Positions 1 through 64,000 of a DNA stretch of 64,000 nt are shown here, piece after piece. The DNA is from Bradyrhizobium ottawaense. GTDB taxonomy: Bacteria; Pseudomonadota; Alphaproteobacteria; Rhizobiales; Xanthobacteraceae. The notes under the pieces are model-generated. The model worked only from the letters and a program-made list of their open reading frames with translations. It searched no databases and had not been told where the DNA came from. Numbering within the stretch: position 1 is the first letter of the stretch; every line of letters starts with the position of its first letter. The stretch is from NCBI RefSeq assembly GCF_002278135.3, contig NZ_CP029425.2, positions 7,106,001 through 7,170,000 of the forward strand, given 5' to 3'. A program made the translations under genes and the position numbers.

Positions 1-981
1 CCGGTCGACGGCGCGCTCGATGGTGTGGAAGATCCAGGTGCCGTCCGGATCGATGTCCGACCAATGAAAGATCGGCGTCTGTTCGGATACCAATCCTGCG
101 ATCGTCCGCAGCGCCTGCTGGGTGGCAAGCGAGGGGTACCCTCCGACATACATGGTCGTTCCTAATCGGCCGGGGTCCGCCTCGGCGATGTGCCGGTTGA
201 AGCTTGCGAAATTTTCGATCGTTAGCACGTAGGCCGGCGGCTCCCGGAAGCGGACGCGATCTGCTTCCTTGGGAGTGATTCCGAGATACAGCGGAGAGAT
301 TCCGGAGAGGTCGGCTCCATCGAGGTCGATCTTGCCCGCGATCAGCAGCGGTGGCGCGAAGCGCTCAAGGCCGATTGCCCGGAGCGCCTCGCGTGGCCGC
401 GCGCCGGGGGGAAACTCCAGGATGCCGCTCAGGAGCCGCACGACCGCGCCTTCGATCCGTTCGAGCGTTTTGCTGTGCCCCACCGTTCGTCTCGAGAAGG
501 TCTTGTAGTCGACGCCAAGATGTTTGTTAGCCAGGATGGCCTGGGCGAGAACGAACGCGTCGCGCAGTGTCTCGACATCGGACGAAGCAACCCCGTGCCA
601 CGTTTTCCCCCGCCCCCATACCTCGGCGACTTGGGAAGCGCTGTTCTTCAGAGAGTCGTGCATCGCCGCCCCGGCGACAAGCCGCACAGCGGCATCCTCC
701 GCGATGCGCGACGCGGGGGTACGGCGGAGATATCGGTATAGGATCTCCGCCGAGGCCAGCCGCACATGTGCCACTTGGTCGCTCATGGGGCCCCGCCCCC
801 AACCAAGGGAGACCGCGCCGGCGCTTTCGGCTTCCCTGATCTGTTTCAGGAAGGCGTCCGCCGCGACTACTGATGGGAAAGCGGGGTAGTCCGGGTGGGC
901 GATCGGGCTTGCGGCCCCCGCCTCGAAGCGGTTGAGCAGGTCGTTCAGCAGGCCGATCGCATCCGTGAAACGCCGAGCCAT
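1..981 (-). CDS. jetD: Wadjet protein JetD, Toprim nuclease subunit (partial, runs off the left edge)
   Basis: The frame is open from the ATG at 981 to the window edge, giving 327 residues without the C-terminus. It shows a Toprim-type active site: a Glu at residue 256 in TIENFASFN and an Asp pair at 309/311 in SDIDPDGT, as in DUF2220 proteins related to topoisomerase VI subunit A. In characterised Wadjet systems JetD cleaves circular DNA that the JetABC SMC complex has extruded, which clears plasmids. The start lies 2 bp after the jetC stop, so the gene is the last of a translationally coupled jetABCD operon. Gene order and the adjoining SMC gene support the call. Only the C-terminal end cannot be judged. 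Confidence 0.9.
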   Translation of the reverse strand, partial: MARRFTDAIGLLNDLLNRFEAGAASPIAHPDYPAFPSVVAADAFLKQIREAESAGAVSLGWGRGPMSDQVAHVRLASAEILYRYLRRTPASRIAEDAAVRLVAGAAMHDSLKNSASQVAEVWGRGKTWHGVASSDVETLRDAFVLAQAILANKHLGVDYKTFSRRTVGHSKTLERIEGAVVRLLSGILEFPPGARPREALRAIGLERFAPPLLIAGKIDLDGADLSGISPLYLGITPKEADRVRFREPPAYVLTIENFASFNRHIAEADPGRLGTTMYVGGYPSLATQQALRTIAGLVSEQTPIFHWSDIDPDGTWIFHTIERAVDR

Positions 982-983
982 GG

Positions 984-3900
984 CTACTCGGCGGCCAGAC
1001 GGGTGGCGAGCTCATCTTCGGACATCAGGTCCGGATCGATGGCCATCAGCTCGCGCTTGGCCTTCTCTTTCAGTTCCACCACAGTGGCCCTGGACTGCTC
1101 GCCGATGCGGTCCACCTCCACGATGGTGTCCATGTGCTCGAGCACGGCGACGCGCTTCTCGAACGGCGCCGCGATCACGAACTGCAGGCCGAGGTTTTTG
1201 TAAAAGCTCATCATCTGCCGCTGGTTCTTGCCGTCCATCTTGGAGAAGGCCTCATCGAACATGGCGAGCGCGAAACCGGCGGGCTTGCCGGCACGACGCT
1301 CCGCGCTGCCGTAGACGGCGGCCAGCGAAGCGCCGATGGCAACGTAGATAGGCACCTGTTGTTCGGCGCCAGACCCGGTGCCGCGCCGCTGCTCCCAGCG
1401 GGTCGAGCGGCCGGTGGCAACATCCTCCATGTGGATCTCGAAGGTGTAGAAGTTGCGGTAGTCCTCGAACTGGGTGAAATCCTTGTCGGGGTCCTCGAGC
1501 AGCGCCTCGAGTGCGACGATCGTATCCTTGTGCGGGAAGTCATCGGGCACGTCGCCCCGGAACAGCATATCGAGCGCCTCCGGAGAGGTTTTGGCGATCT
1601 CGATGATCTTCAGGATGGGCTGGAATTCCACCATCTGGGTGCGATGGAATGAATATCGCTCGTTATGGAACGGATGTGCGTAGAGGCTACGGTTCAACGA
1701 TTGCAGCTCCCGCTCCATCTTTCCGATCCGGGCCGTGAGCGCGTTGATGAACTCGCCGCGCAGCAGGGTAGAGGCCTTTTCCGCCGCATCCCGCGCCTGC
1801 CTTTCGTACTGGCGCAGCTCATTGGATTCGATATCCGAGATCAGCTGCTCCATCCATGGCTTCACCTCCCGCAGCGGCTCGCTTTCCGCACCGACCTGCG
1901 AACTCATCCCGAACTGGTCGAAGTAATCGTAAAGAAGCTCGCGGACCCGTCGCTCGATCCGGGCGCGCTCGTTGTCGGACACATTCGCATCCTTCAAGGC
2001 CTTCTCGGCGATGGCCCGGTGTTTCTCAGCGAAGCCCTTTTGGGCTGCGGCATCGAGGCGGTCGCGGTAGACGGCCCTGCCTTTCGCGGTGGAGTAGAGT
2101 GGGAAGAACTTGCGGTATATCGACCGGGCGACCCTGAGGTTGAGTTCGGAGCCGGGCACGTTCTCGCCCTCTCCGAGCCTCCTCTCCGCCGACCTGACCT
2201 CGCCGTCATGCTCGCCGAACGCCTTCTGCTGTGTCTTTCTCTCCTCCAGCCTCTTCTCCTTCAGCTTTTGCTGCGCCCTCTTTTTGTCGCGAAGCCCGCC
2301 GTCCCCCGCGCCGTCGAGGGCATCGAGCCTGGCCTGAGCTTCAGCGACCTCAGTCTGCGCGGCCGCGAAGGCGGCCGCGCAAGCCCCCAGATCATTACGT
2401 CCCTCGCAGATGTTCTTCAGAGCGGCAAAAGCCTGCTCCGCGGCATGGGCCTCCTTCCCCTTGTCGATCAGGATCCGACCCAGCTCCTCGGCCTGATCCT
2501 GCAGGGATCGCAGGGCGTTCGCCTGGGCTGCCTTTCCGATCTTATACTGCGAGGATTCGATCCAGCGATGGCTCCGGACGAGTCCGTCGTCGTAGAGGCC
2601 GTCCTTCATTATCGCCCGGCCGGGCCTGTTGAACTGGTCGAGCGTGTCGGCGAGACGGACGTTGCCGTAGCGGCGCATGATGAAGGCCATCGCGTCCGGA
2701 TCCTGGCTCCGGAAGATCGAGGGGAAAGTGCCGCGCTCCGGCTTGGCCCTGAACTGCTCGAGCTTGTTTAGGCTCACGAGCGATGCATGGCGAAACTCGC
2801 GGCGACCTTCCTTGAAGATTGACGTGGCGGCGCTGATATCCGCTCTGTCCACGAACACGGCTTCCCGGTCGCGACCGAGGAGCGCCTCGGCGGCTCCTAC
2901 CCACTCGGGTTCGGCGACTTCGATGATGTCGCAGAGTACGCGCGGGACCATTCCACCCTGCCGCAGCCTGCGGCAGAGGAGTTCAGTGTCGTCGCCGAGA
3001 TAGGCGCGCGCCCCTCCGGCGGCGTGCTGTCGGATCCGTTCGAGCACCTCGTCGCGCCTGCCGCGGAGGCCGGAAAGCTCCGCGATGATCCTTTGACGCG
3101 CTTCGTCGATCTTCGGCAGCCATTTGGCGCCGCTTGCCGCGAAGGACTTCTCGGCCGCGGTGACCTCGTCGGAGACGCCCCCGATGTCGGCCCCGGCGGT
3201 GGCGGTCAGAAGACGCTCAAGCGCAGGAACGAAGTCCTCGAAACCGTCCGCGCACATCGCGCGTAGCGGCTCCAGGCGACGGATGTTCTCCATGCGAGCC
3301 TTGAAGTCCGCCGAGGCGCGGTGCGCCGCCTGCCCGGCCACATCGGCGGTCTGCTGCAGGGACTTTCTGCCGGTCTTGGCATCGTGCTCGGCGATCGCGG
3401 CCGTGAGGCGTTCGATCTCCTTATCGATGGCCTTGACGTCGTCGTCGATGAATTCGAGTTCTTTTGCTGCGGCGTCCCGGCGCGCCATCTCGGTACGCCG
3501 CTTGGTCTTGAAGTCCAGGTTTGTCGCGCGCGCCGCGAGCCAAGTCGCGCGTTTTGCGACCCATTCCTCCCTGAACTTGGTCTCGAGCGCCTCTTCAAGC
3601 GCGGCGAGGACGCCCCGAAGCGCCCTTAGGGCTTCGAGCCTGAGGCGCATTTTCCGGATGGTCTCGCTGATGTTGCGGTATGTCTGGATCGACTCGCGCA
3701 GCTCCTTGATGCCGATCGGACTGTCCTCGAGGATGTAGTTCCGCACGAACTGCGTCGCCGTCTGGTTGTGATCGAGCGTCATCGCGTTGACGATTGATTT
3801 CTGCAGGGCGCTGGCGTTCTGTTCGCCAAAGGACGAATGCGGCAGAAGATGGCGCATGTACTCGCGGACATAGTCGCTCGCCCGGTCGCGATGATTGACG

Positions 3901-4418
3901 AAGTTGCCTTCGCCGACCGCTGCGACGATCCGGGCGCGCACGTCCTCCCACTGCGCCGGGAATTGCGACTTTCCTCGCTGCTCGATGAAGTCCTTGGAGC
4001 TCAGAACGGTCCCGACGGCTACGAAGAGTGCCAGCACGGTCTCCCTGCTGTCGGACTTGCGCGCCTCGAGCGCCATGCCGATCGTGACCGGTGACCGGGC
4101 GCCTTCCGTGTCTTCGAAACCGAGCGCGATGTAGGTGCGCGCCTCGTCGCGCCGGCGCTGATCTTCGCCGAGCGTCCCAAGGCAGTAATCGACGACGCTG
4201 CGCTTCGAGCCGCTGCGCGATTTTCCGCTATCGCCGGCGACCGCGTTCAGGCGCAAGAACCGCCGGCTCCCGCCGGTGAGAACGACCTGTGCCATGTCGA
4301 GGATTGTGGATTTGCCGGACCGGTTCTCGCCCAGGACCCCGACGTGTCCCCTCACGTCGATGTCGGCGACGTCGAATAGGTGCCAGTTCACCATCGTCAG
4401 GTGGCGTAGCTCCATCAT
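984..4418 (-). CDS. jetC: Wadjet SMC-like ATPase JetC
   Basis: This 1144-residue protein has the SMC/MukB-type layout. A Walker A motif GENRSGKST sits at residues 30-38 in an N-terminal ATPase half. A long charged, Ala/Glu/Arg-rich coiled-coil region with a central hinge-like part follows. The C-terminal half carries an ABC-signature-like GSGAEQQ and a Walker B MFDEAF (D1055, E1056). In Wadjet, JetC is the motor that extrudes plasmid DNA. The start ATG overlaps the jetB stop (ATGA), which indicates translational coupling, and jetD follows after 2 bp. No frameshift or internal stop is seen, and the length is normal for the family. The alternative of a MukB/MksB condensin is less likely because JetD is present. 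Confidence 0.93.
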   Translation of the reverse strand: MMELRHLTMVNWHLFDVADIDVRGHVGVLGENRSGKSTILDMAQVVLTGGSRRFLRLNAVAGDSGKSRSGSKRSVVDYCLGTLGEDQRRRDEARTYIALGFEDTEGARSPVTIGMALEARKSDSRETVLALFVAVGTVLSSKDFIEQRGKSQFPAQWEDVRARIVAAVGEGNFVNHRDRASDYVREYMRHLLPHSSFGEQNASALQKSIVNAMTLDHNQTATQFVRNYILEDSPIGIKELRESIQTYRNISETIRKMRLRLEALRALRGVLAALEEALETKFREEWVAKRATWLAARATNLDFKTKRRTEMARRDAAAKELEFIDDDVKAIDKEIERLTAAIAEHDAKTGRKSLQQTADVAGQAAHRASADFKARMENIRRLEPLRAMCADGFEDFVPALERLLTATAGADIGGVSDEVTAAEKSFAASGAKWLPKIDEARQRIIAELSGLRGRRDEVLERIRQHAAGGARAYLGDDTELLCRRLRQGGMVPRVLCDIIEVAEPEWVGAAEALLGRDREAVFVDRADISAATSIFKEGRREFRHASLVSLNKLEQFRAKPERGTFPSIFRSQDPDAMAFIMRRYGNVRLADTLDQFNRPGRAIMKDGLYDDGLVRSHRWIESSQYKIGKAAQANALRSLQDQAEELGRILIDKGKEAHAAEQAFAALKNICEGRNDLGACAAAFAAAQTEVAEAQARLDALDGAGDGGLRDKKRAQQKLKEKRLEERKTQQKAFGEHDGEVRSAERRLGEGENVPGSELNLRVARSIYRKFFPLYSTAKGRAVYRDRLDAAAQKGFAEKHRAIAEKALKDANVSDNERARIERRVRELLYDYFDQFGMSSQVGAESEPLREVKPWMEQLISDIESNELRQYERQARDAAEKASTLLRGEFINALTARIGKMERELQSLNRSLYAHPFHNERYSFHRTQMVEFQPILKIIEIAKTSPEALDMLFRGDVPDDFPHKDTIVALEALLEDPDKDFTQFEDYRNFYTFEIHMEDVATGRSTRWEQRRGTGSGAEQQVPIYVAIGASLAAVYGSAERRAGKPAGFALAMFDEAFSKMDGKNQRQMMSFYKNLGLQFVIAAPFEKRVAVLEHMDTIVEVDRIGEQSRATVVELKEKAKRELMAIDPDLMSEDELATRLAAE

Positions 4419-5053
4419 GCCTCGTCTCCTGCGGGCTGCGGAAACCGCGCCTCCTCGCTACGGACGTAGCGCTCGAGCCGTTGGAGGGCATCGCCGCCAC
4501 TGATCAGCTTAATCATCGGACGGATCCTGATCTCGCAGTCCTGCTGCTCGTCGTCAAAATCACCGATCTCGACCAAACTGCGTTGGGCGACCTCGCGCAG
4601 GATGTCCCGGAACCGGGCGGCCGAGATCGCGCCACCGCCGCCGTGTTGCGCCATCTCGCGGTAGCGATCGAACAGGTCGTTCAAAGTGGCCACTACGACG
4701 GCCCGGTCCTCGACTGCTCCGACGTTCACCTCCTGCTGCCAGTATGCCGCCAGCACCAGCATGACGATGGTTTCGTCGAGCTTCATCCGGGGCAGCGGCA
4801 CGTCCTCGTCCATGGCGACGATGCCGGCCCACTGCGCCTCCGGATCGCGGTGGACGCGGTATCCGCAACTATCGAAGAAGCCGTCGACCACGTCGCGGAA
4901 GCGGCCGTCCATGATCGTGTTGTAGACTGTCCCGGTCCGGGGGTCTCCCGCGAACACGAACTGCCGCCGTAGCAGGAAGTGCTGCGCTTTGCGGAGGTCG
5001 GCTGCCTTTTCCGCGCCGAAGGAGCGCTCGACGTTTTCGAACTCACTGAGCAT
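4415..5053 (-). CDS. jetB: Wadjet protein JetB (kite/MksE-like subunit)
   Basis: The product has 212 residues and resembles DUF4194/MksE-type winged-helix accessory subunits that bind the kleisin of SMC complexes. It starts inside the jetA 3' end (11 bp overlap) and its stop overlaps the jetC start by 4 bp. No catalytic motif is expected or visible. Identification rests on size, acidic helical composition and its place between a kleisin-like and an SMC gene, with weak sequence recall of the family. The role in the complex is inferred from Wadjet structures: a KITE subunit bridging JetA and the JetC heads. Confidence 0.85.
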   Translation of the reverse strand: MLSEFENVERSFGAEKAADLRKAQHFLLRRQFVFAGDPRTGTVYNTIMDGRFRDVVDGFFDSCGYRVHRDPEAQWAGIVAMDEDVPLPRMKLDETIVMLVLAAYWQQEVNVGAVEDRAVVVATLNDLFDRYREMAQHGGGGAISAARFRDILREVAQRSLVEIGDFDDEQQDCEIRIRPMIKLISGGDALQRLERYVRSEEARFPQPAGDEA

Positions 5054-6572
5054 GAGCCGCCCTCGCCTTCCGGAGTGCGCCCGATCGCTTGACCAGGAAG
5101 TTGGCGCAACGGAGCCATTCGCTGTCGTGTGGGGGCGTGTCGGGGCACGGTTCGAGTTCGAACCCGGCCGCGACCTGCGCCGGAACCTCGCCTGTCAGCG
5201 CATATCGGCGGGCGCAATCGAAGGCGAGAAAGTCGTCCACGGTATCGATTTCCATGAAGCGGGCTTCCCTGGTCGCGAATGGCGGCACCTGGCCCTCGAG
5301 GAATCGTCTGACATCCTCGGGGCGGGGCGCGATGCGAGCGATGTACTCGAGGCGGAGCTTCTTGCGCAGTTCATACAACGGATCCGACGGCGGCTCGGCG
5401 AGCTCCCTTGCTTCGACGGGACGGCGCGGCTGCCTGGCCGGCGCCTGATGGTGCTCCGACCAGGGCGACCGCAGCGGCTCGATGCTCCATTCGATTGTCG
5501 CCTTGTGGTGCCTGCCGTCGCGCAGTAAGGCATCCAGGCGCCGCACCAGGTCGCCGGCCCGGCCGACGAGTCCCTGCCCGCCCCGCTCGGCGTACTTAAT
5601 GGTGTTGCGGACCCGGGCTTCGAGCTGCCTGCGGAAGGCCTCGATCCTGTCGAACATCTCCCCGATCTGATCGAAGATGCTTTCGATAGCCAGCAGGTCG
5701 TCGGCCGCGGCCATTCGACCGTCCTCGATGTCGGCTGCCATGCTGGAAGCTATGTACTCCTCGGCGAGGACCTGCATGGTTTCCGGGCTGTAGGAGATCC
5801 TCCGCGCGAGATCGACGATGGCGTCGCGGAAGCGGTATGGATGGTTGACGGTGAGGATGGACTCGAAGTCCTTCAGCAGGAGCTGTTCGATGAACTCCTC
5901 GAAAAAGGCTTCGAGCCGGGTAGCGACTGTTTTCGACTCCATGACGGTCCGTCGGACGCGCTTCAGGTCGGCCAGAATGGCCCGCAGACTCTTAGTGAAC
6001 TGGTCGGCCTGATTGCGCGCCTCGCGGACGGCGAGCGCGGCTTCGCGCTGCTTGCGGTCGGTGATCTCAGGCCTCAGTTTTTCGACGGCCTCCAGGTTGA
6101 GGCGGATTTGCACGATCAAGCCGCCGAATCGCTGCGAGAGATCCTTGTTGAGGCTCGCGAGCCGTTGCAGCACGAGCAGCGGTCCCATAGCCATGTCCAC
6201 AGTGACGCGAAGCCCGTATTCCTCCTCTTCAAGCCATCCCCAGACGAGCAGCCGGGCGTATAGTTGTCGGGCAAGACCGAGCGCCTTGTCGCCCTTCTCG
6301 GAAGCGAGCGCGACGTCGGCCTTCCGGATCCGGCGGCGTCTCGCGGAGATCATTTCCGGCAGGCTGCCGAAATCATCGCCCTCGTTCCAGAGGACGGGGT
6401 TGGCGCGCATGACGTCGTAGATGGCGTGGACCACCTGCTGCGGCGTCGGGAACGACGGCGCGCCTGAAAAGAAGCGTTCGTGCAGATCCAGCAGACACGC
6501 TGCGTACAGGTGCTTGTGATCGCGCGAAAAAGCTAAAAAGGCGTCGTCATGCAAATGGCGGAACAAGGTCAA
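5043..6572 (-). CDS. jetA: Wadjet protein JetA (kleisin/MksF-like subunit)
   Basis: This is the first gene of the jetABCD operon, about 510 residues. The N-terminus TLFRHLHDDAF followed by KHLYAACLLDLHERFF resembles the JetA family, probably the DUF5716 (type II) rather than the DUF3375 form; the subtype is uncertain. I prefer the TTG at 6572. AGGAG (6581-6585 on the plus strand, read in reverse) sits 8 bases upstream, and the family normally begins with a short Thr-Leu-Phe start. The longer ATG at 6599 has no ribosome-binding site and adds 9 residues. JetA is the kleisin that closes the JetC ring. The helical Arg/Glu-rich middle region fits this role. Confidence 0.85.
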   Translation of the reverse strand: MTLFRHLHDDAFLAFSRDHKHLYAACLLDLHERFFSGAPSFPTPQQVVHAIYDVMRANPVLWNEGDDFGSLPEMISARRRRIRKADVALASEKGDKALGLARQLYARLLVWGWLEEEEYGLRVTVDMAMGPLLVLQRLASLNKDLSQRFGGLIVQIRLNLEAVEKLRPEITDRKQREAALAVREARNQADQFTKSLRAILADLKRVRRTVMESKTVATRLEAFFEEFIEQLLLKDFESILTVNHPYRFRDAIVDLARRISYSPETMQVLAEEYIASSMAADIEDGRMAAADDLLAIESIFDQIGEMFDRIEAFRRQLEARVRNTIKYAERGGQGLVGRAGDLVRRLDALLRDGRHHKATIEWSIEPLRSPWSEHHQAPARQPRRPVEARELAEPPSDPLYELRKKLRLEYIARIAPRPEDVRRFLEGQVPPFATREARFMEIDTVDDFLAFDCARRYALTGEVPAQVAAGFELEPCPDTPPHDSEWLRCANFLVKRSGALRKARAAHAQ

Positions 6573-6599
6573 TGACGCGGCTCCTGGGCCCGACCTCAT

Positions 6600-6964
6600 C
6601 CTGAGTTGGCGGCACTAAATGCACGGCCTGCCGGGCAAAATGTTAGTGAGAGTGGGTCTTGAAAACACAACCGGAAGATCAGTTCTTAGTATGTTCTAAT
6701 ATAGCTTTCCAGCTCAATCGCTGTCGAGACTCCAAAGGTCCGATCGGAGCTAGTGTCCGGTCTCAGATCGGGAACAATCCGGCCTCAAGTCATTGAATTT
6801 GTTGTTGTTACTATTGCGGCAAAATGGATACAAGGAGTTGCTTGGCACGATAGTGATACGAACGTTCGACATGTCGAGGAGGCTCTCTCGCCCACCGGCA
6901 GATTCGAGCCCAGCTCTACATCGATCATCAGCTTTAGCTTTTTAGTAATTTCAATATGCCTAGT
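6600..6964. other. intergenic region between divergent jetA and hipBA
   Basis: About 365 bases separate the divergent jet and hip operons. It must hold the jetA promoter, but I see no clear -35/-10 pair. Short open frames here have no recognisable content. Confidence 0.4.
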
Positions 6965-7034
6965 ATACGCGAAAGCGTATGATCTGTAGATATTCGCGGT
7001 CGCGTATATTGACAAATTATACGCGTTTGCGTAT
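6965..7034. promoter_or_regulatory. three HipB-type operator palindromes, 27-bp periodicity
   Basis: Three inverted repeats with a 4-base spacer lie just upstream of hipB: ATACGC-GAAA-GCGTAT (6965-6980), ATTCGC-GGTC-GCGTAT (6992-7007, one mismatch) and ATACGC-GTTT-GCGTAT (7019-7034). Their centres are exactly 27 bp apart. Autorepression by HipB dimers (or HipBA) at such sites is established for hip modules. That these are its operators is inferred from position and repetition. Confidence 0.8.
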
Positions 7035-7037
7035 CAT
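7009..7037 (+). promoter_or_regulatory. hipBA promoter, probably leaderless
   Basis: TTGACA (7009-7014), a 17-bp spacer and TATCAT (7032-7037) form a near-consensus sigma-70-type promoter overlapping the third operator. The expected transcription start falls at about 7044, which is the A of the hipB ATG. No ribosome-binding site precedes that ATG, so a leaderless mRNA is predicted. Confidence 0.6.
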
Positions 7038-7043
7038 GCCTTT

Positions 7044-7295
7044 ATGGATACGATTGCCCGCACCCCCCAGCAAATCGGCGCCGGGATCAGGCGCTACCGG
7101 CGGCAGAAGAAGCTCACCCAGGGGGACCTCGGTGAGAAGATGCATGCGCGTCAAGCGACGGTCTCGAAGCTGGAGGCCGGTGAACCTGCAACGCAGCTGC
7201 GCATCTTGATGGATGCGCTGGCCGCGCTCGACCTCGAGCTGGTCATCCGGCCGCGCACCAAATTGACGGCTGAAGCGATTGAGGATCTGTTCTGA
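7044..7295 (+). CDS. hipB: HipB-like antitoxin, Xre-family HTH regulator
   Basis: This is an 83-residue protein with a lambda-repressor-type helix-turn-helix at about residues 11-65 (GAGIRRYRRQKKLTQGDLGE, then the recognition helix region ARQATVSKLEAGE). Size and layout match HipB: a dimeric DNA-binding antitoxin that represses its own operon and holds HipA inactive. Its stop overlaps the hipA start (TGATG), so the two are translationally coupled. Three regularly spaced palindromes upstream are the likely operators. The gene is intact. Confidence 0.92.
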   Translation: MDTIARTPQQIGAGIRRYRRQKKLTQGDLGEKMHARQATVSKLEAGEPATQLRILMDALAALDLELVIRPRTKLTAEAIEDLF

Positions 7296-8614
7296 TGGCG
7301 CGTCGCCCTGCCCGTGCGCCGCTCAACGTCTACCTCAACGCACGGCTGGTCGGGCGGCTGCGGCGCGAGAGCAGTGGCGCAATCGATTTCCAGTATGACA
7401 AGCAGTGGCTCGCGTGGGAAAATGCCATCCCCGTTTCCGTGTCGCTGCCATTGCGGGAGGATCGTTATATCGGCGATCCCGTCGTCGCTGTTTTTGACAA
7501 TCTTCTGCCCGATAATGACGACATCCGCCGACGCGTCGCCGAACGCGCGCATGCTGATGGCGCCGATGCTTACAGCCTGCTCTCCGCCATCGGCCGCGAT
7601 TGCATCGGGGCGCTGCAATTCCTTCCCGACAGTGCCGCACCCGGGGGCGCCGGCGCCATTGATGGCCGCGCCGCTAGCGATCAGGAGATCGCCGCCATTC
7701 TCGGCAACCTTGCCAGCAATCCGCTCGGCATCGGCCCCGACCAGGACTTCCGCATTTCTCTCGCGGGCGCGCAGGAAAAGACAGCGCTGCTTTACTGGAA
7801 AGACAAGTGGCACGTGCCTCATGGCACGACCGCAACTACGCACATTATCAAGCCGCAGATCGGGAAGTTGCCGAACGGAATCGACCTGACCGGCAGCGTT
7901 GAAAACGAGCATCTGTGCCTTGAGCTGGTTGCGGCACTCGGCTTGCCTGTCGCCAAATCAAGCATCATCGATTTCGCCGGGCGCCGCGTGCTCGCAGTTG
8001 AGCGGTTCGATCGCATCTGGACGCGCGACGGCCGCCTGTTGCGGCTGCCGCAGGAAGACTGCTGCCAGGCGCTGTCCGTTCCACCCGCGCGAAAGTATGA
8101 ATCCGATGGCGGACCCGGCATCCGCAAAATCTCGGATTTCCTCAAGGGCAGCGATACGCCTGAGGACGACCAGGCCATTTTCTTCAAGGCGCAGATCGTG
8201 TTCTGGCTGCTTGCCGCCACCGATGGCCACGCGAAGAATTTTAGCATTCATTTGGCGCCGGGCGGTCGTTTTCATCTTGCACCGCTTTACGACATCATTT
8301 CGACCCAACCGAGCTTGGACGCTGGACAGATCAGCCAAAACCAAATGAAGCTGGCCATGGCGATCGGCAGCAACCGGCATTACATCGTCCACACGGTTCT
8401 CGGCCGACATTTCGTGCAGACTGCGAAAAGCTGCGGTCTACCCGACAAAACAGTCAAGGTTGTCATCCAGCAGCTCGGCGATACAGCCGCAAAGGCCATA
8501 GATCAGGTGCTGAATGCGCTTCCAAAAGGATTTCCGGAGAAGATGGCCATATCGATTGCTGATGGCGCAAAGCGCCGTGTGAATTCGCTGGCTGTGCTCA
8601 AGAGTAGTGAATGA
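7295..8614 (+). CDS. hipA: HipA-like serine/threonine kinase toxin
   Basis: This is a 439-residue protein that is recognisably HipA from end to end. The N-terminal HipA_N domain is followed by the P-loop segment RISLAGAQEKTALL, with Ser155 in the place of the E. coli autophosphorylated Ser150. THIIK (Lys186), RLPQEDCCQ, KYESDGGPGI, the catalytic Asp310 in ATDGHAKN and the metal-binding Asp333 in LYDIIS follow. E. coli HipA phosphorylates glutamyl-tRNA synthetase and causes growth arrest and persistence. The same activity is inferred here because all kinase residues are kept. It is translated in a coupled way with hipB, and no disruption is seen. Confidence 0.93.
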   Translation: MARRPARAPLNVYLNARLVGRLRRESSGAIDFQYDKQWLAWENAIPVSVSLPLREDRYIGDPVVAVFDNLLPDNDDIRRRVAERAHADGADAYSLLSAIGRDCIGALQFLPDSAAPGGAGAIDGRAASDQEIAAILGNLASNPLGIGPDQDFRISLAGAQEKTALLYWKDKWHVPHGTTATTHIIKPQIGKLPNGIDLTGSVENEHLCLELVAALGLPVAKSSIIDFAGRRVLAVERFDRIWTRDGRLLRLPQEDCCQALSVPPARKYESDGGPGIRKISDFLKGSDTPEDDQAIFFKAQIVFWLLAATDGHAKNFSIHLAPGGRFHLAPLYDIISTQPSLDAGQISQNQMKLAMAIGSNRHYIVHTVLGRHFVQTAKSCGLPDKTVKVVIQQLGDTAAKAIDQVLNALPKGFPEKMAISIADGAKRRVNSLAVLKSSE

Positions 8615-8870
8615 TCGCCGGTTTGCGCAAGCGTACGATGACCTCCGTGAACGGTGGCAGGAAGACCGGATCTACCAAACCAAACCTGGAAGCTGCCTAC
8701 CAGAGGAGCAGCAGCGCGATCAGCAACAGGGAGCGTTGCCCGAAAGCAGCCAACCAGCGGCTCAAGAAACGGGCCCGGTTCAAGAACGGCGATTGCCGCT
8801 CTCCTTCGACGGCGAGCGGCCCGCGCCGTCCGTATGCAAGCTCCAACAGCGACTGCGTTTCCAAACTAGG
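8615..8870. other. gap without recognised gene
   Basis: Short overlapping open frames follow hipA up to the IS481-type remnant. Their sequences (Arg/Ser/Lys-rich) look random. I see no promoter, RNA or family resemblance. Confidence 0.3.
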
Positions 8871-9890
8871 TGTTTAGTCCCGGCATTTGCTGGAGCGGAT
8901 TAAGTTTGAATCGTTCTGGCTGGGAAGTCCAGCATTTGCAGATGTATTCGTAGGGCGTGAGGCCCTTCAGGGTCTTCAGCCGGCGAGCGAAGTTGTAGGC
9001 GCGGACGAAGTCGGCGAGGTGGCTGCGCAACTCGTCATGCGTGTCGTAGTGGAAGCGCTTGACTGTGGCCTCCTTGATGGTGCGGTTCATCCGCTCGACC
9101 TGGCCGTTGGTCCAGGGATGCTTAGGCTTGGTCAGGCAACGATCGATATCATTGCGGGCGCAGGCCACCTCGAAGGCATGAGCCCAAAATGGTTGCTTTC
9201 GTTCGATCATGGCTTTGATATCGGCCACAGTCCAACTCCCACCGCTTGGGTCGGTGAGTGGGTGCCGTTGTCCGTCAGAACGGTGTGGATCTTGTAAGGG
9301 ACTGCCTTGATCAAGTTCCGCAAGAAGTCGGCTGTGACACTCGTGGCTTTTCGTGCAACTCGGTGAAGGCGCACTTCGAGGTTCGATCGATTGCGACGAA
9401 GAGATAAAGCCCTCCCATCGCGGTGCGAACCTCGGCGATGTCGATGTGGAAGTATCCGAGATAGCTTTTGAACTTGCGCCTTACGCCCTTGCCATCCTCC
9501 ACGTCGGAAGCCGTGAGATGCCATGGCGCTGAAGACAGCGATAAAGCGATGAGCGTGTCAGATGCGGGATTGTCGCCTGGAGAGCATAAAGGCAGTCATA
9601 GTCATCCAGCGGCAGCAGCGCATGCTTGCAAAAGGCGACGATGATGGCCTCCTTCTCAAGCGACAAACTGGTGGATTTTGGCTCTCTCGGGCCGGTCGGA
9701 AGATCGGCCACCGAACCGCGCTTCTTCCATTTTGCGACGGTCTTCGGATTGATCCATAACGCTTGGACAGCGCCCCCAGGCTCTCTTGACTATTTTGTAT
9801 TGTTCGACGGATTGCCTCCGTCGTTGTGGCGCAGCCGTGAAGAACCTGCTCCGTTTGGATACTGTCAACGAAAACCTCGTCCCGCGTAGC
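8871..9890 (-). pseudogene. IS481-family transposase remnant, several frameshifts
   Basis: Reading the minus strand in changing frames gives an IS481-type transposase in order: VLHGCATTTEAIRR, an HTH region, ADLPTGPREPKSTSLS, LYALQATIPHLTRSSLYRC, GYFHIDIAEVRTA (first catalytic Asp), HTVLTDNGTH (second Asp), NGQVERMNRTIKEATVKRF (Glu) and the C-terminal LNPLQQMPGLNT. At least three frame changes and a short internal loss leave no intact product. A second, shorter copy of the same family lies at 52.47-52.86 kb. The element sits directly upstream of the RiPP cluster promoter. Confidence 0.85.
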
Positions 9891-9898
9891 GGGCCGAT

Positions 9899-9914
9899 TG
9901 TCAGTTCGGCAACA
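9899..9914 (+). promoter_or_regulatory. candidate NifA upstream activator site TGT-N10-ACA
   Basis: TGT (9899-9901), ten bases, ACA (9912-9914) matches the NifA consensus exactly. Its centre is about 95 bp upstream of the start predicted from the -24/-12 element at 9977-9990, within the usual range for NifA. It lies in or beside the end of the IS481-type remnant, so a chance match cannot be excluded. Confidence 0.5.
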
Positions 9915-9976
9915 AAGTGTCACCAAGTGGACGATACGCAGGGTCAGAAAAACGAAAAATCAGCAATCTTCAATTC

Positions 9977-9990
9977 GGCACGCCTCTTGC
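9977..9990 (+). promoter_or_regulatory. sigma-54 (RpoN) -24/-12 promoter
   Basis: GGCACGCCTCTTGC has the invariant GG and GC elements in exact -24/-12 spacing (GGCAC-N5-TTGC). It lies about 85 bp upstream of the Nif11-type precursor gene and points towards it. Together with the upstream TGT-N10-ACA it suggests NifA/RpoN control, meaning expression in micro-oxic nitrogen-fixing bacteroids. Confidence 0.65.
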
Positions 9991-10073
9991 CCTGTTAACG
10001 GCGTCGGCACCAATCGCTTGTGAGCCCGAGATGGATGATTTGGCGACTTTGAGCAAAGGCACGGAGACTGGCT

Positions 10074-10439
10074 GTGTCGCGAACTGACGTAGAGCGATTC
10101 GTCAACGATCTGGGGAACGACGGTGGTCTGCTTGAACGCGTAAAACCAATTGCTACCGGCCTTGCATCGATTGTCGCGATCGGAAAGAGCCTCGGCTACA
10201 GCTTCACACCTGATGAAGCTAAAAGTTGCATTCGAGCTCGACAGAAGTTGACGACTAAACCGCTCGCCGGTGGCACTTTTAATTCGAGTGATACGATCTC
10301 GACCGGCGCTGTTCAGGCCCTTGCAGAGGTGGCCACGAGCGGCGCGCAAGCCGCGGAAGCGGCCTCTGACCACGCCACAGCAGTTGAGCCCGTTGCAGTT
10401 GTTGTGGTTGTTATTGTAGCGGTCGTGGCCGAGGTCTGA
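10074..10439 (+). CDS. Nif11-like leader RiPP precursor with valine-rich core
   Basis: This is a 121-residue small protein. Residues 4-55 fit the Nif11 leader fold seen in RiPP precursors: [18 protein letters not shown], then [18 protein letters not shown]. The remainder is Ala/Ser/Thr-rich and ends in a hydrophobic tail, [18 protein letters not shown], which resembles polytheonamide-type cores that are epimerised and C-methylated. I chose the GTG start because GGAG (10063-10066) sits 7 bases upstream; the in-frame ATG further up is followed by a stop. Two radical-SAM modifying genes of matching type follow on the same strand. A sigma-54 promoter precedes it. The core boundary and the product are inferred. 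Confidence 0.75.
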
Positions 10440-10477
10440 CATGCCTTCGCTCTGACCGCATCGGGTGGTTGCTCGAG

Positions 10478-10508
10478 GAGGCGATGAAGTGCGATGAAGT
10501 GCGATGAA
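10478..10508 (+). repeat. short tandem repeat GCGATGAAGT
   Basis: About three tandem copies of a 10-base unit, the last diverging, lie in the gap between the precursor and the first radical-SAM gene. No function is evident. Confidence 0.6.
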
Positions 10509-10529
10509 AACATGAAGTAAGCTTCGTCA

Positions 10530-12062
10530 ATGACACACGCTGCCGCCGAGCACTACCGACAGATTTTTGACCGGCGTACCCCGGAGCAACTGCGCACGCT
10601 ATCGCATCTCAAACGCTTCATGGAGCGGTTAGTCGGTGACGAGGAGTTCCGCAGGGCGCTTGCGGAGGCAATCGCCACCCCTCGAGCGGTAACAGAGCGG
10701 TACGGCATCAATGTGGATCCAATGGAGGTGCTGCCGCTCTGGCGCGGTGGCTACCAACAATACCGCTTCAAGCCGGAGTCTGCGCCGTGGCCGCTGGCTG
10801 TGATGTGGGATGAGTATCTCCGCGAGATGATGCGTCATCGCGACCTCTTGCGCGACGAAGGCGAGATGTCGACGATCAATCCTCGCTTTCATGCTTGGCG
10901 CGAGCGGCAAATCCGGCGCTGCAATGACCAATTGGGCGTGTCGGCGGCGTCGCTCACGCACCCCATAATCGCTTTCGAGCTAAGCGAAGGCTGCAGCGTC
11001 GGTTGTTGGTTCTGTGGCCTCTCGGCCGATCGCTTTACAGGCTATTACGACATAGCAAAGAGCATGCAGCGCTTTGGCGGGGCGTGGTTGGTGTCGCGAG
11101 CGAAATGTTTGGTTCTGCAGTCCGCACGGGCTTCTGCTACTGGGCCACAGATCCTATGGACAACCCACACTACGATCGCTTTCTGTTCGACTACTATCAG
11201 ATTACGGGCGCGTTACCGCAAACAACAACCGCAGCCCCACTCAAGGATCCGGCACTCACCAGGCACGTGCTCGGGCTCTTCAATCTATATCGCACGACGA
11301 CGAATCGTTTCTCCGTGCTGAGCAGGGCCCATCTTAATCAGATTCACACGGCCTTTTCGCCTGAGGAGTTGCTAGGAGTCGAACTCATCCTGCAGGGCAA
11401 GGAGGCGCAGACAGCAAAGGCCATGGTCGGGCGCGCGCGCGAGCGGAAGGAGAAGCGCAGGGGCGCTAACAAGGACGGTGCAATCGCCTTTCTGGAACGC
11501 AATCACACGACGATCGCCTGCGTTTCCGGCTTCCTCGTAAATATGCGGCAGGGGCGTTTACGACTGGTGACGCCGGTGCCGGGTAGCGATCGCTGGCCTC
11601 TCGGGTACCCGCATTCTGGGTGAACGCTTCTTCAGCACGCCTGACGGTTTCCGGGGCGGGCTGCAGAGCATGATCGAACAGTATATGCTCGAGAGCCCAG
11701 CCCATGACCTGCCGATCCGCTTCCGCAGGGACCTGCAATATAAGGCAGGGAACCGGTGCTTTCATCTTCGCTCACGCAACATGGAACACCGCGTGCTCGA
11801 CGACATCGCCCCGATTTCCGTTGGCCCTTTGATCGCGGACGGCAACTGCACAATGTCGGAGCTGGTTATTCGGGTCGCAGCTGACGGAACAACCCTCCTT
11901 GGGGTCGCCGACTTGCTCGATCAGTTGTACATGACCGGGCTGATCGAAGAAGACCTCGACGACTGCTTCATCTGGCAGACCGGTGACTGGACGACGAGGC
12001 GCATCGAAGGAGTCAAACACGCGTCCTCCCATACGGGTGCAGATTGTGCCGATTCGCATTGA
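10530..12062 (+). pseudogene. radical-SAM RiPP maturation epimerase (PoyD-like), two frameshifts
   Basis: The first frame starts at 10530 with IFDRRTPEQLRTLSHLKRF, typical of the RiPP amino-acid epimerase family. It reaches the 4Fe-4S motif CSVGCWFC (Cys155, 159, 162). Near 11055 the frame breaks; the protein continues as KEHAALWRGVVGVASEMFG in the frame that runs to 11623. A second break near 11605 (WPLGY, then ILGERFF) moves it to the frame ending at 12062. Spliced together the parts give one protein of about 510 residues. Known PoyD-type enzymes convert L- to D-residues in the precursor. The position after a Nif11-type precursor supports this role. As sequenced it is inactive. Confidence 0.75.
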
Positions 12063-12762
12063 GGCACTACTTAGCCTCAAGCGACAGCAGCATCCCACCA
12101 TCCAGCAGTGCTGAGCGCGATGACATGCCGCTCCGCATCCACGGTCCCTGGCTTCGTGGCGTGCACAACCGGCGTGACAAAAGAAGACCAGCGGGGTTCC
12201 GCGCTTGCGGCTTCGAGCCAAGCCCTCATTTCGGGCATCAGCGGTGCACGACTGGGACGCACGCGGTTAAGTCGAGAATGGCTTGCCCCGCCCAGTGGTC
12301 AATCAAATGGTTCTGCCAGACGACGGTGCCGCTGGTTCCGGAGAGGTCGTGGCTTTTCGTGGCGCGCCACTGCAACTTGCACTGGCGGTGATCCCTGCTA
12401 GCGGACGACGACGCGCCTGAAACTTTGATAGGTCCATGTGAATGACGACGTCAGTCCGTTCATCAATGATGAAAAACAGCGAGTCTCACTCGAGGGTGGC
12501 GCCGCTAAATACCAGAGCGGAGCCGCGTGCAGGCAATTATTCCCCGTTCGGCTCCAGCACTCTCTGCTTGCTCATGCCGTCCAGTCGCCGGGCAACGAAC
12601 GTGACGCGGAAATCGTGGCTCGAAGCGGGCTGCCCACTAGCCGAATTAGCGACTTCACGTTCACGGCTCCGGTCAGGAGTCGCGCAGAATTCACTTTGCC
12701 GTCCGGCGCATGAGACTATGGCATGGCGAACGCACCTGTGCGCACATCATGAATAACGTGGA
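12063..12762. other. 700-base gap between the two radical-SAM genes
   Basis: Only short open frames are present, on both strands, and none is recognised. A minus-strand stretch around 12077-12262 (PLMPEMRAWLEAASAEPRW) reads like part of a real protein, but I cannot place it. It may be an old insertion that separated the two RiPP genes. Confidence 0.35.
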
Positions 12763-13488
12763 ATGATTATGAGTATCGCTGTGCCAATCGTCCTAGTCAA
12801 CATGCCTGTGTCGGCAGTCGAAAGGCCGTCACTGGCGCTTGGTCTGCTGAAATCAGCGCTGACCCAGGCTGGACTGCAATCCACCATAGCATATGCCAAC
12901 ATCTGGTTTCTAGAATACATAGGCATCGCCGACTATGGACCTCTTGAGAATTGCCCGCCAGAGGAGGCACTGGTTGATTGGCTGTTCGCGGGCATTGCTT
13001 TTCCCGGCTTCGAACCCGAACAAAACGCCTTCCTCGACCTCTATTTCGAGCGCAACCCGATACACGCAGGCAAAGGTATGGCCGAGCGTCGCGCGAATTT
13101 CCTTAGGCTGCGCTCGCTCATCGGCGGGTTTATCGACTGGACGGCTGACAAGATATTGGCGAAGCGGCCGGCTATGGTCGGGTGCAGCTCGACCTTCACC
13201 CAGCATGTCCCCTCGCTCGCGTTGCTGCGCCGGCTGAGCGAGCGCTCACTTGATCTTGTCACCCTCATGGGTGGAGCGAACTGCGAGTCGGTAATGGGGC
13301 GCAGCACTCACGCGCGTTTCCCATGGGTCGACTATGTCGTGTCGGGCGAGGCCGACGCACTGATCGGCCCGCTGTGTTGGGACATCCTAAATCGCGGCAG
13401 AGACATCCCGCCTGCTGACCTGCCATTTGGCGTTTTCGGCCCGACGCATCGCGAGGCCGGCTATCCCGCGGCGTCGACGCGCGACTTA
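12763..13488 (+). pseudogene. B12-dependent radical-SAM RiPP maturase, 5' part
   Basis: This is the N-terminal part of a RiPP maturation radical-SAM protein of the cobalamin-binding type. VLVNMPVSAVERPSLALGLL opens a B12-binding fold that runs to VGCSSTFTQHVPSLAL and LMGGANCE, and WVDYVVSGEADALIGPL follows. The frame is interrupted after Leu (TTA, 13486-13488) by an IS5 element inserted in the TA. It resumes exactly at GTG 15776 after the nested IS701. Members of this family C-methylate unactivated carbons in RiPP cores; that activity is inferred from the family and from the valine-rich precursor upstream. Confidence 0.8.
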
Positions 13489-14322
13489 GGGTCTGTACCT
13501 AAATAGCGCCACGTGATTCTCTTGCCTACGTGTTGATTCGGGGGCGAGAGAATGCGCGCTGGTTTGTTTTGGCTGAACGACAGGCAATGGGCGCGTATCG
13601 AACCGCATCTGCCGAGGGGACTGACGGGGCCGGATCGGGACGACGACCGACGCATCGTCAGCGGCATCATTCACATGCTGCAATCGGGTGCACGATGGCG
13701 TGATTGTCCACGTGAATACGGCCCTTACACGACGATCTACAATCGCTTCAATCGCTGGGCCAAGCGAGGACGATGGTGCGCAATCTTCGAAGCGCTGGCC
13801 AAGCCTGGCGAAGACGGCGTCGTACTGTCGCTCGACTCGACCTCGATTAAAGCTCACCGGTGTGCCTCCGGCGGAAAAGGGGGGAGCACAATCAAGCAAT
13901 CGGCCGCTCGCTCGGAGGCCGCACGACAAAAATCCATGCGCTGAGCGATCCGCTCTGCCGGCCGGTCGTCCTGCATCTGACTCCAGGCCAGGATGCCGAT
14001 ATCGCTGCGGCTCCCGATGTCCTGGCGCTCGCGCCACCCATGAGCGTGCTCCTCGCCGACAAAGGGTATGATGGCGACAAGCTTCGCGGCGCAATCATTC
14101 GTCGTGGCGCCAAGCCCGTAATCCCCAATAAATCTAACCGTGTCGTCATCCATCGCTTCAACAAACGCGCCTACAAAGGACGAAATGTCATCGAACGCTG
14201 CTTTTGCAGGCTCAAGGACTTCCGGCGCATCGCCACGCGATATGACAAGCTCGCCCGTAATTTTTTGGCCGCTGTTCATCTCGCCGCTCTCGTCGCATAT
14301 TGGCTCAATTGAGTCTGGACCC
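13489..14322 (+). mobile_element. IS5 family (IS427-type) element, copy 1, 834 bp
   Basis: The element is bounded by GGGTCTGTACC and GGACCC with a TA target duplication (13487-13488 and 14323-14324). Nearly identical 834-bp copies lie at 33157-33990 (inverted) and 50833-51666. It carries two overlapping transposase frames. This copy is inserted inside the B12-type radical-SAM maturase gene. Confidence 0.93.
13552..14312 (+). CDS. IS5-family transposase, orfA + orfB (probable -1 frameshift)
   Basis: orfA (13552-13944, 130 residues, with RIEPHLPRGLTGPDRDDDRR and VLSLDSTSIKAH) overlaps orfB (13860-14312, 150 residues, with LADKGYDGDKLRG and the YKGRNVIERCFCRLKDFRR motif). The two parts make a complete DDE transposase when joined by a -1 shift. 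The A4G6 tract at about 13876-13885 is the likely slip site. Compared with the other copies this one has Cys instead of Gly in ERCF(C/G)RLKDF and Leu instead of Arg in GRS(L/R)GG. Function is probably retained. Confidence 0.88.
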
Positions 14323-14325
14323 TAG

Positions 14326-15772
14326 CACTACTTTGGCAGATTGTTGATTTTGCCGCGTTTTATAGGATTCCCGAATCAATTTTTCAATGATTCATGGGTG
14401 GTCGGCTCTTGGAGGGCTGACCATGCCGGGATGGGAAGACGAACTCGAACGCTGGCTGATGCCGTTCTTGGACCGGCTGGGTCATAAGACCCGGCAGCGG
14501 ATGTGTCCTCTGTATGTTGCGGGATTGATCGGTCCTGGCGATCGCAAGAGCGTTCAGCCGATGGCGGAACGCCTTGTCACGAGCAACTACGACCAGTTGC
14601 ACCATTTCATTGCCGACGGTGTCTGGGACGCGACGCCGCTGGAGACAGAGCTGCTCAACCAGGCGGACCGACTCGTCGGCGGCAGGGATGCGGTGCTGGT
14701 TATTGATGACACCTCACTGCCGAAGAAGGGTGAGCGATCGGTCGGTGTTGCGGCGCAATACGCATCGGCTCTCGGTAAAACTGCAAATTGCCAAACGCTG
14801 GTGTCTTTAACGCTTGCGCGCGGCGAAGTGCCAGTGATGGTCGCGTTACGTCTCTTTCTGCCTGACAGCTGGACAAGCGACATGCCCCGTTTGAAGCGCG
14901 CTCGCGTGCCAATCGAACACCGAACGCCACGGTCCAAGCCGGAGATCGCTTTGGCCGAGATTGACCGCGCGATGGCAGCCAACATGCGCTTTGGATGTGT
15001 GCTGGCGGATGCAGGATACGGCCTCAGCGCACCGTTTCGACAAGGGCTAACAGAGCGCGGGCTGGCCTGGGCGGTCGGTATCCCTCGGCACCAGAAAGTG
15101 TATCCCGTCGATGTGAAGCTCATTTGGCCGATCACCAAAGTCCGTGGCAAACCACGAAAGCACCACGTGCCCGATATCTTATCGATTGCGGCAGAACAAA
15201 TGCTGGCCAGCGCCAAATGGAAAACCGTGAGTTGGCGTAGCGGGACGAAAGGTCGGCTCAAAGCCCGATTTGCTGCCCTCCGTGTCCGCACCGCCGACGG
15301 CCCTCCGCAGCGGATATGGGATAAAGGTCAGCAGCATCTCCCAGGCGACGAAGTCTGGCTCATTGGCGAGCAACGTGCCTCCGGGGAGAGCAAATACTAT
15401 CTCGCCAATCTTCCGGCGACGACGGATCTGCGCACGCTGGCCGCCACCATCAAGGCACGGTGGATTTGTGAGCAGGCGCATCAACAGTTGAAGGAGGAGC
15501 TTGGACTTGATCACTTCGAAGGGCGATCATGGCAAGGTCTTCATCGCCACGCCCTTATGACAATGATTGCCTACGCCTTCCTGCAACATCGTCGCCTCGC
15601 ATACGCGGGGCGGAAAAAAAAGAATCAACGGGCCTCCGCCTCAACCAACCATGCCCGCCGTACGCCATGCCATCGTCGATCTCATCCTTCGGCCGCCGCC
15701 TCAGCAATGCCCATATTGCCGAAAGCAAATCCTTGAAAAACAGCGGCCAAAACACATTCTGCCAAAGTAGTG
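14326..15772 (+). mobile_element. IS701-family element nested at the IS5 right end
   Basis: Perfect terminal repeats CACTACTTTGGCAGA (14326-14340) and its complement (15758-15772) bound the 1447-bp element. A 4-base CTAG target duplication flanks it (14322-14325 and 15773-15776). That CTAG is itself made of the last IS5 base, the IS5 TA duplication and the next gene base, so this element inserted after the IS5. Confidence 0.93.
14387..15736 (+). CDS. IS701-family transposase
   Basis: This is a 449-residue transposase. Visible motifs include VLVIDDTSLPKKG (first Asp), FGCVLADAGYG (second Asp), and WICEQAHQQLKEELGLDHFEG near the C-terminus with the catalytic Glu. It lies inside intact 15-bp inverted repeats, and no frameshift is seen. 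A start at the ATG of MPGWEDELERW (14423) is also possible and closer to the usual family N-terminus. Confidence 0.92.
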   Translation: MIHGWSALGGLTMPGWEDELERWLMPFLDRLGHKTRQRMCPLYVAGLIGPGDRKSVQPMAERLVTSNYDQLHHFIADGVWDATPLETELLNQADRLVGGRDAVLVIDDTSLPKKGERSVGVAAQYASALGKTANCQTLVSLTLARGEVPVMVALRLFLPDSWTSDMPRLKRARVPIEHRTPRSKPEIALAEIDRAMAANMRFGCVLADAGYGLSAPFRQGLTERGLAWAVGIPRHQKVYPVDVKLIWPITKVRGKPRKHHVPDILSIAAEQMLASAKWKTVSWRSGTKGRLKARFAALRVRTADGPPQRIWDKGQQHLPGDEVWLIGEQRASGESKYYLANLPATTDLRTLAATIKARWICEQAHQQLKEELGLDHFEGRSWQGLHRHALMTMIAYAFLQHRRLAYAGRKKKNQRASASTNHARRTPCHRRSHPSAAASAMPILPKANP

Positions 15773-15775
15773 CTA

Positions 15776-17015
15776 GTGCCCCGCGCCGTGATCGAGAACA
15801 TGCGTGACCTGCCGCTGCCGGATTTCTCGGACTATTTTGCGGAGGTTGAGGCGTCGCTCTACGCCGACCGCATCCATGCTGGGCTGCCGATGGAGTTCTC
15901 TCGCGGCTGCTGGTGGGGCGAGCGCAGTCATTGCCTGTTTTGCGGGCTGAACGGCGGATCGATGACCTACCGCCAGAAGCCCGCGGGGCAGGCCGCAGCG
16001 GAGATGATTGAGATGTCGGCGCGCTACGGCTCGTCGCGCATCGAAGCTGTAGACAATATTATGGCCATTGACTACCTTGAAAAGGCGCTCCCTCACCTCA
16101 CCGCGCTACCCGAGAAGCTCGCGATCTTCTTTGAGGTCAAAGCCAACCTGAAGCGCCACGAAGTGGAAAAGCTGGCTGCCGCCGGCGTCCGCTGGATTCA
16201 ACCGGGTATTGAGAGCCTGGATACTCGTGTTTTGAAGCTGATGCGCAAAGGAACGACCTCAGCGCACAATGTTCAGCTGTTGAAGTGGTGCCGTCAGTAC
16301 GGCGTGCGGGTCAGTTGGAGTTTATTGTGGGGCTTTCCCGGCGAGTGTGATGCATGGTATGCGGAAATGGCCTCTTGGTTGCCGTTGCTGCATCATCTGC
16401 AGCCGGGACCTGCGGTACGCTTGCGATACCAGCGCTACAGCCCCTATCATTACACAGCTGAGAAACATGGACTGAAGCTGCTCCCGGCCGCCCCCTATCG
16501 CTACGTGTATCCGCTGTCGGAGCGCGATCTCTCGGAACAGGTATACTACTTCGAAGACAGCGAAGACCACGATGTCGGCGGCCATTTCAAACCGCCCGGG
16601 GCTAAATGCCGTCGCCAAGGGCATCGATGCCTGGCTGAAAGCCTGGAGGGGGCCGACTTTCTCTATGCTGTCGATGCAGGACAACGGCGACGAAATCATA
16701 GTCGAGGACACGCGAGCCATAGCAATCGAGCGCGAACACCGCGTCAGAGGCCTCGAGCGAGAAATTCTTCTGGCCGCGGACGAAGGCTCGCCTGAAACTC
16801 GCCTGTGCGATCGGCCGGGCGCGGCGAATGTAATGCAGGGCGAGATTGATGAGGCGATAGCTAACATGATCGCCCGCAAACTGATCGTACGGCTTGACGC
16901 GCGGCTGGTTGGGCTCGCGTTATGGCATCCATATACGCCAATCCTTCCCCTGACTGCGTTCCCTGGTGGCTATCTCGACCGACGCTCCACGCCAGTGGCC
17001 CTCCCGCGCGAATAA
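15776..17015 (+). pseudogene. B12-dependent radical-SAM RiPP maturase, 3' part (one frameshift)
   Basis: This continues the gene broken at 13488. VPRAVIENMRDLPLPDFSD leads to the radical-SAM cluster motif CWWGERSHCLFCGLN, a CX7CX2C spacing typical of this RiPP maturase family, and then to a TIM-barrel region (WIQPGIESLDTRVLKLMRKG, WSLLWGFPGE). Near 16598 the frame changes: HFKPPGAK in one frame, GLNAVAKGIDAWLKAW in the next. Removing one G from the GGGG at 16598-16601 repairs it. The second frame ends at 17015 with a C-terminal domain. Thus the gene has both IS insertions and a 1-base frameshift. Confidence 0.8.
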
Positions 17016-17800
17016 GGAAAACTGCGGTGTGCACTTCGCAGGGCCACACCCCTCGCCTGTCTCCTTTGCTTGGCGCTCGCGCCAGCCTTGTCATTTTTTT
17101 CGCCCGCGTCGTTGAGCACAATCAACGGCGTCGAGCCCAAAGCTCCAACATATATGGTTTGAGATATTTGGCCGAAGCGGCGGCGATAATCGCGCCAACC
17201 CTAGTGGAGCCGATGAAGTTTATGCGGCGTTCGTTCCGCATTAGATAGCTTAAATATGCGCTACGACTGCATCGCTCGATTTTCGTAGACTACTTCATCG
17301 GGCGAAAAGGAGAAACCGCATCGAACTTCAACTGTTTGACACAGGTTGCAGCTGCCAAAGCGTCGTGTAGTTTATCGGTTCGATCATCGGCTGTAATCGA
17401 TCCAACTGCTTCGCCGCGTCCAGATCGACACATAGACTTACATTCGTGAGCGACGATGTCGTCACGACTGCACCATCATAAAATGCAGGCAACCCGCGCA
17501 TCGTTTCGATGCCGGGGCGAATCCCCTTATCGTCCTCGATCATCATTTGCCGCATTTCCAAATTTATCCGGCGGACATCGAAGAATAGAGCCCCTCACGA
17601 TTCACTGCATCTCCCTTAAGCTGTAAAACGATATGATGAACCGGTCCACGATTGCTATGCCGACGCGTAGGGTCAGGGCCTCGCTCGGCCGCGAAGCTTC
17701 TCGTCGGGCTGGTCAACGCTGGATTTGGAGTGCCTGTCAGGTTCCATGGCTCGATTGTTCTGATCCTCACCAGTTGTCCGTGAACAAGCCTCCAAGCACT
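17016..17800. other. gap without recognised gene
   Basis: No family is recognised. A 77-codon minus-strand frame (17328-17561, MEMRQMMIEDDKGIRPG...) has a plausible start but no known relative to me. The remainder leads into the IS5-type remnant. Confidence 0.3.
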
Positions 17801-17938
17801 TGATTGAGAGTCTGTTTTCCGGTTGCGGCGGCATTTGAGATTGCAGGGGATTGGGGCTTCACAGCAAAAACCTGCAATTTCGATTTTGGATTTCCCTGCC
17901 GCTGCGAACCGTGATTCTGTGCTGCATCGGAGGGACCG

Positions 17939-19271
17939 ATGCGACCAAAGAAGCACAGGACGACAGGCTCGAACGATCTGTTCCGGTCCCGGCTGGACCA
18001 GATCATCAACATGCGACACGAGCTGGTTCTGCTCGCCGGCAGGGTCGATCGGGACTGGATCGACGGCGAGATCGCGCCGCTCTACAGCGACAACGGCAGG
18101 CCGGGTATCGCGACCCGCTTCATGATCGGATTGCTGCTGCTCAAGCACATCTACGAGGGGGTGTGCGAGCGCTGGGTCCACGATCCGTACTTCCAGTTCT
18201 TCACCGGCGAAGAGTTTTTCCAGCACGTTTTCCCGCATGAGCGCTCAGACCTGAGCCACTGGCGCAAGCGGCTCGGCGACAAGCTGGAGCGGTTGTTGGC
18301 CGAGAGCCTTCGCGTGGCGCACGCGAGCGGTGCGTTGCGCAGCCAGGACCTCAAGCGGGTCACGGTCGACACGACCGTCCAACCGAAGGCCATCAGCTTC
18401 CCGACCGACGCCAAGCTGCTGCATGCAGCGATCCGCGGGTTGAACCGCCTGGCGAGGAAGCACGGGGTCAGGCTCCGGCAATCCTATGTTCGCGTGGCCA
18501 AAAGCGCGGCGATGATGGCGGGCCGCTACGCTCATGCCAAACAATTCAACCGGCATCAGCGACAGCTGCGCATCCTGCGCAGCCGGCTGGGCCGGATCAT
18601 CCGCGACATTCGCCGCAAGACCGAGGGCCAGGCCGCATTGGAGGGGGCATTCGCCCTGCCGCTGAGCCGAGCCACCCAGATCGGCTCGCAGCAGCAGCGC
18701 CAGCGCGGCTGGAAGTTGTATTCCTTCCATGCTCCGGAGGTCGAGTGCATCGGCAAGGGCAAGGCCGCCGCCCTATGAGTTCGGCGTGAAGGCCTCCATC
18801 GTCACCAACAACCAAAGAGCTCCGGGCGGCTTGTTCGTGCTCCACGCCTGCTCGCTGCCGGACAACCCCTACGACGGTCACACCCTTCGCAACGTCATCG
18901 AGCGCACCGAGAGCCTCACCGGCTGCCCGATCGAACGGGCCTATGTCGACAAGGGATATCGCGGCCACGACACACAAAATCCCCGCCGCGTCTTCATCTC
19001 GGGCCAGAAGCGCGGCGTCTTCGGCGTCATCAAGCGCGAGCTACGCCGCCGTTCCGCCATCGAGCCCATCATCGGACACATGAAGAACGAAGGTCACCTT
19101 GGCCGCTGCTATCTCAAAGGCCGCGCCGGAGATGCCGCTAACGTTCTCCTCTCGGCCGTTGGCCACAACCTTCGCCGTGTCCTGGCTTGGCTCAGAGACC
19201 TTTTGTCCCTCTTCCTGCTCTCACTCTGGCCAACGCTCAACTGTCCAGTTCAGCCCAATTCGGCTTATTAA
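17939..19271 (+). pseudogene. IS5-family transposase (second type), frameshifted
   Basis: The first frame (17939-18778) reads MRPKKHRTTGSNDLF, then TVDTTVQPKAISFPTDAKLL with the first catalytic Asp, and stops after GKGKAAAL. The second frame continues as PYEFGVKASIVTNN, AYVDKGYRGHD (second Asp) and RRSAIEPIIGHMKNEGHLGR (Glu). The break near 18765 lies in a GCC-rich run. Otherwise the transposase is complete, about 440 residues. It is a different type from the three 834-bp IS5 copies. Element ends were not resolved. Confidence 0.85.
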
Positions 19272-19275
19272 CGAT

Positions 19276-19645
19276 CGACTCACCACGCTCATTGGAGAAC
19301 GTAGAGGTTTCTCAACCTCCGAGCTAAGCTCGGATCCTCCGCGCGAGCTACGGAGGGTTCAGTTCGAGAAGCTGATTGACGCGCTCGAAAACAACAGCCC
19401 GGCGAAATCGACACTCACCTTTGCAATTTACCGGCCGAGCCAAGAGCCGCTTCGAAGGCATTGCGTTGGTCAAGTGTCCAGAGATCTCAGAATGGGGCGC
19501 TAGCTTCCGAGAAGCTGACGAGCCTCGGCCCAATGCTTGGTTCGATGTTGAGAACGCCGTCGAGTTTTAACCGGCAGGGGTGCTAGCGGCAGCAACAGCT
19601 GAACGGTGAATGTCCCGTATGATCTTCCCCCAAAAAATTAGACGG
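19276..19645. other. gap with short open frames and a possible orphan tts box
   Basis: Plus-strand pieces in two frames (FEKLIDALENNSPAKSTLTF, then FEGIALVKCPEISEWGASF) could be a decayed small gene. I do not recognise it. Confidence 0.3.
19494..19520 (-). promoter_or_regulatory. candidate orphan tts box (TtsI site)
   Basis: Read on the minus strand, CGTCAGCTTCTCGGAAGCT followed by AGCGCCCC matches the rhizobial tts-box consensus (CGTCAGCTTNTCGAAAGCT...CCC) with about three mismatches. No effector gene follows on that strand; decayed sequence and an IS5 remnant do. The match could be chance. Confidence 0.35.
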
Positions 19646-19648
19646 GTT

Positions 19649-20183
19649 TAGGCGACGTTTAGCTCCATCTCGATCGGGGCGATATATCCCACGGCGGAAT
19701 GGAGCCTTGTTCGGTTATAGAAGCCCTCGATGAAGGCGAAGATATCACGCTGGGCGTCGGCGCGGGTCTTGTAGTTGCGATGATGAACGAGTTCGGTCTT
19801 CAAGGTATGGAAGAAGCTATTGCGCCTCCAATAAGCTGACGGCCGCTGCCCTCCCGGCCGCAGAGAATAGCACAAGGCTGTTTCTAACCCGCGCAGCGTG
19901 CAACGGCTCTGGACAGTTTTTTAAAATGTCGCGCTCGTTCGGTCTCCTGGCGCAGCCGGGCGATCTCCGAAGCCTGGTCCGCCGACATCGGCGTCACCTG
20001 CGTGGTGGGGCGCCACCTCGCCGATGCCGGCTCCTGCCGGAGCTTGTCGACCCAGCGCCGCAGCACCGAGTCGCGCAGACCGAGCTCCTTGGCCACCGAC
20101 GTGACCGTGCGACGGCTGGACACCACCAACTCGACGGCCTGGCGCTTGTACTCCTCGGTAAATGACCGACGTTGACGTTCCAT
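19649..20183 (-). pseudogene. IS3-family remnant: orfA plus 3' end of orfB
   Basis: orfA (19884-20183) reads MERQRRSFTEEYKRQAVELV with SVAKELGLRDSVLRRWVDKL, an IS3-type helix-turn-helix. Immediately after it lies only the orfB C-terminus (19649-19830), FFHTLKTELVHHRNYKTRAD with the catalytic Glu, and FYNRTRLHSAVGYIAP. Most of orfB, including its first two Asp residues, has been deleted. Confidence 0.8.
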
Positions 20184-20388
20184 TCGACACCTCCGGGCTC
20201 AATGAGCCTACTACAGGTGTCCACTCATTCGGAGGAGGTTCAGCGCCTGTCCCAAAACTCCCAAAGAGTCATAGATGACTGTGCTTTTGCTTACTAATGC
20301 TGAGAGACAAGCGAAATCGGAGGGCGCTCGTTCGAGTCGCCACGGCGTTGGACCTAAATGATGATAGCTCTTCGCGCAATCATGGCCC

Positions 20389-22707
20389 TTAATTGGGTTT
20401 CAGCAGCTCAATCGGTAGGGCGTTCCAGTTAGGTGGTATCTGCCCAAGAATATTGCGAACGAAGAAGTCCAGAAGCTTGAGCTCGCTATAATTGCCGGGC
20501 GCTCCGTGATCTGCACTGGGTACCACAAGCATGTCGAAGTATTTTCCTGCCTTGATGAGCCGATCAGCCATCTGGAAGGTAGAGGACGGATCGACATTGC
20601 GGTCCATTTCGCCGACAACGAGCATCAACTTACCCTGTAGTCTGTGGGCGTTGTCGATGGCGGAGGACAGCGAATATTCGATACCAACCGGCCAACCCAT
20701 CCACTGTTCATTCCACCATATCTTGTCCATCCGGTTGTCGTAACAGCCGCTGTTAGCCACCGCCACCTTGTAAAAATCAGAATGGAAGAGCAGCGCGCTC
20801 ACCGCGTTCTGCCCGCCGGCGGACCCGCCAAAAATGCCGACGTTCGAAATATCGTACCATGAATACTTCGCGCTCGCCGCCTTAAGCCATAGAATCCGAT
20901 CGGGAAAGCCGGCGTCCTTTAAATTCTTCCAGGCAATGTCGTGGAACGCGCGCGAGCGATTGTTCGTACCCATTCCATCGATCTGAACGACGATAAACCC
21001 CATTTGGGTGAGCGGCTCAACCAAGGCCGAGAACGACTTCGGAACGAAAGAACCCGTAGGGCCGGCATAGATGTTTTCCACCACCGGGTATCTCTTGTTT
21101 CGATCGAAGTTGAGGGGCTTGTGAATAACCCCCCATATATCGGTCTCGCCGTCCCGGCCCTTGGCATGGAAGCTGAGGGGCGGCTGCCAGCCGGAGGCGA
21201 TGAGTTCCGAGATATCGGCGCTCTCAACCTGCATCAGCTCGGCATTATCACTGGCGCGATACAGCGCCAAGCGCGGCGGGACATCGATGCGTGACCACAG
21301 GTCGACATAGTAGCGGCCGTTAGGCGAAAACTCAATGTGATGGTTGGCCGGTTCAGGAGTGAGCGCGGTCAGTCCGTTCCCATCGAAGTCGACACGGTAA
21401 GCATGGACAAAATAGGGATCTTCCCCTTTGTCCCTCCCGCTCGCACCAAACCAAATCTGGCGCTTGACCGGATCGACGTAGTAGACCGCGCGAACCACCC
21501 AATCTCCTCTAGTGATCTGGTTTTTGAGCTCGCCGGTTCGGCCATCGAAGAGGTACAGATGCTCGTATCCATCGCGCTCGGACGCCCAGATGATCTCCTT
21601 TCCGTCCTCAACGTCGTAGCGGAAGAACTTTCCAGTTTTCTGCTGGTCCATCACCAGAGGCTGGTAATCGATGAAGGTAATGCTGCGCTCATCAATCAGA
21701 GAGCGCACCTTACCCGCAGCAGCTTCCACCTCGACAAGTCGATAGAGTTGGTGCCCGCGCTGATTATACTCGAAGGTGAACCCGCGACCATCCTTCCACC
21801 ACTTGATCGGCGAAAGGTGGTAGGGATTTGGAAAGGAAGCATTGTCGATTTCAATCTTGCTCTGCATGATGATGTCAAACAGCACCGGCTGGAGCAGCGA
21901 CAAGGCATCACCCGGCTTCGGATACGTCATCGTCGAATATCTAGGTTGAAGCTCGTCCGTCGGGGACGATTCGATGTAGTGGATCTGACGTTTGTGGCCT
22001 GGACGGATGCGGTAAGCCGCGAGGTGACGCGAATCTGGAGACCATCTTAGCGTCGAGAAAGCATAGTAGTTGCCTTCCGATCCGTCCCAGGTCAAAGGGA
22101 TGTCCTGCAAGCCGTCCTCGCTGCGCAGGAAGATATTGTATTTTGTAGTATAGGCCAACCATTTGCCGTCAGGGGATATGCTTGTGTTCTCCGGATCGTT
22201 CTCCGCGGGCGGAGTGGGGTCATAGCCCATCTGTTGATGGACGTCCGGGTGCATGGCATTGGCTGTGCAGCCATAGCTTACGAGGTCGCATGTCCACCGG
22301 GTGTTGTCGATGTTGAAGGTGATCATGCGAGCATCGTCGGCCAGCTCGAAACGGTCGAACGGCAGATTGTCGGCCTTATAGTTCTCGAGGCTTGCCCTGG
22401 CCAGCGCCGCCGCGAGGCGGGTATGATCAAAAGCCGGCTGCTTTCCGCCAGTGGCAGCATCGACCTGCATGAACTGGTGCTTGCCTTGAGTCGTCCGTCG
22501 GTAGACGAACGCTTCGCCCTCTGCGAGCCAGAACGGAACGTCGGGCATATTGACAGTGAGCTGGTTATATTGAGCGCCGATCGTTAGCGCTCGCTCGTAA
22601 TCGGACGGCACCAGCAGCGGCTTTGCAATGTTGTCGGCCGGAGCCTGCGCGGCTGCCAATCCCTGCTGACCCAGCAGCGCAAGCATGAAAGCGCCGAGCT
22701 TGTACAT
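20389..22707 (-). CDS. secreted S9-family dipeptidyl-peptidase IV-like protease
   Basis: This is a 772-residue protein with a signal peptide (about residues 1-20, LGAFMLALLGQQGLAAAQA). An eight-bladed-propeller-type N-terminal region contains repeated YSPDG/WSPDSRHLAAY-like blades. The C-terminal alpha/beta hydrolase carries the catalytic Ser629 in GGSAGG, Asp702 in GEMDRNV (with Asn704 matching the DPP4 active-site Asn) and His734 in SADHGA. DPP4-type enzymes remove Xaa-Pro dipeptides from peptides; the substrate here is unknown, and periplasmic or outer-surface location is inferred. The gene is complete and stands alone between IS remnants, with no operon partner. Confidence 0.88.
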   Translation of the reverse strand: MYKLGAFMLALLGQQGLAAAQAPADNIAKPLLVPSDYERALTIGAQYNQLTVNMPDVPFWLAEGEAFVYRRTTQGKHQFMQVDAATGGKQPAFDHTRLAAALARASLENYKADNLPFDRFELADDARMITFNIDNTRWTCDLVSYGCTANAMHPDVHQQMGYDPTPPAENDPENTSISPDGKWLAYTTKYNIFLRSEDGLQDIPLTWDGSEGNYYAFSTLRWSPDSRHLAAYRIRPGHKRQIHYIESSPTDELQPRYSTMTYPKPGDALSLLQPVLFDIIMQSKIEIDNASFPNPYHLSPIKWWKDGRGFTFEYNQRGHQLYRLVEVEAAAGKVRSLIDERSITFIDYQPLVMDQQKTGKFFRYDVEDGKEIIWASERDGYEHLYLFDGRTGELKNQITRGDWVVRAVYYVDPVKRQIWFGASGRDKGEDPYFVHAYRVDFDGNGLTALTPEPANHHIEFSPNGRYYVDLWSRIDVPPRLALYRASDNAELMQVESADISELIASGWQPPLSFHAKGRDGETDIWGVIHKPLNFDRNKRYPVVENIYAGPTGSFVPKSFSALVEPLTQMGFIVVQIDGMGTNNRSRAFHDIAWKNLKDAGFPDRILWLKAASAKYSWYDISNVGIFGGSAGGQNAVSALLFHSDFYKVAVANSGCYDNRMDKIWWNEQWMGWPVGIEYSLSSAIDNAHRLQGKLMLVVGEMDRNVDPSSTFQMADRLIKAGKYFDMLVVPSADHGAPGNYSELKLLDFFVRNILGQIPPNWNALPIELLKPN

Positions 22708-22922
22708 GATCGTTCACTCGTCCTCGTTGTGTGGGGATAACGGAGGCTGGGGTTGACCTCACGAAATTGGCGCAGCTGCGTTCAGTGTCTCCTCCAAAGC
22801 CCAGCACTGACCCTTGCGCACAAAGCGTCCTAAACGTTGCACGCAAGTCTTGGGCCAGAATCAGGCTCCGATCTCCCAGACACCTGAGTGGGCGACTGGG
22901 CGGCACGGTCTAAAGCTGTGAT

Positions 22923-23167
22923 CACCGCTCTGGCCCCCGGCCAGGGATGCAGGGGTATGGACGACGTCGCCATAGATAGATGGGCCTAGGGGTCACTGAA
23001 GATGTCCGGCATAGCCGCCACCGCCGTGCACGCCAATATAATTCCCGGTCCAGCTCCACAGTGTCGGATGAAACCTTCACCGCTGGATCGAGATCCGCCG
23101 AATTCGCGCCACCGCAAGCGGCAAGCGTAACTGCTGCCGCGCCCCGTATAAGAACTCCAGGTCGCAT
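22923..23167 (-). pseudogene. Omp25/31-type outer-membrane protein, 5' fragment
   Basis: The start MRPGVLIRGAAAVTLAACGG with a signal peptide, then ADLDPAVKV, parallels the Omp25-like gene at 48.7-50.4 kb. After VKV the right reading is in another frame (WSWTGNYIGVHGGGGYAGH), and traces of GPSIYGDVV follow. Only the first 80 or so codons remain. It is probably a broken duplicate of that gene. Confidence 0.6.
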
Positions 23168-23465
23168 ATCACCTCACGAACAACACATGTGCGCGCCATC
23201 CGCAACGACGTTCGATGTCGTGGCGTCGCTTCTACGCCCCTGGTGGTGAGCAGACTCCATGCCAGCGAAGCGATGCGCATTCCCGACGGCTTCCGATAGC
23301 TATGTCGCTTACGCGACAAGGCTAGCGATTGTTGAGGCAAGCCGTATGTCTGACCTCGAACACACCAGAACGTCCTGCCGTAGCGGCCGATCAGCTTTGC
23401 GGGCTGCATCTCGGTCTTCGTCGGCCATGATGCAAGAAGGCCAAGGAAGAACGTGTGGGCGACGC
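23168..23465. other. gap without recognised gene
   Basis: This stretch lies between the Omp25-like fragment and the IS6 remnant. I see only short frames and no recognised motif. Confidence 0.3.
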
Positions 23466-24065
23466 ATGGATGGCATCGTCAACTTAATCGACCGCCGAGA
23501 CGAAGGAGGCGATTTTCAAAGGTCCGAGATTCGGCGATAGCGCTTGTCGCGGAGATTTCGCGCCAAGTCGCAAAGGCTCGTTCGCGCGAAGCACGACGGA
23601 GGTCGGCGGCGACAGCTCCGAGATAGGGGATGCGGAAACGTTCGCGACCTGATCGTGAACTGACTAAAACCGTTGAGCCTGATGGGGCGCTTTGAAACGC
23701 TTCATGATCCGCTCGCGTCGCCGCGTCTGCCGATGAGAATTCTCGGCGCGATTGTTGAGAGTTTTGTGCGGGCGATGTCCGACGTGAAAGCCCATGCTCG
23801 CCCTCGCAGCGCCGTACGAACGGAGCTTGTCCGTGATCATCACGCGCAGCGGCGTGCCGGCGGATTCAAGCGCTTCTTCATGAGCCGCTGCGCAGCGCGC
23901 GAGTCTCTTCGGGGCTGGATCAAGACGTCGAGAACGAAGCCATTCTGGTCGACAGCGCGCCAGAGCCAATGTTGTTCGCCCGCGATCGAAATAACGACCT
24001 CGTCCAGATGCCATTTGTAACCGCGAGCGGAAGCGCGCTGGCGGATGCGATCGGAGAACGCCTTT
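23466..24065 (-). pseudogene. IS6-family transposase remnant 1
   Basis: On the minus strand, AKAFSDRIRQRASARGYKWH, DEVVISIAGEQHWLWRAVDQ (first Asp) and PLRVMITDKLRSYGAARA (second Asp) are followed by HKTLNNRAENSHRQTRRRER (Glu). Frameshifts separate the parts. The end sequence GGCATCGTCAACTTAA recurs at the ends of the other IS6 remnants (39.25 kb and 44.69 kb). The N-terminal part is missing; an IS3 remnant abuts it. Confidence 0.8.
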
Positions 24066-24925
24066 GCCATGGTCGGTGTTGTAAATCTCCGGCGTGCCGT
24101 ACGTCGCCGCGCCTCGTCCAGAGCCGCCACGCAGAACGAGACGTCCATCGTATTCGACAGCCGCCACGCCAGAACCGCACGGCTCGCTCAGTCGATGATG
24201 GCGACGAGATAGAGAAAGCCGCGGCCGATGGGCAGATACGTGATGTCGGCCGCCCACACCTGGTTCGGCCGGTCGATCGTTCATGTTGCGCAGCAGATCG
24301 GGACAGAGATCTTGTGGCCCGGCGCCGGCTTTGTCGTGTTCGGCTTCGGTCCCAGCGCGGCGATGCCCATCTTGCGCATCAACTGTTGCACGCGCTTGCG
24401 ATTGACCGCAAGCCCCTCAGCCTCAGCATCGCGGTCATTCGCCGCGAGCCCAGGAATGGCCAGGCGGTGATCAGCTCGTCGATCCGCTGCATCAGGGCAA
24501 GGTCGTTGAATTGGCCGGCTGTAGCGGCCGGTAGACGCTAGAACGGGCGATGCCGAGCAACATGCATTGCCGACGGATCGACAGCGCCTGGTCGACGCGC
24601 TCGAGCATTCCTCGACGGTCCGGCGTGCTCATCTTCCGGACCTCCGCGCTAAAAACTCGCGCTCGACCGTCAGTTTGTCCGATCTTGGCGTGCAGCTTCT
24701 CGATCTCGCGTTCGCGCGTTTCCTTCGCTCTCGCGCCCGACACCCACGTCAAAAGCCGGGCCGCCTGGTCCAGCAGCTGCTTCTTCCAAGCATAGATCTG
24801 GTTCGGTGAACCTCATAGCGCTGGGCCAGATCGGCAGCCGTCGCCTGCTCCCGCACCGCTTCCAGTGCGATCTTTGCCTTCAACACCGCGTCGATCTTCC
24901 GTCGCGTCTTCTTCGTCATCATGCC
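24066..24925 (-). pseudogene. IS3-family remnant (orfA start and orfB N-terminal half)
   Basis: orfA begins at about 24921 (MTKKTRRKIDAVLKAKIAL). The orfB part follows with RRGMLERVDQALSIRRQCML, then frame-shifted IS3-type sequence down to SNTMDVSFCVAALDEA. There it joins an IS6 transposase in mid-gene (near 24065). None of the frames is continuous. Confidence 0.75.
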
Positions 24926-25690
24926 CTCCGTCGATCAAACGGAGCGGCCCTTTTCCAACCTGGCCTCTCGTCCCAAAACCGGGGTCCATTTCAGGGCACC
25001 ATTCGCCGGGTCACGCGCAACGTCAAACGCCGGCGGGATGCCGGTATGACCTTGCGATGGGTCGCGGCCGGCATGATCGAGGCCAACAAGGGTTTCCGAT
25101 GATTGAAGGCGCATAAGAAATCGTCGGTTCTGCGTGCGGCCCTTCAAGCTCACCACGATCGCATGACGATCAAGCCCGTTGCCCACGTCACGAGCGCGGC
25201 GCTCAACAGCGATCGGGACATCTCCCGCTACCTTCGCTCACGAAAGGTCGCGCAGCGGGCATTGATCGTTCTCACCCAACTCGGCGAGGTGCGGAATGGC
25301 CCGTTTCAAGAACAGTGCCGAAAGTTCGGTGGTGATGCGAAAATCCAAAATTGCGTATTTCGCTCGCTATTTCTTTGAGCTTGTGAAAAACGGGCGCACT
25401 GCAAGGTAGGAGCAGCGGCACAGCTTTCGTCCGTTAGAATTGCTGGTCGTCCCACGACATGTTTCTCTCCTCGGGGGATTGCGAACGAAGATCGAGGGCG
25501 ACTAGGCGAAGAGTCCACTTCTCGACGTCGCCCCCGCAACAAACCACCCAGCCCCCGACGGGCTGCCCACGCAGCGTGAGCATTGTGCGAATCGATTTTC
25601 GTCCGGTGCGATCAGCTCCACATGTTTGCTAGGGAGCTGTCGCATTGCCTGGCCGAAAATGTTCCTGAACTGAGTTGTTGCCTCACGTAA
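24926..25690. other. IS debris, partly unassigned
   Basis: A plus-strand stretch at about 24990-25170 (NVKRRRDAGMTLRWVAAGMI, then KGFRxLKAHKKSSVLRAALQ across a stop) looks like the C-terminus of a transposase whose family I cannot name. The rest has no recognised content. Confidence 0.4.
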
Positions 25691-25805
25691 TTTTCTCTCC
25701 ACCGCTGGTAGCGCCAGATCCGTCACCTTTGATTGTTCTCGCAGCGGCTCCAAGGCGATCTTTGCCTTCAGCGCTGCTTCGATTTTCCGTCTCGTTCTTC
25801 TTCAT
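25691..25805 (-). pseudogene. IS3-type orfA fragment
   Basis: A second short copy of the orfA N-terminus (KKTRRKIEAALKAKIALEPL, read across one frameshift) resembles the start of the IS3 element at 24.9 kb. It lacks everything downstream. Confidence 0.6.
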
Positions 25806-25896
25806 GGTCTCCGTTTATCAAAACAAAACGGCATCCGCACCATCTGAGCCGCCGGTCCAGAATCCGAGGCCACTTCACCTCACCGACCGTGGGTAC

Positions 25897-26634
25897 TCAC
25901 CTCGATGTCAGGGTCCAATTATTGAAGTTGAAGTTCATCCCACCTGGAGAGGAGGTGATCTCAACGCCGTATTGGACGTTGCCGACGTTTATCTCCCCAA
26001 AGTACCCTTTAGACTTGATCCACTGCAGGACACTCTTGATATCCACCGTCCCACTGTTGGTCTTCGAAGTGCGCAGGAATGAGATGACCTTATGGTGATT
26101 TTCTCCTTGAAACACGTTCCAAGTCGCTCCGCCTACATCGACATTTGTGTAGATCGGTATCGCCGCCCCGGAAGAAGCGTACTTGTAAGAAATGGGCTTG
26201 ACGTTGCCGCCACCATCGGGATTGCCGGTGTAATTCGTCCAGAGCATTATCTCATACTGATTTGAGCTATCCCAGATATCGTAGGCGACGTCCCAGGCGC
26301 CGCTAGTCGGAACTTCCTGATTGAAGTTCGAGATCAGAGTGTTGATCGAACTGAGCGGTTTGCCGACATTGAAACCCTCGTGGGGATAGCTCTTGATGCC
26401 ACCAGTATCAGGCTGGTTCGACCACACCCCCCACTGGTTGACAGCACTCACCGAGATAGTCTGGGGTCCTGCGCCCCTGCCCCATACGTCGTTGTTCCAA
26501 CTGTAGCCATCGATTGAAAAGCTCCCGTATTGAGCGCTCGAACTCCATATCGGAGCTTTTGCCGATATTGGCACAAGCGCAACACTGGCCGCACTCAGGG
26601 CCGCAAACACCTTTAGCTTTGACACGCTCGCCAT
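25897..26634 (-). CDS. secreted GH12 endoglucanase
   Basis: Starting at the ATG at 26634 (GGAG 8 bases upstream), the protein has 245 residues. A signal peptide covers about residues 1-26 (VFAALSAASVALVPISAKA). The mature part matches glycoside hydrolase family 12: nucleophile Glu128 in NQYEIMLWTNY and acid/base Glu225 in YGVEITSS, with the jelly-roll strands ending in MNFNFNNWTL. The open frame extends 18 codons upstream without a better start. Bradyrhizobium carries a related symbiosis-region enzyme (GunA2) reported as TtsI-controlled; a tts-box-like site lies about 100 bp upstream here. A role in softening plant cell wall is inferred. Confidence 0.85.
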   Translation of the reverse strand: MASVSKLKVFAALSAASVALVPISAKAPIWSSSAQYGSFSIDGYSWNNDVWGRGAGPQTISVSAVNQWGVWSNQPDTGGIKSYPHEGFNVGKPLSSINTLISNFNQEVPTSGAWDVAYDIWDSSNQYEIMLWTNYTGNPDGGGNVKPISYKYASSGAAIPIYTNVDVGGATWNVFQGENHHKVISFLRTSKTNSGTVDIKSVLQWIKSKGYFGEINVGNVQYGVEITSSPGGMNFNFNNWTLTSR

Positions 26635-26727
26635 TCTCAATCTCCAACCTGACCTTTGCCCGCTCGCCCCTCGCAAGAGTTGGGCCATTATGCGCAGAGC
26701 CAGACGTGCTATTTTTCTCGCGCTCCG

Positions 26728-26752
26728 GGTTGCGTTCCCGACAGGCTGGCGG
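26728..26752 (-). promoter_or_regulatory. candidate tts box upstream of the GH12 gene
   Basis: On the minus strand CGCCAGCCTGTCGGGAACGC followed by AACCC aligns with the tts-box consensus with about six mismatches over the fixed positions. It stands 94-118 bp before the endoglucanase start. Position and the reported regulation of the homologous gene raise its credibility. Confidence 0.5.
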
Positions 26753-26934
26753 ATTTCAGACAGGGTCCCGCCGCAGGATTGGTTGGAATTGAAAGCGGCG
26801 TAGTCTCTGAGGTGATCAACCTCGAATCATCCGCCGTTTGGAGCGCCGGATCGGAGACCATGCCATGACCAGCAATGTCACAAAGATGCATTTCCCCGCC
26901 GTGTGAAAGAGAGACGGCTCCGCAGCTTTTCGAA

Positions 26935-27195
26935 ATTGGTTCGATCCGGTTGAAACGGCGGTGCGGAAACCAACGCGGGAACTCATTAGAGGAATTGCTC
27001 CGCAGCGAGCTCGATGCGGCCCTTGCGCGGCCGCGCTACGGACGCGGCATGAAGGCCGGCCATGAGGGAACGCCCCGTTACGGGCATCGACACGGCAGCC
27101 AGCCGCGGTCGCTGACCGGTAGCTTCGGGTCGATTAAAATCGCGGTCCCGCGTGCGCGGCTTGACACCCGCGATGGGGGACGACCGAATGGAAGA
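26935..27195 (+). pseudogene. IS256-family transposase N-terminal fragment
   Basis: LEELLRSELDAALARPRYGR, then GHRHGSQPRSLTGSFGSIKI and AVPRARL match the N-terminal part of mutator-type (IS256) transposases. The rest of the gene is absent; the frame runs into other IS debris. Confidence 0.7.
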
Positions 27196-27199
27196 GCCA

Positions 27200-27315
27200 A
27201 TTGCTGCGGGCTTGCAAGGATCGCCTCAGCCCTGCCGAAGTAGACATCGACAGGAGTGAGGTTGTCGATGCTCTCATGATAGCGGACGTGATTGCAGTGT
27301 TCGACGAACCGGGAC
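27200..27315 (-). pseudogene. IS3-type orfB C-terminal fragment
   Basis: The minus strand reads FVEHCNHVRYHESIDNLTPV, then DVYFGRAEAIL, the usual end of an IS3-type integrase-like orfB. It is fused to the IS110 fragment upstream of it. Confidence 0.7.
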
Positions 27316-27389
27316 GAAGCGCATGGTATTGCGCGCGACAGCTTCGCTGATCGCCTCTGCGTCGGCAGCATCAGTCTTCCCGCGCTTGA
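27316..27389 (-). pseudogene. IS110 transposase, 3' side of the intron insertion
   Basis: KRGKTDAADAEAISEAVARN with TMRFVPV is the conserved N-terminal region of IS110 transposases (DEDD nuclease part). It continues, after removal of the group II intron, the fragment at 29313-29400. Confidence 0.75.
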
Positions 27390-27453
27390 GTAGAGTCGAG
27401 GAGAGGCGCGGTGATGCGCTTGTTGCGCGTTCCGTTTCCTCTCCCCGCTCATC

Positions 27454-27488
27454 AAACCGGACGTGCGGTTTTCCCGCATCCGGCTTTC
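27454..27488 (-). ncRNA. group II intron domain V
   Basis: On the minus strand, AAGCCGGATGCGGGAAAACC then GCACGTCCGGTTT folds as the conserved domain V hairpin (GCCGGA/TCCGGT stem, GCGG-GAAA-CCGC tip). It lies just after the maturase stop codon. Confidence 0.85.
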
Positions 27489-27500
27489 CGACAGGTTTCG

Positions 27501-28814
27501 TCACAAGGCGCACGTCGGCGACACTTTGCGCACGCGGTTCAGCACAAGTACGCCAGGGTTCCCATAGATCTGATCAGAGAACCGTCTGACGCCACGTCCT
27601 GGCGTCTTATGTCGTCTGCGCAGAAAGGCGAGCACGCGGTCAAAGACGTGTCGATCAACGGCCTGATGAGCCGTAGCAAGCGAGCCATAGCTGAAGTAAG
27701 CGGACCAGCCGCGCAGAAGGCGGTTCAGTCGTGCTTGTACTTCGGGCCAAGCGCCCTTGTTGCCCGGCGTCAGCAGTTCGCTGACCTTCCTCTTGATCCG
27801 CAGCACGCTTTTCTTCGACGGAGCCGCGCCAAGATACCACCGCCCCCCATTGCGGAAGTGGCGGGGTCCGAGCGTGTACCCAAGGAAGTCAAAGCTTTCC
27901 AATCGGGCATTCTTCACCGAGGTTTTAGTCTCGTTGAGTGTCAGCCCAAGCTTGGTCATCACCGCTTTCGTCCACGTCAATGCGTCTTCCGCGTGGCCGC
28001 GGCTGAGAATGACGAAGTCGTCGGCATAGGAGATAATCTGGCCATGGAATGCTTCACACCGACCGCTGAGACGCCAATGCTTCAGGAACCGGTTCATGTA
28101 GATGACGGAGAGCAGCGGACTGATGACACCCCCCTGTGGCGTGCCACACTTGTTGCTCTTACCGCCGCTCATGCGCCGTTTCCCGTTGCTATCCCGCTCC
28201 TCGACCGGTACTCGCAGCCATAACTTAATCAGCCGCAGCACATTCCGGTCGACGATGCGTCGGGCCACCGATTTGAGGAGGTCCGAGTGCGGTATCGTGT
28301 CGAAGTATTTCGACAAATCGGCGTCAACAACATCTGTGTAGCCCCGGCACATAAGCCGGTGCACTTCCTTGACGGCATCGACCGCGTTGCGGCGCGGGCG
28401 ATATCCATAAGCTCCGTCCTCAAAATCCGCCTCGAAGATCGGTTCCAGCACGATCTTTGCAGCAGCTTGGACGACCCGGTCCCGGATTGTTGGGATACCG
28501 AGCGGACGTTCGCCGCCGCCGGGCTTCGGGATCATCACCCGCCGCACCGGATCGGGCCGATAGGTCTTGGTGACGAGTTCATCGCGCAGGCCAGCCAACC
28601 ATGCTTCGAGTCCCGACGCGTCGATCTGTTCGAAAGTTATTCCGTCCACTCCCGGCGCACCCGCGTTGGCGCGGGCCAGCTTGTAGGCATGGCTCAGAAT
28701 GTCCTCGCGGCAGATCTTGTCGTACAGCACGTAGAAGCGGAAGGCAGGCTCCGCCTTCGCCTTACAATAAAGCTTTCTTTCTCTGAAGGCTCCTGATCTT
28801 ATCGGGCGTTTCAA
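27501..28814 (-). CDS. ltrA: group II intron reverse transcriptase/maturase
   Basis: This is a 437-residue intron-encoded protein. The RT domain carries GVDGITFEQI, RPLGIPTIRDRVVQAA, DLSKYFDTIPH, KCGTPQGGVISPLL and the catalytic IISYADDFVIL. Maturase domain X follows (RLNRLLRGWSAYFSYGSLA). No HNH endonuclease domain is visible, which is common in bacterial introns that use the replication fork as primer. It promotes splicing and retrohoming of its host intron. The frame is complete and lies in domain IV of the intron, ending 12 bases before domain V. Confidence 0.93.
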   Translation of the reverse strand: MKRPIRSGAFRERKLYCKAKAEPAFRFYVLYDKICREDILSHAYKLARANAGAPGVDGITFEQIDASGLEAWLAGLRDELVTKTYRPDPVRRVMIPKPGGGERPLGIPTIRDRVVQAAAKIVLEPIFEADFEDGAYGYRPRRNAVDAVKEVHRLMCRGYTDVVDADLSKYFDTIPHSDLLKSVARRIVDRNVLRLIKLWLRVPVEERDSNGKRRMSGGKSNKCGTPQGGVISPLLSVIYMNRFLKHWRLSGRCEAFHGQIISYADDFVILSRGHAEDALTWTKAVMTKLGLTLNETKTSVKNARLESFDFLGYTLGPRHFRNGGRWYLGAAPSKKSVLRIKRKVSELLTPGNKGAWPEVQARLNRLLRGWSAYFSYGSLATAHQAVDRHVFDRVLAFLRRRHKTPGRGVRRFSDQIYGNPGVLVLNRVRKVSPTCAL

Positions 28815-29312
28815 GGCTCATCGCCAATCTACCCTTTCCCTCGCCATCTTCAAAAGCGCACCTGAAGTCAGGGTCCTTTCCTCCGCCGGAATTACCCGGT
28901 TTCATCGGTACCTTTGACCCTGTCCGACTCCCGTCCGGTCCATCGACTACTCAATGCTGAAGGCGCGACCTTCGACCAAGACGGGTCTCCCCCGATTACC
29001 CGTACTACCTTTCCAACGTGCCGTGCCCATTACCCCGGTGAACCAGACAGGTGCGTGCGTCGATTGCTTCCCTGTCCGCACGGCCTTCCCCGCCATACGA
29101 TCGGGTCGGCATTCACATCGTAACTTTCGAGGCGTGCTCAGGCTTCACTCACGTTACGGCCCGCTGGATTGCTCGGCCGCCTAAAGCGACCTTTGTCACG
29201 AGGCTTCGATCCGTCCGATTGCTCGTCCAAACCGCTCGTCAGCTACCAGATCAATCGACAACTCTCTGGGTGGATCCTTCCTCCACTGGTAATACGCGCC
29301 GTCGGGGCGCAC

Positions 29313-29400
29313 CGAATGGCTTCACATATTGAGGTAGCAGCAGTTTGACGTCATGACCCAAAGCCGCGATCTCGCGCGCCCAAAACCGACATGGCTGAAG
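29313..29400 (-). pseudogene. IS110 transposase, 5' side of the intron insertion
   Basis: The minus strand reads FWAREIAALGHDVKLLLPQY and VKPF up to the intron border. Sequence before FWARE no longer matches the family, so the start of the transposase is lost. Confidence 0.65.
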
Positions 29401-29530
29401 TGGAACAGTTCTGCGCGTTCGTCGAACTCGAGCTTTCCCAGCACAGCCGTGACCGCCTGCCCGCTATTGCGCGCCTCGGTCGTGGTGGTGACGTCCCCCG
29501 ACGTGACCCGCATGCGCCGCTATCCGTGCC

Positions 29531-31984
29531 TCAGAAGCCGATTGCGATCGTCCCGAATGTTCGTAGACCTATACTTAGCATGTAGGTCTCATTCAAGACG
29601 GGGGGCACGCCGCCTACCGTATAATTGTAGGATTTCAGATAGTTCAATCCCAGCACCAAGCAATCGTCGACATAGCCGGCACCGACCACATACTGGTTGA
29701 TCTCGTTGGCCTCGAGGTCCCAGCGCGCCGAGCCCGTGACCACCCAGTTGGTCGCGACCTTCAGCGAGCCGGTGGTGAGGATGCCTTCGCGGCGGGTCAG
29801 ATAGCCGAGCTCCGGCTGTGCCGCGTAGTTGCCGTACATCACGCTGATCGACCAGCGATCGAAGTTGGCGCGGCCTTCGGCCTCGAAACGCTGGACGTTC
29901 CAGGTCTGCTCGTCCATGCGGGAGCGGACGCTGAAGGTGTAGGTGCGGTTGGGCGAGTAGTCGATACTCGCCACGTAGTCGGAGCGGGGCTTGTCGAGAC
30001 CGGAATCGAGGCCCGTGTTGATGGAGTCCCGGACCGCGTAGGAGTTCATGCCGAACAGCTGGTAGGACTGGCCGAACAGCACCTTGGCCGCGCCGCCCTT
30101 GTCGAACTGCGTGGTGGCCTGCACGCCGACATTGGCGCGGCCGCCGCCCTCGACGCGGTCGTAACCGGAGAACTTGTCGACGCTGAACAGGTTCGACGTT
30201 TCGAATACAAAACTCTGCGCATCCTCGTTGGGAAACTTGCCGGCATAAGTCTCGTTCGGGCGGATGATGATCTGCGCGATCGGCTCGACGGTGGTCGAGC
30301 CCCAGGGCTGAACGTTGATGAAGGGATAGCGGTATTCGAGGCCGACCGTCGGCATCAGGCGGAATGCCTGGGTGTCGCCGACCGGTAGGTAGTTCGACAC
30401 GCCCGGCTGGTTCGAGACCGAGGAGTTGATTGCATCGGCGCGCAGGCCGGCGAACGGCGTCCAGATCTGGCCGAGCGGGTCGGTGAAGGATTTGCGCCAC
30501 TGCGCTTCCGCCGACAGGCGGGTATAGGTGCCGGGGAAGCCGCGCAGCAGGCACTGCGATGGCGTGCGCGCGAGCGGATCGGCCGACGCCGTCGTGCACA
30601 GGCTGTTGGTGTTGGCGAGCGTGGTGATCGGATCGAACACGGCGCTGTCACGCGACAGGTTGACGGAGTTGGTCTTGTAGCTGAACTCGCCGCCGAACAC
30701 CGGATAGTTGAGCACGTTCGAGTAGTCGATCACGGGGTAGACGATCGGGACCTTGTCCTGGTTGCCCGAGAAGCTCCGCCAGTACATCGTGCGCGCATCG
30801 AAGAAGCTGCGATTGCCGGCGCCGGTCAGATAGAGCTGCGAGACCGCGTCGGTCGGCAGGTTCAGGAACGAACCGAGCGGGTCACGGTACTGCGACAGGC
30901 GGTAGTCCGAGAAGAAATAGTAGTCGGACATCACGACGCCGTCCCAACCCCAGACCCATTTGTCGTTCAGCGCGAACTGACCCTTGGTCTCGACGGCGCC
31001 GCGCCACTGGCGGTCGCCGGGCTGCCCGGCGAAGGCGCCGCGATCGAGCTGGTCGATGCCGTAAGCACGGATCTGGTAGGCGCCGCCCATCAGGCGCTGG
31101 CGGAACTCCGCCTGGAACAGCACGCCCTGCCTGGAGGTGATGCGCGGGTTGAAGGTCACGTCCATATCGGGCGCGATCGCCCAGTAGAACGGGACCTCCA
31201 CGCCGTAGCCGTAGCCCGTGTTCGAGGTGAAGCCCGGCATCAGGAAGCCGGACTTGCGCTTCACGGTCGGGTCGGGCGTCGAGAAGTAGGGCATGTAAGC
31301 GAGCGGCACGCCGAAGAACTCGAGCTGCGCCGTCTCGAAGTACAGCATCTTCTCCTTCTGGTCGTGGATGATGCGGGCACCCTTGACCTGCCAGAGCGGT
31401 GGCTTCTTCGGATCGTCCTTGCACGGAGCGCAGGCCGTGTAGACGCCGTTCTCGAACACGGTGTAGTTGCCGCTGGAACGGTCGGCGCGCGTTGCGGCCA
31501 TCCGTGTCCGGTCGGCGGTATCGACCCGGAGCGAACCGACGAATCCGTCGCGATAGTCGTCGGACAGATCGATCGTCTCGGCATAGGTGATCTTGCCCTC
31601 GGCATCCGTCATGCGGATGTTGCCTTCGGCATGGAGCCGCTTGGTCTTCTGGTCGTAGGCGACCTTGTTAGCCTCGACGCTGGTGCCGTTGTAGAACAGC
31701 TGGACGTTACCGACCGCCGAGATCCGCGAATTATTGTAGTCGTAGACGACCTCGGTCGCCTGAACCAGCATCTGGTTGTCGTTGGCGGCCTTCGGCGGCT
31801 TCGGACGCGGCGGCTGCGTATTGTAGGAGACGTTCTGCGCCGATGCCTTTACGACGGGGCCGAAACCAGTCGCGATGACAACGGCTATGGCAAGCAAGCA
31901 GTCGCAGACTAGCGACGTGAAGAGCCACGGATCGTGCCCTGGCGCAACCGCAGTCAGTTTGTGACGATGCGCAGCCACAGCCAC
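29531..31984 (-). CDS. lptD: LPS-assembly outer-membrane protein LptD (isolated copy)
   Basis: This 817-residue protein has an N-terminal signal segment (about residues 28-48) and an LptD/OstA periplasmic domain (VQATEVVYDYNNSRISAVGN, KRLHAEGNIRMTDAEGKITY). A large beta-barrel part (YGYGVEVPFYWAIAPDMDVT, GLEYRYPFINVQPWGSTTVE) ends in an aromatic residue as expected. LptD with LptE inserts LPS into the outer leaflet. In rhizobia the essential copy normally sits with surA/pdxA/ksgA. Here it is alone among IS elements, so I take it for an additional copy in the island. No frameshift is seen. Whether it is expressed or modifies LPS in symbiosis is unknown. Confidence 0.88.
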   Translation of the reverse strand: MAVAAHRHKLTAVAPGHDPWLFTSLVCDCLLAIAVVIATGFGPVVKASAQNVSYNTQPPRPKPPKAANDNQMLVQATEVVYDYNNSRISAVGNVQLFYNGTSVEANKVAYDQKTKRLHAEGNIRMTDAEGKITYAETIDLSDDYRDGFVGSLRVDTADRTRMAATRADRSSGNYTVFENGVYTACAPCKDDPKKPPLWQVKGARIIHDQKEKMLYFETAQLEFFGVPLAYMPYFSTPDPTVKRKSGFLMPGFTSNTGYGYGVEVPFYWAIAPDMDVTFNPRITSRQGVLFQAEFRQRLMGGAYQIRAYGIDQLDRGAFAGQPGDRQWRGAVETKGQFALNDKWVWGWDGVVMSDYYFFSDYRLSQYRDPLGSFLNLPTDAVSQLYLTGAGNRSFFDARTMYWRSFSGNQDKVPIVYPVIDYSNVLNYPVFGGEFSYKTNSVNLSRDSAVFDPITTLANTNSLCTTASADPLARTPSQCLLRGFPGTYTRLSAEAQWRKSFTDPLGQIWTPFAGLRADAINSSVSNQPGVSNYLPVGDTQAFRLMPTVGLEYRYPFINVQPWGSTTVEPIAQIIIRPNETYAGKFPNEDAQSFVFETSNLFSVDKFSGYDRVEGGGRANVGVQATTQFDKGGAAKVLFGQSYQLFGMNSYAVRDSINTGLDSGLDKPRSDYVASIDYSPNRTYTFSVRSRMDEQTWNVQRFEAEGRANFDRWSISVMYGNYAAQPELGYLTRREGILTTGSLKVATNWVVTGSARWDLEANEINQYVVGAGYVDDCLVLGLNYLKSYNYTVGGVPPVLNETYMLSIGLRTFGTIAIGF

Positions 31985-32249
31985 TAACCTTTCCGTCGGG
32001 TCAGCAAGGCCAACAATCTGATGAAGCGGCCAACGCAGACTGGCGGCCAGACCGAAGTCTCCAGTTGCATGAACTCACACTTACTTGACGTCCTGATACA
32101 ACTAGCCACAACAGCGAGCAGGAAAATGGTGAACACGTTACCTTAAATTCTCGGCATCGAGCCGTAGCACTGGCTCCAGCCCTCTTGCGGTTGCGCAGAA
32201 ACCCTCGGCAATCGACGCGAACCGCTACGCTGAAATCTCTTCAAGTCGG
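31985..32249. other. gap upstream of lptD
   Basis: This should contain the lptD promoter. I see no convincing promoter boxes or ORF. Confidence 0.3.
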
Positions 32250-32830
32250 CCTCGCTTCGGCCCAGGGAATTCGTGCTGAAGGCGTCGCGCTGGAAGGTTT
32301 GCGGAAGCATGTGATGGCTGATCTGACGGGTTATCAGGTTCATCCGAACCGAACTATGCCTGGAAGCACAGCTACTGGAGCAAGCTGCGAGAGCCCAGGA
32401 GCAGCAGCAGCGCTATGGGCGGAGCGCGAAATGCCGATCGCGGAGAAACTCCGCGTCTCCGATAGGCGATCTTGGGCGGCAGCTTTTTCAGCAAAGGGAT
32501 CAGGAACACGAGCAGTCCGCGCTCATTGGCCAAAGCTTTGACGAACTGTCGGTCCGCCGACCATGCCACTTGGTTCGCGTGGGTCGTTCCGATATCTGTC
32601 AGCTGCGACCTACTCCGAAGGATGCTGATCTGTTGTTGTTGCGGCGAATATGCCAGCTGCTTGCTAATCGGCCGTTTCACGCCCCCCGGCGCATGACGGC
32701 CATTATGCGGGCCGGGAGCCATGCGGTGAAGCGCGAGCGGGTGAAACCGTTGATGTGCAGAATGGGAAGGCTCAGGCCGAAGCCGCGAATAACGCAACCG
32801 TCGGGGCCAGAGGCCAATGTTGTGTTCTGC
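32250..32830 (+). pseudogene. IS3-family remnant
   Basis: In shifting plus-strand frames: LTGYQVHPN, ELCLEAQLLEQAARAQEQQQ (orfA end), FDELSVRRPCHLVRVGRSDI, LRRI, then FHAPRRMTAIMRAGSHAVKR and RVKPLMCRMGRLRPKP (orfB start). No continuous product is possible. Confidence 0.65.
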
Positions 32831-33156
32831 TCCGCCGTTTGCGGATTGGTGCCAGAGGATCAGACACAGCTTCACTGCTGGCCCAAAGTCGGCCGGGCCG
32901 GCCTGCCGCGGGCTAGAAGCGCAATGGTTGTGGCTTCCCAAAGACGAACTCCAGATCGCATCATGCACTCCGCTGCCCCTTCCTGTCCAATAACGAGCGC
33001 CTGCGCAAACGAAGCAAGCTGCGTGCCGCTCGAAGATGGAGATCCTCAAGCGGGTTTGTTCATGGTACATGCGTCCGGTTGTGGACATTGGTCCGAACCA
33101 GACAATCGAGTCCTTGGCAGTGATATCGGTAGTTGGTGGAACGCACGATTGCACTA

Positions 33157-33990
33157 GGGTCCAGACTCAATTGAGCCAATATGCGACGAGAGCGGCGAGA
33201 TGAACAGCGGCCAAAAAATTACGGGCGAGCTTGTCATATCGCGTGGCGATGCGCCGGAAGTCCTTGAGCCTGCCAAAGCAGCGTTCGATGACATTTCGTC
33301 CTTTGTAGGCGCGTTTGTTGAAGCGATGGATGACGACACGGTTAGATTTATTGGGGATTACGGGCTTGGCGCCACGACGAATGATTTCGCCGCGAAGCTT
33401 GTCGCCATCATACCCTTTGTCGGCGAGGAGCACGCTCATGGGTGGCGCGAGCGCCAGGACATCGGGAGCCGCAGCGATATCGGCATCCTGGCCTGGAGTC
33501 AGATGCAGGACGACCGGCCGGCAGAGCGGATCGCTCAGCGCATGGATTTTTGTCGTGCGGCCTCCGCGCGAGCGGCCGATTGCTTGATTGTGCTCCCCCC
33601 TTTTCCGCCGGAGGCACACCGGTGAGCTTTAATCGAGGTCGAGTCGAGCGACAGTACGACGCCGTCTTCGCCAGGCTTGGCCAGCGCTTCGAAGATTGCG
33701 CACCATCGTCCTCGCTTGGCCCAGCGATTGAAGCGATTGTAGATCGTCGTGTAAGGGCCGTATTCACGTGGACAATCACGCCATCGTGCACCCGATTGCA
33801 GCATGTGAATGATGCCGCTGACGATGCGTCGGTCGTCGTCCCGATCCGGCCCCGTCAGTCCCCTCGGCAGATGCGGTTCGATACGCGCCCATTGCCTGTC
33901 GTTCAGCCAAAACAAACCAGCGCGCATTCTCTCGCCCCCGAATCAACACGTAGGCAAGAGAATCACGTGGCGCTATTTAGGTACAGACCC
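33157..33990 (-). mobile_element. IS5 family (IS427-type) element, copy 2, inverted, 834 bp
   Basis: Same ends and length as copies 1 and 3, in opposite orientation, with TA duplications at 33155-33156 and 33991-33992. Confidence 0.93.
33167..33927 (-). CDS. IS5-family transposase, orfA + orfB (copy 2)
   Basis: orfA 33535-33927 and orfB 33167-33619 overlap as in copy 1 and need a -1 shift at the A4G6 tract. This copy has Glu instead of Ala in KLRG(E/A)IIRRG; other motifs are unchanged. Confidence 0.88.
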
Positions 33991-34194
33991 TAGTGCGCGC
34001 AAGCGCTCGTCAGCCCAGATGGCAATTGATGAGGGCGCGCCGCCTGTGTTCGATGGGACGGACCAGATGGTCGATCGCCGACGCCTAAGCTATGAAGAGC
34101 TGCCTGCCAGTTGTCCGCTAATGGCCCGCAACCCGACGCGTCCACACGATTATCAAGCGACGGCAGGCACTGCACTTTTCAATTCGGCTCGCTC
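33991..34194. other. gap between IS5 copy 2 and the effector remnant
   Basis: Possible decayed upstream part of the C48-type effector. Nothing is recognised with confidence. Confidence 0.25.
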
Positions 34195-34335
34195 CACGGC
34201 CAGCGGGCGGTGCTCGACGACATGGAATGGCTGGGCGACGAGCATATCGGGCGAATTACGCCCTCCTGTTACAGGAGTTGAAGAGGGACATTCCGGATCT
34301 GGCGGCCCGGACTCGTTCGTGGAGTTCGTGACAAC
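34195..34335 (+). pseudogene. C48 peptidase-type effector remnant (NopD-like)
   Basis: HGQRAVLDDMEWLGDEHIGR in one frame and YALLLQELKRDIPDLAARTR in another (1-base shift near 34255) match the pattern of the Ulp1-like C48 protease domain start in rhizobial type III effectors (WLxDexI...YxLL...NPdLAarTR). The catalytic His/Asp/Cys region is gone. Family assignment is from memory of the motif. Confidence 0.45.
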
Positions 34336-34347
34336 CCATGTGCTGCG

Positions 34348-35191
34348 CTACACTATCCTTCCGCTTTCATTATTATTCCCGAGCAGGCAACCGCCCATAA
34401 TGCCATTTGTTGCATTAGCAGCCCAGTTGTTCGCAAACAAATCATCGACATCCTTGCTCGGGAGCCCCCCACCGGGATTCGCCGCTTGTTGAACAAAGGC
34501 TTGCGCCAGCGAGTGCCGAAACGCAGAGATGCTTTCCGCATCCATGGGCGAGATCTCGCAGACCAAAGCTTTACTGTCGGCATCCATTAAGACCTGTGGA
34601 CCAAAAGCAGTACCGCTCGGGTTTGACGCCATAATCAACGTGAAGCTAATTTTGACCCCGGCCGAGGTCGTAAAACTATGAGATGCCAAAGAAACTAGCC
34701 TCTGCATCAGCATCGAACCGACAGGCGCCTCCGCACGGAGAGCCGGACCATTCTGCCGGAACGATCTTGCAGGAGCGAACGACGCCACTCGAGGCCCTTT
34801 GTCTGCTCTCCTCTTTAGAACGTCTTCGTCGGGATAATTTGACGGCTCGTCACTGCTCAGCGTCATCGATCGATAGCGCAGACGCGAGGGCGCTGGAAGA
34901 ATCACAGGAGCCAATACAGCGTTGCACGGTGCACCCGCATTAGCCCCATTGAAGCTGAACAGATCCGCACCCCGCTCAAAGAGCTCCCCTCGTATGGGCT
35001 GGTTGTCACTGAAAAGATGGAGGGCTTGGCATTCCGACTGAAAATTATCAACAAGTAGGATGGAAGAAACAATCAGCATCCCGGCACAATCACTCCGATA
35101 GCCGGAGCGTTTTGCCATGGCTCCGCGGTTGCTCACCACCAGCAAAAGCAAGGCCGCAAGCACGCTCACGAAGTACAAAAACACCAGCCTA
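34348..35191 (-). pseudogene. exported protein of unknown function, cut by IS630 (main part)
   Basis: The frame ends at 34348 with NATNGIMGGCLLGNNNESGR. Across the IS630 it joins a true start, ATG at 36337 with AAGGA 8 bases upstream, giving MRAVSIEFARLVFLYFVSVL and a hydrophobic signal segment (AALLLLVVS). The mature part is about 270 residues with a Ser/Pro-rich middle. I recognise no domain. The open frame upstream of 35191 that runs into the IS630 is a shadow of the transposase. A short product could start at 35118, but it would lose the signal segment. Confidence 0.6.
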
Positions 35192-36309
35192 GTACCCGGA
35201 ATCAGAGCTGAGTGATACGGCGGCCTTTGAAACGGCGTTGACGGACCTTTTTCTTGGTCCAGACGAAGGGCTCGGCTCTGTCGTTGTATGCGTTGACGTA
35301 GGCATCGATGTGTTCCTGAAGCTGCTTGAGGCTCGTGAAGGAGGTGCCGCTGAGCGACTGCCCCTGCAAGATGGAAAACCATACTTCGACCTGATTGAGC
35401 CATGACGCACTTGTCGGCGTGAAATGAAATTGCACGTTGGGGTGGGCCTTGAGCCAGTCCTCGTTCTTTTTATGGGTGTTGAGGTTGTCGAGGATGACGT
35501 GAAGCTTGCGGTTCGGAAAAGTCGCGGTGACGCTGTTCATGAAATCGAGAAACTCGACGCGGCGCCGGCGTTTTGAATGGGTCGCGATGATCTTTCCGGT
35601 GGCGACTTCGAGCGCCGCAAACAATGTTGTGGTGCCATGCCGCTTGTAATCGTGGCTTTGGCCGGTTAAGGCGCGGCCATTGGGCAACTTCAGATAACCC
35701 TGCGCTCGCTCCAAAGCCTGGATCGAGGGCTTCTCGTCCACGCACAGCACAATGGCCTTCGCCGGCGGCGCGACATAGAGGCCGACAACATCGGCGGCTT
35801 TGGCCGTAAAGTTCGGGTCGTTGCTCTCGCACCAGGACTTGCGAGCCACCAGGTCAATCTTGTGGCTGCGCAGGAACCGCCAGACATATTGGACATCGAC
35901 ATCGCCCAGCGCCTCGGCCAGCAGGGGGCCGGTCCAGCGCGCAAACCCTTGCGGTGGCGGCTTATCCAGCAGCTTCAGAATCCGCTTGTCGGTCGTCTTC
36001 GTATAGATCGGCTGCTTGCCAGGCCGCGGCTTGTCTTGCAGCCCTTCAAGGCCATGGTCGGCATAGCGATGCCGCCAAAGGCTGACAATCCGCGGCTGGA
36101 CCCCAACTTCCTTGGCGATCGACCGGGTGCTGCGCCCATCCGCCGCCAACAGAACTATCCGCGCCCGCTTCAAATCGCGCTGCAACGTCACCGGTGAGCG
36201 ACAGCACGCCTCAAGCACCTTGCGATCTTTCCTCGAAAGGTGGACTTCTCTTGCTTCGGGTATCATCCCGACCTTGAATCACGACTCACGTTCCAAGAAA
36301 AGTGGGTAC
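35192..36309 (-). mobile_element. IS630-family element, 1118 bp
   Basis: The ends GTACCC (35192) and GGGTAC (36309) are flanked by TA duplications (35190-35191, 36310-36311), as usual for IS630/Tc1-type elements. Excision in silico restores the reading frame of the exported-protein gene. Confidence 0.9.
35202..36266 (-). CDS. IS630-family transposase
   Basis: This is a complete 354-residue transposase. An N-terminal helix-turn-helix region (LLAADGRSTRSIAKEVGVQP) is followed by the DDE domain with IVLCVDEKPSIQAL (first Asp), KLHVILDNLNTHK (second Asp) and TSASWLNQVEVWFSIL (Glu). It lies in an element with intact ends, so it is probably active. Confidence 0.93.
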   Translation of the reverse strand: MIPEAREVHLSRKDRKVLEACCRSPVTLQRDLKRARIVLLAADGRSTRSIAKEVGVQPRIVSLWRHRYADHGLEGLQDKPRPGKQPIYTKTTDKRILKLLDKPPPQGFARWTGPLLAEALGDVDVQYVWRFLRSHKIDLVARKSWCESNDPNFTAKAADVVGLYVAPPAKAIVLCVDEKPSIQALERAQGYLKLPNGRALTGQSHDYKRHGTTTLFAALEVATGKIIATHSKRRRRVEFLDFMNSVTATFPNRKLHVILDNLNTHKKNEDWLKAHPNVQFHFTPTSASWLNQVEVWFSILQGQSLSGTSFTSLKQLQEHIDAYVNAYNDRAEPFVWTKKKVRQRRFKGRRITQL

Positions 36310-36311
36310 TA

Positions 36312-36337
36312 GCGAACTCAATCGATACGGCCCTCAT
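36312..36337 (-). pseudogene. start of the exported-protein gene split by IS630
   Basis: ATG at 36337 (Met-Arg-Ala-Val-Ser-Ile-Glu-Phe-Ala) with AAGGA 8 bases upstream. It continues at 35191 after the IS630. Confidence 0.6.
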
Positions 36338-37419
36338 CAGAAGTTCCTTCACCCCGATGTTTTGGGGCATCACGTGCTAACCGATGTCCGCCCTGCACTG
36401 AGCCCTGATGCCACATTCATGCCAAAGGCCCCTGTTGTTTGCGGACGCTTGTCACTTGCGTTCGCCAAACGACGTCCGGGTATAAACCCCTTGCTGAGCA
36501 GATCGACAATCTCGATGTCCTAAGAACAAATGGCCGTCGGCATCACGTCTGATAAGTCCGACCGCTGAGGGCGGAGACGCCAAGCCAACGCGACCTTATT
36601 GCTTGAAGCCTAGTTTCATGTTGCCTCAGAGTAAGCTGACGACCACGGCGCTCGTGGCGACACGCGAGAAGGCAACCTTCAGCACCCCCCCCTGGAAAAG
36701 CGATCCGAGATGTTCGTCCGCGAACCAAGCAAGGGACGTGTCGATGAAAATCGCAGCTGCTCTGCGTCTTCTACGAATGTTTGTAGCGTCGGAAGTCAGA
36801 CATTGTTTCAGAGCTGACAATCGACTCTGTTAAAGTTCTGACAACACGCTGCGCAAGAAGGGGTGGCATCCCGGTCCATAGTCCAAATATTGTCATCAGA
36901 ACTTTAGCGATGATCAGAGCTACAGCTGTGATGCAACGGGCAGCGTGACCGTTTCCGTATATGGTAAGAACGACCGGAGCGCAGGGGACTGCGCTCCCAT
37001 TTTCATGGGGCATCTTTTTCCAAGGCACCACGTCAGGAGTGTATTGTCGCTCTGTCAGTGGTGAGAACACTTCCGCTGGTTCTGGCGACAGCGACGTTCG
37101 GCGCCGGTGCGCTCGTATCCATAACCGACGCTACATTGAACGCGCGCCGAACCAGACGGCTGCAGACCGCAGCATTTCTCACCTGAGCGTAGGCACGGAT
37201 CGCACAGCTGTCCCTGTGCTGCGGTCTATGGTGGCAAAGAAAGAAGGAGCAGACTGCAATCAATCCTACGACGAATACGGGACGCGACATTTCCCCTCCT
37301 CATTTAAGGACAGCGGCAGTCCATCTACCATCTGTGAAATCAATCGTCCGCTCGACCGCGAGCCCCCCGGCTCCCTTGTGCGGAGAGCTCGCTCTATTTT
37401 TCGACATCGGGTATTCGAC
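36338..37419. other. 1.1-kb region with small unrecognised minus-strand ORFs
   Basis: Two overlapping minus-strand frames could be small exported proteins: 36771-37070 (99 codons, one hydrophobic segment CITAVALIIAKVLMTIFGLW) and 37033-37290 (85 codons, start MSRPVFVVGLIAVCSFFLC like a signal peptide). They may be frameshifted parts of one gene. I recognise neither. Confidence 0.35.
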
Positions 37420-37650
37420 AATACCTGACACTACCGGAGCGCCGTCGCTTCCGTCGCGCGGCACAAGGGCTCGATCCTGCACGCCGACTTTCCTATACGG
37501 TGCTATTGCAAAGTGGCGGCCGTGTCTCAGAGGTTCTGGCGCTCACAGCTGCTGCTGTTGAACTGAAAAGCGGAAGCGTAGCGCTTCTGACCCTCAAGCG
37601 TCGAAAGAGTAACGTGGTACGACAAATTTCCCTACCGCTGAAACCCGGCC
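37420..37650 (+). pseudogene. tyrosine recombinase (integrase) fragment
   Basis: LLQSGGRVSEVLALTAAAVE and LLTLKRRKSNVVRQISLPL is the box-1 region (with the catalytic Arg) of an XerC/phage-type integrase, in one frame from about 37500. The preceding codons are shifted. Boxes with His-x-x-Arg and Tyr are absent. Confidence 0.6.
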
Positions 37651-37655
37651 GAGGC

Positions 37656-38538
37656 GCGAATGGAGTTTCCGGAGTTGGCTGAGGTGTGGGCCACGAACTT
37701 TCCTGCCGTAGAGAAGGCGGCGGAGGAAGCGGAGCGAAAGTTGCGCGATTTCGTCGCTCAAGTCGGGTAGTAGAAATTTGCGGCGCTCACGCGCCGCCGA
37801 ATTTTCAGACCGGGATGCCGAGCTTCTTCGCCTTGTCGCCCAGATTGTCCTGAATTCCCGCGCCCGGGACATGCTTCACGCCAATCGGCAGCTCGTTGAG
37901 CATCGATTTCCGTTGTCAGGGTTGCAACGGCGTCAGTCGATGCCTCCGCGTCAGCCCTTCCAGCGATCTCTCCAGGTCGTCCCGACGCATCAGGACGGCG
38001 GCGTCCGTATCATTTACGGTTCGGTCGAGCTCTTGAGTTCGTGTTCGTAGCGCTCTGGACACAGCCGGGTCGGTGGCAATCAGCGGGAACACCTGACCCT
38101 GCGACCGGGCGATATCCTGACAGGCCATATTGAAGGCCCCTTCGGCTGAAGCGCGGCGATTCTTCGCGGCCTCCATTCCCGCGGCAGCTTCCTCGCAGCG
38201 AGCGCTCGCCGACTGGAACGCGCCAGCAGCAGCGGATTTCGCCTCCCACGCCTTGGCGAGGGTTTCGTGGGCCGTTCGACGACCTTCGTTAATCCGGGTC
38301 CGGTGACTCGCGGTCGCCCCACCTTCAAGAAGTTCAGCTCAGGCGAACGCTTCTCTACCAGTCGACGTTGTTTGGGTTGGGCCGCGCTCTGCGTCGATTT
38401 GCGACCGTGAATGCTCAAACGAGATGGCCGCGACCGCGCCGTCCGGCTCCGTTGCAGCGTCATTTCGAGCTCACCAGCCCGCTCACGCAGTGCACCGTAC
38501 TTTTGCGCAACCGCTGAAAGTCTGTCGGCGCAGCCCAC
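37656..38538 (-). pseudogene. decayed coiled-coil protein of unknown function
   Basis: The minus strand shows an Ala/Glu/Arg-rich helical pattern across two frames: RLSAVAQKYGALRERAGELE near 38520, then KAWEAKSAAAGAFQSASARC and NMACQDIARSQGQVFPLIAT down to 37918. It seems to be one gene with at least one frameshift. No family is recognised. A 36-codon plus-strand frame near 37659 (MEFPELAEVWATNFPAVEKA) lies opposite the lower part. Confidence 0.35.
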
Positions 38539-38544
38539 CGGGGC

Positions 38545-39255
38545 GGCGTCAATATGCCGTTTGGTTGTAGTTCCCGTTTCCCTTAAGCTTGCGCATAGTC
38601 GAGGAAATGCTGGAGGCGCGTGGCACTGTTGACCTATGAAGCCGTGCGCCAGTGGGGACCGAAATTCGGCAAGGCGTTCTCCGATCGGTCCGCGAGCGCG
38701 CTCCCGCTCGCGGTGACAAATGGCATCTGGACGAGATCGTTATCTCGATCGCGGGCGAACAACATTAGCTCTGGCGCGCTGTCGACCAGAATGGCTTCGT
38801 TCTCGACGTCTTGATCCAGCGCGGAAGAGACTCGCGCGCTGCGCAGCGGCTCAGGAAGAAGCTCTTGAAATCCGCCGGCACGCCGCCGCGCGTGATGATC
38901 ACGGACAAGCTTCGTTCGTACGGCGCTGCGAGGGCAAAGACGGGCCTTTGGGTCGAACATCGCCAGCACAAAGTTCTCAACAATCGGGCCGAGAATTCTC
39001 ATCAGCCGACGCGACGACGCGAGCGGATCATGATGCGTTTCAACTCCTCCAGGCCCACCGATTTCTGTCAGTTCACGATCAGGTCTCGAACCTTTTCCAC
39101 ATCCCCTATCCCGGAGCCCTGACTGCCGACTTCCGTCGTGCTTGGCACGAGCGAGCCTTTGCGACTTGGCGCGAGATCTCCATGACAAGCGCTATCGCCG
39201 AATCTCGAACCTTTGAGAAGCGCCTCCTTCAGCTCAGCGGTCGGTTAAGTTGACG
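38545..39255 (+). pseudogene. IS6-family transposase remnant 2
   Basis: Plus-strand pieces in changing frames: YAVWLYF, VEEMLEARG, YEAVRQWGPKFGKAFSDR, ALSTRMASFSTS overlapping AVDQNGFVLDVLI, TPPRVMITDKLRSYGAARAK, LNNRAENSHQPTRRRERIMM and ESRTFEKRLLQLSGRL. It ends near GTTAAGTTGACGATGCC, the complement of the end seen in the other IS6 remnants. Confidence 0.8.
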
Positions 39256-39497
39256 ATGCCGTCGCTCGACATTCAGTATGGCACAGGGATTGCAGTGATG
39301 AAAAAGCGCTCCGGAAGCTGAGCACGGCGAGCCGGTGCCGGGCGATGGATCTATTCTGAGTCGTTACGGAACATGACCATCAGCGGGCAGAACCCAGGTG
39401 CAGCCGGTCGATATCAGGAATCTGGTGATCGGCCACGTCTTCTTTATGTCGTGCCACGTAACTCTGACAGGTAGACAGAAAATTTGGAACCCACATT

Positions 39498-40085
39498 ATG
39501 CCGGCGGAGTCGGATATCAAATGTGCGAATGCAAACATTCGAACAAGCACCGTCTGGACAATTGTGCTCGGCTTTGCCGCCGATCCATTGATGCGGTGGA
39601 GTTGGCCTGACGCAAGCCAATATCTTCGGAGCATGCCTCGGTTCGTTAACGCCTCTGGTGGACCAGCATTCGAGCACGGCACAGCATACGTCACGGAAGG
39701 GATCCGCGCCGCAGCCCTGTGGCTGCCGCCTGGCGTGCAGCAAGACGAGTCCGCGTTAGACGAAATAATGGCGCTGTCCCTGAACCCGGCGATCACCGAA
39801 GATATGGCGCTCCTGCGGCAGGAAATGGCCGAACATCATCCGTCCGAGCCGCATTGGTACCTGCCTCTCATCGCGGCCGATCCGAACTGGGTCGGACAAG
39901 GACTTGGCACATTGTTGATGAAATACGCTCTTCAACGATGCGATGAGCAGGGCATTACCGCCTATCTGGAAAGCTCGAATCCCGATCACATCCCCTTTTA
40001 TCAAAGCCACGGCTTCGAGGTCATTGGCAAAATACAACATGGTTCTTCGCCGCCGCTCACGCCAATGTTGCGAGCAGCCAAATAA
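39498..40085 (+). CDS. GNAT-family N-acetyltransferase
   Basis: This 195-residue protein has the GNAT core in its C-terminal half. WYLPLIAADPNWVGQGLGTL carries the acetyl-CoA-binding R/Q-x-x-G-x-G/A type loop (VGQGLGTLL), and AYLESSNPDHIPFYQSHGF is the usual motif B with EVIGKIQ after it. The N-terminal part (AAALWLPPG) also fits the family. It would transfer an acetyl group to an unknown amine. The gene appears complete and stands alone between IS6 remnants. Confidence 0.85.
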   Translation: MPAESDIKCANANIRTSTVWTIVLGFAADPLMRWSWPDASQYLRSMPRFVNASGGPAFEHGTAYVTEGIRAAALWLPPGVQQDESALDEIMALSLNPAITEDMALLRQEMAEHHPSEPHWYLPLIAADPNWVGQGLGTLLMKYALQRCDEQGITAYLESSNPDHIPFYQSHGFEVIGKIQHGSSPPLTPMLRAAK

Positions 40086-40149
40086 AGCGAAATTCAAAGC
40101 CTGTGTTCGCATTGGCTCACGAGGGCCACCTTTCAGCACTGCTTACGTA

Positions 40150-40347
40150 TTGTCTGCGGCGGCGCTGATTATTTCGCCAGCAAGTATTGGGGCGACTCGG
40201 GCTCGCGGCGATGCTCCATGATGTCGGGAAGCTACCATTCCGCTGACGCTGTTCGACAAGTCGGGCCGTCTAAATGAGGAAGACAGCAGACTGATCGAGA
40301 CACATCTGGTCGACGGCTTCGGAAGACTCTGGATGGCGTTAAGTTAA
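40150..40347 (+). pseudogene. HD-GYP domain fragment
   Basis: LGRLGLAAMLHDVGKL and, one base out of frame, TIPLTLFDKSGRLNEEDSRL with IETHLVDGFGRL resemble the HD-GYP signature of c-di-GMP phosphodiesterases (HDxGKxxIP, KxGxLxxEE, H..G). Only this core remains. Confidence 0.6.
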
Positions 40348-40368
40348 CGAATTGGAGCCGCCGAGGGG

Positions 40369-40620
40369 GTGGTGACGACCAGCACGCCGACCGCCCGGAC
40401 CCCTCTTTATCGCCGCCATCGCTTCCCACCGGAAGTAATCAGCTATGCCGCTTGGTTGTATTTCCGGCTTCCTCTCGAGCTTGCGCATGGTCGAGGACGT
40501 GCTGAAGTGCTGGCGGCGCGTGGCATTGGCGTGACCTATGAAATCGTGCGCCAGTAAGACGAAAACTTCGGCAATGCGTTCTCCGATGGATCCGCTCGCG
40601 CGCTCCCGCTCGTTCAAACG
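40369..40620 (+). pseudogene. IS6-family transposase N-terminal fragment
   Basis: PTARTPLYRRHRFPPEVISY, AAWLYFRLPLELA, then ARGIGVTYEIVRQ and a stop, followed by ENFGNAFSDGSARALPL. This is the start of an IS6 transposase like the other remnants here. Confidence 0.7.
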
Positions 40621-41016
40621 ACTGAGAGCATGCACTTGACCGACCGCGACAATCGCGATGATCAAAGCCGGTTGTTGACGCGTCGATTTCGCTCGCCCGA
40701 GGACGAGTACGAAGCAAAGGCGGCGCGCGGTCACGACAGAATTCCGGCGGAGCATTCCGCAGCCCGGTAGAAGGCCCGGGCATCCCGTCTTACAAGGAAT
40801 CGGCAATGAGGCTGCGCGCCGACCATTTCATGCTGCCGCACACCGTGCGATCTTCACGGCGGTAGATGCGTGCTGCCTCAACGGGCCGCGCCTCAGCCTC
40901 CTCGCTCGAGCGCCAATCGGCAATCGTCAGCTCAAAGATGATGTCGATTGCAGGATCCATCTTGAGGCAGCGCCACAGAGCAACGAAGAATATCCCCGCG
41001 GGACTGTTGGGAAGTC
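40621..41016. other. gap downstream of nopM
   Basis: No recognised gene. It should contain the nopM terminator, which I could not identify. Confidence 0.3.
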
Positions 41017-42804
41017 TTATTGTTCTAGGCCGCGCTCTGCGAGCAGCCGGTGCATGACCTCGCCTTTGATCTCGCCTGCGATTTGGTTTCGGACTTGGGC
41101 TCCGAGCACCCGCTCGGCATCGACGTCGCCCACCAGACCATGTTCGGCCAGTCGCTGATCCAGACGGCTTTGGAACTCTTCGCCCATGGCTTCGACGAGC
41201 CGGTCTTGCATCGCTGCATGTTCGTCTGGAGCGATGCGCCTCAGCACCGTCTCCCAGGGTTGCCAGCGGCTTGCCATGAAGTCGGTGAACTGGCTTGCTT
41301 CCCGCTCCCGGACCAGGTCGAGCGCCTCCGTCGCATCATCCTCGCTTACGTGAGAGACCGCCAGGAAGCGCATGTCAGGGGCGACGTGACTGAGCTCCAG
41401 CGGCTCGCGCAGCCGATGTTGATAGGCCAGGTAGACTTCGATGTCGTCTACGTTCGGGTTGCCGCTGGCGAGCGAGTTGATCCTGTCGCGCGCGATCTCG
41501 TCCAACGCCTCCAAGCGGAAGGCGACACGGCCGCGCTGGATCAGATCGCCAAGCCGATCGTCATATACCCCGTCCTCGACGTCAGCGTTGAGGCGCGCGG
41601 TCTGCATACCATTCCAGTGCAAGGTGACACGATCCTCGCAGCTCGCGTTGGCCTCGGACGCCTGCGCAAAGAACTGCTCGCGCAATGTCGGATTGGCGGC
41701 CGCCTGCTGCAGATCATCAGCCACTGCCTGCCGAAACTCGTCATTGCCGTAGTTCACGGTCTCTCGTAGCCTCTCCAGGAACTGTGCGTAGTCCTGGGCG
41801 CCTGGCTCATCCGCAAAGTGCTGCCATTTGGCCAGCGTCGCCGGGTCGTCTGCGAGCCATTGCGCGGCAGCCTCATATAGAGATTGCTGCGCAAGCTGCG
41901 GTGGCGCTTCAGCCGTCGCCAGATTAGCGAGGACGTCGTCCGGCAGCGGGTTATCCCCGAACTCGAGATTCTCCAAATGCGGGTAGCTGAGACTAAGATT
42001 CGGTACACGCCCCTCAAGAAGATCCTCAGGCAGGCTGGTCAGCCGGTTACCGCTGAGATTGAGCGATTGGAGGGTGCTCGGAAGGGGGGCGGGGAGGTTG
42101 GCCAATTGATTGCTGCTGACATCGAGTTCAATGAGCCCCGATGGGAGGTAGTCGGGGAGGTCGGTCAGCTGATTGCCACTAACCGCGAGCGAGGTGAGCC
42201 TGCTCGGGAGAGCGTCCGGCAGGCTAGTTAGTCGGTTGTCGCTTGCGTTCAGGATCTCGAGCCCAGCCGGAAGGTTGGCCGGCAGACTGGTCAAGCTGTT
42301 ATCGGCCACCTCCAGCCGAGAGAGGGTCGCCGGAAGAGCGTCCGGCAAACTGATCAACCGGTTATGGCTAATGAGAAGATGCTGAAGACCGGGTGGGAAG
42401 CTAGCGGGCAGGCTGCTTAGCTCGTTGTGCCTGGCGCGCAGTTCCAGCAATCTTGGCGGCAGGGCGGCGGGCAAAGCGGTCAGGGAGAGGGAGGACAAAT
42501 CCAGCGAGTGCGAGCCAGTGTTGTCCGCCCCCCTAATTCGTGCGCGTCCCTGTCGCCGATTCTCGGCTTCGCCCTGCCCCTCTTCGGCCGCCCAGTTGTC
42601 CAGCAACTGCGCGCGCGCGGAGGCCGGGGTCCGATATCCTGTCATGGCTTCGAGCAAATCCGCCACGGCTCGGCTGAAGCCGCTGAGGTAACTTTCCTGC
42701 TCCCCCTCTTCAGAAGCGGCCGAGGAAGAACCTGCACTCCACTGAGCCTGTCCTGTGTTCATCAATATCTCCATCGCCAAAACAAGAATACCCCCGCTCC
42801 TCAA
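41017..42804 (-). CDS. nopM: type III effector NopM-like, LRR + NEL E3 ubiquitin ligase
   Basis: This is a 595-residue protein. The N-terminus is Ser/Glu-rich and unstructured, as in type III substrates. Residues about 98-285 hold roughly nine leucine-rich repeats of about 20 residues (pattern LTSLPDALPxxLxxLxVSxN). Residues about 300-595 match the NEL (novel E3 ligase) domain with the catalytic Cys389 in ANASCEDRVTLHW. Bacterial NEL effectors (IpaH, SspH, NopM of strain NGR234) ubiquitinate host proteins inside plant or animal cells. The start may be Met15 (42762, MNTGQAQW) rather than 42804. A tts-box-like site lies about 150 bp upstream, which fits TtsI control. No disruption is seen. Confidence 0.92.
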   Translation of the reverse strand: MRSGGILVLAMEILMNTGQAQWSAGSSSAASEEGEQESYLSGFSRAVADLLEAMTGYRTPASARAQLLDNWAAEEGQGEAENRRQGRARIRGADNTGSHSLDLSSLSLTALPAALPPRLLELRARHNELSSLPASFPPGLQHLLISHNRLISLPDALPATLSRLEVADNSLTSLPANLPAGLEILNASDNRLTSLPDALPSRLTSLAVSGNQLTDLPDYLPSGLIELDVSSNQLANLPAPLPSTLQSLNLSGNRLTSLPEDLLEGRVPNLSLSYPHLENLEFGDNPLPDDVLANLATAEAPPQLAQQSLYEAAAQWLADDPATLAKWQHFADEPGAQDYAQFLERLRETVNYGNDEFRQAVADDLQQAAANPTLREQFFAQASEANASCEDRVTLHWNGMQTARLNADVEDGVYDDRLGDLIQRGRVAFRLEALDEIARDRINSLASGNPNVDDIEVYLAYQHRLREPLELSHVAPDMRFLAVSHVSEDDATEALDLVREREASQFTDFMASRWQPWETVLRRIAPDEHAAMQDRLVEAMGEEFQSRLDQRLAEHGLVGDVDAERVLGAQVRNQIAGEIKGEVMHRLLAERGLEQ

Positions 42805-42950
42805 GGTCGCGAAGCAGGCCGGGTGTCATGATCATTGTTCACACGAGCCCAAACGCGCAAATGGATCGATACTGCTGCGAGGCTTCCTGCCATTTCGTTG
42901 ACCAGATAAGTCCCGGAGGGCCGTCAACGTGGCAGCGTTCTGCCCTTAGC

Positions 42951-42975
42951 AGGCCTACCTGTCGATAAGCTGACG
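42951..42975 (-). promoter_or_regulatory. tts box upstream of nopM
   Basis: On the minus strand CGTCAGCTTATCGACAGGTA followed by GGCC matches the tts-box consensus with about four mismatches. It lies 147 bp upstream of the nopM start, in the right orientation for TtsI-dependent transcription. Confidence 0.75.
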
Positions 42976-43179
42976 AATGTCGCTGCAGAACCCCGGGTCG
43001 CCGGTTGCCAGCGGTGACCGAAGCAAGCCCGGTTTGAGGTTGAACCGGTCAAGCTTCGCAAAGACCAGCTTGGCCCCCATTGCCTTGGCATGGGCACCGC
43101 CAGCGCTTACGCGTTCGGAGCGTCTGCCACTCTTCGTTGCCACGTACTCGGTCGAAGGGTAAGCGGCAAGCTGCGGCCG

Positions 43180-43880
43180 TCAGGCGGCGTGGTTCCATGG
43201 CATAAGCGCGTCGATTTCGCCGCTCGGCCAGCCGTTGGCGATACGCTGAGGCGTTAGGCTGAGCCAGGCGCACGGATCGACGTTATTCATCTTTGCTGTC
43301 TGCAGCAGTGTTGCGATGGTTCGCCCAGGTTCGTCCGCCGCCGTCGCTACCGGCAAAGAGGCTATTCTTTCTCGTAATTGTTTGTGGTCAGATGGCGCGT
43401 TCAACGATGTTGGAGTCGAGCTCGATGCGAACCATCAGTCTGGAAGCGTTCGAAGATGGCACGGCGCGAGACGGCATAGCGGATTGCCTCAGCCAGTTTT
43501 GATTTTCCGGAAATCCGCCGCAATGTCTGCTGCCAGAGATCGAAGAGATCTGCGACGACCGCTGTGGAGGCTTGCTGGCGCGCGGCAACGCCTACGTCGG
43601 GGCTTTGACCGCGTATGGTCTTCTCGACCTGCCAGAGCTTCGCCATCCGCTCGACCGTCGCCGTTGCCACTTTCAAGCTTCCTGCAACATGCAGCTCATA
43701 GAACTTGCGCCGGCTGTGTGACCAGCAGCCAGCCAAGGTGACGCCATCTCTCTTGCGTGAACAACGGACGTATCCATTTCTTGATCTCTGGAAGCGACGC
43801 CGCCCACAACGCAAGCGTCTCCTCGATCGACGCTGCTGGCGTCCACGACCTCCGAATCATGGTGTCCATAGATTCAGACA
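43180..43880 (-). pseudogene. IS66 TnpC C-terminal remnant
   Basis: Minus-strand pieces in several frames: GVTLAGCWSHSRRKFYELHV, AEAIRYAVSR and, from 43404 down, DEPGRTIATLLQTAKMNNVD and RIANGWPSGEIDALMPWNHA. This is the end of an IS66 transposase. Frames are broken near 43430 and upstream. Confidence 0.8.
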
Positions 43881-43977
43881 TCTCCTAAAAAGGCAACTGT
43901 AATGCTAGGATTACCCCTAGGACCTGCAGCGCTCGCGTCCGTCAAACAAGGCGGCCTCAATGGAGGGATACCTTCCA

Positions 43978-44650
43978 TCAGCTGGATGGCTGGATCATCC
44001 GAAGGCTCTGGTCGCGCCGCGGAAGCGGTGGCGGAACGCAGCCTGGAAGGAATATCCGACCGCTCGCAAAGCGCATGGGGTCCTGCTGAACGCGCTGCGA
44101 GGCGCCTTCGATGGCGCGCAGCCGCGGCCAGCTTGCAACATAGATATCGTTCATCGCCGTCCGCCAGCGGAAGATGTAGTGACTGACGAAGAAACGCGTC
44201 ATCACACCGACACGACCGCAACAAGAGCAATGCCGGCAAAAGTCGACAACTCGCTGTAGAACTGCTGGACCATCACTTGCGCCGATTTCGAAAGCGCGGC
44301 CTGGACAAGGTCATAGAATGGCCCATACCAGCTGTTGATGGCGACGCTGACCTGGACCTGAAAGTAGGAGGTGAACAGTATTAGCGCGGAGCCAAGAATC
44401 GACCACGTCGCCCAGGGGTGCGGCGCAACCAACATCCAGCCAGCCGCAAATATCGCGGCGCACGCGGCGAAATAGAGGTCGAACCAGAGAGCCGGCGCCG
44501 ACGAGAACGTCGCCAACCCGACCTGCCTTTTGCGGCGCTTCGAACAGATTGCTCGCGAAGCCATACCAGACCAGCATCGTCAGTGCGGTCCAAACGATCG
44601 CCGAGAGAAAGAACAGCTTGGGTCGGGGGAAAAACGAGAGGTCCGAGCAT
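43978..44650 (-). pseudogene. SbmA/BacA-like peptide transporter, N-terminal half, frameshifted
   Basis: Three minus-strand frames in series read as one membrane protein. First FFPRPKLFFLSAIVWTALTM and LVWYGFASNLF; then FDLYFAACAAIFAAGWMLVA, WSILGSALILFTSYFQVQVS and [20 protein letters not shown]; then [20 protein letters not shown] and [20 protein letters not shown]. This is the SbmA/BacA family pattern. In legumes BacA/BclA imports plant NCR peptides and is needed for bacteroid differentiation. The C-terminal half is missing; IS sequences flank both sides. The fragment is not functional. Confidence 0.8.
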
Positions 44651-44679
44651 CTGTGGCCTCTTGGATTACAGGAGACCGT

Positions 44680-45225
44680 CGGGCATCGTCAACTTAATCG
44701 ACCGCCGAGCCGAAGGAGGCGCTTCTCAGTTCGAGATTCGGCTTGTCGCGGAGATTTCGCGCCAAGTCGCAAAGGCTCGCTCGCGCGAAGCACGACGGAA
44801 GTCGGCGGTGACGGCTCCGGGATAGGGGATGTGGAAAAGGTTCGCGACCTGATTGATCGTGAACTGACAGAAACCGTTGAGCCTGATCGGACGATTTGAA
44901 ACCCTTCATGATCGGCTTGCGTCGCCGCGTCGGCTGATGAGAAATCTCGGCCCGATTGTCAAGAGCTTTGTGCTGGCGATGTTCGACGTGAAAGCCCATC
45001 TTCGCCCTCACAGGGCCGTACGAACGGAGCTTGTCCGTGATCATCACGCGCGGCGGCGTGCCGGCGTATTTCAACAGCTTCTTCATGAGCCGCTGCGCAG
45101 CGCGTTCGGCGCTGGATCAAGACGTCGAGAACGAAGCCATTTTCTGGTCGACAGCGCGCCAAAGCCAAGTTGTTTGCCCGCGATCGAGAAGGCGCTGCTG
45201 CAAAACTACGGGGTGACCACCTGAG
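44680..45225 (-). pseudogene. IS6-family transposase remnant 3
   Basis: YAGTPPRVMITDKLRSYGPV, KALDNRAEISHQPTRRRKPI and the end GGCATCGTCAACTTAA (44686) match remnants 1 and 2. The N-terminal region is truncated and frameshifted. Confidence 0.8.
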
Positions 45226-45268
45226 GGCCGTGTCCGAGATCGGCCCAGAAGGCCAGCGCCAGCCCGAT

Positions 45269-45502
45269 TTAGCCGGACGGTGGGTATGGGTCCTGGCCAT
45301 ATGTCCACTCGTGTCTGAACCTGTGGTCATGGCCCTGAACTAGAACCTGAGCGTCGCGTCCTACCTTTCCCTCCTTGTGGGCAGCGTCGACCGCGACGCG
45401 GATCGCCTCTTCCTCAGTGGCGTAGGGGCCGGAGTACTCGCAATTGAGCGCAACCATCCACTGGCCTTTATGGCGCGTGACGAAGTACTGAACGCTTGCC
45501 AT
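45269..45502 (-). CDS. DUF2188 domain protein
   Basis: This is a 77-residue protein: YFVTRHKGQWMVALNCEYSG, EEEAIRVAVDAAHKEGKVGR, DAQVLVQGHDHRFRHEWTYG, ending DPYPPSG. It matches the small DUF2188 family, frequent in rhizobia, whose function is unknown. It is a stand-alone gene beside an IS6 remnant, and the frame is complete. Confidence 0.75.
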   Translation of the reverse strand: MASVQYFVTRHKGQWMVALNCEYSGPYATEEEAIRVAVDAAHKEGKVGRDAQVLVQGHDHRFRHEWTYGQDPYPPSG

Positions 45503-46281
45503 AAGCTTGCTCCGGCATCGCCCCTGGGATCGATAAACGGGGTCGTACTCTGCAAATCTGCCGCGGTCGCCTCAACTACCGGATTTGGTGGGCTCCAAGG
45601 AGCAGCGCCTTGTAGGCTGGCCTGTTTGCTGTACCCGCGGAGACCAACTGCCGCGCCTTAGTTTCCCTTATTCACGAGAACCGGAACGTAGCAGCTTCAA
45701 TCGTCGTAGATGTGGCCCAGCTGCTAGCAAGTCTCTCTTTCTCGTTGGAGTCGAAGGCTGGATTGATGGTTGAGTGCTGCGACCGTTTGCGTTTGATCGA
45801 CAAATGAACCCTCCAAATAGAATGTCGTCAGGGTCCAAACTCCCGGGAGACCAGCCGCACTCGATCGCATTTGTAAGAAAGCGCTCGTGCGGGTCCGACC
45901 TTGCCTCTTTTAGATCGTACGAGGCAATAAATTTGGCATCATGGTTGCTCCACTCCGCGGCGCACACGCGGACTTGGAGGCACGCGGACATGACTCGGCG
46001 CCGTCGGGAGTGAGAACCCGACGCTGTCCCTACCGCGCCCGCGCGGCCAGTGAAGTTGGCGGCGGTGACTCGGCGCTCACGCCTCCGGAAGCGCTTATCC
46101 CTACCACGCGCTGCAAACTTCGGTGGCCAGCCTTCGCCCTTGGATAAGCGAGACCGACCACCGCGGCCCCCCGAGAGGCTCAATTCCCAAGGGTGCTACC
46201 AAGCAGTATCGCTGAGAAGGACTGGAAGCACCTACCAGGATTGGTTGGTGCCGATCTAATGTGGCCTGGGGCAAATGCGCC
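45503..46281. other. gap with a sigma-54-like site, no recognised gene
   Basis: A 171-codon minus-strand frame (45668-46183) has an Arg/Ser-rich start that looks random. I do not call it a gene. Confidence 0.3.
45935..45948 (+). promoter_or_regulatory. sigma-54-like -24/-12 element
   Basis: GGCATCATGGTTGC preceded by TT and followed by T fits TTGGCA(C/T)-N5-TTGCT with correct spacing. No TGT-N10-ACA was found upstream and only a small ORF follows 330 bp downstream. Chance is possible. Confidence 0.3.
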
Positions 46282-46488
46282 ATGGCGACTGAATTTGATA
46301 CGATTTTTGATGTGATTGAGCGTCACCGCGAGCTTTCGGTGCAGCACGCCGCCGCGGTATCGGTATCCGCGAAACTTGTCGCAGGTCTCGAGTTTCATGC
46401 CGCCGACGCGATCAGCGAGGAAAGAAGGTTGGCTCTCGAGGACTATGCAGACGTGCTCACTCCAAGCCGACCACGCTTGCGGACGTGA
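46282..46488 (+). CDS. small hypothetical protein, probably truncated
   Basis: From the ATG at 46282: MATEFDTIFDVIERHRELSV and HAADAISEERRLALEDYADV, a helical acidic product of 68 residues. The composition looks like genuine coding sequence. The end runs straight into an IS66 fragment, so the 3' part may be lost. I do not recognise the family. Confidence 0.4.
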   Translation: MATEFDTIFDVIERHRELSVQHAAAVSVSAKLVAGLEFHAADAISEERRLALEDYADVLTPSRPRLRT

Positions 46489-46493
46489 TCAGA

Positions 46494-47015
46494 CTACCGG
46501 CTTGGCCGACGGTCGATGGCGATGCCGTGCGTCGCCAACATCTGCGCCTGGCGATAAAGCGGCAAATGCCAATGATACTTGGCATCGATCACATGCGCTG
46601 ACCAGCCGCTCCGTGGGCAGTGTTCGGGCCCGGCATGCTGGAGGACGACGCCATGACAAGCGCGGCAGGCCAGTTTGGGCCGGCGAGTGACGATTACGCG
46701 ATACTGCGCCGGTACGACGTCGAGCCTCTGGCTCTCATCGCTCCCAATTTCAAAAAGGACGCCTGCGCAGCACGGGCGGCAGGTTGCAGTGGGCATCAGG
46801 GTCTCGACGATGCGCGGCAAATACTCCGGCAGCTGACCGCGGTTGGCTCTGCGCTCGGCAGTTCGCTTCTCGCAGGTTCTTGGATTGGCGTGATCCTCGG
46901 CTGCTTCGAGAGCCGCGACGGCCTCTTCGATGCCCTCCAAAACAGGCTGTAGTTGATCAGCGTCCAGCTTTCCGACGATCGACCGAACTGCGCATCTTTC
47001 GCAAGCTTGCGCCAC
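46494..47015 (-). pseudogene. IS66 TnpC N-terminal fragment
   Basis: RANRGQLPEYLPRIVETLMP, RLDVVPAQYRVIVTRRPKLA with CRAC, and HVIDAKYHWHLPLYRQAQML match the zinc-ribbon and following part of IS66 TnpC. It stops after ATHGIAIDRR. The catalytic domain is absent. Confidence 0.8.
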
Positions 47016-47115
47016 GCTTACGGCCTACTGGGTTAGCGCGATGTCGGATCGCGGCCAATCAAAAAGGCAACTGCAGCTAGTTCTTTTCACTTGAGCTGCT
47101 GCCGGTTTGATGGAC

Positions 47116-47812
47116 ACCCGGTTAAGCTAATCCCACCTTGCGCTCGAACGCAACCGGGCTGAGATAGCCGATGGTCGAGTGCCTGCGGGTCGTGTTGTAA
47201 AATCGTTCGATGTAGTCGAACACATCGGCGCGTGCCTCGTCTCTGGTTCGATAAATCTTGTTGGCCGTACGCTCGGTCTTGAGCGAGGAGAAGAGGCTCT
47301 CCATCGCCGCGTTGTCCCAGACGTTGCCGGAGCGGCTCATGCTGCAACGATGCCGTGGTCGGCCATCAGGCGCTGGAACTGCTCGCTGGTGTACTGGGAC
47401 GCTCGGCGGCGAACTGCCGGTCAAGGAGGTTCGCCGGTACGGTCTCGAGCTGTCGATCGCCGTCATCCTTCGGCAAGCGCCGACGTCGCGGCCGCGCCCG
47501 CAAGCCTTGCAGGCGCATCAGCCGCTCAATCCGGTGCAGGCCGCAATCCGCCCCGTCGGCGAGCAGGTCACGCCACACCCGGCGTGCGCCATAGGTGCGG
47601 TCGCTGGCGACGAAGCTGGCCTTGACCTTGCCGCCGAGCTCCTGGTCGCTGCGGGATCTGGCGCTGGGAGAGCGGTTGAGCCAGGCATGGAAGCCCGACC
47701 GCGACACTCCCAGCGCATCGCATAGCCATGCCGCCGGCCAGATCGTCCGGTGCTTCGCGACGAAGGCGAACTTCATGTCGCTTCCTTCGCGAAGTAGGCT
47801 GCGGCCTTCCTA
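47116..47812 (-). pseudogene. IS3-family orfB, internally broken
   Basis: From 47776: MKFAFVAKHRTIWPAAWLCD, SDRTYGARRVWRDLLADGAD; then, in another frame, MSRSGNVWDNAAMESLFSSL (second Asp/Glu region), TRDEARADVFDYIERFYNTT and GYLSPVAFERKVGLA. The middle part with the first Asp is missing. The last residues of orfA (KAAAYFAKEAT) precede it. Confidence 0.8.
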
Positions 47813-47815
47813 AGA

Positions 47816-48724
47816 AACAGCCGGATTGGCGTCCCCCGGAAGAGCCTGTAACACGAAGCCCAGTGATTTGACTCGGCGCTGAAGGTTGGCGAGCACACGG
47901 CTGCGATATTGTCGCTCATATTGGTCTGCACCCGGATCTCTGTAGGGCATGCCGTGCCGCAGGGTGTTGTAGCATAGAACTGCGATCTTGCGGGCGGTCG
48001 CCGTCACCGCCTTTGATTTGCCTGCACGTGAGGATAGCCGGCGATAGAATGCGCCGAGCGCCGTATCGCTCCGTCCGACAGTAGTGGCCGCCAATCGCAA
48101 CAGTGCGGCTGCCCGACTGGACGATCTTCGTGTGCGTGAAGACAGCACCTTGCCGCCAGAGATTTTGTTGCCCGGTGCAAGGCAGCGCCACGAGGTGAAG
48201 TGCTTGGCGCTCGGCCATGCCCTCAGATCCGTGCCGCACTCGCCGATGAGCTTCAGCGAGAGGGACGGACCTAACCCATGGATCTCAGTCAAATCGACGC
48301 CGAGCATTCCGTACAGCGCGGCCCTGACATCGAAGGTAGGTGTGTTGACCTGCTTGGTCTTAACGCGTGGCTTTGATAACTTTGCGCCCGCTTTTGCCCC
48401 TTTGTTGTAATACGGCGATCAAGGCTTCGAGCTTGCGGTCGCAGTCCAGCATCTTCGCCTGGTAAACGTCGTATAGTTCCAGCGATTGACGGAGGGCGAA
48501 GACATGTTCTTCCCGGTCGTTGCCCACCAGTGCCGCGCGGATTGTCTCGGTCGAAGAATGACAACGCACGTCCCGATAGGTTGCCAACACGTCGGGATTG
48601 CGCTCGCCTGCAACAACGGCTCGGATAATCCGCATGCCGGTCCAGGTGGCGCGGAGGTGGATGGTCACTACCAAAGCTTGAGGGGGCGTCGAAAGCCTGG
48701 CTCTTGGCTTTTGGTGCGATCTTT
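47816..48724 (-). pseudogene. IS110-family transposase remnant
   Basis: In one frame MRIIRAVVAGERNPDVLATY and LYDVYQAKMLDCDRKLEALI run to a stop near 48360. After it MLGVDLTEIHGLGPSLSLKL and ISGGKVLSSRTRRSSSRAAA follow to 47810 (transposase_20 region). The N-terminal catalytic part is lost next to the outer-membrane gene. Confidence 0.75.
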
Positions 48725-50418
48725 TCAATCGAGCTTATAGGAGGCCTGACAGAACGTACCCCAGCGTTCCATGCTGTACTTCGCAAGCATGGTCGGCTCA
48801 ACGCAGCCGCTGCTGCTGCACAATGAGTCGCTTCGGCTGTTGGTCCACATCGCCCAGTAGCGGCCACCGACGCCGACGCTGAAGTTCCTGGTGACGAAGT
48901 AGGACAAGACGCCTTCAACCTGGACGCCTCGGCCCCCATTGCTCCGTTGTTCATCAAACATGGTCGTCGGGCGCAAGAGATGATGGTCACGCCCCTTGAA
49001 ATCGGTCCAGGGCAGGTAAGCGACGTCAGCGTTCAAACGCCAGCGCTCGGTGAGCATGGTTTCGGCGCTTAGGCCGACACGAGCTGCATTCCACTGAGTA
49101 TTCTGGCTGCCAACGACCTGGTCGTCGTCCGGCGCCAAGCATGGAGGTGGGGCAGCTATCTGTACACACCCCCTCGAATCGGAGCTCTGTTCGTAATACG
49201 TCCAGCCGATAAAGCCGCCGACATTGTAGTTGGCGGCGCGGAGGAAATCATAACCTACGTCGGCCGTGTAGTAGGTGTACCTCCCGTTGGCCTGGCCTGA
49301 TATCGTGTTGACATAGGAGAGGTTCGGGGGGAGGCCCCAATCTTCGTCGTTCATGTGTCCTTTGTCGAAGCGCCCAAGGCCAATGTTGCCCTTCAGGAAC
49401 ACCCCCCACGGGCTGTCGAGACGGCCAAATAGCTCCCCGGAAAGTCCGTCAAGTCCGTGATAGGTGAGCCTCGATATTAGCATGCTGGGGTCTTCAAGGC
49501 CGCCGGAGGCCACTGCGCTGCGGTCCCATTGGAATCGACCCCGGCTGAGCCAGAGTCGCGATCCGCCTTCGAACGACCAACCGGCCGTGTAAGCAATCGG
49601 CGCCGCGCCGGCGGGCGCTTTTGCGTAGAGCGGCGCATCGGGCCAACGCACCACCCACGGGTCGGCGCCAAAATGGTAGTTCAACCCGATCTTTCCGATG
49701 TGATAGCTGCTGGAGAGGCTGGTTATGTTCGCCGGAAGAATGGCGAACGGCGGATTCTACACCGTCGGAGGCGTTGCGACACTCGGCCCGCCGAAATGGA
49801 GATAGTCATACTCGACGTTGACCGACCATGCAGACGTAAGTGCTTGCTCGACGCCTAGCCCGATGACGCCACCGAGGCGACCATAGTCGAAATGGGTTTT
49901 CTCCTGTGGCGCGCCGCCTTCAAAGTTGTTGACGACGTCGCCTCGATTGTTTTGCCAAGCCACTCCTCCCTTAAGATAGGCCAACGTGCGGCCCAGCGCG
50001 CCAAACGCGTAACCGACGCGCCCAGTCCCGGTGGCAAAGACGTTGGGACCTGCCTTGCAGTTTGCACTCACGACAAAGCCGGAGGCGGCGAGGCAAGTAT
50101 TCGTGCCGTCGGAGACAGCACCGCTGGCATCGAGTTCGACGCCGAACACCCAGCCATTCTTCTGCCAATTGTAGCCGATCTGGCCACCCGCGAGAAGCAC
50201 TGGGGTATCGACGACATCGCCATAGATTGACGGACCGTAGGATTGCTGAAGGAGGTTCGGCCGTAGCCGCCGCCGAGGTGCCCGCCAATATAGCCTCCCG
50301 ACCAGTTCCACACCGCGGGCGGCAGTTTCACTTCTGGCTCAAGGTCTGCCGCGTTCGCTGCACCGTTTGCGACGAGCGCAATTGTCGTGGCTCCTAAAAG
50401 AAGAACTCCGGATCGCAT
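48725..50418 (-). pseudogene. Omp25/31-like outer-membrane beta-barrel protein, inactivated
   Basis: The gene starts at ATG 50418 (GGAAG upstream) with signal peptide SGVLLLGATTIALVANGAA and cleavage near ANAADLEPE. The frame breaks at about 50240 (one base lost: TSFSNP, then YGPSIYGDVVDTPVLLAG). It continues to an in-frame TAG at 49757 after VATPPTV, and the same frame resumes at once (NPPFAILPANITSLSSSYHI, GKIGLNYHFGADPWVV) to 48725. Two lesions thus kill an otherwise complete protein of about 565 residues. A 5' fragment of a close relative lies at 22.9-23.2 kb. Confidence 0.8.
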
Positions 50419-50832
50419 CCAACACTTCCCTGTATTGTCTCGGCCCACGACCGAGCGCCCTTAAGTTATCGCCGCAGCAAACCGTCGGGGCGGACCAGAC
50501 GCTAACAGCGACGCGCGCCGAGTCCGCCCCCGAGGATCATCGCAAGCGATTGGTGGTGATGCCGCAAAGAGAGCAAGTCGCGTGCCGAAGTGAATTCGCA
50601 GGCTATGCAGGCACTTCGTCGCGGCGTGTGGCGCCAAGTTGCTCACATTGGTCTCGATACCGACAAGGGCCACGTTACCCGAGAGTGGCCCGCTCGCGCG
50701 CTGAATGTGTACGCGCGGTGGCGCGTGCAGACCCGGCCCGTGTGATGTCAACAGGAAGCCCTCTGCGCTTCCCCGACTACGGCGCTGTGTCGCCGTTGAT
50801 TTTAATTTCACCGAGTCCTACTGATGGGACTA
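50419..50832. other. gap between the Omp25-like gene and IS5 copy 3
   Basis: This probably contains the promoter of the broken outer-membrane gene. Nothing else is recognised. Confidence 0.3.
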
Positions 50833-51666
50833 GGGTCTGTACCTAAATAGCGCCACGTGATTCTCTTGCCTACGTGTTGATTCGGGGGCGAGAGAATGCG
50901 CGCTGGTTTGTTTTGGCTGAACGACAGGCAATGGGCGCGTATCGAACCGCATCTGCCGAGGGGACTGACGGGGCCGGATCGGGACGACGACCGACGCACC
51001 GTCAGCGGCATCATTCACATGCTGCAATCGGGTGCACGATGGCGTGATTGTCCACGTGAATACGGCCCTTACACGACGATCTACAATCGCTTCAATCGCT
51101 GGGCCAAGCGAGGACGATGGTGCGCAATCTTCGAAGCGCTGGCCAAGCCTGGCGAAGACGGCGTCGTACTGTCGCTCGACTCGACCTCGATTAAAGCTCA
51201 CCGGTGTGCCTCCGGCGGAAAAGGGGGGAGCACAATCAAGCAATCGGCCGCTCGCGCGGAGGCCGCACGACAAAAATCCATGCGCTGAGCGATCCGCTCT
51301 GCCGGCCGGTCGTCCTGCATCTGACTCCAGGCCAGGATGCCGATATCGCTGCGGCTCCCGATGTCCTGGCGCTCGCGCCACCCATGAGCGTGCTCCTCGC
51401 CGACAAAGGGTATGATGGCGACAAGCTTCGCGGCGCAATCATTCGTCGTGGCGCCAAGCCCGTAATCCCCAATAAATCTAACCGTGTCGTCATCCATCGC
51501 TTCAACAAACGCGCCTACAAAGGACGAAATGTCATCGAACGCTGCTTTGGCAGGCTCAAGGACTTCCGGCGCATCGCCACGCGATATGACAAGCTCGCCC
51601 GTAATTTTTTGGCCGCTGTTCATCTCGCCGCTCTCGTCGCATATTGGCTCAATTGAGTCTGGACCC
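50833..51666 (+). mobile_element. IS5 family (IS427-type) element, copy 3, 834 bp
   Basis: Same ends as copies 1 and 2, with TA duplications at 50831-50832 and 51667-51668. It is inserted near the start of the orfA of an IS407-type element. Confidence 0.93.
50896..51656 (+). CDS. IS5-family transposase, orfA + orfB (copy 3)
   Basis: orfA 50896-51288, orfB 51204-51656, needing the same -1 shift. This copy has Thr instead of Ile in DDDRR(T/I)VSG; the DDE motifs are unchanged. Confidence 0.88.
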
Positions 51667-51668
51667 TA

Positions 51669-52440
51669 GGTTCACGGAAGAGCAGATTATCGCGGTACTG
51701 AAGGAACATGAGGCTGGGGCGAAGACAGCCGACTCGCTCGCAAGCACGGTGTTCCGAGGCGACGATCTACAGTTGGAAGGCCAAATTCGGCGGCATGGAC
51801 ATTTCCGAAGCGAAGCGGCTGATGGCCTTGGAAGAGGAGAACGCGAAGCTGAAGAAGTTTCTGGCCGAGCAGATGCTTGATGCGGCCGCACTTCGCGAGC
51901 TGGTTTCAAAAAATATAGTAGGGCCCGCCGCCAAGCGCGCTGCCGTCGCGCATCTTCAGGCCGTCATGAGCCTGTCGGAACGGCGGGCCTGCTCGATCGT
52001 GGGGGCGGATCGGAAGATAATCCGCTATCGCTCCAGCCGCCGCCGGACGCAGTTCTGCGGGGCCGATTGCGCGATCTCGCCAACGACCGGCGGCGTTTCG
52101 GCTATCGCCGGTTGTTCGTCCTGCTGCGGCAGGAGGGCGAGCCGTCGGGGATCAACCGGATCTACCGGCTTTATCGCGAGGAAGGGCTCACCGGTCCGCA
52201 AACGGCGGGCTCGCCGCAAGGCCGTGGGGACCCGTGACCCGATCCTGGTAGAGGCGAGGCCGAACGCGCGCTCGCTGGACTTCGTCCACGACCAGTTCGC
52301 CAATGACCGCCCCGTCCGCATCCTCAACATCGTCGACGAGAATACCTGCGCGCGATTCCAGAGACGTCGATCTCGGGCGGCAAACTGACGCCAATCGTCC
52401 AGCGAACGCTGGCAAGCCAGGAATGATCGTGTCCGACCAT
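51669..52440 (+). pseudogene. IS3-family (IS407-type) remnant
   Basis: RFTEEQIIAVLKEHEAGAKT begins right after the IS5. SEATIYSWKAKFGGMDISEA and KKFLAEQMLDAAALRELVSK (orfA) follow, then VGPAAKRAAVAHLQAVMSLS, SLDFVHDQFAN and KPGMIVSDHGTEFTS (orfB, second Asp). Frames change at least three times. Confidence 0.8.
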
Positions 52441-52469
52441 GGCACCGAGTTCACCTCCGCGCGGCTCGG

Positions 52470-52858
52470 TCAGTGATCTGAAGATAGGACCCAAGGAGCC
52501 AATGTCTACCTCTCTATCGGTGGAGGACGAAGCCATCATCGTGGCCTTTCGCAAGCATACCCTGTTGCCGCTCGACGACTGTCTCTACGCTCTTCAGGCC
52601 ACGATCCCGCATCTGACCCGCTCATCGCTTCATCGATGTCTTCAGCTCCACAGCATCTCGCGGCTGCCGGACGTGGAAAATAGCAAAGGCATCAAACGCA
52701 AGTTCAAGAGCTATCCGATCGGCTACTTCCACATCGACATCGCTGAGGTCCGCACCGCCCGAAGGCCGGCTCTATCTCCTGGTCGCCATGGATCGCACCT
52801 CCCTCGAAGTTCGCCTACACAGAGTTGCACGAGAAAGCCACCAGACGCGTCGCCGCCA
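52470..52858 (+). pseudogene. IS481-family transposase fragment (second copy)
   Basis: EPMSTSLSVEDEAIIVAFRK, LYALQATIPHLTRSSLHRCL and GYFHIDIAEVRTA are the N-terminal and first-Asp parts, as in the remnant at 8.9-9.9 kb. The sequence stops at LHEKATRRVAA, where it cuts into the AtuA-like gene. Confidence 0.8.
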
Positions 52859-53213
52859 TTGGATCCGCCAGCGTGCACCCAACGTTCCCTTCGCCCTTCG
52901 GACAATCCGGCTCGGAAATCTCGATATCGAGCAGCGCCGAACTGACTGACTTGCCATGCGCGTCCAGCGCCAGGGAGCGCGTCACTCCGCCGTCCAACGC
53001 CTGGCCGAGCACGAAATTTAGCGCGGCTAGGTTGGGCAGCTCGTAGCGCACAACGCGTCCATGCACAAAGCTGCCCAGCCACGCCTTCACGCGTTGCGCC
53101 GTCAGCTCGGCGCGAAGATGAGCGTAGTGAGTCGGGTCCCGACAGATGACCGAGACGTTCAGCGTGTTACCTTTGTCGCCGGTCCGAGAGTGAGCGATCT
53201 CGCGCAGTTTCAT
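52815..53213 (-). CDS. AtuA-like partner protein, C-terminus replaced by IS sequence
   Basis: This 132-residue product, MKLREIAHSRTGDKGNTLNV then CRDPTHYAHLRAELTAQRVK, matches the small AtuA-like domain normally encoded next to or fused with AtuA/DUF1446 proteins. The last 15 or so codons (after CTLADPM) come from the complementary strand of an IS481 fragment, so the natural C-terminus is probably altered. The start lies 1 bp after the atuA stop, indicating one operon. The biochemical role is unknown. Confidence 0.75.
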   Translation of the reverse strand: MKLREIAHSRTGDKGNTLNVSVICRDPTHYAHLRAELTAQRVKAWLGSFVHGRVVRYELPNLAALNFVLGQALDGGVTRSLALDAHGKSVSSALLDIEISEPDCPKGEGNVGCTLADPMAATRLVAFSCNSV

Positions 53214-53214
53214 C

Positions 53215-54573
53215 TCAGATCTCCACGAACGTGAATGCAGGTTGCACGACTTCGCGCGGCAGCAGGACCGACTTCACGGCGAGCAGCTCGCGCACGGATT
53301 TCCCTACGCCGCCCCCGCCCGCCGGACCATTCGTATAAAGCGTCTCGACCTCATTGCCTATGCGCTGGGCCTCGTTAAGAGAGTCTGTCCGTCCTACCAC
53401 TCTCGCGCGTACTTCGGTAGGCTCGCTTGCCGTGGAGTCCAACGTGTTACCGTACAGCGAATCGACGCCGATCATATCAAAGCGGAGTTCGCCCGTTTTC
53501 ACTCCCGCTATTGCGAGCCGTTCACGGACAATCTGCAGCGCGAGCCGTGCGCGCGTCATTGCACCGGAGCCGCCATACGAGATCTGGCCTTCGCCAATAA
53601 AGCCGTCGAGATATCCGACGGAGACCTTCAGCGTGGGTGTCGGCGCACCGCCGCGTCCGCCCGTTACGCGCACACGGTTTGACGTATCTTCCTCAATTTC
53701 GACTCCAGTAAAATCGGCGATTACGTCTGGCTGGAAATATTGAGCGGGGTCTTGGATCTCATAAAGCAGCTGTTCCTTGCAGGTCGCCGCGCTGACGCGA
53801 CCGCCCGCGTGCGGCAGCTTTGTGACCGTCACCGTCCCGTCTGCTGTAACTTCTCCGATCGGAAAGCCGAGACGTGCGAGATCCGGCACATCCTTGAACC
53901 CAGGATCGGCAAAATAGCCGCCCGTCACCTGCCCCGCACATTCCAATAGATGACCTATCACCGTAGCTTGACCAAGCATGGTCCAGTCGTCCATCCGCCA
54001 GCCGAACGCGTGGATCAGCGGCGCGGTAAACAGCGAAGGATCCGCCACGCGTCCCGTCAAGACAATCTCCGCGCCCGCATCGAGCGCGCCGACGATTGGC
54101 CCGGCGCCGAGATACGCGTTCGCGGATATGATACGATCGCGATACGCGATGATTTCCTCGCCACTTTCGTCGAATCGCCAGGCGCCGCTCAGTACAGCAT
54201 CGAGCACGTCGTCACCTGTGACGGCAGCGATCCTCAACGGCGGCAGTCCGAGTTCACGTACGACTTGTGCCGTTTTCAGCGCCGCGGCAACCGGATTCGC
54301 CGCGCCCATGTTTGACACGATACGCACGCGGTTCTTCACCGCTACCGGCAATACAGCGCGCATCCGCGCCTCGAGCAGCGGATCGTATCCCTGGTGAGGA
54401 TCCTTGCGACGCGCCTGCTGAGCAATTGCGATTGTGCGCTCCGCAAGGCATTCAAAAATCAAGAAGTCGAGCTGACCATGCTCTGCCAGTTCCACTGCCG
54501 GCTCGATGCGGTCCCCCGAATAGCCGGCCCCCGCGCCAAGCCGGATCACGGGTGGGTTGACTGATGGAGTCAT
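53215..54573 (-). CDS. atuA: AtuA-family protein (acyclic terpene utilisation, DUF1446)
   Basis: This 452-residue protein has the family N-terminus IRLGAGAGYSGDRIEPAVEL and conserved stretches NMGAANPVAAALKTAQVVRE, AYLGAGPIVGALDAGAEIVL, TGRVADPSLF and GYSG-like glycine loops. It ends in NEVETLYTNGPAGGGGVGKS. AtuA was named from Pseudomonas geraniol/citronellol catabolism, but many relatives act in other, uncharacterised acid catabolism. A ribosome-binding site (GAGG) precedes the ATG. It is followed by the AtuA-like gene. Nearby aldolase and hydroxyacid-dehydrogenase genes suggest a common catabolic island. No lesion is seen in this gene. Confidence 0.88.
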   Translation of the reverse strand: MTPSVNPPVIRLGAGAGYSGDRIEPAVELAEHGQLDFLIFECLAERTIAIAQQARRKDPHQGYDPLLEARMRAVLPVAVKNRVRIVSNMGAANPVAAALKTAQVVRELGLPPLRIAAVTGDDVLDAVLSGAWRFDESGEEIIAYRDRIISANAYLGAGPIVGALDAGAEIVLTGRVADPSLFTAPLIHAFGWRMDDWTMLGQATVIGHLLECAGQVTGGYFADPGFKDVPDLARLGFPIGEVTADGTVTVTKLPHAGGRVSAATCKEQLLYEIQDPAQYFQPDVIADFTGVEIEEDTSNRVRVTGGRGGAPTPTLKVSVGYLDGFIGEGQISYGGSGAMTRARLALQIVRERLAIAGVKTGELRFDMIGVDSLYGNTLDSTASEPTEVRARVVGRTDSLNEAQRIGNEVETLYTNGPAGGGGVGKSVRELLAVKSVLLPREVVQPAFTFVEI

Positions 54574-55623
54574 ACTCTCAACACCTCATCTTGCCATTGC
54601 CTACGAGAAGATCCCTACGCGAAGCAGGCGTTCGTCCTAGCGACCCAACTTTGGAACGGAACATAAGCTCGGTGGAATCTTTTCGCCATCGCGACGCGCC
54701 GAAGAACCCGCGGAAGCGTAGCTCCGCAAAGATCAGGTCCGAGCTATTCAGCCTCCTTTCATTTCACGGCCCACCCCACGGTCCCAATTTTCCGCGGCCA
54801 CATGAAAGCTCAGGCCGACACGCATAGGTAGAAGGCACGAGCAACGTCGAACGTCCTTAGGAGCGGCATCACATCGCCACACACCACGTTCAGCGATTTC
54901 AGGTCGCACGCGACGCCCTCGTTTCGAGATAGATTGATCGCATGTAGACGTCTGGGCGCAGGTTCATCGCGCTATTGCGCTCAGCATCCATCAGAACGTT
55001 TTGGTTGAGTGCGTTCATTAGCTTTCAAAACATTCACTCGCACCGTTTGACCAAGCGACCAATCATGCGCAACGCTTACTCAGTTGCGGAAAAGAAATCC
55101 GCCGACTTTTGGCTGTGGCGCACACAGTTTCGGCTGATTCCCGATATTTCCGAAGGATTCCATCGCAGGCCGGTGTTCAGGCTGACATTAGACCACACTC
55201 CAGTATGCATACATTGCTTAACGGCCTGCAGCTGCGCCCATGCGCCAATCTAGCCTCAGCAGATTAAGGGCTCCCGCCAACATAGCAAAAGCTTGCGAGA
55301 CCATCCGGCCGTTCGTCCTCGCTTGAGGGCAACAGTCGTATGCGCGGGTAAGCGATACTATAGCTGGCGCGGATTACGACTCCACCCCGCCGCATCGAGG
55401 TCCGCGGATCCCACCGACGACGCTCAACTCGGCTGCGCTGGCAGACAAATGATGGGTGCCCGCGACCGGCAGATGCCAGATGATCGGCGCAGTCATGTCG
55501 TTCTCCAATTCAACAGCAGATCGTAGCCATCACCGTATGTGCTGATGTTGAGCGCGATATCTTCAAATTTCTGCGAACCTCGCATCGCGCTCGATCGATT
55601 ACTCTCAGCGCCTATTAGGACCA
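54574..55623. other. 1-kb gap between atuA and the aldolase gene
   Basis: No gene is recognised on either strand. The base composition is more AT-rich in 55.0-55.2 kb. It may hold the atuA promoter and a decayed regulator, but I see no clear motif. Confidence 0.3.
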
Positions 55624-56370
55624 TCAGGTCGCGTAGTCCGGGCTGATGCGATCGAGGCGGCGCCGGAGCGCGGCCCAGGCGCGCAAGCCATAGCTCTTGC
55701 TCTCGCGGTAACCTTTGCTTTGCGCCGCAGTGTGAGCGACGATCTCTTCGGGAGGGAGCGTGATCTTTTGGCCCCCTTGTGTAGCCGCAATTTGGATGCG
55801 GCAGGATTGCTCCAGGTAGTACATATTGAGGAACGCCTCAGCGACTGTACGCCCAACGGTGAGCAAGCCGTGGTGCTTGAGGATCATCACGTCCTTATCG
55901 CCAAGATCACGCGCAAGACGGGCACGCTCGTCTAGATCATCCGCGATGCCTTCATAGTCGTGGTAGGCTATGCGGCTGTAGAGCTCCATCGACATTTGGT
56001 TCAACGGTAGCAGGCCTTGCTCCTGCGCGGCTACCGCCATCCCGGCCAAGGTATGCGTGTGCATGACACACTGTGCATCATCGCGATTCATGTGCACCGC
56101 GGAATGGATCGTGAAGCCTGCGCTATTGATTTCAGACACTTCCTCTTTCTCGAGGGCATGCCCCTCGGGGTCGACTAGGATAAGACTCGAGGCCGTAATC
56201 TCGTCGAACATCTTGCCATACGGGTTGAGTAGGAAACGATGTTCCTTGCCGGCCACGCGTGCCGACAGATGAGTGTAGATCAGATCGTCCATGCCGAAAT
56301 GGGCAATCAGACGATAGGCTGCAGCTAGATCGCAGCGAATCTCCCATTCTTCAGTATCAATGTTACGCAT
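55624..56370 (-). CDS. class II aldolase/adducin family protein
   Basis: From the ATG at 56370 (AGAGGA 8 bases upstream) the product has 248 residues. The longer frame upstream has an Arg-rich, unlikely start. Class II aldolase features: IYTHLSARV, GKMFDEITASSLILVD, the metal-binding HTHT in CVMHTHTLAGMAVAA, and ILKHHGLLTVGRTVAEAFL with the third His region. Such enzymes use a divalent metal to cleave or epimerise sugar phosphates; adducin-like members often have other roles. The substrate is unknown. A broken 2-hydroxyacid dehydrogenase gene lies just upstream, so both may belong to one pathway. Confidence 0.88.
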   Translation of the reverse strand: MRNIDTEEWEIRCDLAAAYRLIAHFGMDDLIYTHLSARVAGKEHRFLLNPYGKMFDEITASSLILVDPEGHALEKEEVSEINSAGFTIHSAVHMNRDDAQCVMHTHTLAGMAVAAQEQGLLPLNQMSMELYSRIAYHDYEGIADDLDERARLARDLGDKDVMILKHHGLLTVGRTVAEAFLNMYYLEQSCRIQIAATQGGQKITLPPEEIVAHTAAQSKGYRESKSYGLRAWAALRRRLDRISPDYAT

Positions 56371-56460
56371 ATTCCGTTTCCTCTCTTCATCGCAGCGCGC
56401 TGCAGCTAGGGGACGCCTCCGACGACGGTCACGACCGCCCCAAAGCACTGAGCACGCTGG

Positions 56461-57040
56461 TCAGTAACCTCGCTTCAGATCAACCAAATTCCGTAGCGGC
56501 TTCCCGTCGAGGTATCGCTGCAGATTGCCGATGAAGATTTCTAACGCGATTGTTGTAGTCGCTCAACCAGCCGGCAACGTGTGGAGTGATGATAACGTTG
56601 GGCATCATCCAGAGCAGGCTATCAGCTGGAAGTGGCTCCCGTTCGAATACGTCAAGGAGGGCCCCGGCGATGGCGCCTGCCTGGAGTGCCACGATAAGCT
56701 CGTGTTCCGCAATCACCGAGCCGCGAGCGACGTTCGCCAGAAACGCGGTGGGACGCATGCACTGGAGCTGCTCGCGACCGATCAGCTTGGAGGTTTCCAG
56801 AACATGCGGAACAGCAAGGACATCGAAGTCGGAGAGCCGCAGGAGTTCAGTCAAGCCCTCAGGCGGGAAGAGCCTGTCAACTCCCGGAACGGGATCAGTC
56901 GCATCGCGTTTCGAGCCGATCACGGTCATGCCCCCCCCCCCCCCCGCGGCGGGCGATGGCGGTTCCTATCGATCCGAGCCCGACCACGCCGAGCGTCCGC
57001 TCTGCCAACGGCGCGACCGGCACTCTGTCCTAGGAAATGC
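56461..57040 (-). pseudogene. D-2-hydroxyacid dehydrogenase, broken at a G15 tract and near its end
   Basis: RVPVAPLAERTLGVVGLGSI (dinucleotide-binding GxGxxG) runs into a tract of 15 G on the minus strand. After it MTVIGSKR continues in another frame through LANVARGSVIAEHELIVALQ, ALLDVFEREPLP and IITPHVAGWLSDY. A second 1-base shift near 56545 leads to TIALEIFIGNLQRYLDGKPL and a natural stop at 56461. The N-terminal substrate domain is missing or decayed above 57040. The family reduces 2-keto acids with NAD(P)H. Confidence 0.8.
56931..56945. repeat. 15-base homopolymer (C on plus, G on minus)
   Basis: Fifteen consecutive C on the plus strand lie inside the dehydrogenase coding sequence. With 14 or 17 G the two halves of the NAD-binding domain would be in frame; with 15 they are not. 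It may be a slipped-strand switch, a decay lesion or a sequencing error. Confidence 0.85.
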
Positions 57041-57499
57041 CTGCGGTCCTCTGCTAATCGGCATCGTTCTGGCTCCATCAAGTGTCAATGGGTTGAAGTC
57101 CCGAGGCCAATCAGGACATCGCCCGGAGCGAGCGCTCTCACATGCAAGCTACACTTTCCAAAACGAAGTATATCACCCATTTTACGCGGGCAACGCATAT
57201 TTTATGCGGCTATCCGCGATCTCGCGCCGAATTCGCTGGACTCAAGCCTCGTTGCGAAAACTCCAGGAGGGAAAAATCGGCATGGCGCGGAGAGGCAGAT
57301 GATCTGGGCTTCGATAATGATCGTCTTGAGGGGCCAAGGCTTCAGGGCGAGGACACAAGTGGGACTATCTTCGAGCGGTGGAACATCACCGCTCGCACCC
57401 CTAAATGGGAACGTTGATTCGGAAGTGAAACGAACTCTCCTCGCAAACGGACTAGGCGAATAAAGGTGTGATAACGGACGGAGCCTGCCTCGTCAGCGG
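57041..57499. other. gap without recognised gene
   Basis: Short frames only. It may include the decayed N-terminal part of the dehydrogenase. Confidence 0.3.
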
Positions 57500-58060
57500 A
57501 CGAGAAACATTCGTTGACCGATCTCCCGCGCTGGTGCGCCGCAGCTTTGGCGCATGCTCAACAACGCCTAAGTCGAGTCGTTCTTGTTGCAGTGAAGCCC
57601 TCAAATTTGCCGGAGGATGCGCCGCGTCGTACAGCGTTGGTAGGGCTCGGCGCGAACGATCCAAGCCAGCATCGGCCCGGTCGACGTCCTACGGCGAAGA
57701 TTCGCAACCGCGGGACGCCCAACGATGGCGAGGTCCGGTTTCAGCCGGAGGACGGCGGGCCGGCTTTTCCAGTGTCGTACGGCGGCAGGTCCCGGTGCGC
57801 ACATTCAATGACTGGGGATCACCTCCACCGGGGTACTGCGATGCGGATCTGGTTGCGCACGGCGGGATGTCCGTATCCGTCGCGTTCATTCAGACACTCA
57901 ATGGTGGATATCGCAACGGGGTGGACCGAATGCTTTCCGCTCGTCGTACGTTGAAGCAGCTCTTGTGGTCGTGGCTCTCGAGCGCGCGCAGAACCTATTT
58001 CCCCGGCCCGTTCGCGGGCTCGATTTTGACAACGAAGCGCCTTTCATGAACTGACGTGTC
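57500..58060 (+). pseudogene. integrase-type transposase remnant
   Basis: Across three plus-strand frames: VPVRTFNDWGSPPPGYCDAD and LVAHGG (first Asp), FIQTL, VDIATGWTECFPLVVR, then VVALERAQNLFPRPVRGLDF with DNEAPFMN (second Asp). This pattern is an rve-type transposase/integrase of unclassified IS type. It is too decayed to act. Confidence 0.6.
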
Positions 58061-58589
58061 GTGGTGCCGCTCTCACGATGTTGAAGTCACTCTTTCGAGT
58101 GCCTAAAAGAAGAACGATGAGGCCTTCTTTGAACAAACGACCGGAGCTATCGTTCGCCGCCTAGTCGCTGGCGGCGGTTTGAAGGCCTTGATGCTGCTCG
58201 CTCACTAGCTCGCCTGTTTGCGGCGGCACGGCTGCACATCAATATCTTCAAGCCATCGTTTAAGCTGAAGGAGAAGCACCGCGAAGGTGCCAAGGTGGTC
58301 AAACGCTATCTTCCTCCCCGCTACACCGTACGAAAGAACATTGGTCCACCCGAGTCTCAATGAGGCATTTAAACGTAGGCTGCGGATACCGCACGCTTGA
58401 TCTGGTGGCATTGCTGGCACAGATGCGGGACGCTCAAAATGACCTGGGCAAGCGCGTTGATCGGTGGGTTGGAAAGCCAGCGACTGCCATCGCGCCGGTG
58501 CATAAGCGACTTGGCGGCCTATGCCCGAGAGCTCAGCGATGGTCGGAAAGAGGGTGAGCAGCGGGCATTCATCGGCGCCGCTATGGGCG
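58061..58589. other. gap without recognised gene
   Basis: Only random-looking short frames on both strands. Confidence 0.3.
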
Positions 58590-58810
58590 CGCAAGCGTGT
58601 GCCACGTCGGCCATCGATGCTCGACCCCTACATCCCCACCGTCGAGGAATGGCTCGCCGTGGCTCCGCACTTGTCTGCTGTCGATCTTCTCCCCGGCTCG
58701 AAGCGCATGCGCCTGGTCGGTTCAGCGGCCCTCAGCGGCGTACGGTGCAGCGATTGGTGAAGAATTGGCGATCAAAGGCCGGTCGACAGCTCATCAGCAG
58801 CGTAGAAGTC
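58590..58810 (+). pseudogene. IS21-type transposase fragment
   Basis: RRPSMLDPYIPTVEEWLAVA and PHLSAVDLL, then in another frame RRLEAHAPGRFSGPQRRTVQ and RLVKNWRSKAG. This resembles the region in IS21-type IstA proteins just before or within the integrase domain. One frameshift, and no catalytic residues are present. Confidence 0.5.
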
Positions 58811-59118
58811 GAACGATCGGTTCAAGCTTCGTGTCTTAGTATCTAATCCCGCCAGGTTCTTTCGCCGAATCACCGCAAGCCGCTCGCTCGCTAGGGCACT
58901 CTTGAGGGCGCGCTTCGCGAGCGGCTTGCTCGGACTCGCGGCGGCTGTTTCAGGCGACACTAGGGTGCGCTTCGGTAACATATCATCCGAGGCAATATGA
59001 GGGGGCAGTTCCATGACGCGCGACAGATGTCGTCGCTACGGCCTACACCGCATATTTAGCCTCGATCATTCCATAAGGTCATGATCGTACGAGCCGTGCG
59101 CCGACTGTTCGGACGGCG
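58811..59118. other. gap without recognised gene
   Basis: No feature recognised between the IS21-type fragment and the permease stub. Confidence 0.3.
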
Positions 59119-59433
59119 TTAAAAGAACATGCCAATGGCGATCACCACACTGGGAACGACAAGTGGTGACAAAAGGACGGCCGCTACCAACCGTTTTCCG
59201 GGAAAGCGTCCTCTTACGAGGGCAAGGGCAGCAAGCAGGCCGAGCGTGGTTGCGAGCACCGCCGAACCAATGGCGATCTCGAGCGATGCCACCACACGCC
59301 TTTGCCACTCGGAGCTGGTCAGCACGGTCTCGTACCAACGTGTGCTAAAGCCGACGGGCGGCCACTGCATATCTCGGACCTCCGTAAAACTCAAAGGCGC
59401 GATAATCAGCATCGAACGGCCGCAGGCGCGCAA
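59119..59433 (-). pseudogene. ABC transporter permease fragment (PotC-like)
   Basis: MLIIAPLSFTEVRDMQWPPV, GFSTRWYETVLTSSEWQRRV, then two hydrophobic segments (EIAIGSAVLATTLGLLAALA, LVAAVLLSPLVVPSVVIAIG). This is the N-terminal third of an inner-membrane permease of the spermidine/putrescine-type ABC family. The rest, including the EAA loop, is missing. It could be the transport part of the decayed catabolic region next door. Confidence 0.7.
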
Positions 59434-59487
59434 GTTTTGTGACTGGCCTGGATATCGTCAAGGCGCAGAGTCGTGCTGCGGACTGAC

Positions 59488-59540
59488 ACAGCCATAGATG
59501 CTGACCAGCTATCCCGGGTGATCCGTGCGGTGCGAGCGTC
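59488..59540 (+). pseudogene. IS66 TnpA C-terminal fragment
   Basis: DADQLSRVIRAVRASR ends in a TGA overlapping the TnpB ATG, the normal IS66 gene arrangement. Upstream parts of tnpA are absent. Confidence 0.65.
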
Positions 59541-59543
59541 ACG

Positions 59544-59896
59544 ATGATCGCGGCCGGTGCTGATCTGAAGATTTACGTTGCCACGCGGCCGATCGACTTC
59601 CGCTGTGGCCACGACGGGCTTGCGGCGAAGGTACAGGAGATGCTTCGTCTCGATCCGTTCAGCGGCTCAGCCTTCGTGTTCCGATCGAAACGAGCGGACC
59701 GGATCAAGATTTTGATCTGGGATCGAACGGGTCTGGTGTTGGTGCACAAACGCCGCGAAGGTTGCAAGTTCTTTGGCCAACGATCGCGGACGGAGTGATG
59801 CGCATGTCGCCGGCGATGTTCGCTGCCTTGTTCGAAGGGCTGGATTGGAGATTGGTCCGCCCGGAAGAAGCACGGCGCCCGGAGGTGGCGGGATAA
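59544..59896 (+). pseudogene. IS66 TnpB, one-base frameshift
   Basis: VATRPIDFRCGHDGLAAKVQ, AFVFRSKRADRIKILIWDRT and GLVLVHKRREG are typical. At about 59772 one T is missing from a T-run, so the rest (ADGVMRMSPAMFAALFEGLD, WRLVRPEE) is in another frame, ending at 59896. Confidence 0.85.
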
Positions 59897-59964
59897 CTGC
59901 GGCAGAATGACTCGGAGCTATTTTGATCGTGGCGCGGGCGGCGGCGATGTGCTCGAACTAGCGC

Positions 59965-61617
59965 ATGAGCATCGCGACACTGCGCGACGAAAACGAACGC
60001 CTAAAGGCGCTTCTGGCGCAAACGCAGGCGGCCTTGAGCGAGCATCAGGGGGCACTGGCGGCATCGGAGGAAGCGCGGCGTCGGCCGGAGGTCATTCTCG
60101 GCGAATTGCGACGCGACAAGTTCGGCTCGAAATCCGAGAAGCTGCGACCAGATCAGTACCATTTGCCGCTCGAAGACGTGGAGATCGCGCAAGGCATTCT
60201 GGACGCGGCGTAGGAAAGAGCCGAGAAGGTCATCCAGGGTCGATCGCGCAGCGATCCTGATCGAGGCTCCCATCGCAATCGCGGCTGTCTGCCTGCCCAT
60301 TTGCAGCGAGTGGAACGGATCATCGAGCCTGCGAGCACGCTCCGTCCGTGCGGTTGCGGCGCCATGACGAAGATCGGCGAGGACGTCAGCAAGCGACTCG
60401 ACGTGATCCCGGCGCAATGGCGCGTGCTGGTCACACGCCGCCCGAAATACATCTGTCGCCGCTGCTCGGGCCCTGTCGCGCAGGCGCACGCACCGGAACA
60501 CGTCGTGCCCGGCGGGCTGCCGACCGAAGCGGCTATCGCTCATGTGATCGTCTCCAAGTTTGGCGACCACACGCCGTTTTATCGTCAGGCCGAGATCTAT
60601 GCGCGTCAAGGCATTCGGCTTGATCGGGCGACTCTGGGCAACTGGTCCGGCCGCGCCTGCTTCCATCTTCAGCCCATCGCGAGCCACATGCGCCGCCACC
60701 TGGCCATGGCGGATCGCCTGTTCATGGACGAGACCATGGCACCGGTGCTTGATCCCGGGCGAGGTCAAACGAAGAAAGGCTACTTCTGGGCGATCGCGTC
60801 AGACGACCGTGGCCACAGCGGTCCAAGTCCACCGATCGTGTTGTTCCGATATGCCCCCGGTCGCAGCGGCGCCTTCGCGGAGCAGTTCCTGGACGGCTTT
60901 GGCGGAAGCTTCCTGCAATGCGATGCCTATGACGGATATGACCGGCTGACCGAAGTCGTTCGACCGCAAGGGCCTTGGACGCTCGTGCATTGCTGGAGCC
61001 ATTTGCGCCGGCGCTTTGTGAAATTGGCCCGCAACAGCAAGTCGCCGATCGCCGAGGCCGCCATTCGGCACATCGCCCAGCTTTACGCCATCGAAGCCAT
61101 GGTGCGCGGCGCATCGCCGGACATCCGGCTGGCCGCGCGCAAGGAGCACTCGCTGCCCATGGTCGCCGCGTTGAAGTCCTGGTTCGAGAAACAGCTGTCG
61201 ATGATCTCCAGCGGTTCGACGCTCGCCGAGGATATCCGCTATGCGCTCAATCATTGGCAGGGGCTGACCCGCTTCCTCGAAGACGGGCGTCTCGAGCTCG
61301 ACCCCAACCCGGTCGAGAACGCCATCCGGCCGATCTGCTTGACCAGGAAAAACGCGCTCTCCGCCGGACATGAAATCGGGGCGGAAAACTGGGCTTTGCT
61401 CGCCTCGATCGTCGCCACCTGCAAACTCAACGACGTAAACCAATGCGCACAACTATCGGAAATGTGCCGAATTACGTCGAGAACGGGGCCTGCCATGGCG
61501 GGTTCCGAGAAATGGAAAGATGTTGACGTGGACCGTAGAATGACTAGTCAGCATCCTAGTCGACCAGAGTTTCGCAATCTTCGAATCGCGTTGATCGCAC
61601 GATGTAACAAGTCGTGA
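59965..61617 (+). pseudogene. IS66 TnpC transposase, in-frame stop
   Basis: The N-terminal coiled-coil MSIATLRDENERLKALLAQT and LRRDKFGSKSEKL end at an in-frame TAG (60211-60213) after GILDAA. The same frame continues (ERAEKVIQ, KRLDVIPAQWRVLVTRRPKY, CRRC zinc-ribbon part, RLFMDETMAPVLDPGRGQTK with the first Asp, FLQCDAYDGYDRL with the second Asp, ELDPNPVENAIRPICLTRKN with the Glu). The usual C-terminal end is replaced after NDVNQCAQLSEMC. Without the stop it would be close to full length. Confidence 0.88.
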
Positions 61618-62038
61618 GAGACGCCAGAAGAAGTGCTCAGCCATTGTGATTTTTCCTCAAACGATTTGTTCAACAAGCAATTGCCAGCGCCGCCAGCGGG
61701 TTGCCCAAGAGCAGCCGAACTGATTGCCAAATTGCATCCAGTGGTGGGGACGGACATTGACTGGGCTATTCGGGTCGGTCTCAAAACCGGAGTTTCTTTT
61801 TGACAAAGCAGGGACGAAAGCGGCCCGGTATGATCTCCTACGCTAATGCAACTCCACGCAGCCAGCGACTCGGCAGAAGCGGAAATGATGGGCCGGTAGA
61901 GAGGCCCCAGTTCGACGAAGCCCACATTTCTGATCTGCAAACCCAGAAACAGAACGGATCATTCGATTCGGGATGCCGGGAAGGACGCTACTCCTCTCGG
62001 GCCAGCTCTGTCACTATTCGGGTCAACTGATCTCAGAC
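61618..62038. other. gap downstream of IS66
   Basis: No gene recognised. A 130-codon minus-strand frame (61548-61940) is Ser/Leu-rich with no family resemblance. Confidence 0.3.
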
Positions 62039-62072
62039 TTAAAAGGCCTCCGGCGGGCATGCCGAAGGCCTT
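62039..62072 (-). terminator. rho-independent terminator of the porin gene
   Basis: The 12-bp arms AAGGCCTCCGGC (62043-62054) and GCCGAAGGCCTT (62061-62072) pair with one mismatch around a 6-base loop. On the minus strand the hairpin ends in TTTT. It lies about 65 bp after the porin stop. Confidence 0.85.
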
Positions 62073-62136
62073 CTTGGAGGTTCACACTTAAAGTAATGGA
62101 GCCGCTTCTTTTCTCCTTTTGATAGTTTACGGAAAC

Positions 62137-63660
62137 TCAGAAGACGCGCACTGCACGCAACAGGAGCACGAGACTGCCCTGGTCTTTAAGGTCATAAGCA
62201 GCGGCCGGCTTGGCGACACCCGACTGCAGCGGCAGGGTGACCGTGCTTCCGCTCGCATGTTTCTGGTCAAGCATGGCGTAGGCAAGATCGGCCGAGAATG
62301 TCAGATTCTTGACCGGGCTCCACCGTGTGACCATGCCGACAACCGAGTAGTTGAAATCAGGATTACATCCAGCAAGACCGCTCGAAAGAGCGAGGGTTGC
62401 GACGAACGCCCCACAAATGTAGCCCTTGGCTGTACTGTTATAACGCACAGCACCCCACCCACCGTAGACGGCGGTGTTCCACTGCGGATTCCAGTTGTGG
62501 GTGTAGGCCCCTTGGAAGCCGTAGGTCGTAGTCAGCTGTTGGCCGGAGCCAGTCACGAATACTGAGTCAGAGACGCCACCTAGGCCGACGCTCTGGTAAG
62601 CGCCCACCCGACCGGTACCACCGTACATCGCAAAGGCGGTCGTGATATAGTCCTGGAAGTTATAGCGGCTTGCGCCATCAGTATACACGCCGGTCATATT
62701 GATCGTGTCACCAGCACCCGTCGGGATGTTTTTGATCGACAACGCCAGCTGGCCAGCCCAACCCCACTTATCGTTCGGATGGCCTGTCGTTTCATCCGCA
62801 CCATAGTATCCGGCGTGATTGTCATGCGCGGCGACCGACGCCTGGAAGAGACCCCATGCTTGGTCGACGCGAACCATGGCGACCAAGTCAGGTGACCTCG
62901 TTCCCCCGATATTGTTTGTGCCGTACGCACCGGTCGCGAGTCCTGCGGCCGTCGCACCGCTCACGTTCCAGATACTGGACTGGTATAGGGCAACCTGATC
63001 CTGGGCCGAGAAGGAGGCGGTAATACCCTGGCCGAAGTCAGCAGTATAGGTGAATTGGTTCACGGGGTCCCAGCCGCCGCCGCCCGGCAGAGTGTCGAGG
63101 CTGTTTCCCGGATAGTTGGCCCAAGGCGCAGAAAACTGCGACTGCGCCTTACCCAATGTGAAGCCCGCGAACTGGATGAAAGCATAGTAGACGCCGAGCG
63201 AACCACCAGCGACCTGTGAACTTGTTGATGTGGTGTAGGCGGTGGCGCCATTGACTGCAGTCGTGCCAGCACCGCTATAGCCGCCGGAGGTCCAGGTGAA
63301 AACAGCATCGAAGAATGTGCGGACGACGCCATACTCAGTCGCGGTGCGCGTGTCGATGTTCAGATCCATACGAGACTGAGCGGTGTAGTTGTTGCTGAGG
63401 CGATTGTGCGCCCCCGCCACACCGCTATCGGCGGCGTAATAGAGTGTATTCGTGGCCAAGCCCGTTTGGGCACGGAGATAACCACCGAACTTGATGCAAG
63501 TATCAGTGCCGGGGATGTAGTAGAAGCCTGCGCCATACAGCGAGCAGATCTTGACGTATTCCACCGCCTTCGCCTTCAACGGCAGGTCGGCAGCCTGCGC
63601 TCCGGCTCCAGCGATCAGACACGTCGCCGAACCGAGCAAAAGGCTCTTCAACATGTTCAT
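62137..63660 (-). CDS. alphaproteobacterial porin (Omp2b/porin_2 family)
   Basis: This 507-residue protein has a signal peptide (LKSLLLGSATCLIAGAGAQA, cleaved before ADLPLKAK) and the family hallmark VEYVKICSLYGAGFYYIPGT with DTCIKFGGYLRAQTG. Repeated amphipathic beta strands follow, and the C-terminal residue is Phe (LLLRAVRVF). Such trimeric 16-strand porins let small solutes cross the outer membrane. GGAGGA lies 7 bases upstream of the ATG, and a terminator follows the stop. The gene is complete and is the last gene of the window. Confidence 0.93.
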   Translation of the reverse strand: MNMLKSLLLGSATCLIAGAGAQAADLPLKAKAVEYVKICSLYGAGFYYIPGTDTCIKFGGYLRAQTGLATNTLYYAADSGVAGAHNRLSNNYTAQSRMDLNIDTRTATEYGVVRTFFDAVFTWTSGGYSGAGTTAVNGATAYTTSTSSQVAGGSLGVYYAFIQFAGFTLGKAQSQFSAPWANYPGNSLDTLPGGGGWDPVNQFTYTADFGQGITASFSAQDQVALYQSSIWNVSGATAAGLATGAYGTNNIGGTRSPDLVAMVRVDQAWGLFQASVAAHDNHAGYYGADETTGHPNDKWGWAGQLALSIKNIPTGAGDTINMTGVYTDGASRYNFQDYITTAFAMYGGTGRVGAYQSVGLGGVSDSVFVTGSGQQLTTTYGFQGAYTHNWNPQWNTAVYGGWGAVRYNSTAKGYICGAFVATLALSSGLAGCNPDFNYSVVGMVTRWSPVKNLTFSADLAYAMLDQKHASGSTVTLPLQSGVAKPAAAYDLKDQGSLVLLLRAVRVF

Positions 63661-64000
63661 AAATGTCCTCCAAAGTGTTTCGGCTTAAAAGCGGCGGCTC
63701 GGCCATTCCGGAAGAGCCAATCGACTTTCGCCACGCCCCCAATCATTCTCGACCTGCAGGGCCTTCTTCAACGCTACCGACCGATCGAACCGGTGACGTC
63801 GCGGTGCGGATCATCCCGCCGCTCGCGTAGTTACGTTGACAGATTGCACTTGTTATCGGCGCCCAAACTTCGTACGGAACGGACCAATGCACACGCGCTC
63901 TCTGCAGCCGTGCTGTAATCGCGTCATAAGGGTACGGTCCGAACCATCGTTGAATAGGAACGTACGATCCGTACGAAGAACTTCGATTTCGGGCCGTAGC
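63661..64000. other. porin upstream region
   Basis: This holds the ribosome-binding site and presumably the promoter of the porin gene. No other gene is recognised to the end of the window. Confidence 0.4.

Follow-up and report, generated by a model that had tools for sequence, protein, structure and literature searches.

A broken Bradyrhizobium copy of a Nif11-leader peptide operon behind a sigma-54 promoter, probably part of the rhizobial nitrogen-fixation programme

Proteusins are defined by an NHLP leader, and the core of polytheonamide comprises 48 residues with an Asn/Gly pattern. Proteusins of the polytheonamide/PoyD type resemble the gene cluster described here in combining a PoyD-family epimerase, a radical-SAM C-methyltransferase and a Val/Ala-rich core; they differ from it in that their leader is NHLP, whereas the cluster has a Nif11 leader, a short core, a sigma-54 promoter and symbiotic bacteria as its hosts. 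The copy considered here lies in a stretch of 64,000 nucleotides from Bradyrhizobium ottawaense (the window). With a probability of roughly 0.7, it is a copy, inactivated not long ago, of a RiPP operon that rhizobia run as part of the nitrogen-fixation programme (sigma-54, probably NifA), and whose intact relatives make a D-residue-bearing, Val/Ala-rich RiPP at the nitrogen-fixation stage. The features of the locus, in window coordinates, are these:

9899..9914, + strand: NifA-type upstream activator site (TGT-N10-ACA), 77 nt 5' of the -24 box
9976..9990, + strand: sigma-54 -24/-12 promoter (CGGCACGCCTCTTGC), lying 98 nt 5' of the precursor start
10074..10439, + strand: Nif11-leader RiPP precursor, an intact ORF of 121 aa with a GTG start and a Val-rich C-terminal core
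10530..12062, + strand: PoyD-type radical-SAM peptide epimerase, a pseudogene in three frame pieces (TIGR04517 matches)
12763..13489, + strand: radical-SAM (B12-type) C-methyltransferase, 5' part (TIGR03975)
13490..14325 (start approximate), + strand: IS5-like element with an IS4/5 family transposase (profile match, comparison with locus L063)
14326..15773 (ends approximate), + strand: second insertion sequence with a DDE_5 transposase (profile match, comparison with L063)
15774..17015, + strand: C-methyltransferase, 3' part with the CX7CX2C motif and one more frameshift near 16570

The first-pass annotation had recognized a Nif11-type precursor of 121 residues in the ORF at 10074-10439, and its N-terminal Nif11 domain indeed scores 38.9 bits against Pfam PF07862 (gathering cut-off 23.8). 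Against NCBIfam TIGR03798 the protein reaches 23.7 bits, below the curated cut-off of 32.3, and a second precursor copy in the same genome reaches 24.5 bits. The protein is 100% identical in L032, L035, L036, L037 and L063. In the precursor alignment, from which L047 was left out (its reading frame gives a precursor of just 53 residues), the core proves short and built almost wholly of Val, Ala, Ile and Leu, which make up 90% of the last 15 C-terminal residues; a charged residue occurs within the last 12 positions in 15 of 40 precursors. There is no GG, as in a double-glycine-type cleavage site, ahead of the core of the window precursor. Judged by eye, many relatives have AEAG or EKG at this point and others nothing obvious.

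It is scarcely credible that the cluster encodes a true polytheonamide-type proteusin. The PoyD-type epimerase, the radical-SAM C-methyltransferase and the Val-rich core would suit that assignment, but the leader is of the Nif11 type and none of the NHLP leader models among the NCBIfam profiles scores for the window precursor at E up to 1; moreover, a hydrophobic core of some 15-20 residues, as against 48, lacks the Asn/Gly pattern. The proteusin comparison made earlier thus fails at the leader, and the term "polytheonamide-like" is only partly apt, fitting the core's richness in Val but not its shortness and near-restriction to four residue types. On inspection of the ORFs that recur among 28 loci, neither a dehydratase nor other polytheonamide genes are prominent.

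The order of enzymes proposed from the sequence, a PoyD-type epimerase and then a B12-type radical-SAM maturase, is confirmed by TIGR04517 and TIGR03975 and by the CxxxCxxC and CX7CX2C motifs; the profile matches are to these named families and not to unrelated radical-SAM families. The window epimerase retains CxxxCxxC and matches TIGR04517 in three pieces (168, 274.7 and 58.9 bits), and is therefore frameshifted. Each piece lies under the 325-bit cut-off because the gene is broken; whole Bradyrhizobium epimerases of the same type score 550-571 bits. The three-piece pattern recurs in genomes G025, G027, G052 and G057. Among 27 intact proteins the motif cysteines (155, 159 and 162) are invariant, as are Cys 131, 203 and 331, and a search of solved structures gave no sequence match to the epimerase at E up to 0.01.

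Comparison with L063 shows that some 2.28 kb of insertion sequences (13490-15773) interrupt the methyltransferase; the IS5-like element among them matches two further copies within the window at 99.6% identity. The three methyltransferase pieces score 233.7, 395.4 and 61.3 bits against TIGR03975, the second exceeding the cut-off of 281.85. The split pattern is also found in G025, and CX7CX2C is present in 10 of 10 whole relatives examined. A single gain of the methyltransferase on the epimerase tree was considered and rejected: parsimony requires five changes, at least two of them forced by well supported branches, and gain and loss have therefore been mixed. This damage had been hinted at in the first-pass annotation, which spoke of repaired proteins but left the frameshifts and insertion sequences undescribed.

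In all likelihood the set in the window genome is a functionless relic. A second Nif11 and PoyD pair, 125 kb from the window cluster, also has a frameshifted epimerase, so that both epimerase copies are broken in addition to the split methyltransferase, and the same broken epimerase pattern is seen in five genomes. On the other hand, the precursor and its promoter are undamaged, and the second epimerase (532.8 bits against TIGR04517, over the 325 cut-off) keeps an open frame of 448 residues from an internal start; residual activity is therefore possible. Such a relic is compatible with the operon proposed above, whose product is ascribed to intact strains.

Intact versions do exist in other Bradyrhizobium genomes. 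The idea of an ancestral Bradyrhizobium-type carrier holds insofar as the cluster occurs in that genus, but it is not confined there: precursor and epimerase, with or without the methyltransferase, are found in Bradyrhizobium, Mesorhizobium, Sinorhizobium/Ensifer, Rhizobium and Aminobacter. In the window and in 53 of 55 loci compared (duplicates included; G111:C118 was left out of the comparison), the epimerase has a related Nif11 precursor directly upstream, bearing out the adjacency expected earlier. The two without an adjacent precursor, L038 and L039, are distant epimerases and were dropped. Median dN/dS among intact relatives is 0.18-0.26 by group, indicating purifying selection, which together with this adjacency argues that the gene set is more than chance. 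An order-wide search of 397 genomes of whatever nodulation status gave four matches, two from the genus itself and two short and weak; two cyanobacterial plasmid matches show 38-40% identity. The S. meliloti cluster is located on pHRB800, a plasmid that restricts host range, and four tandem precursor genes (one truncated) stand there 5' of one enzyme pair.

The placing of the cluster in a symbiosis region agrees with the presence of nodC about 37 kb before the window start. Across Bradyrhizobium, nodC is over the cut-off in all 28 epimerase carriers as compared with 135 of 265 genomes (hypergeometric 1.4e-9, with shared ancestry ignored). Only 28 of the 135 nodC-bearing genomes, and of the 265 in all, have the epimerase, which is therefore not required for nodulation. 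Among ten annotated plasmid regions, nif/fix genes lie beside the cluster in three (NGR234, NXC14 and R. leguminosarum A1), and there are none within 12-20 kb in the other seven.

The strongest tie of the cluster to nitrogen fixation is its sigma-54/NifA-type control, and the sigma-54 promoter at a fixed distance ahead of the precursor is new in this analysis. Fifty-four upstream regions, reduced to 35 by identity over the last 200 nt, all contain a sigma-54 box, at -110 to -75 in 33 and at -155 and -166 in the other two. Shuffled sequences yield a box at -110 to -75 in 0.1 of 35, and other long ORFs in 0 of 212 (at least 250 residues, L040-L064, first-ATG starts, cluster enzymes left in). An exact TGT-N10-ACA lies 20-150 nt above the box in nine of the 35 regions, the window included, against 0.97 expected; the same or nearly the same sequence stands at 77-78 nt in L019, L021, L027 and L032. 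We infer that NifA activates the precursor operon. The exact site is absent from 26 of the 35 regions, some of which may therefore respond to a different sigma-54 activator. Of ten further plasmid loci, three (L066, L077 and L078) lack a box in the nearest 400 nt, and that of L067 is imperfect; L066 and L078 have a nifH-promoter-like stretch farther upstream, and L077 has none. The precursor of R. leguminosarum 3841 is preceded by what looks like a copied nifH promoter, a stretch in which a box and an activator site are joined by roughly the first 20 codons of nifH. The first-pass annotation makes no mention of control of this type.

Published tables, as far as their available parts go, agree with this reading, which their authors did not draw from them. 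In free-living microaerobic cells of Bradyrhizobium DOA9, expression of a nif11 gene is reduced in RpoN mutants, and the sigma-54 site given for it, TGGCACGCTCCTTGC, is identical to that of L024, which may be DOA9 itself (PMC13207237). Proteomes of 4-week bacteroids list pRL100099 (14.45 kDa, pI 8.86) in R. leguminosarum 3841 (PMC7105596) and MCHK_12735 (12.54 kDa) in M. huakuii (PMC10454058); the values computed for the precursors of L066 and L069 are the same as these. Such entries are protein identifications and are silent on modification. In the accessible parts of the open-licence literature we found RpoN dependence in DOA9 only and no report of precursor-gene expression in a nifA mutant, nor a peptide-maturation operon named as a member of the NifA/sigma-54 regulon. 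The first-pass annotation knew of no described example in this setting, and none was found in the open-licence literature either. A P. phymatum NifA paper proved to be a name match only.

The Nif11 protein itself might be a small nitrogen-fixation protein, the radical-SAM genes serving something else. Its detection in bacteroids (PMC7105596 and PMC10454058) could be read in this way, and papers group Nif11 with the nif genes or with amino acid metabolism. We regard this as very unlikely, for the epimerase follows the precursor at nearly every locus, the C-terminal 15 residues look like a core, and the four precursors of pHRB800 share one enzyme pair.

A role in competition deserves more weight. 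It is possible, if on balance unlikely, that the product is a bacteriocin-type RiPP merely carried by symbiotic plasmids and islands and aimed at competing rhizobia, nif-type control serving only to time its release. Patchy presence and repeated decay would be expected of such a peptide; 50 of 60 plasmid carriers are predicted to be conjugative, and the clusters of Aminobacter and M. helmanticense adjoin a full export system (an NHLP secretion protein, a C39-type exporter and a second ABC protein). However, the recurring ORFs of 28 loci include no immunity-like gene or exporter common to the loci, and the sigma-54 promoter would place synthesis in the nitrogen-fixing stage, when the bacteria are enclosed and the timing for competition is presumably poor. 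The NHLP exporter family was rejected as a partner: it is over the cut-off in 11 of 28 carriers, always on another contig or more than 3 Mb away (distances compared by eye; contigs of draft genomes could still abut). In NGR234 and at some Mesorhizobium loci an M16 pair lies no more than 12 kb from the cluster, but it was likewise rejected as the leader peptidase: a relative is present in all 56 genomes compared (28 carriers and 28 nodC-bearing genomes without an epimerase match), and the pair is therefore nothing specific to the cluster.

Returning to an operon of the nitrogen-fixation programme, intact strains might proceed as follows. Under low oxygen, with nitrogenase switched on, RNA polymerase with RpoN, presumably activated by NifA, would transcribe the Nif11-leader precursor. 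The leader would guide the PoyD-type enzyme to convert several L residues to D in the short Val/Ala/Ile/Leu core; in one branch the radical-SAM methyltransferase would add C-methyl groups, and a protease would then cut off the leader. The product would be a very hydrophobic, membrane-entering peptide of mixed D and L residues, some 15-20 long, a ribosomal counterpart of gramicidin-sized peptides; it may be exported and may have a role in the nodule. A bolder version, which we consider quite unlikely, has a partly C-methylated, gramicidin-like peptide of this kind, switched on with nitrogenase, form a helix through the bacteroid or plant-derived membrane, where it changes the permeability to ions or ammonium or encounters nodule peptides of the host. 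The Bradyrhizobium clusters have no adjacent exporter, which would fit a peptide acting in the membrane of its producer.

If the reading is correct, a dedicated bacterial peptide of exotic chemistry forms part of the legume symbiosis at its nitrogen-fixing stage, and transcriptome and proteome tables have listed its precursor as a "Nif11 family protein". Natural-product chemists would gain a new family of probably epimerized peptides whose production condition is known, and standard strains (R. leguminosarum 3841, NGR234, DOA9 and M. huakuii) allow the reading to be tested directly. Because its presence is patchy and its decay repeated, the cluster is also a candidate for strain- or host-specific differences in fixation.

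Several other known systems bear comparison with the cluster. The cyanobacterial Osp/Avp/Plp systems share with it a leader-guided epimerization of a C-terminal core and a short operon, but in rhizobia the cores seem much more hydrophobic and the genes are linked to sigma-54. Gramicidin-type D/L peptides, which are non-ribosomal, are similar to the predicted product in length and in their hydrophobic Val/Ala/Leu chain; the rhizobial peptide would instead be ribosomal, its D residues coming from a radical-SAM enzyme, and no alternation of D and L is claimed for it. Phazolicin is likewise a ribosomal modified peptide of rhizobia, but it is an azole-modified translation inhibitor from other genes. 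With the rhizobial NifA/sigma-54 regulon, finally, the cluster has in common the -24/-12 box, in part the TGT-N10-ACA site and, as reported for DOA9, dependence on RpoN.

The genome of the window (G000:C1:7106001-7170000), a single contig of 8.59 Mb, carries the cluster at one site and a related pair of genes at another:

Window 10074-17015: Nif11-leader precursor, PoyD-type epimerase (TIGR04517) and radical-SAM C-methyltransferase (TIGR03975)
G000:C1:7241300-7243230 (L010:7301-9270), at ~7.241 Mb: second Nif11 and PoyD pair, 125 kb from the window cluster

In the window the precursor gene is intact, the epimerase gene lies in three frame pieces, and the methyltransferase is interrupted by about 2.28 kb, comprising two insertion sequences, and bears one more frameshift. 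This copy of the cluster is dead. The second precursor, with the core LVAIVLLIVVVVAVAA, has no methyltransferase alongside, and apart from the window copy the genome holds no methyltransferase of the TIGR03975 family over cut-off. A frameshift near the start of the second epimerase puts its N-terminal part out of frame, leaving a longest frame of 448 residues with an internal start; the counterpart pair in B. huanghuaihaiense (L042) has an identical precursor and a 99.5% identical epimerase. One IS5-like element occurs three times in the window (13487-14325, 33154-33992 and 50831-51669), the outer two each 99.6% identical to the first. The window also encodes, at 41017-42804 (-), a 595-residue leucine-rich-repeat protein, which we take to resemble rhizobial type III effectors.

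The order of decay can be read from the carriers, the 28 Bradyrhizobium genomes with an epimerase match. The three-piece epimerase is common to the window's genome and four others (G025, G027, G052, G057); G012 and G103 each have one of its two break positions, and the breaks in G093 and G263 lie at other places. Four genomes (G027, G052, G057 and G103) retain a whole methyltransferase, and in G000 and G025 it is split identically. From 9801 up to the point of insertion, a second B. huanghuaihaiense locus, L063, is 99.95% identical to the window, and it has no insertion there. Because the broken epimerase is shared while the methyltransferase is whole in some of these genomes, and because L063 is free of the insertion, the epimerase broke first, in a symbiosis region that these genomes share, and damage to the methyltransferase followed. 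Whole epimerase and methyltransferase stand side by side in 11 of the 28 carriers; in seven a whole epimerase has no methyltransferase, in one it accompanies a broken one, and nine have no whole epimerase of this type, G052 among them having a whole one of a distant type.

Where the enzymes are intact they are under purifying selection, with a median dN/dS of 0.26 across 348 epimerase pairs (0.22, 0.18 and 0.23 within three groups) and 0.21 across 43 methyltransferase pairs. On the epimerase tree, loci that have a methyltransferase are only imperfectly separated from those that lack one. Across 28 loci the recurring ORFs are the precursor, the epimerase and, in some, the methyltransferase; the remainder are overlapping-frame artefacts, transposases and neighbours confined to small subsets. 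Aminobacter and M. helmanticense carry a row of four genes: acetyltransferase-like, secretion protein, C39-type exporter and second ABC protein. Pieces of an acetyltransferase-like gene also lie between the two enzymes in nine Bradyrhizobium loci (L022, L023, L025-L028, L031, L046, L064); a search of the window found none. Both enzymes and a tandem array of four precursor genes, one of them truncated and their cores almost identical, occur on S. meliloti pHRB800 (L075, L079). This plasmid presumably restricts host range via an M16 peptidase, and an insulinase-family gene lies ~20 kb from its cluster. In 40 distinct precursors, Val makes up 52% and Ala 24% of the C-terminal 15 residues, and V/A/I/L together 90%; 15 of the 40 have a charged residue within the last 12.

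Two further kinds of neighbour were seen. A very long NRPS-like ORF, named by eye (2147 residues in L043), lies 8-10 kb from the epimerase in L040, L041, L043 and L046. HipA-like genes lie 1.5-9 kb from the cluster in three loci, possibly by coincidence:

Window 7295-8614: HipA-like gene, from Pfam
L010:16274-17566: HipA-like gene, by eye
L069:22011-23240: HipA-like gene, from annotation

The epimerase is matched in 28 of 265 Bradyrhizobium genomes (25 over cut-off). A scan of named genomes, restricted to close relatives, gave 25 loci from Bradyrhizobium, Mesorhizobium and Sinorhizobium/Ensifer, and 397 genomes drawn from the order gave no convincing match outside Bradyrhizobium. Among 72,556 plasmids 60 match, 58 of them from Sinorhizobium, Rhizobium, Mesorhizobium or Aminobacter and two from cyanobacteria. 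nodC is over cut-off in 135 Bradyrhizobium genomes, including all 28 carriers (two lists compared by eye); the hypergeometric value of 1.4e-9 is optimistic, since relatives share islands. Of 55 fetched loci, duplicates counted, 53 have a related Nif11 precursor directly upstream of the epimerase, and the other two both carry a distant epimerase. PoyD relatives of a separate type occur in Bradyrhizobium at L038, L039 (35-36% identity) and G111:C118, with NHLP-type exporters nearby on the contig.

Each of the 54 upstream regions compared (53 loci and the window; 35 non-redundant) has a sigma-54 box ahead of the precursor. It lies at -110 to -75 in 33 of the 35 and at -155 and -166 in the others; shuffled regions yielded 0.1 of 35. 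GG and TTGC are invariant, in a search whose pattern itself demanded GG and permitted only TTGC or TCGC. None of 212 other ORFs of at least 250 residues in L040-L064 has the box, with the first ATG taken as start and cluster enzymes left in. Nine of the 35 regions have an exact NifA-type site, TGT-N10-ACA, between 20 and 150 nt upstream of the box (0.97 expected), and relaxing one position raises this to 25 (5.2 expected); the upstream regions are related, so these counts are not independent trials.

The box was also sought in ten further plasmid loci. It is present in six (L065, L068, L069, L070, L075, L076), imperfect in L067, and absent within 400 nt of the precursor in L066, L077 and L078. 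In L066 (strain 3841) a stretch 0.3-0.5 kb upstream of the precursor contains a similar box, ~20 nifH codons and a TGT-N10-ACA site; we read this stretch as a putative copy of the nifH promoter. An 87% identical counterpart of it exists in L078; none was found in L077. On pRL10 a stretch bearing a truncated nifH start is present as a 96% identical inverted duplicate (L066:9555-9933 and 10901-11279). Of ten annotated plasmid regions viewed, seven have no nif or fix genes and three do:

NGR234 cluster region: nifHDK and nifS
NXC14 cluster region: nifHDKENX
R. leguminosarum A1 cluster region: fixABCX-nifA-nifB

Several published data sets, in the excerpts available, fit a link to nitrogen fixation. 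In strain DOA9, nif11 is among the genes lowered in RpoN mutants in microaerobic nitrogen-fixing culture, with a promoter site listed as TGGCACGCTCCTTGC at -76 (PMC13207237); L024 carries the identical site, which there runs from -90 (first base) to -76 (last base). A 'Nif11 family protein', pRL100099, is listed from 4-week bacteroids at 14.45 kDa and pI 8.86 (PMC7105596), the values computed for the L066 precursor. MCHK_12735 (12.54 kDa), also from 4-week bacteroids (PMC10454058), is by locus tag and mass the L069 precursor. In nodules formed by a mutant of M. huakuii, the genes at reduced levels include two for Nif11 and, next to them in numbering, an 'amino acid epimerase'; they are assigned to pMHa (PMC8436566), whereas the L069 record reads pMHb. 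Nif11 has been counted as a nif gene family (PMC7709874). In the passages available from these five papers, drawn from searches limited to open-licence papers, Nif11 is not treated as a modified peptide.

Promoter, gene content and precursor protein, all of them shown, support the view that the cluster encodes a nitrogen-fixation-stage RiPP, whose product and role we infer. Neither so minimal an operon, nor so short and hydrophobic a core, nor nif-type control is described in the open-licence literature searched. The chemistry is already known. By leader type the cluster is not a proteusin, and by its enzymes it probably works like one.
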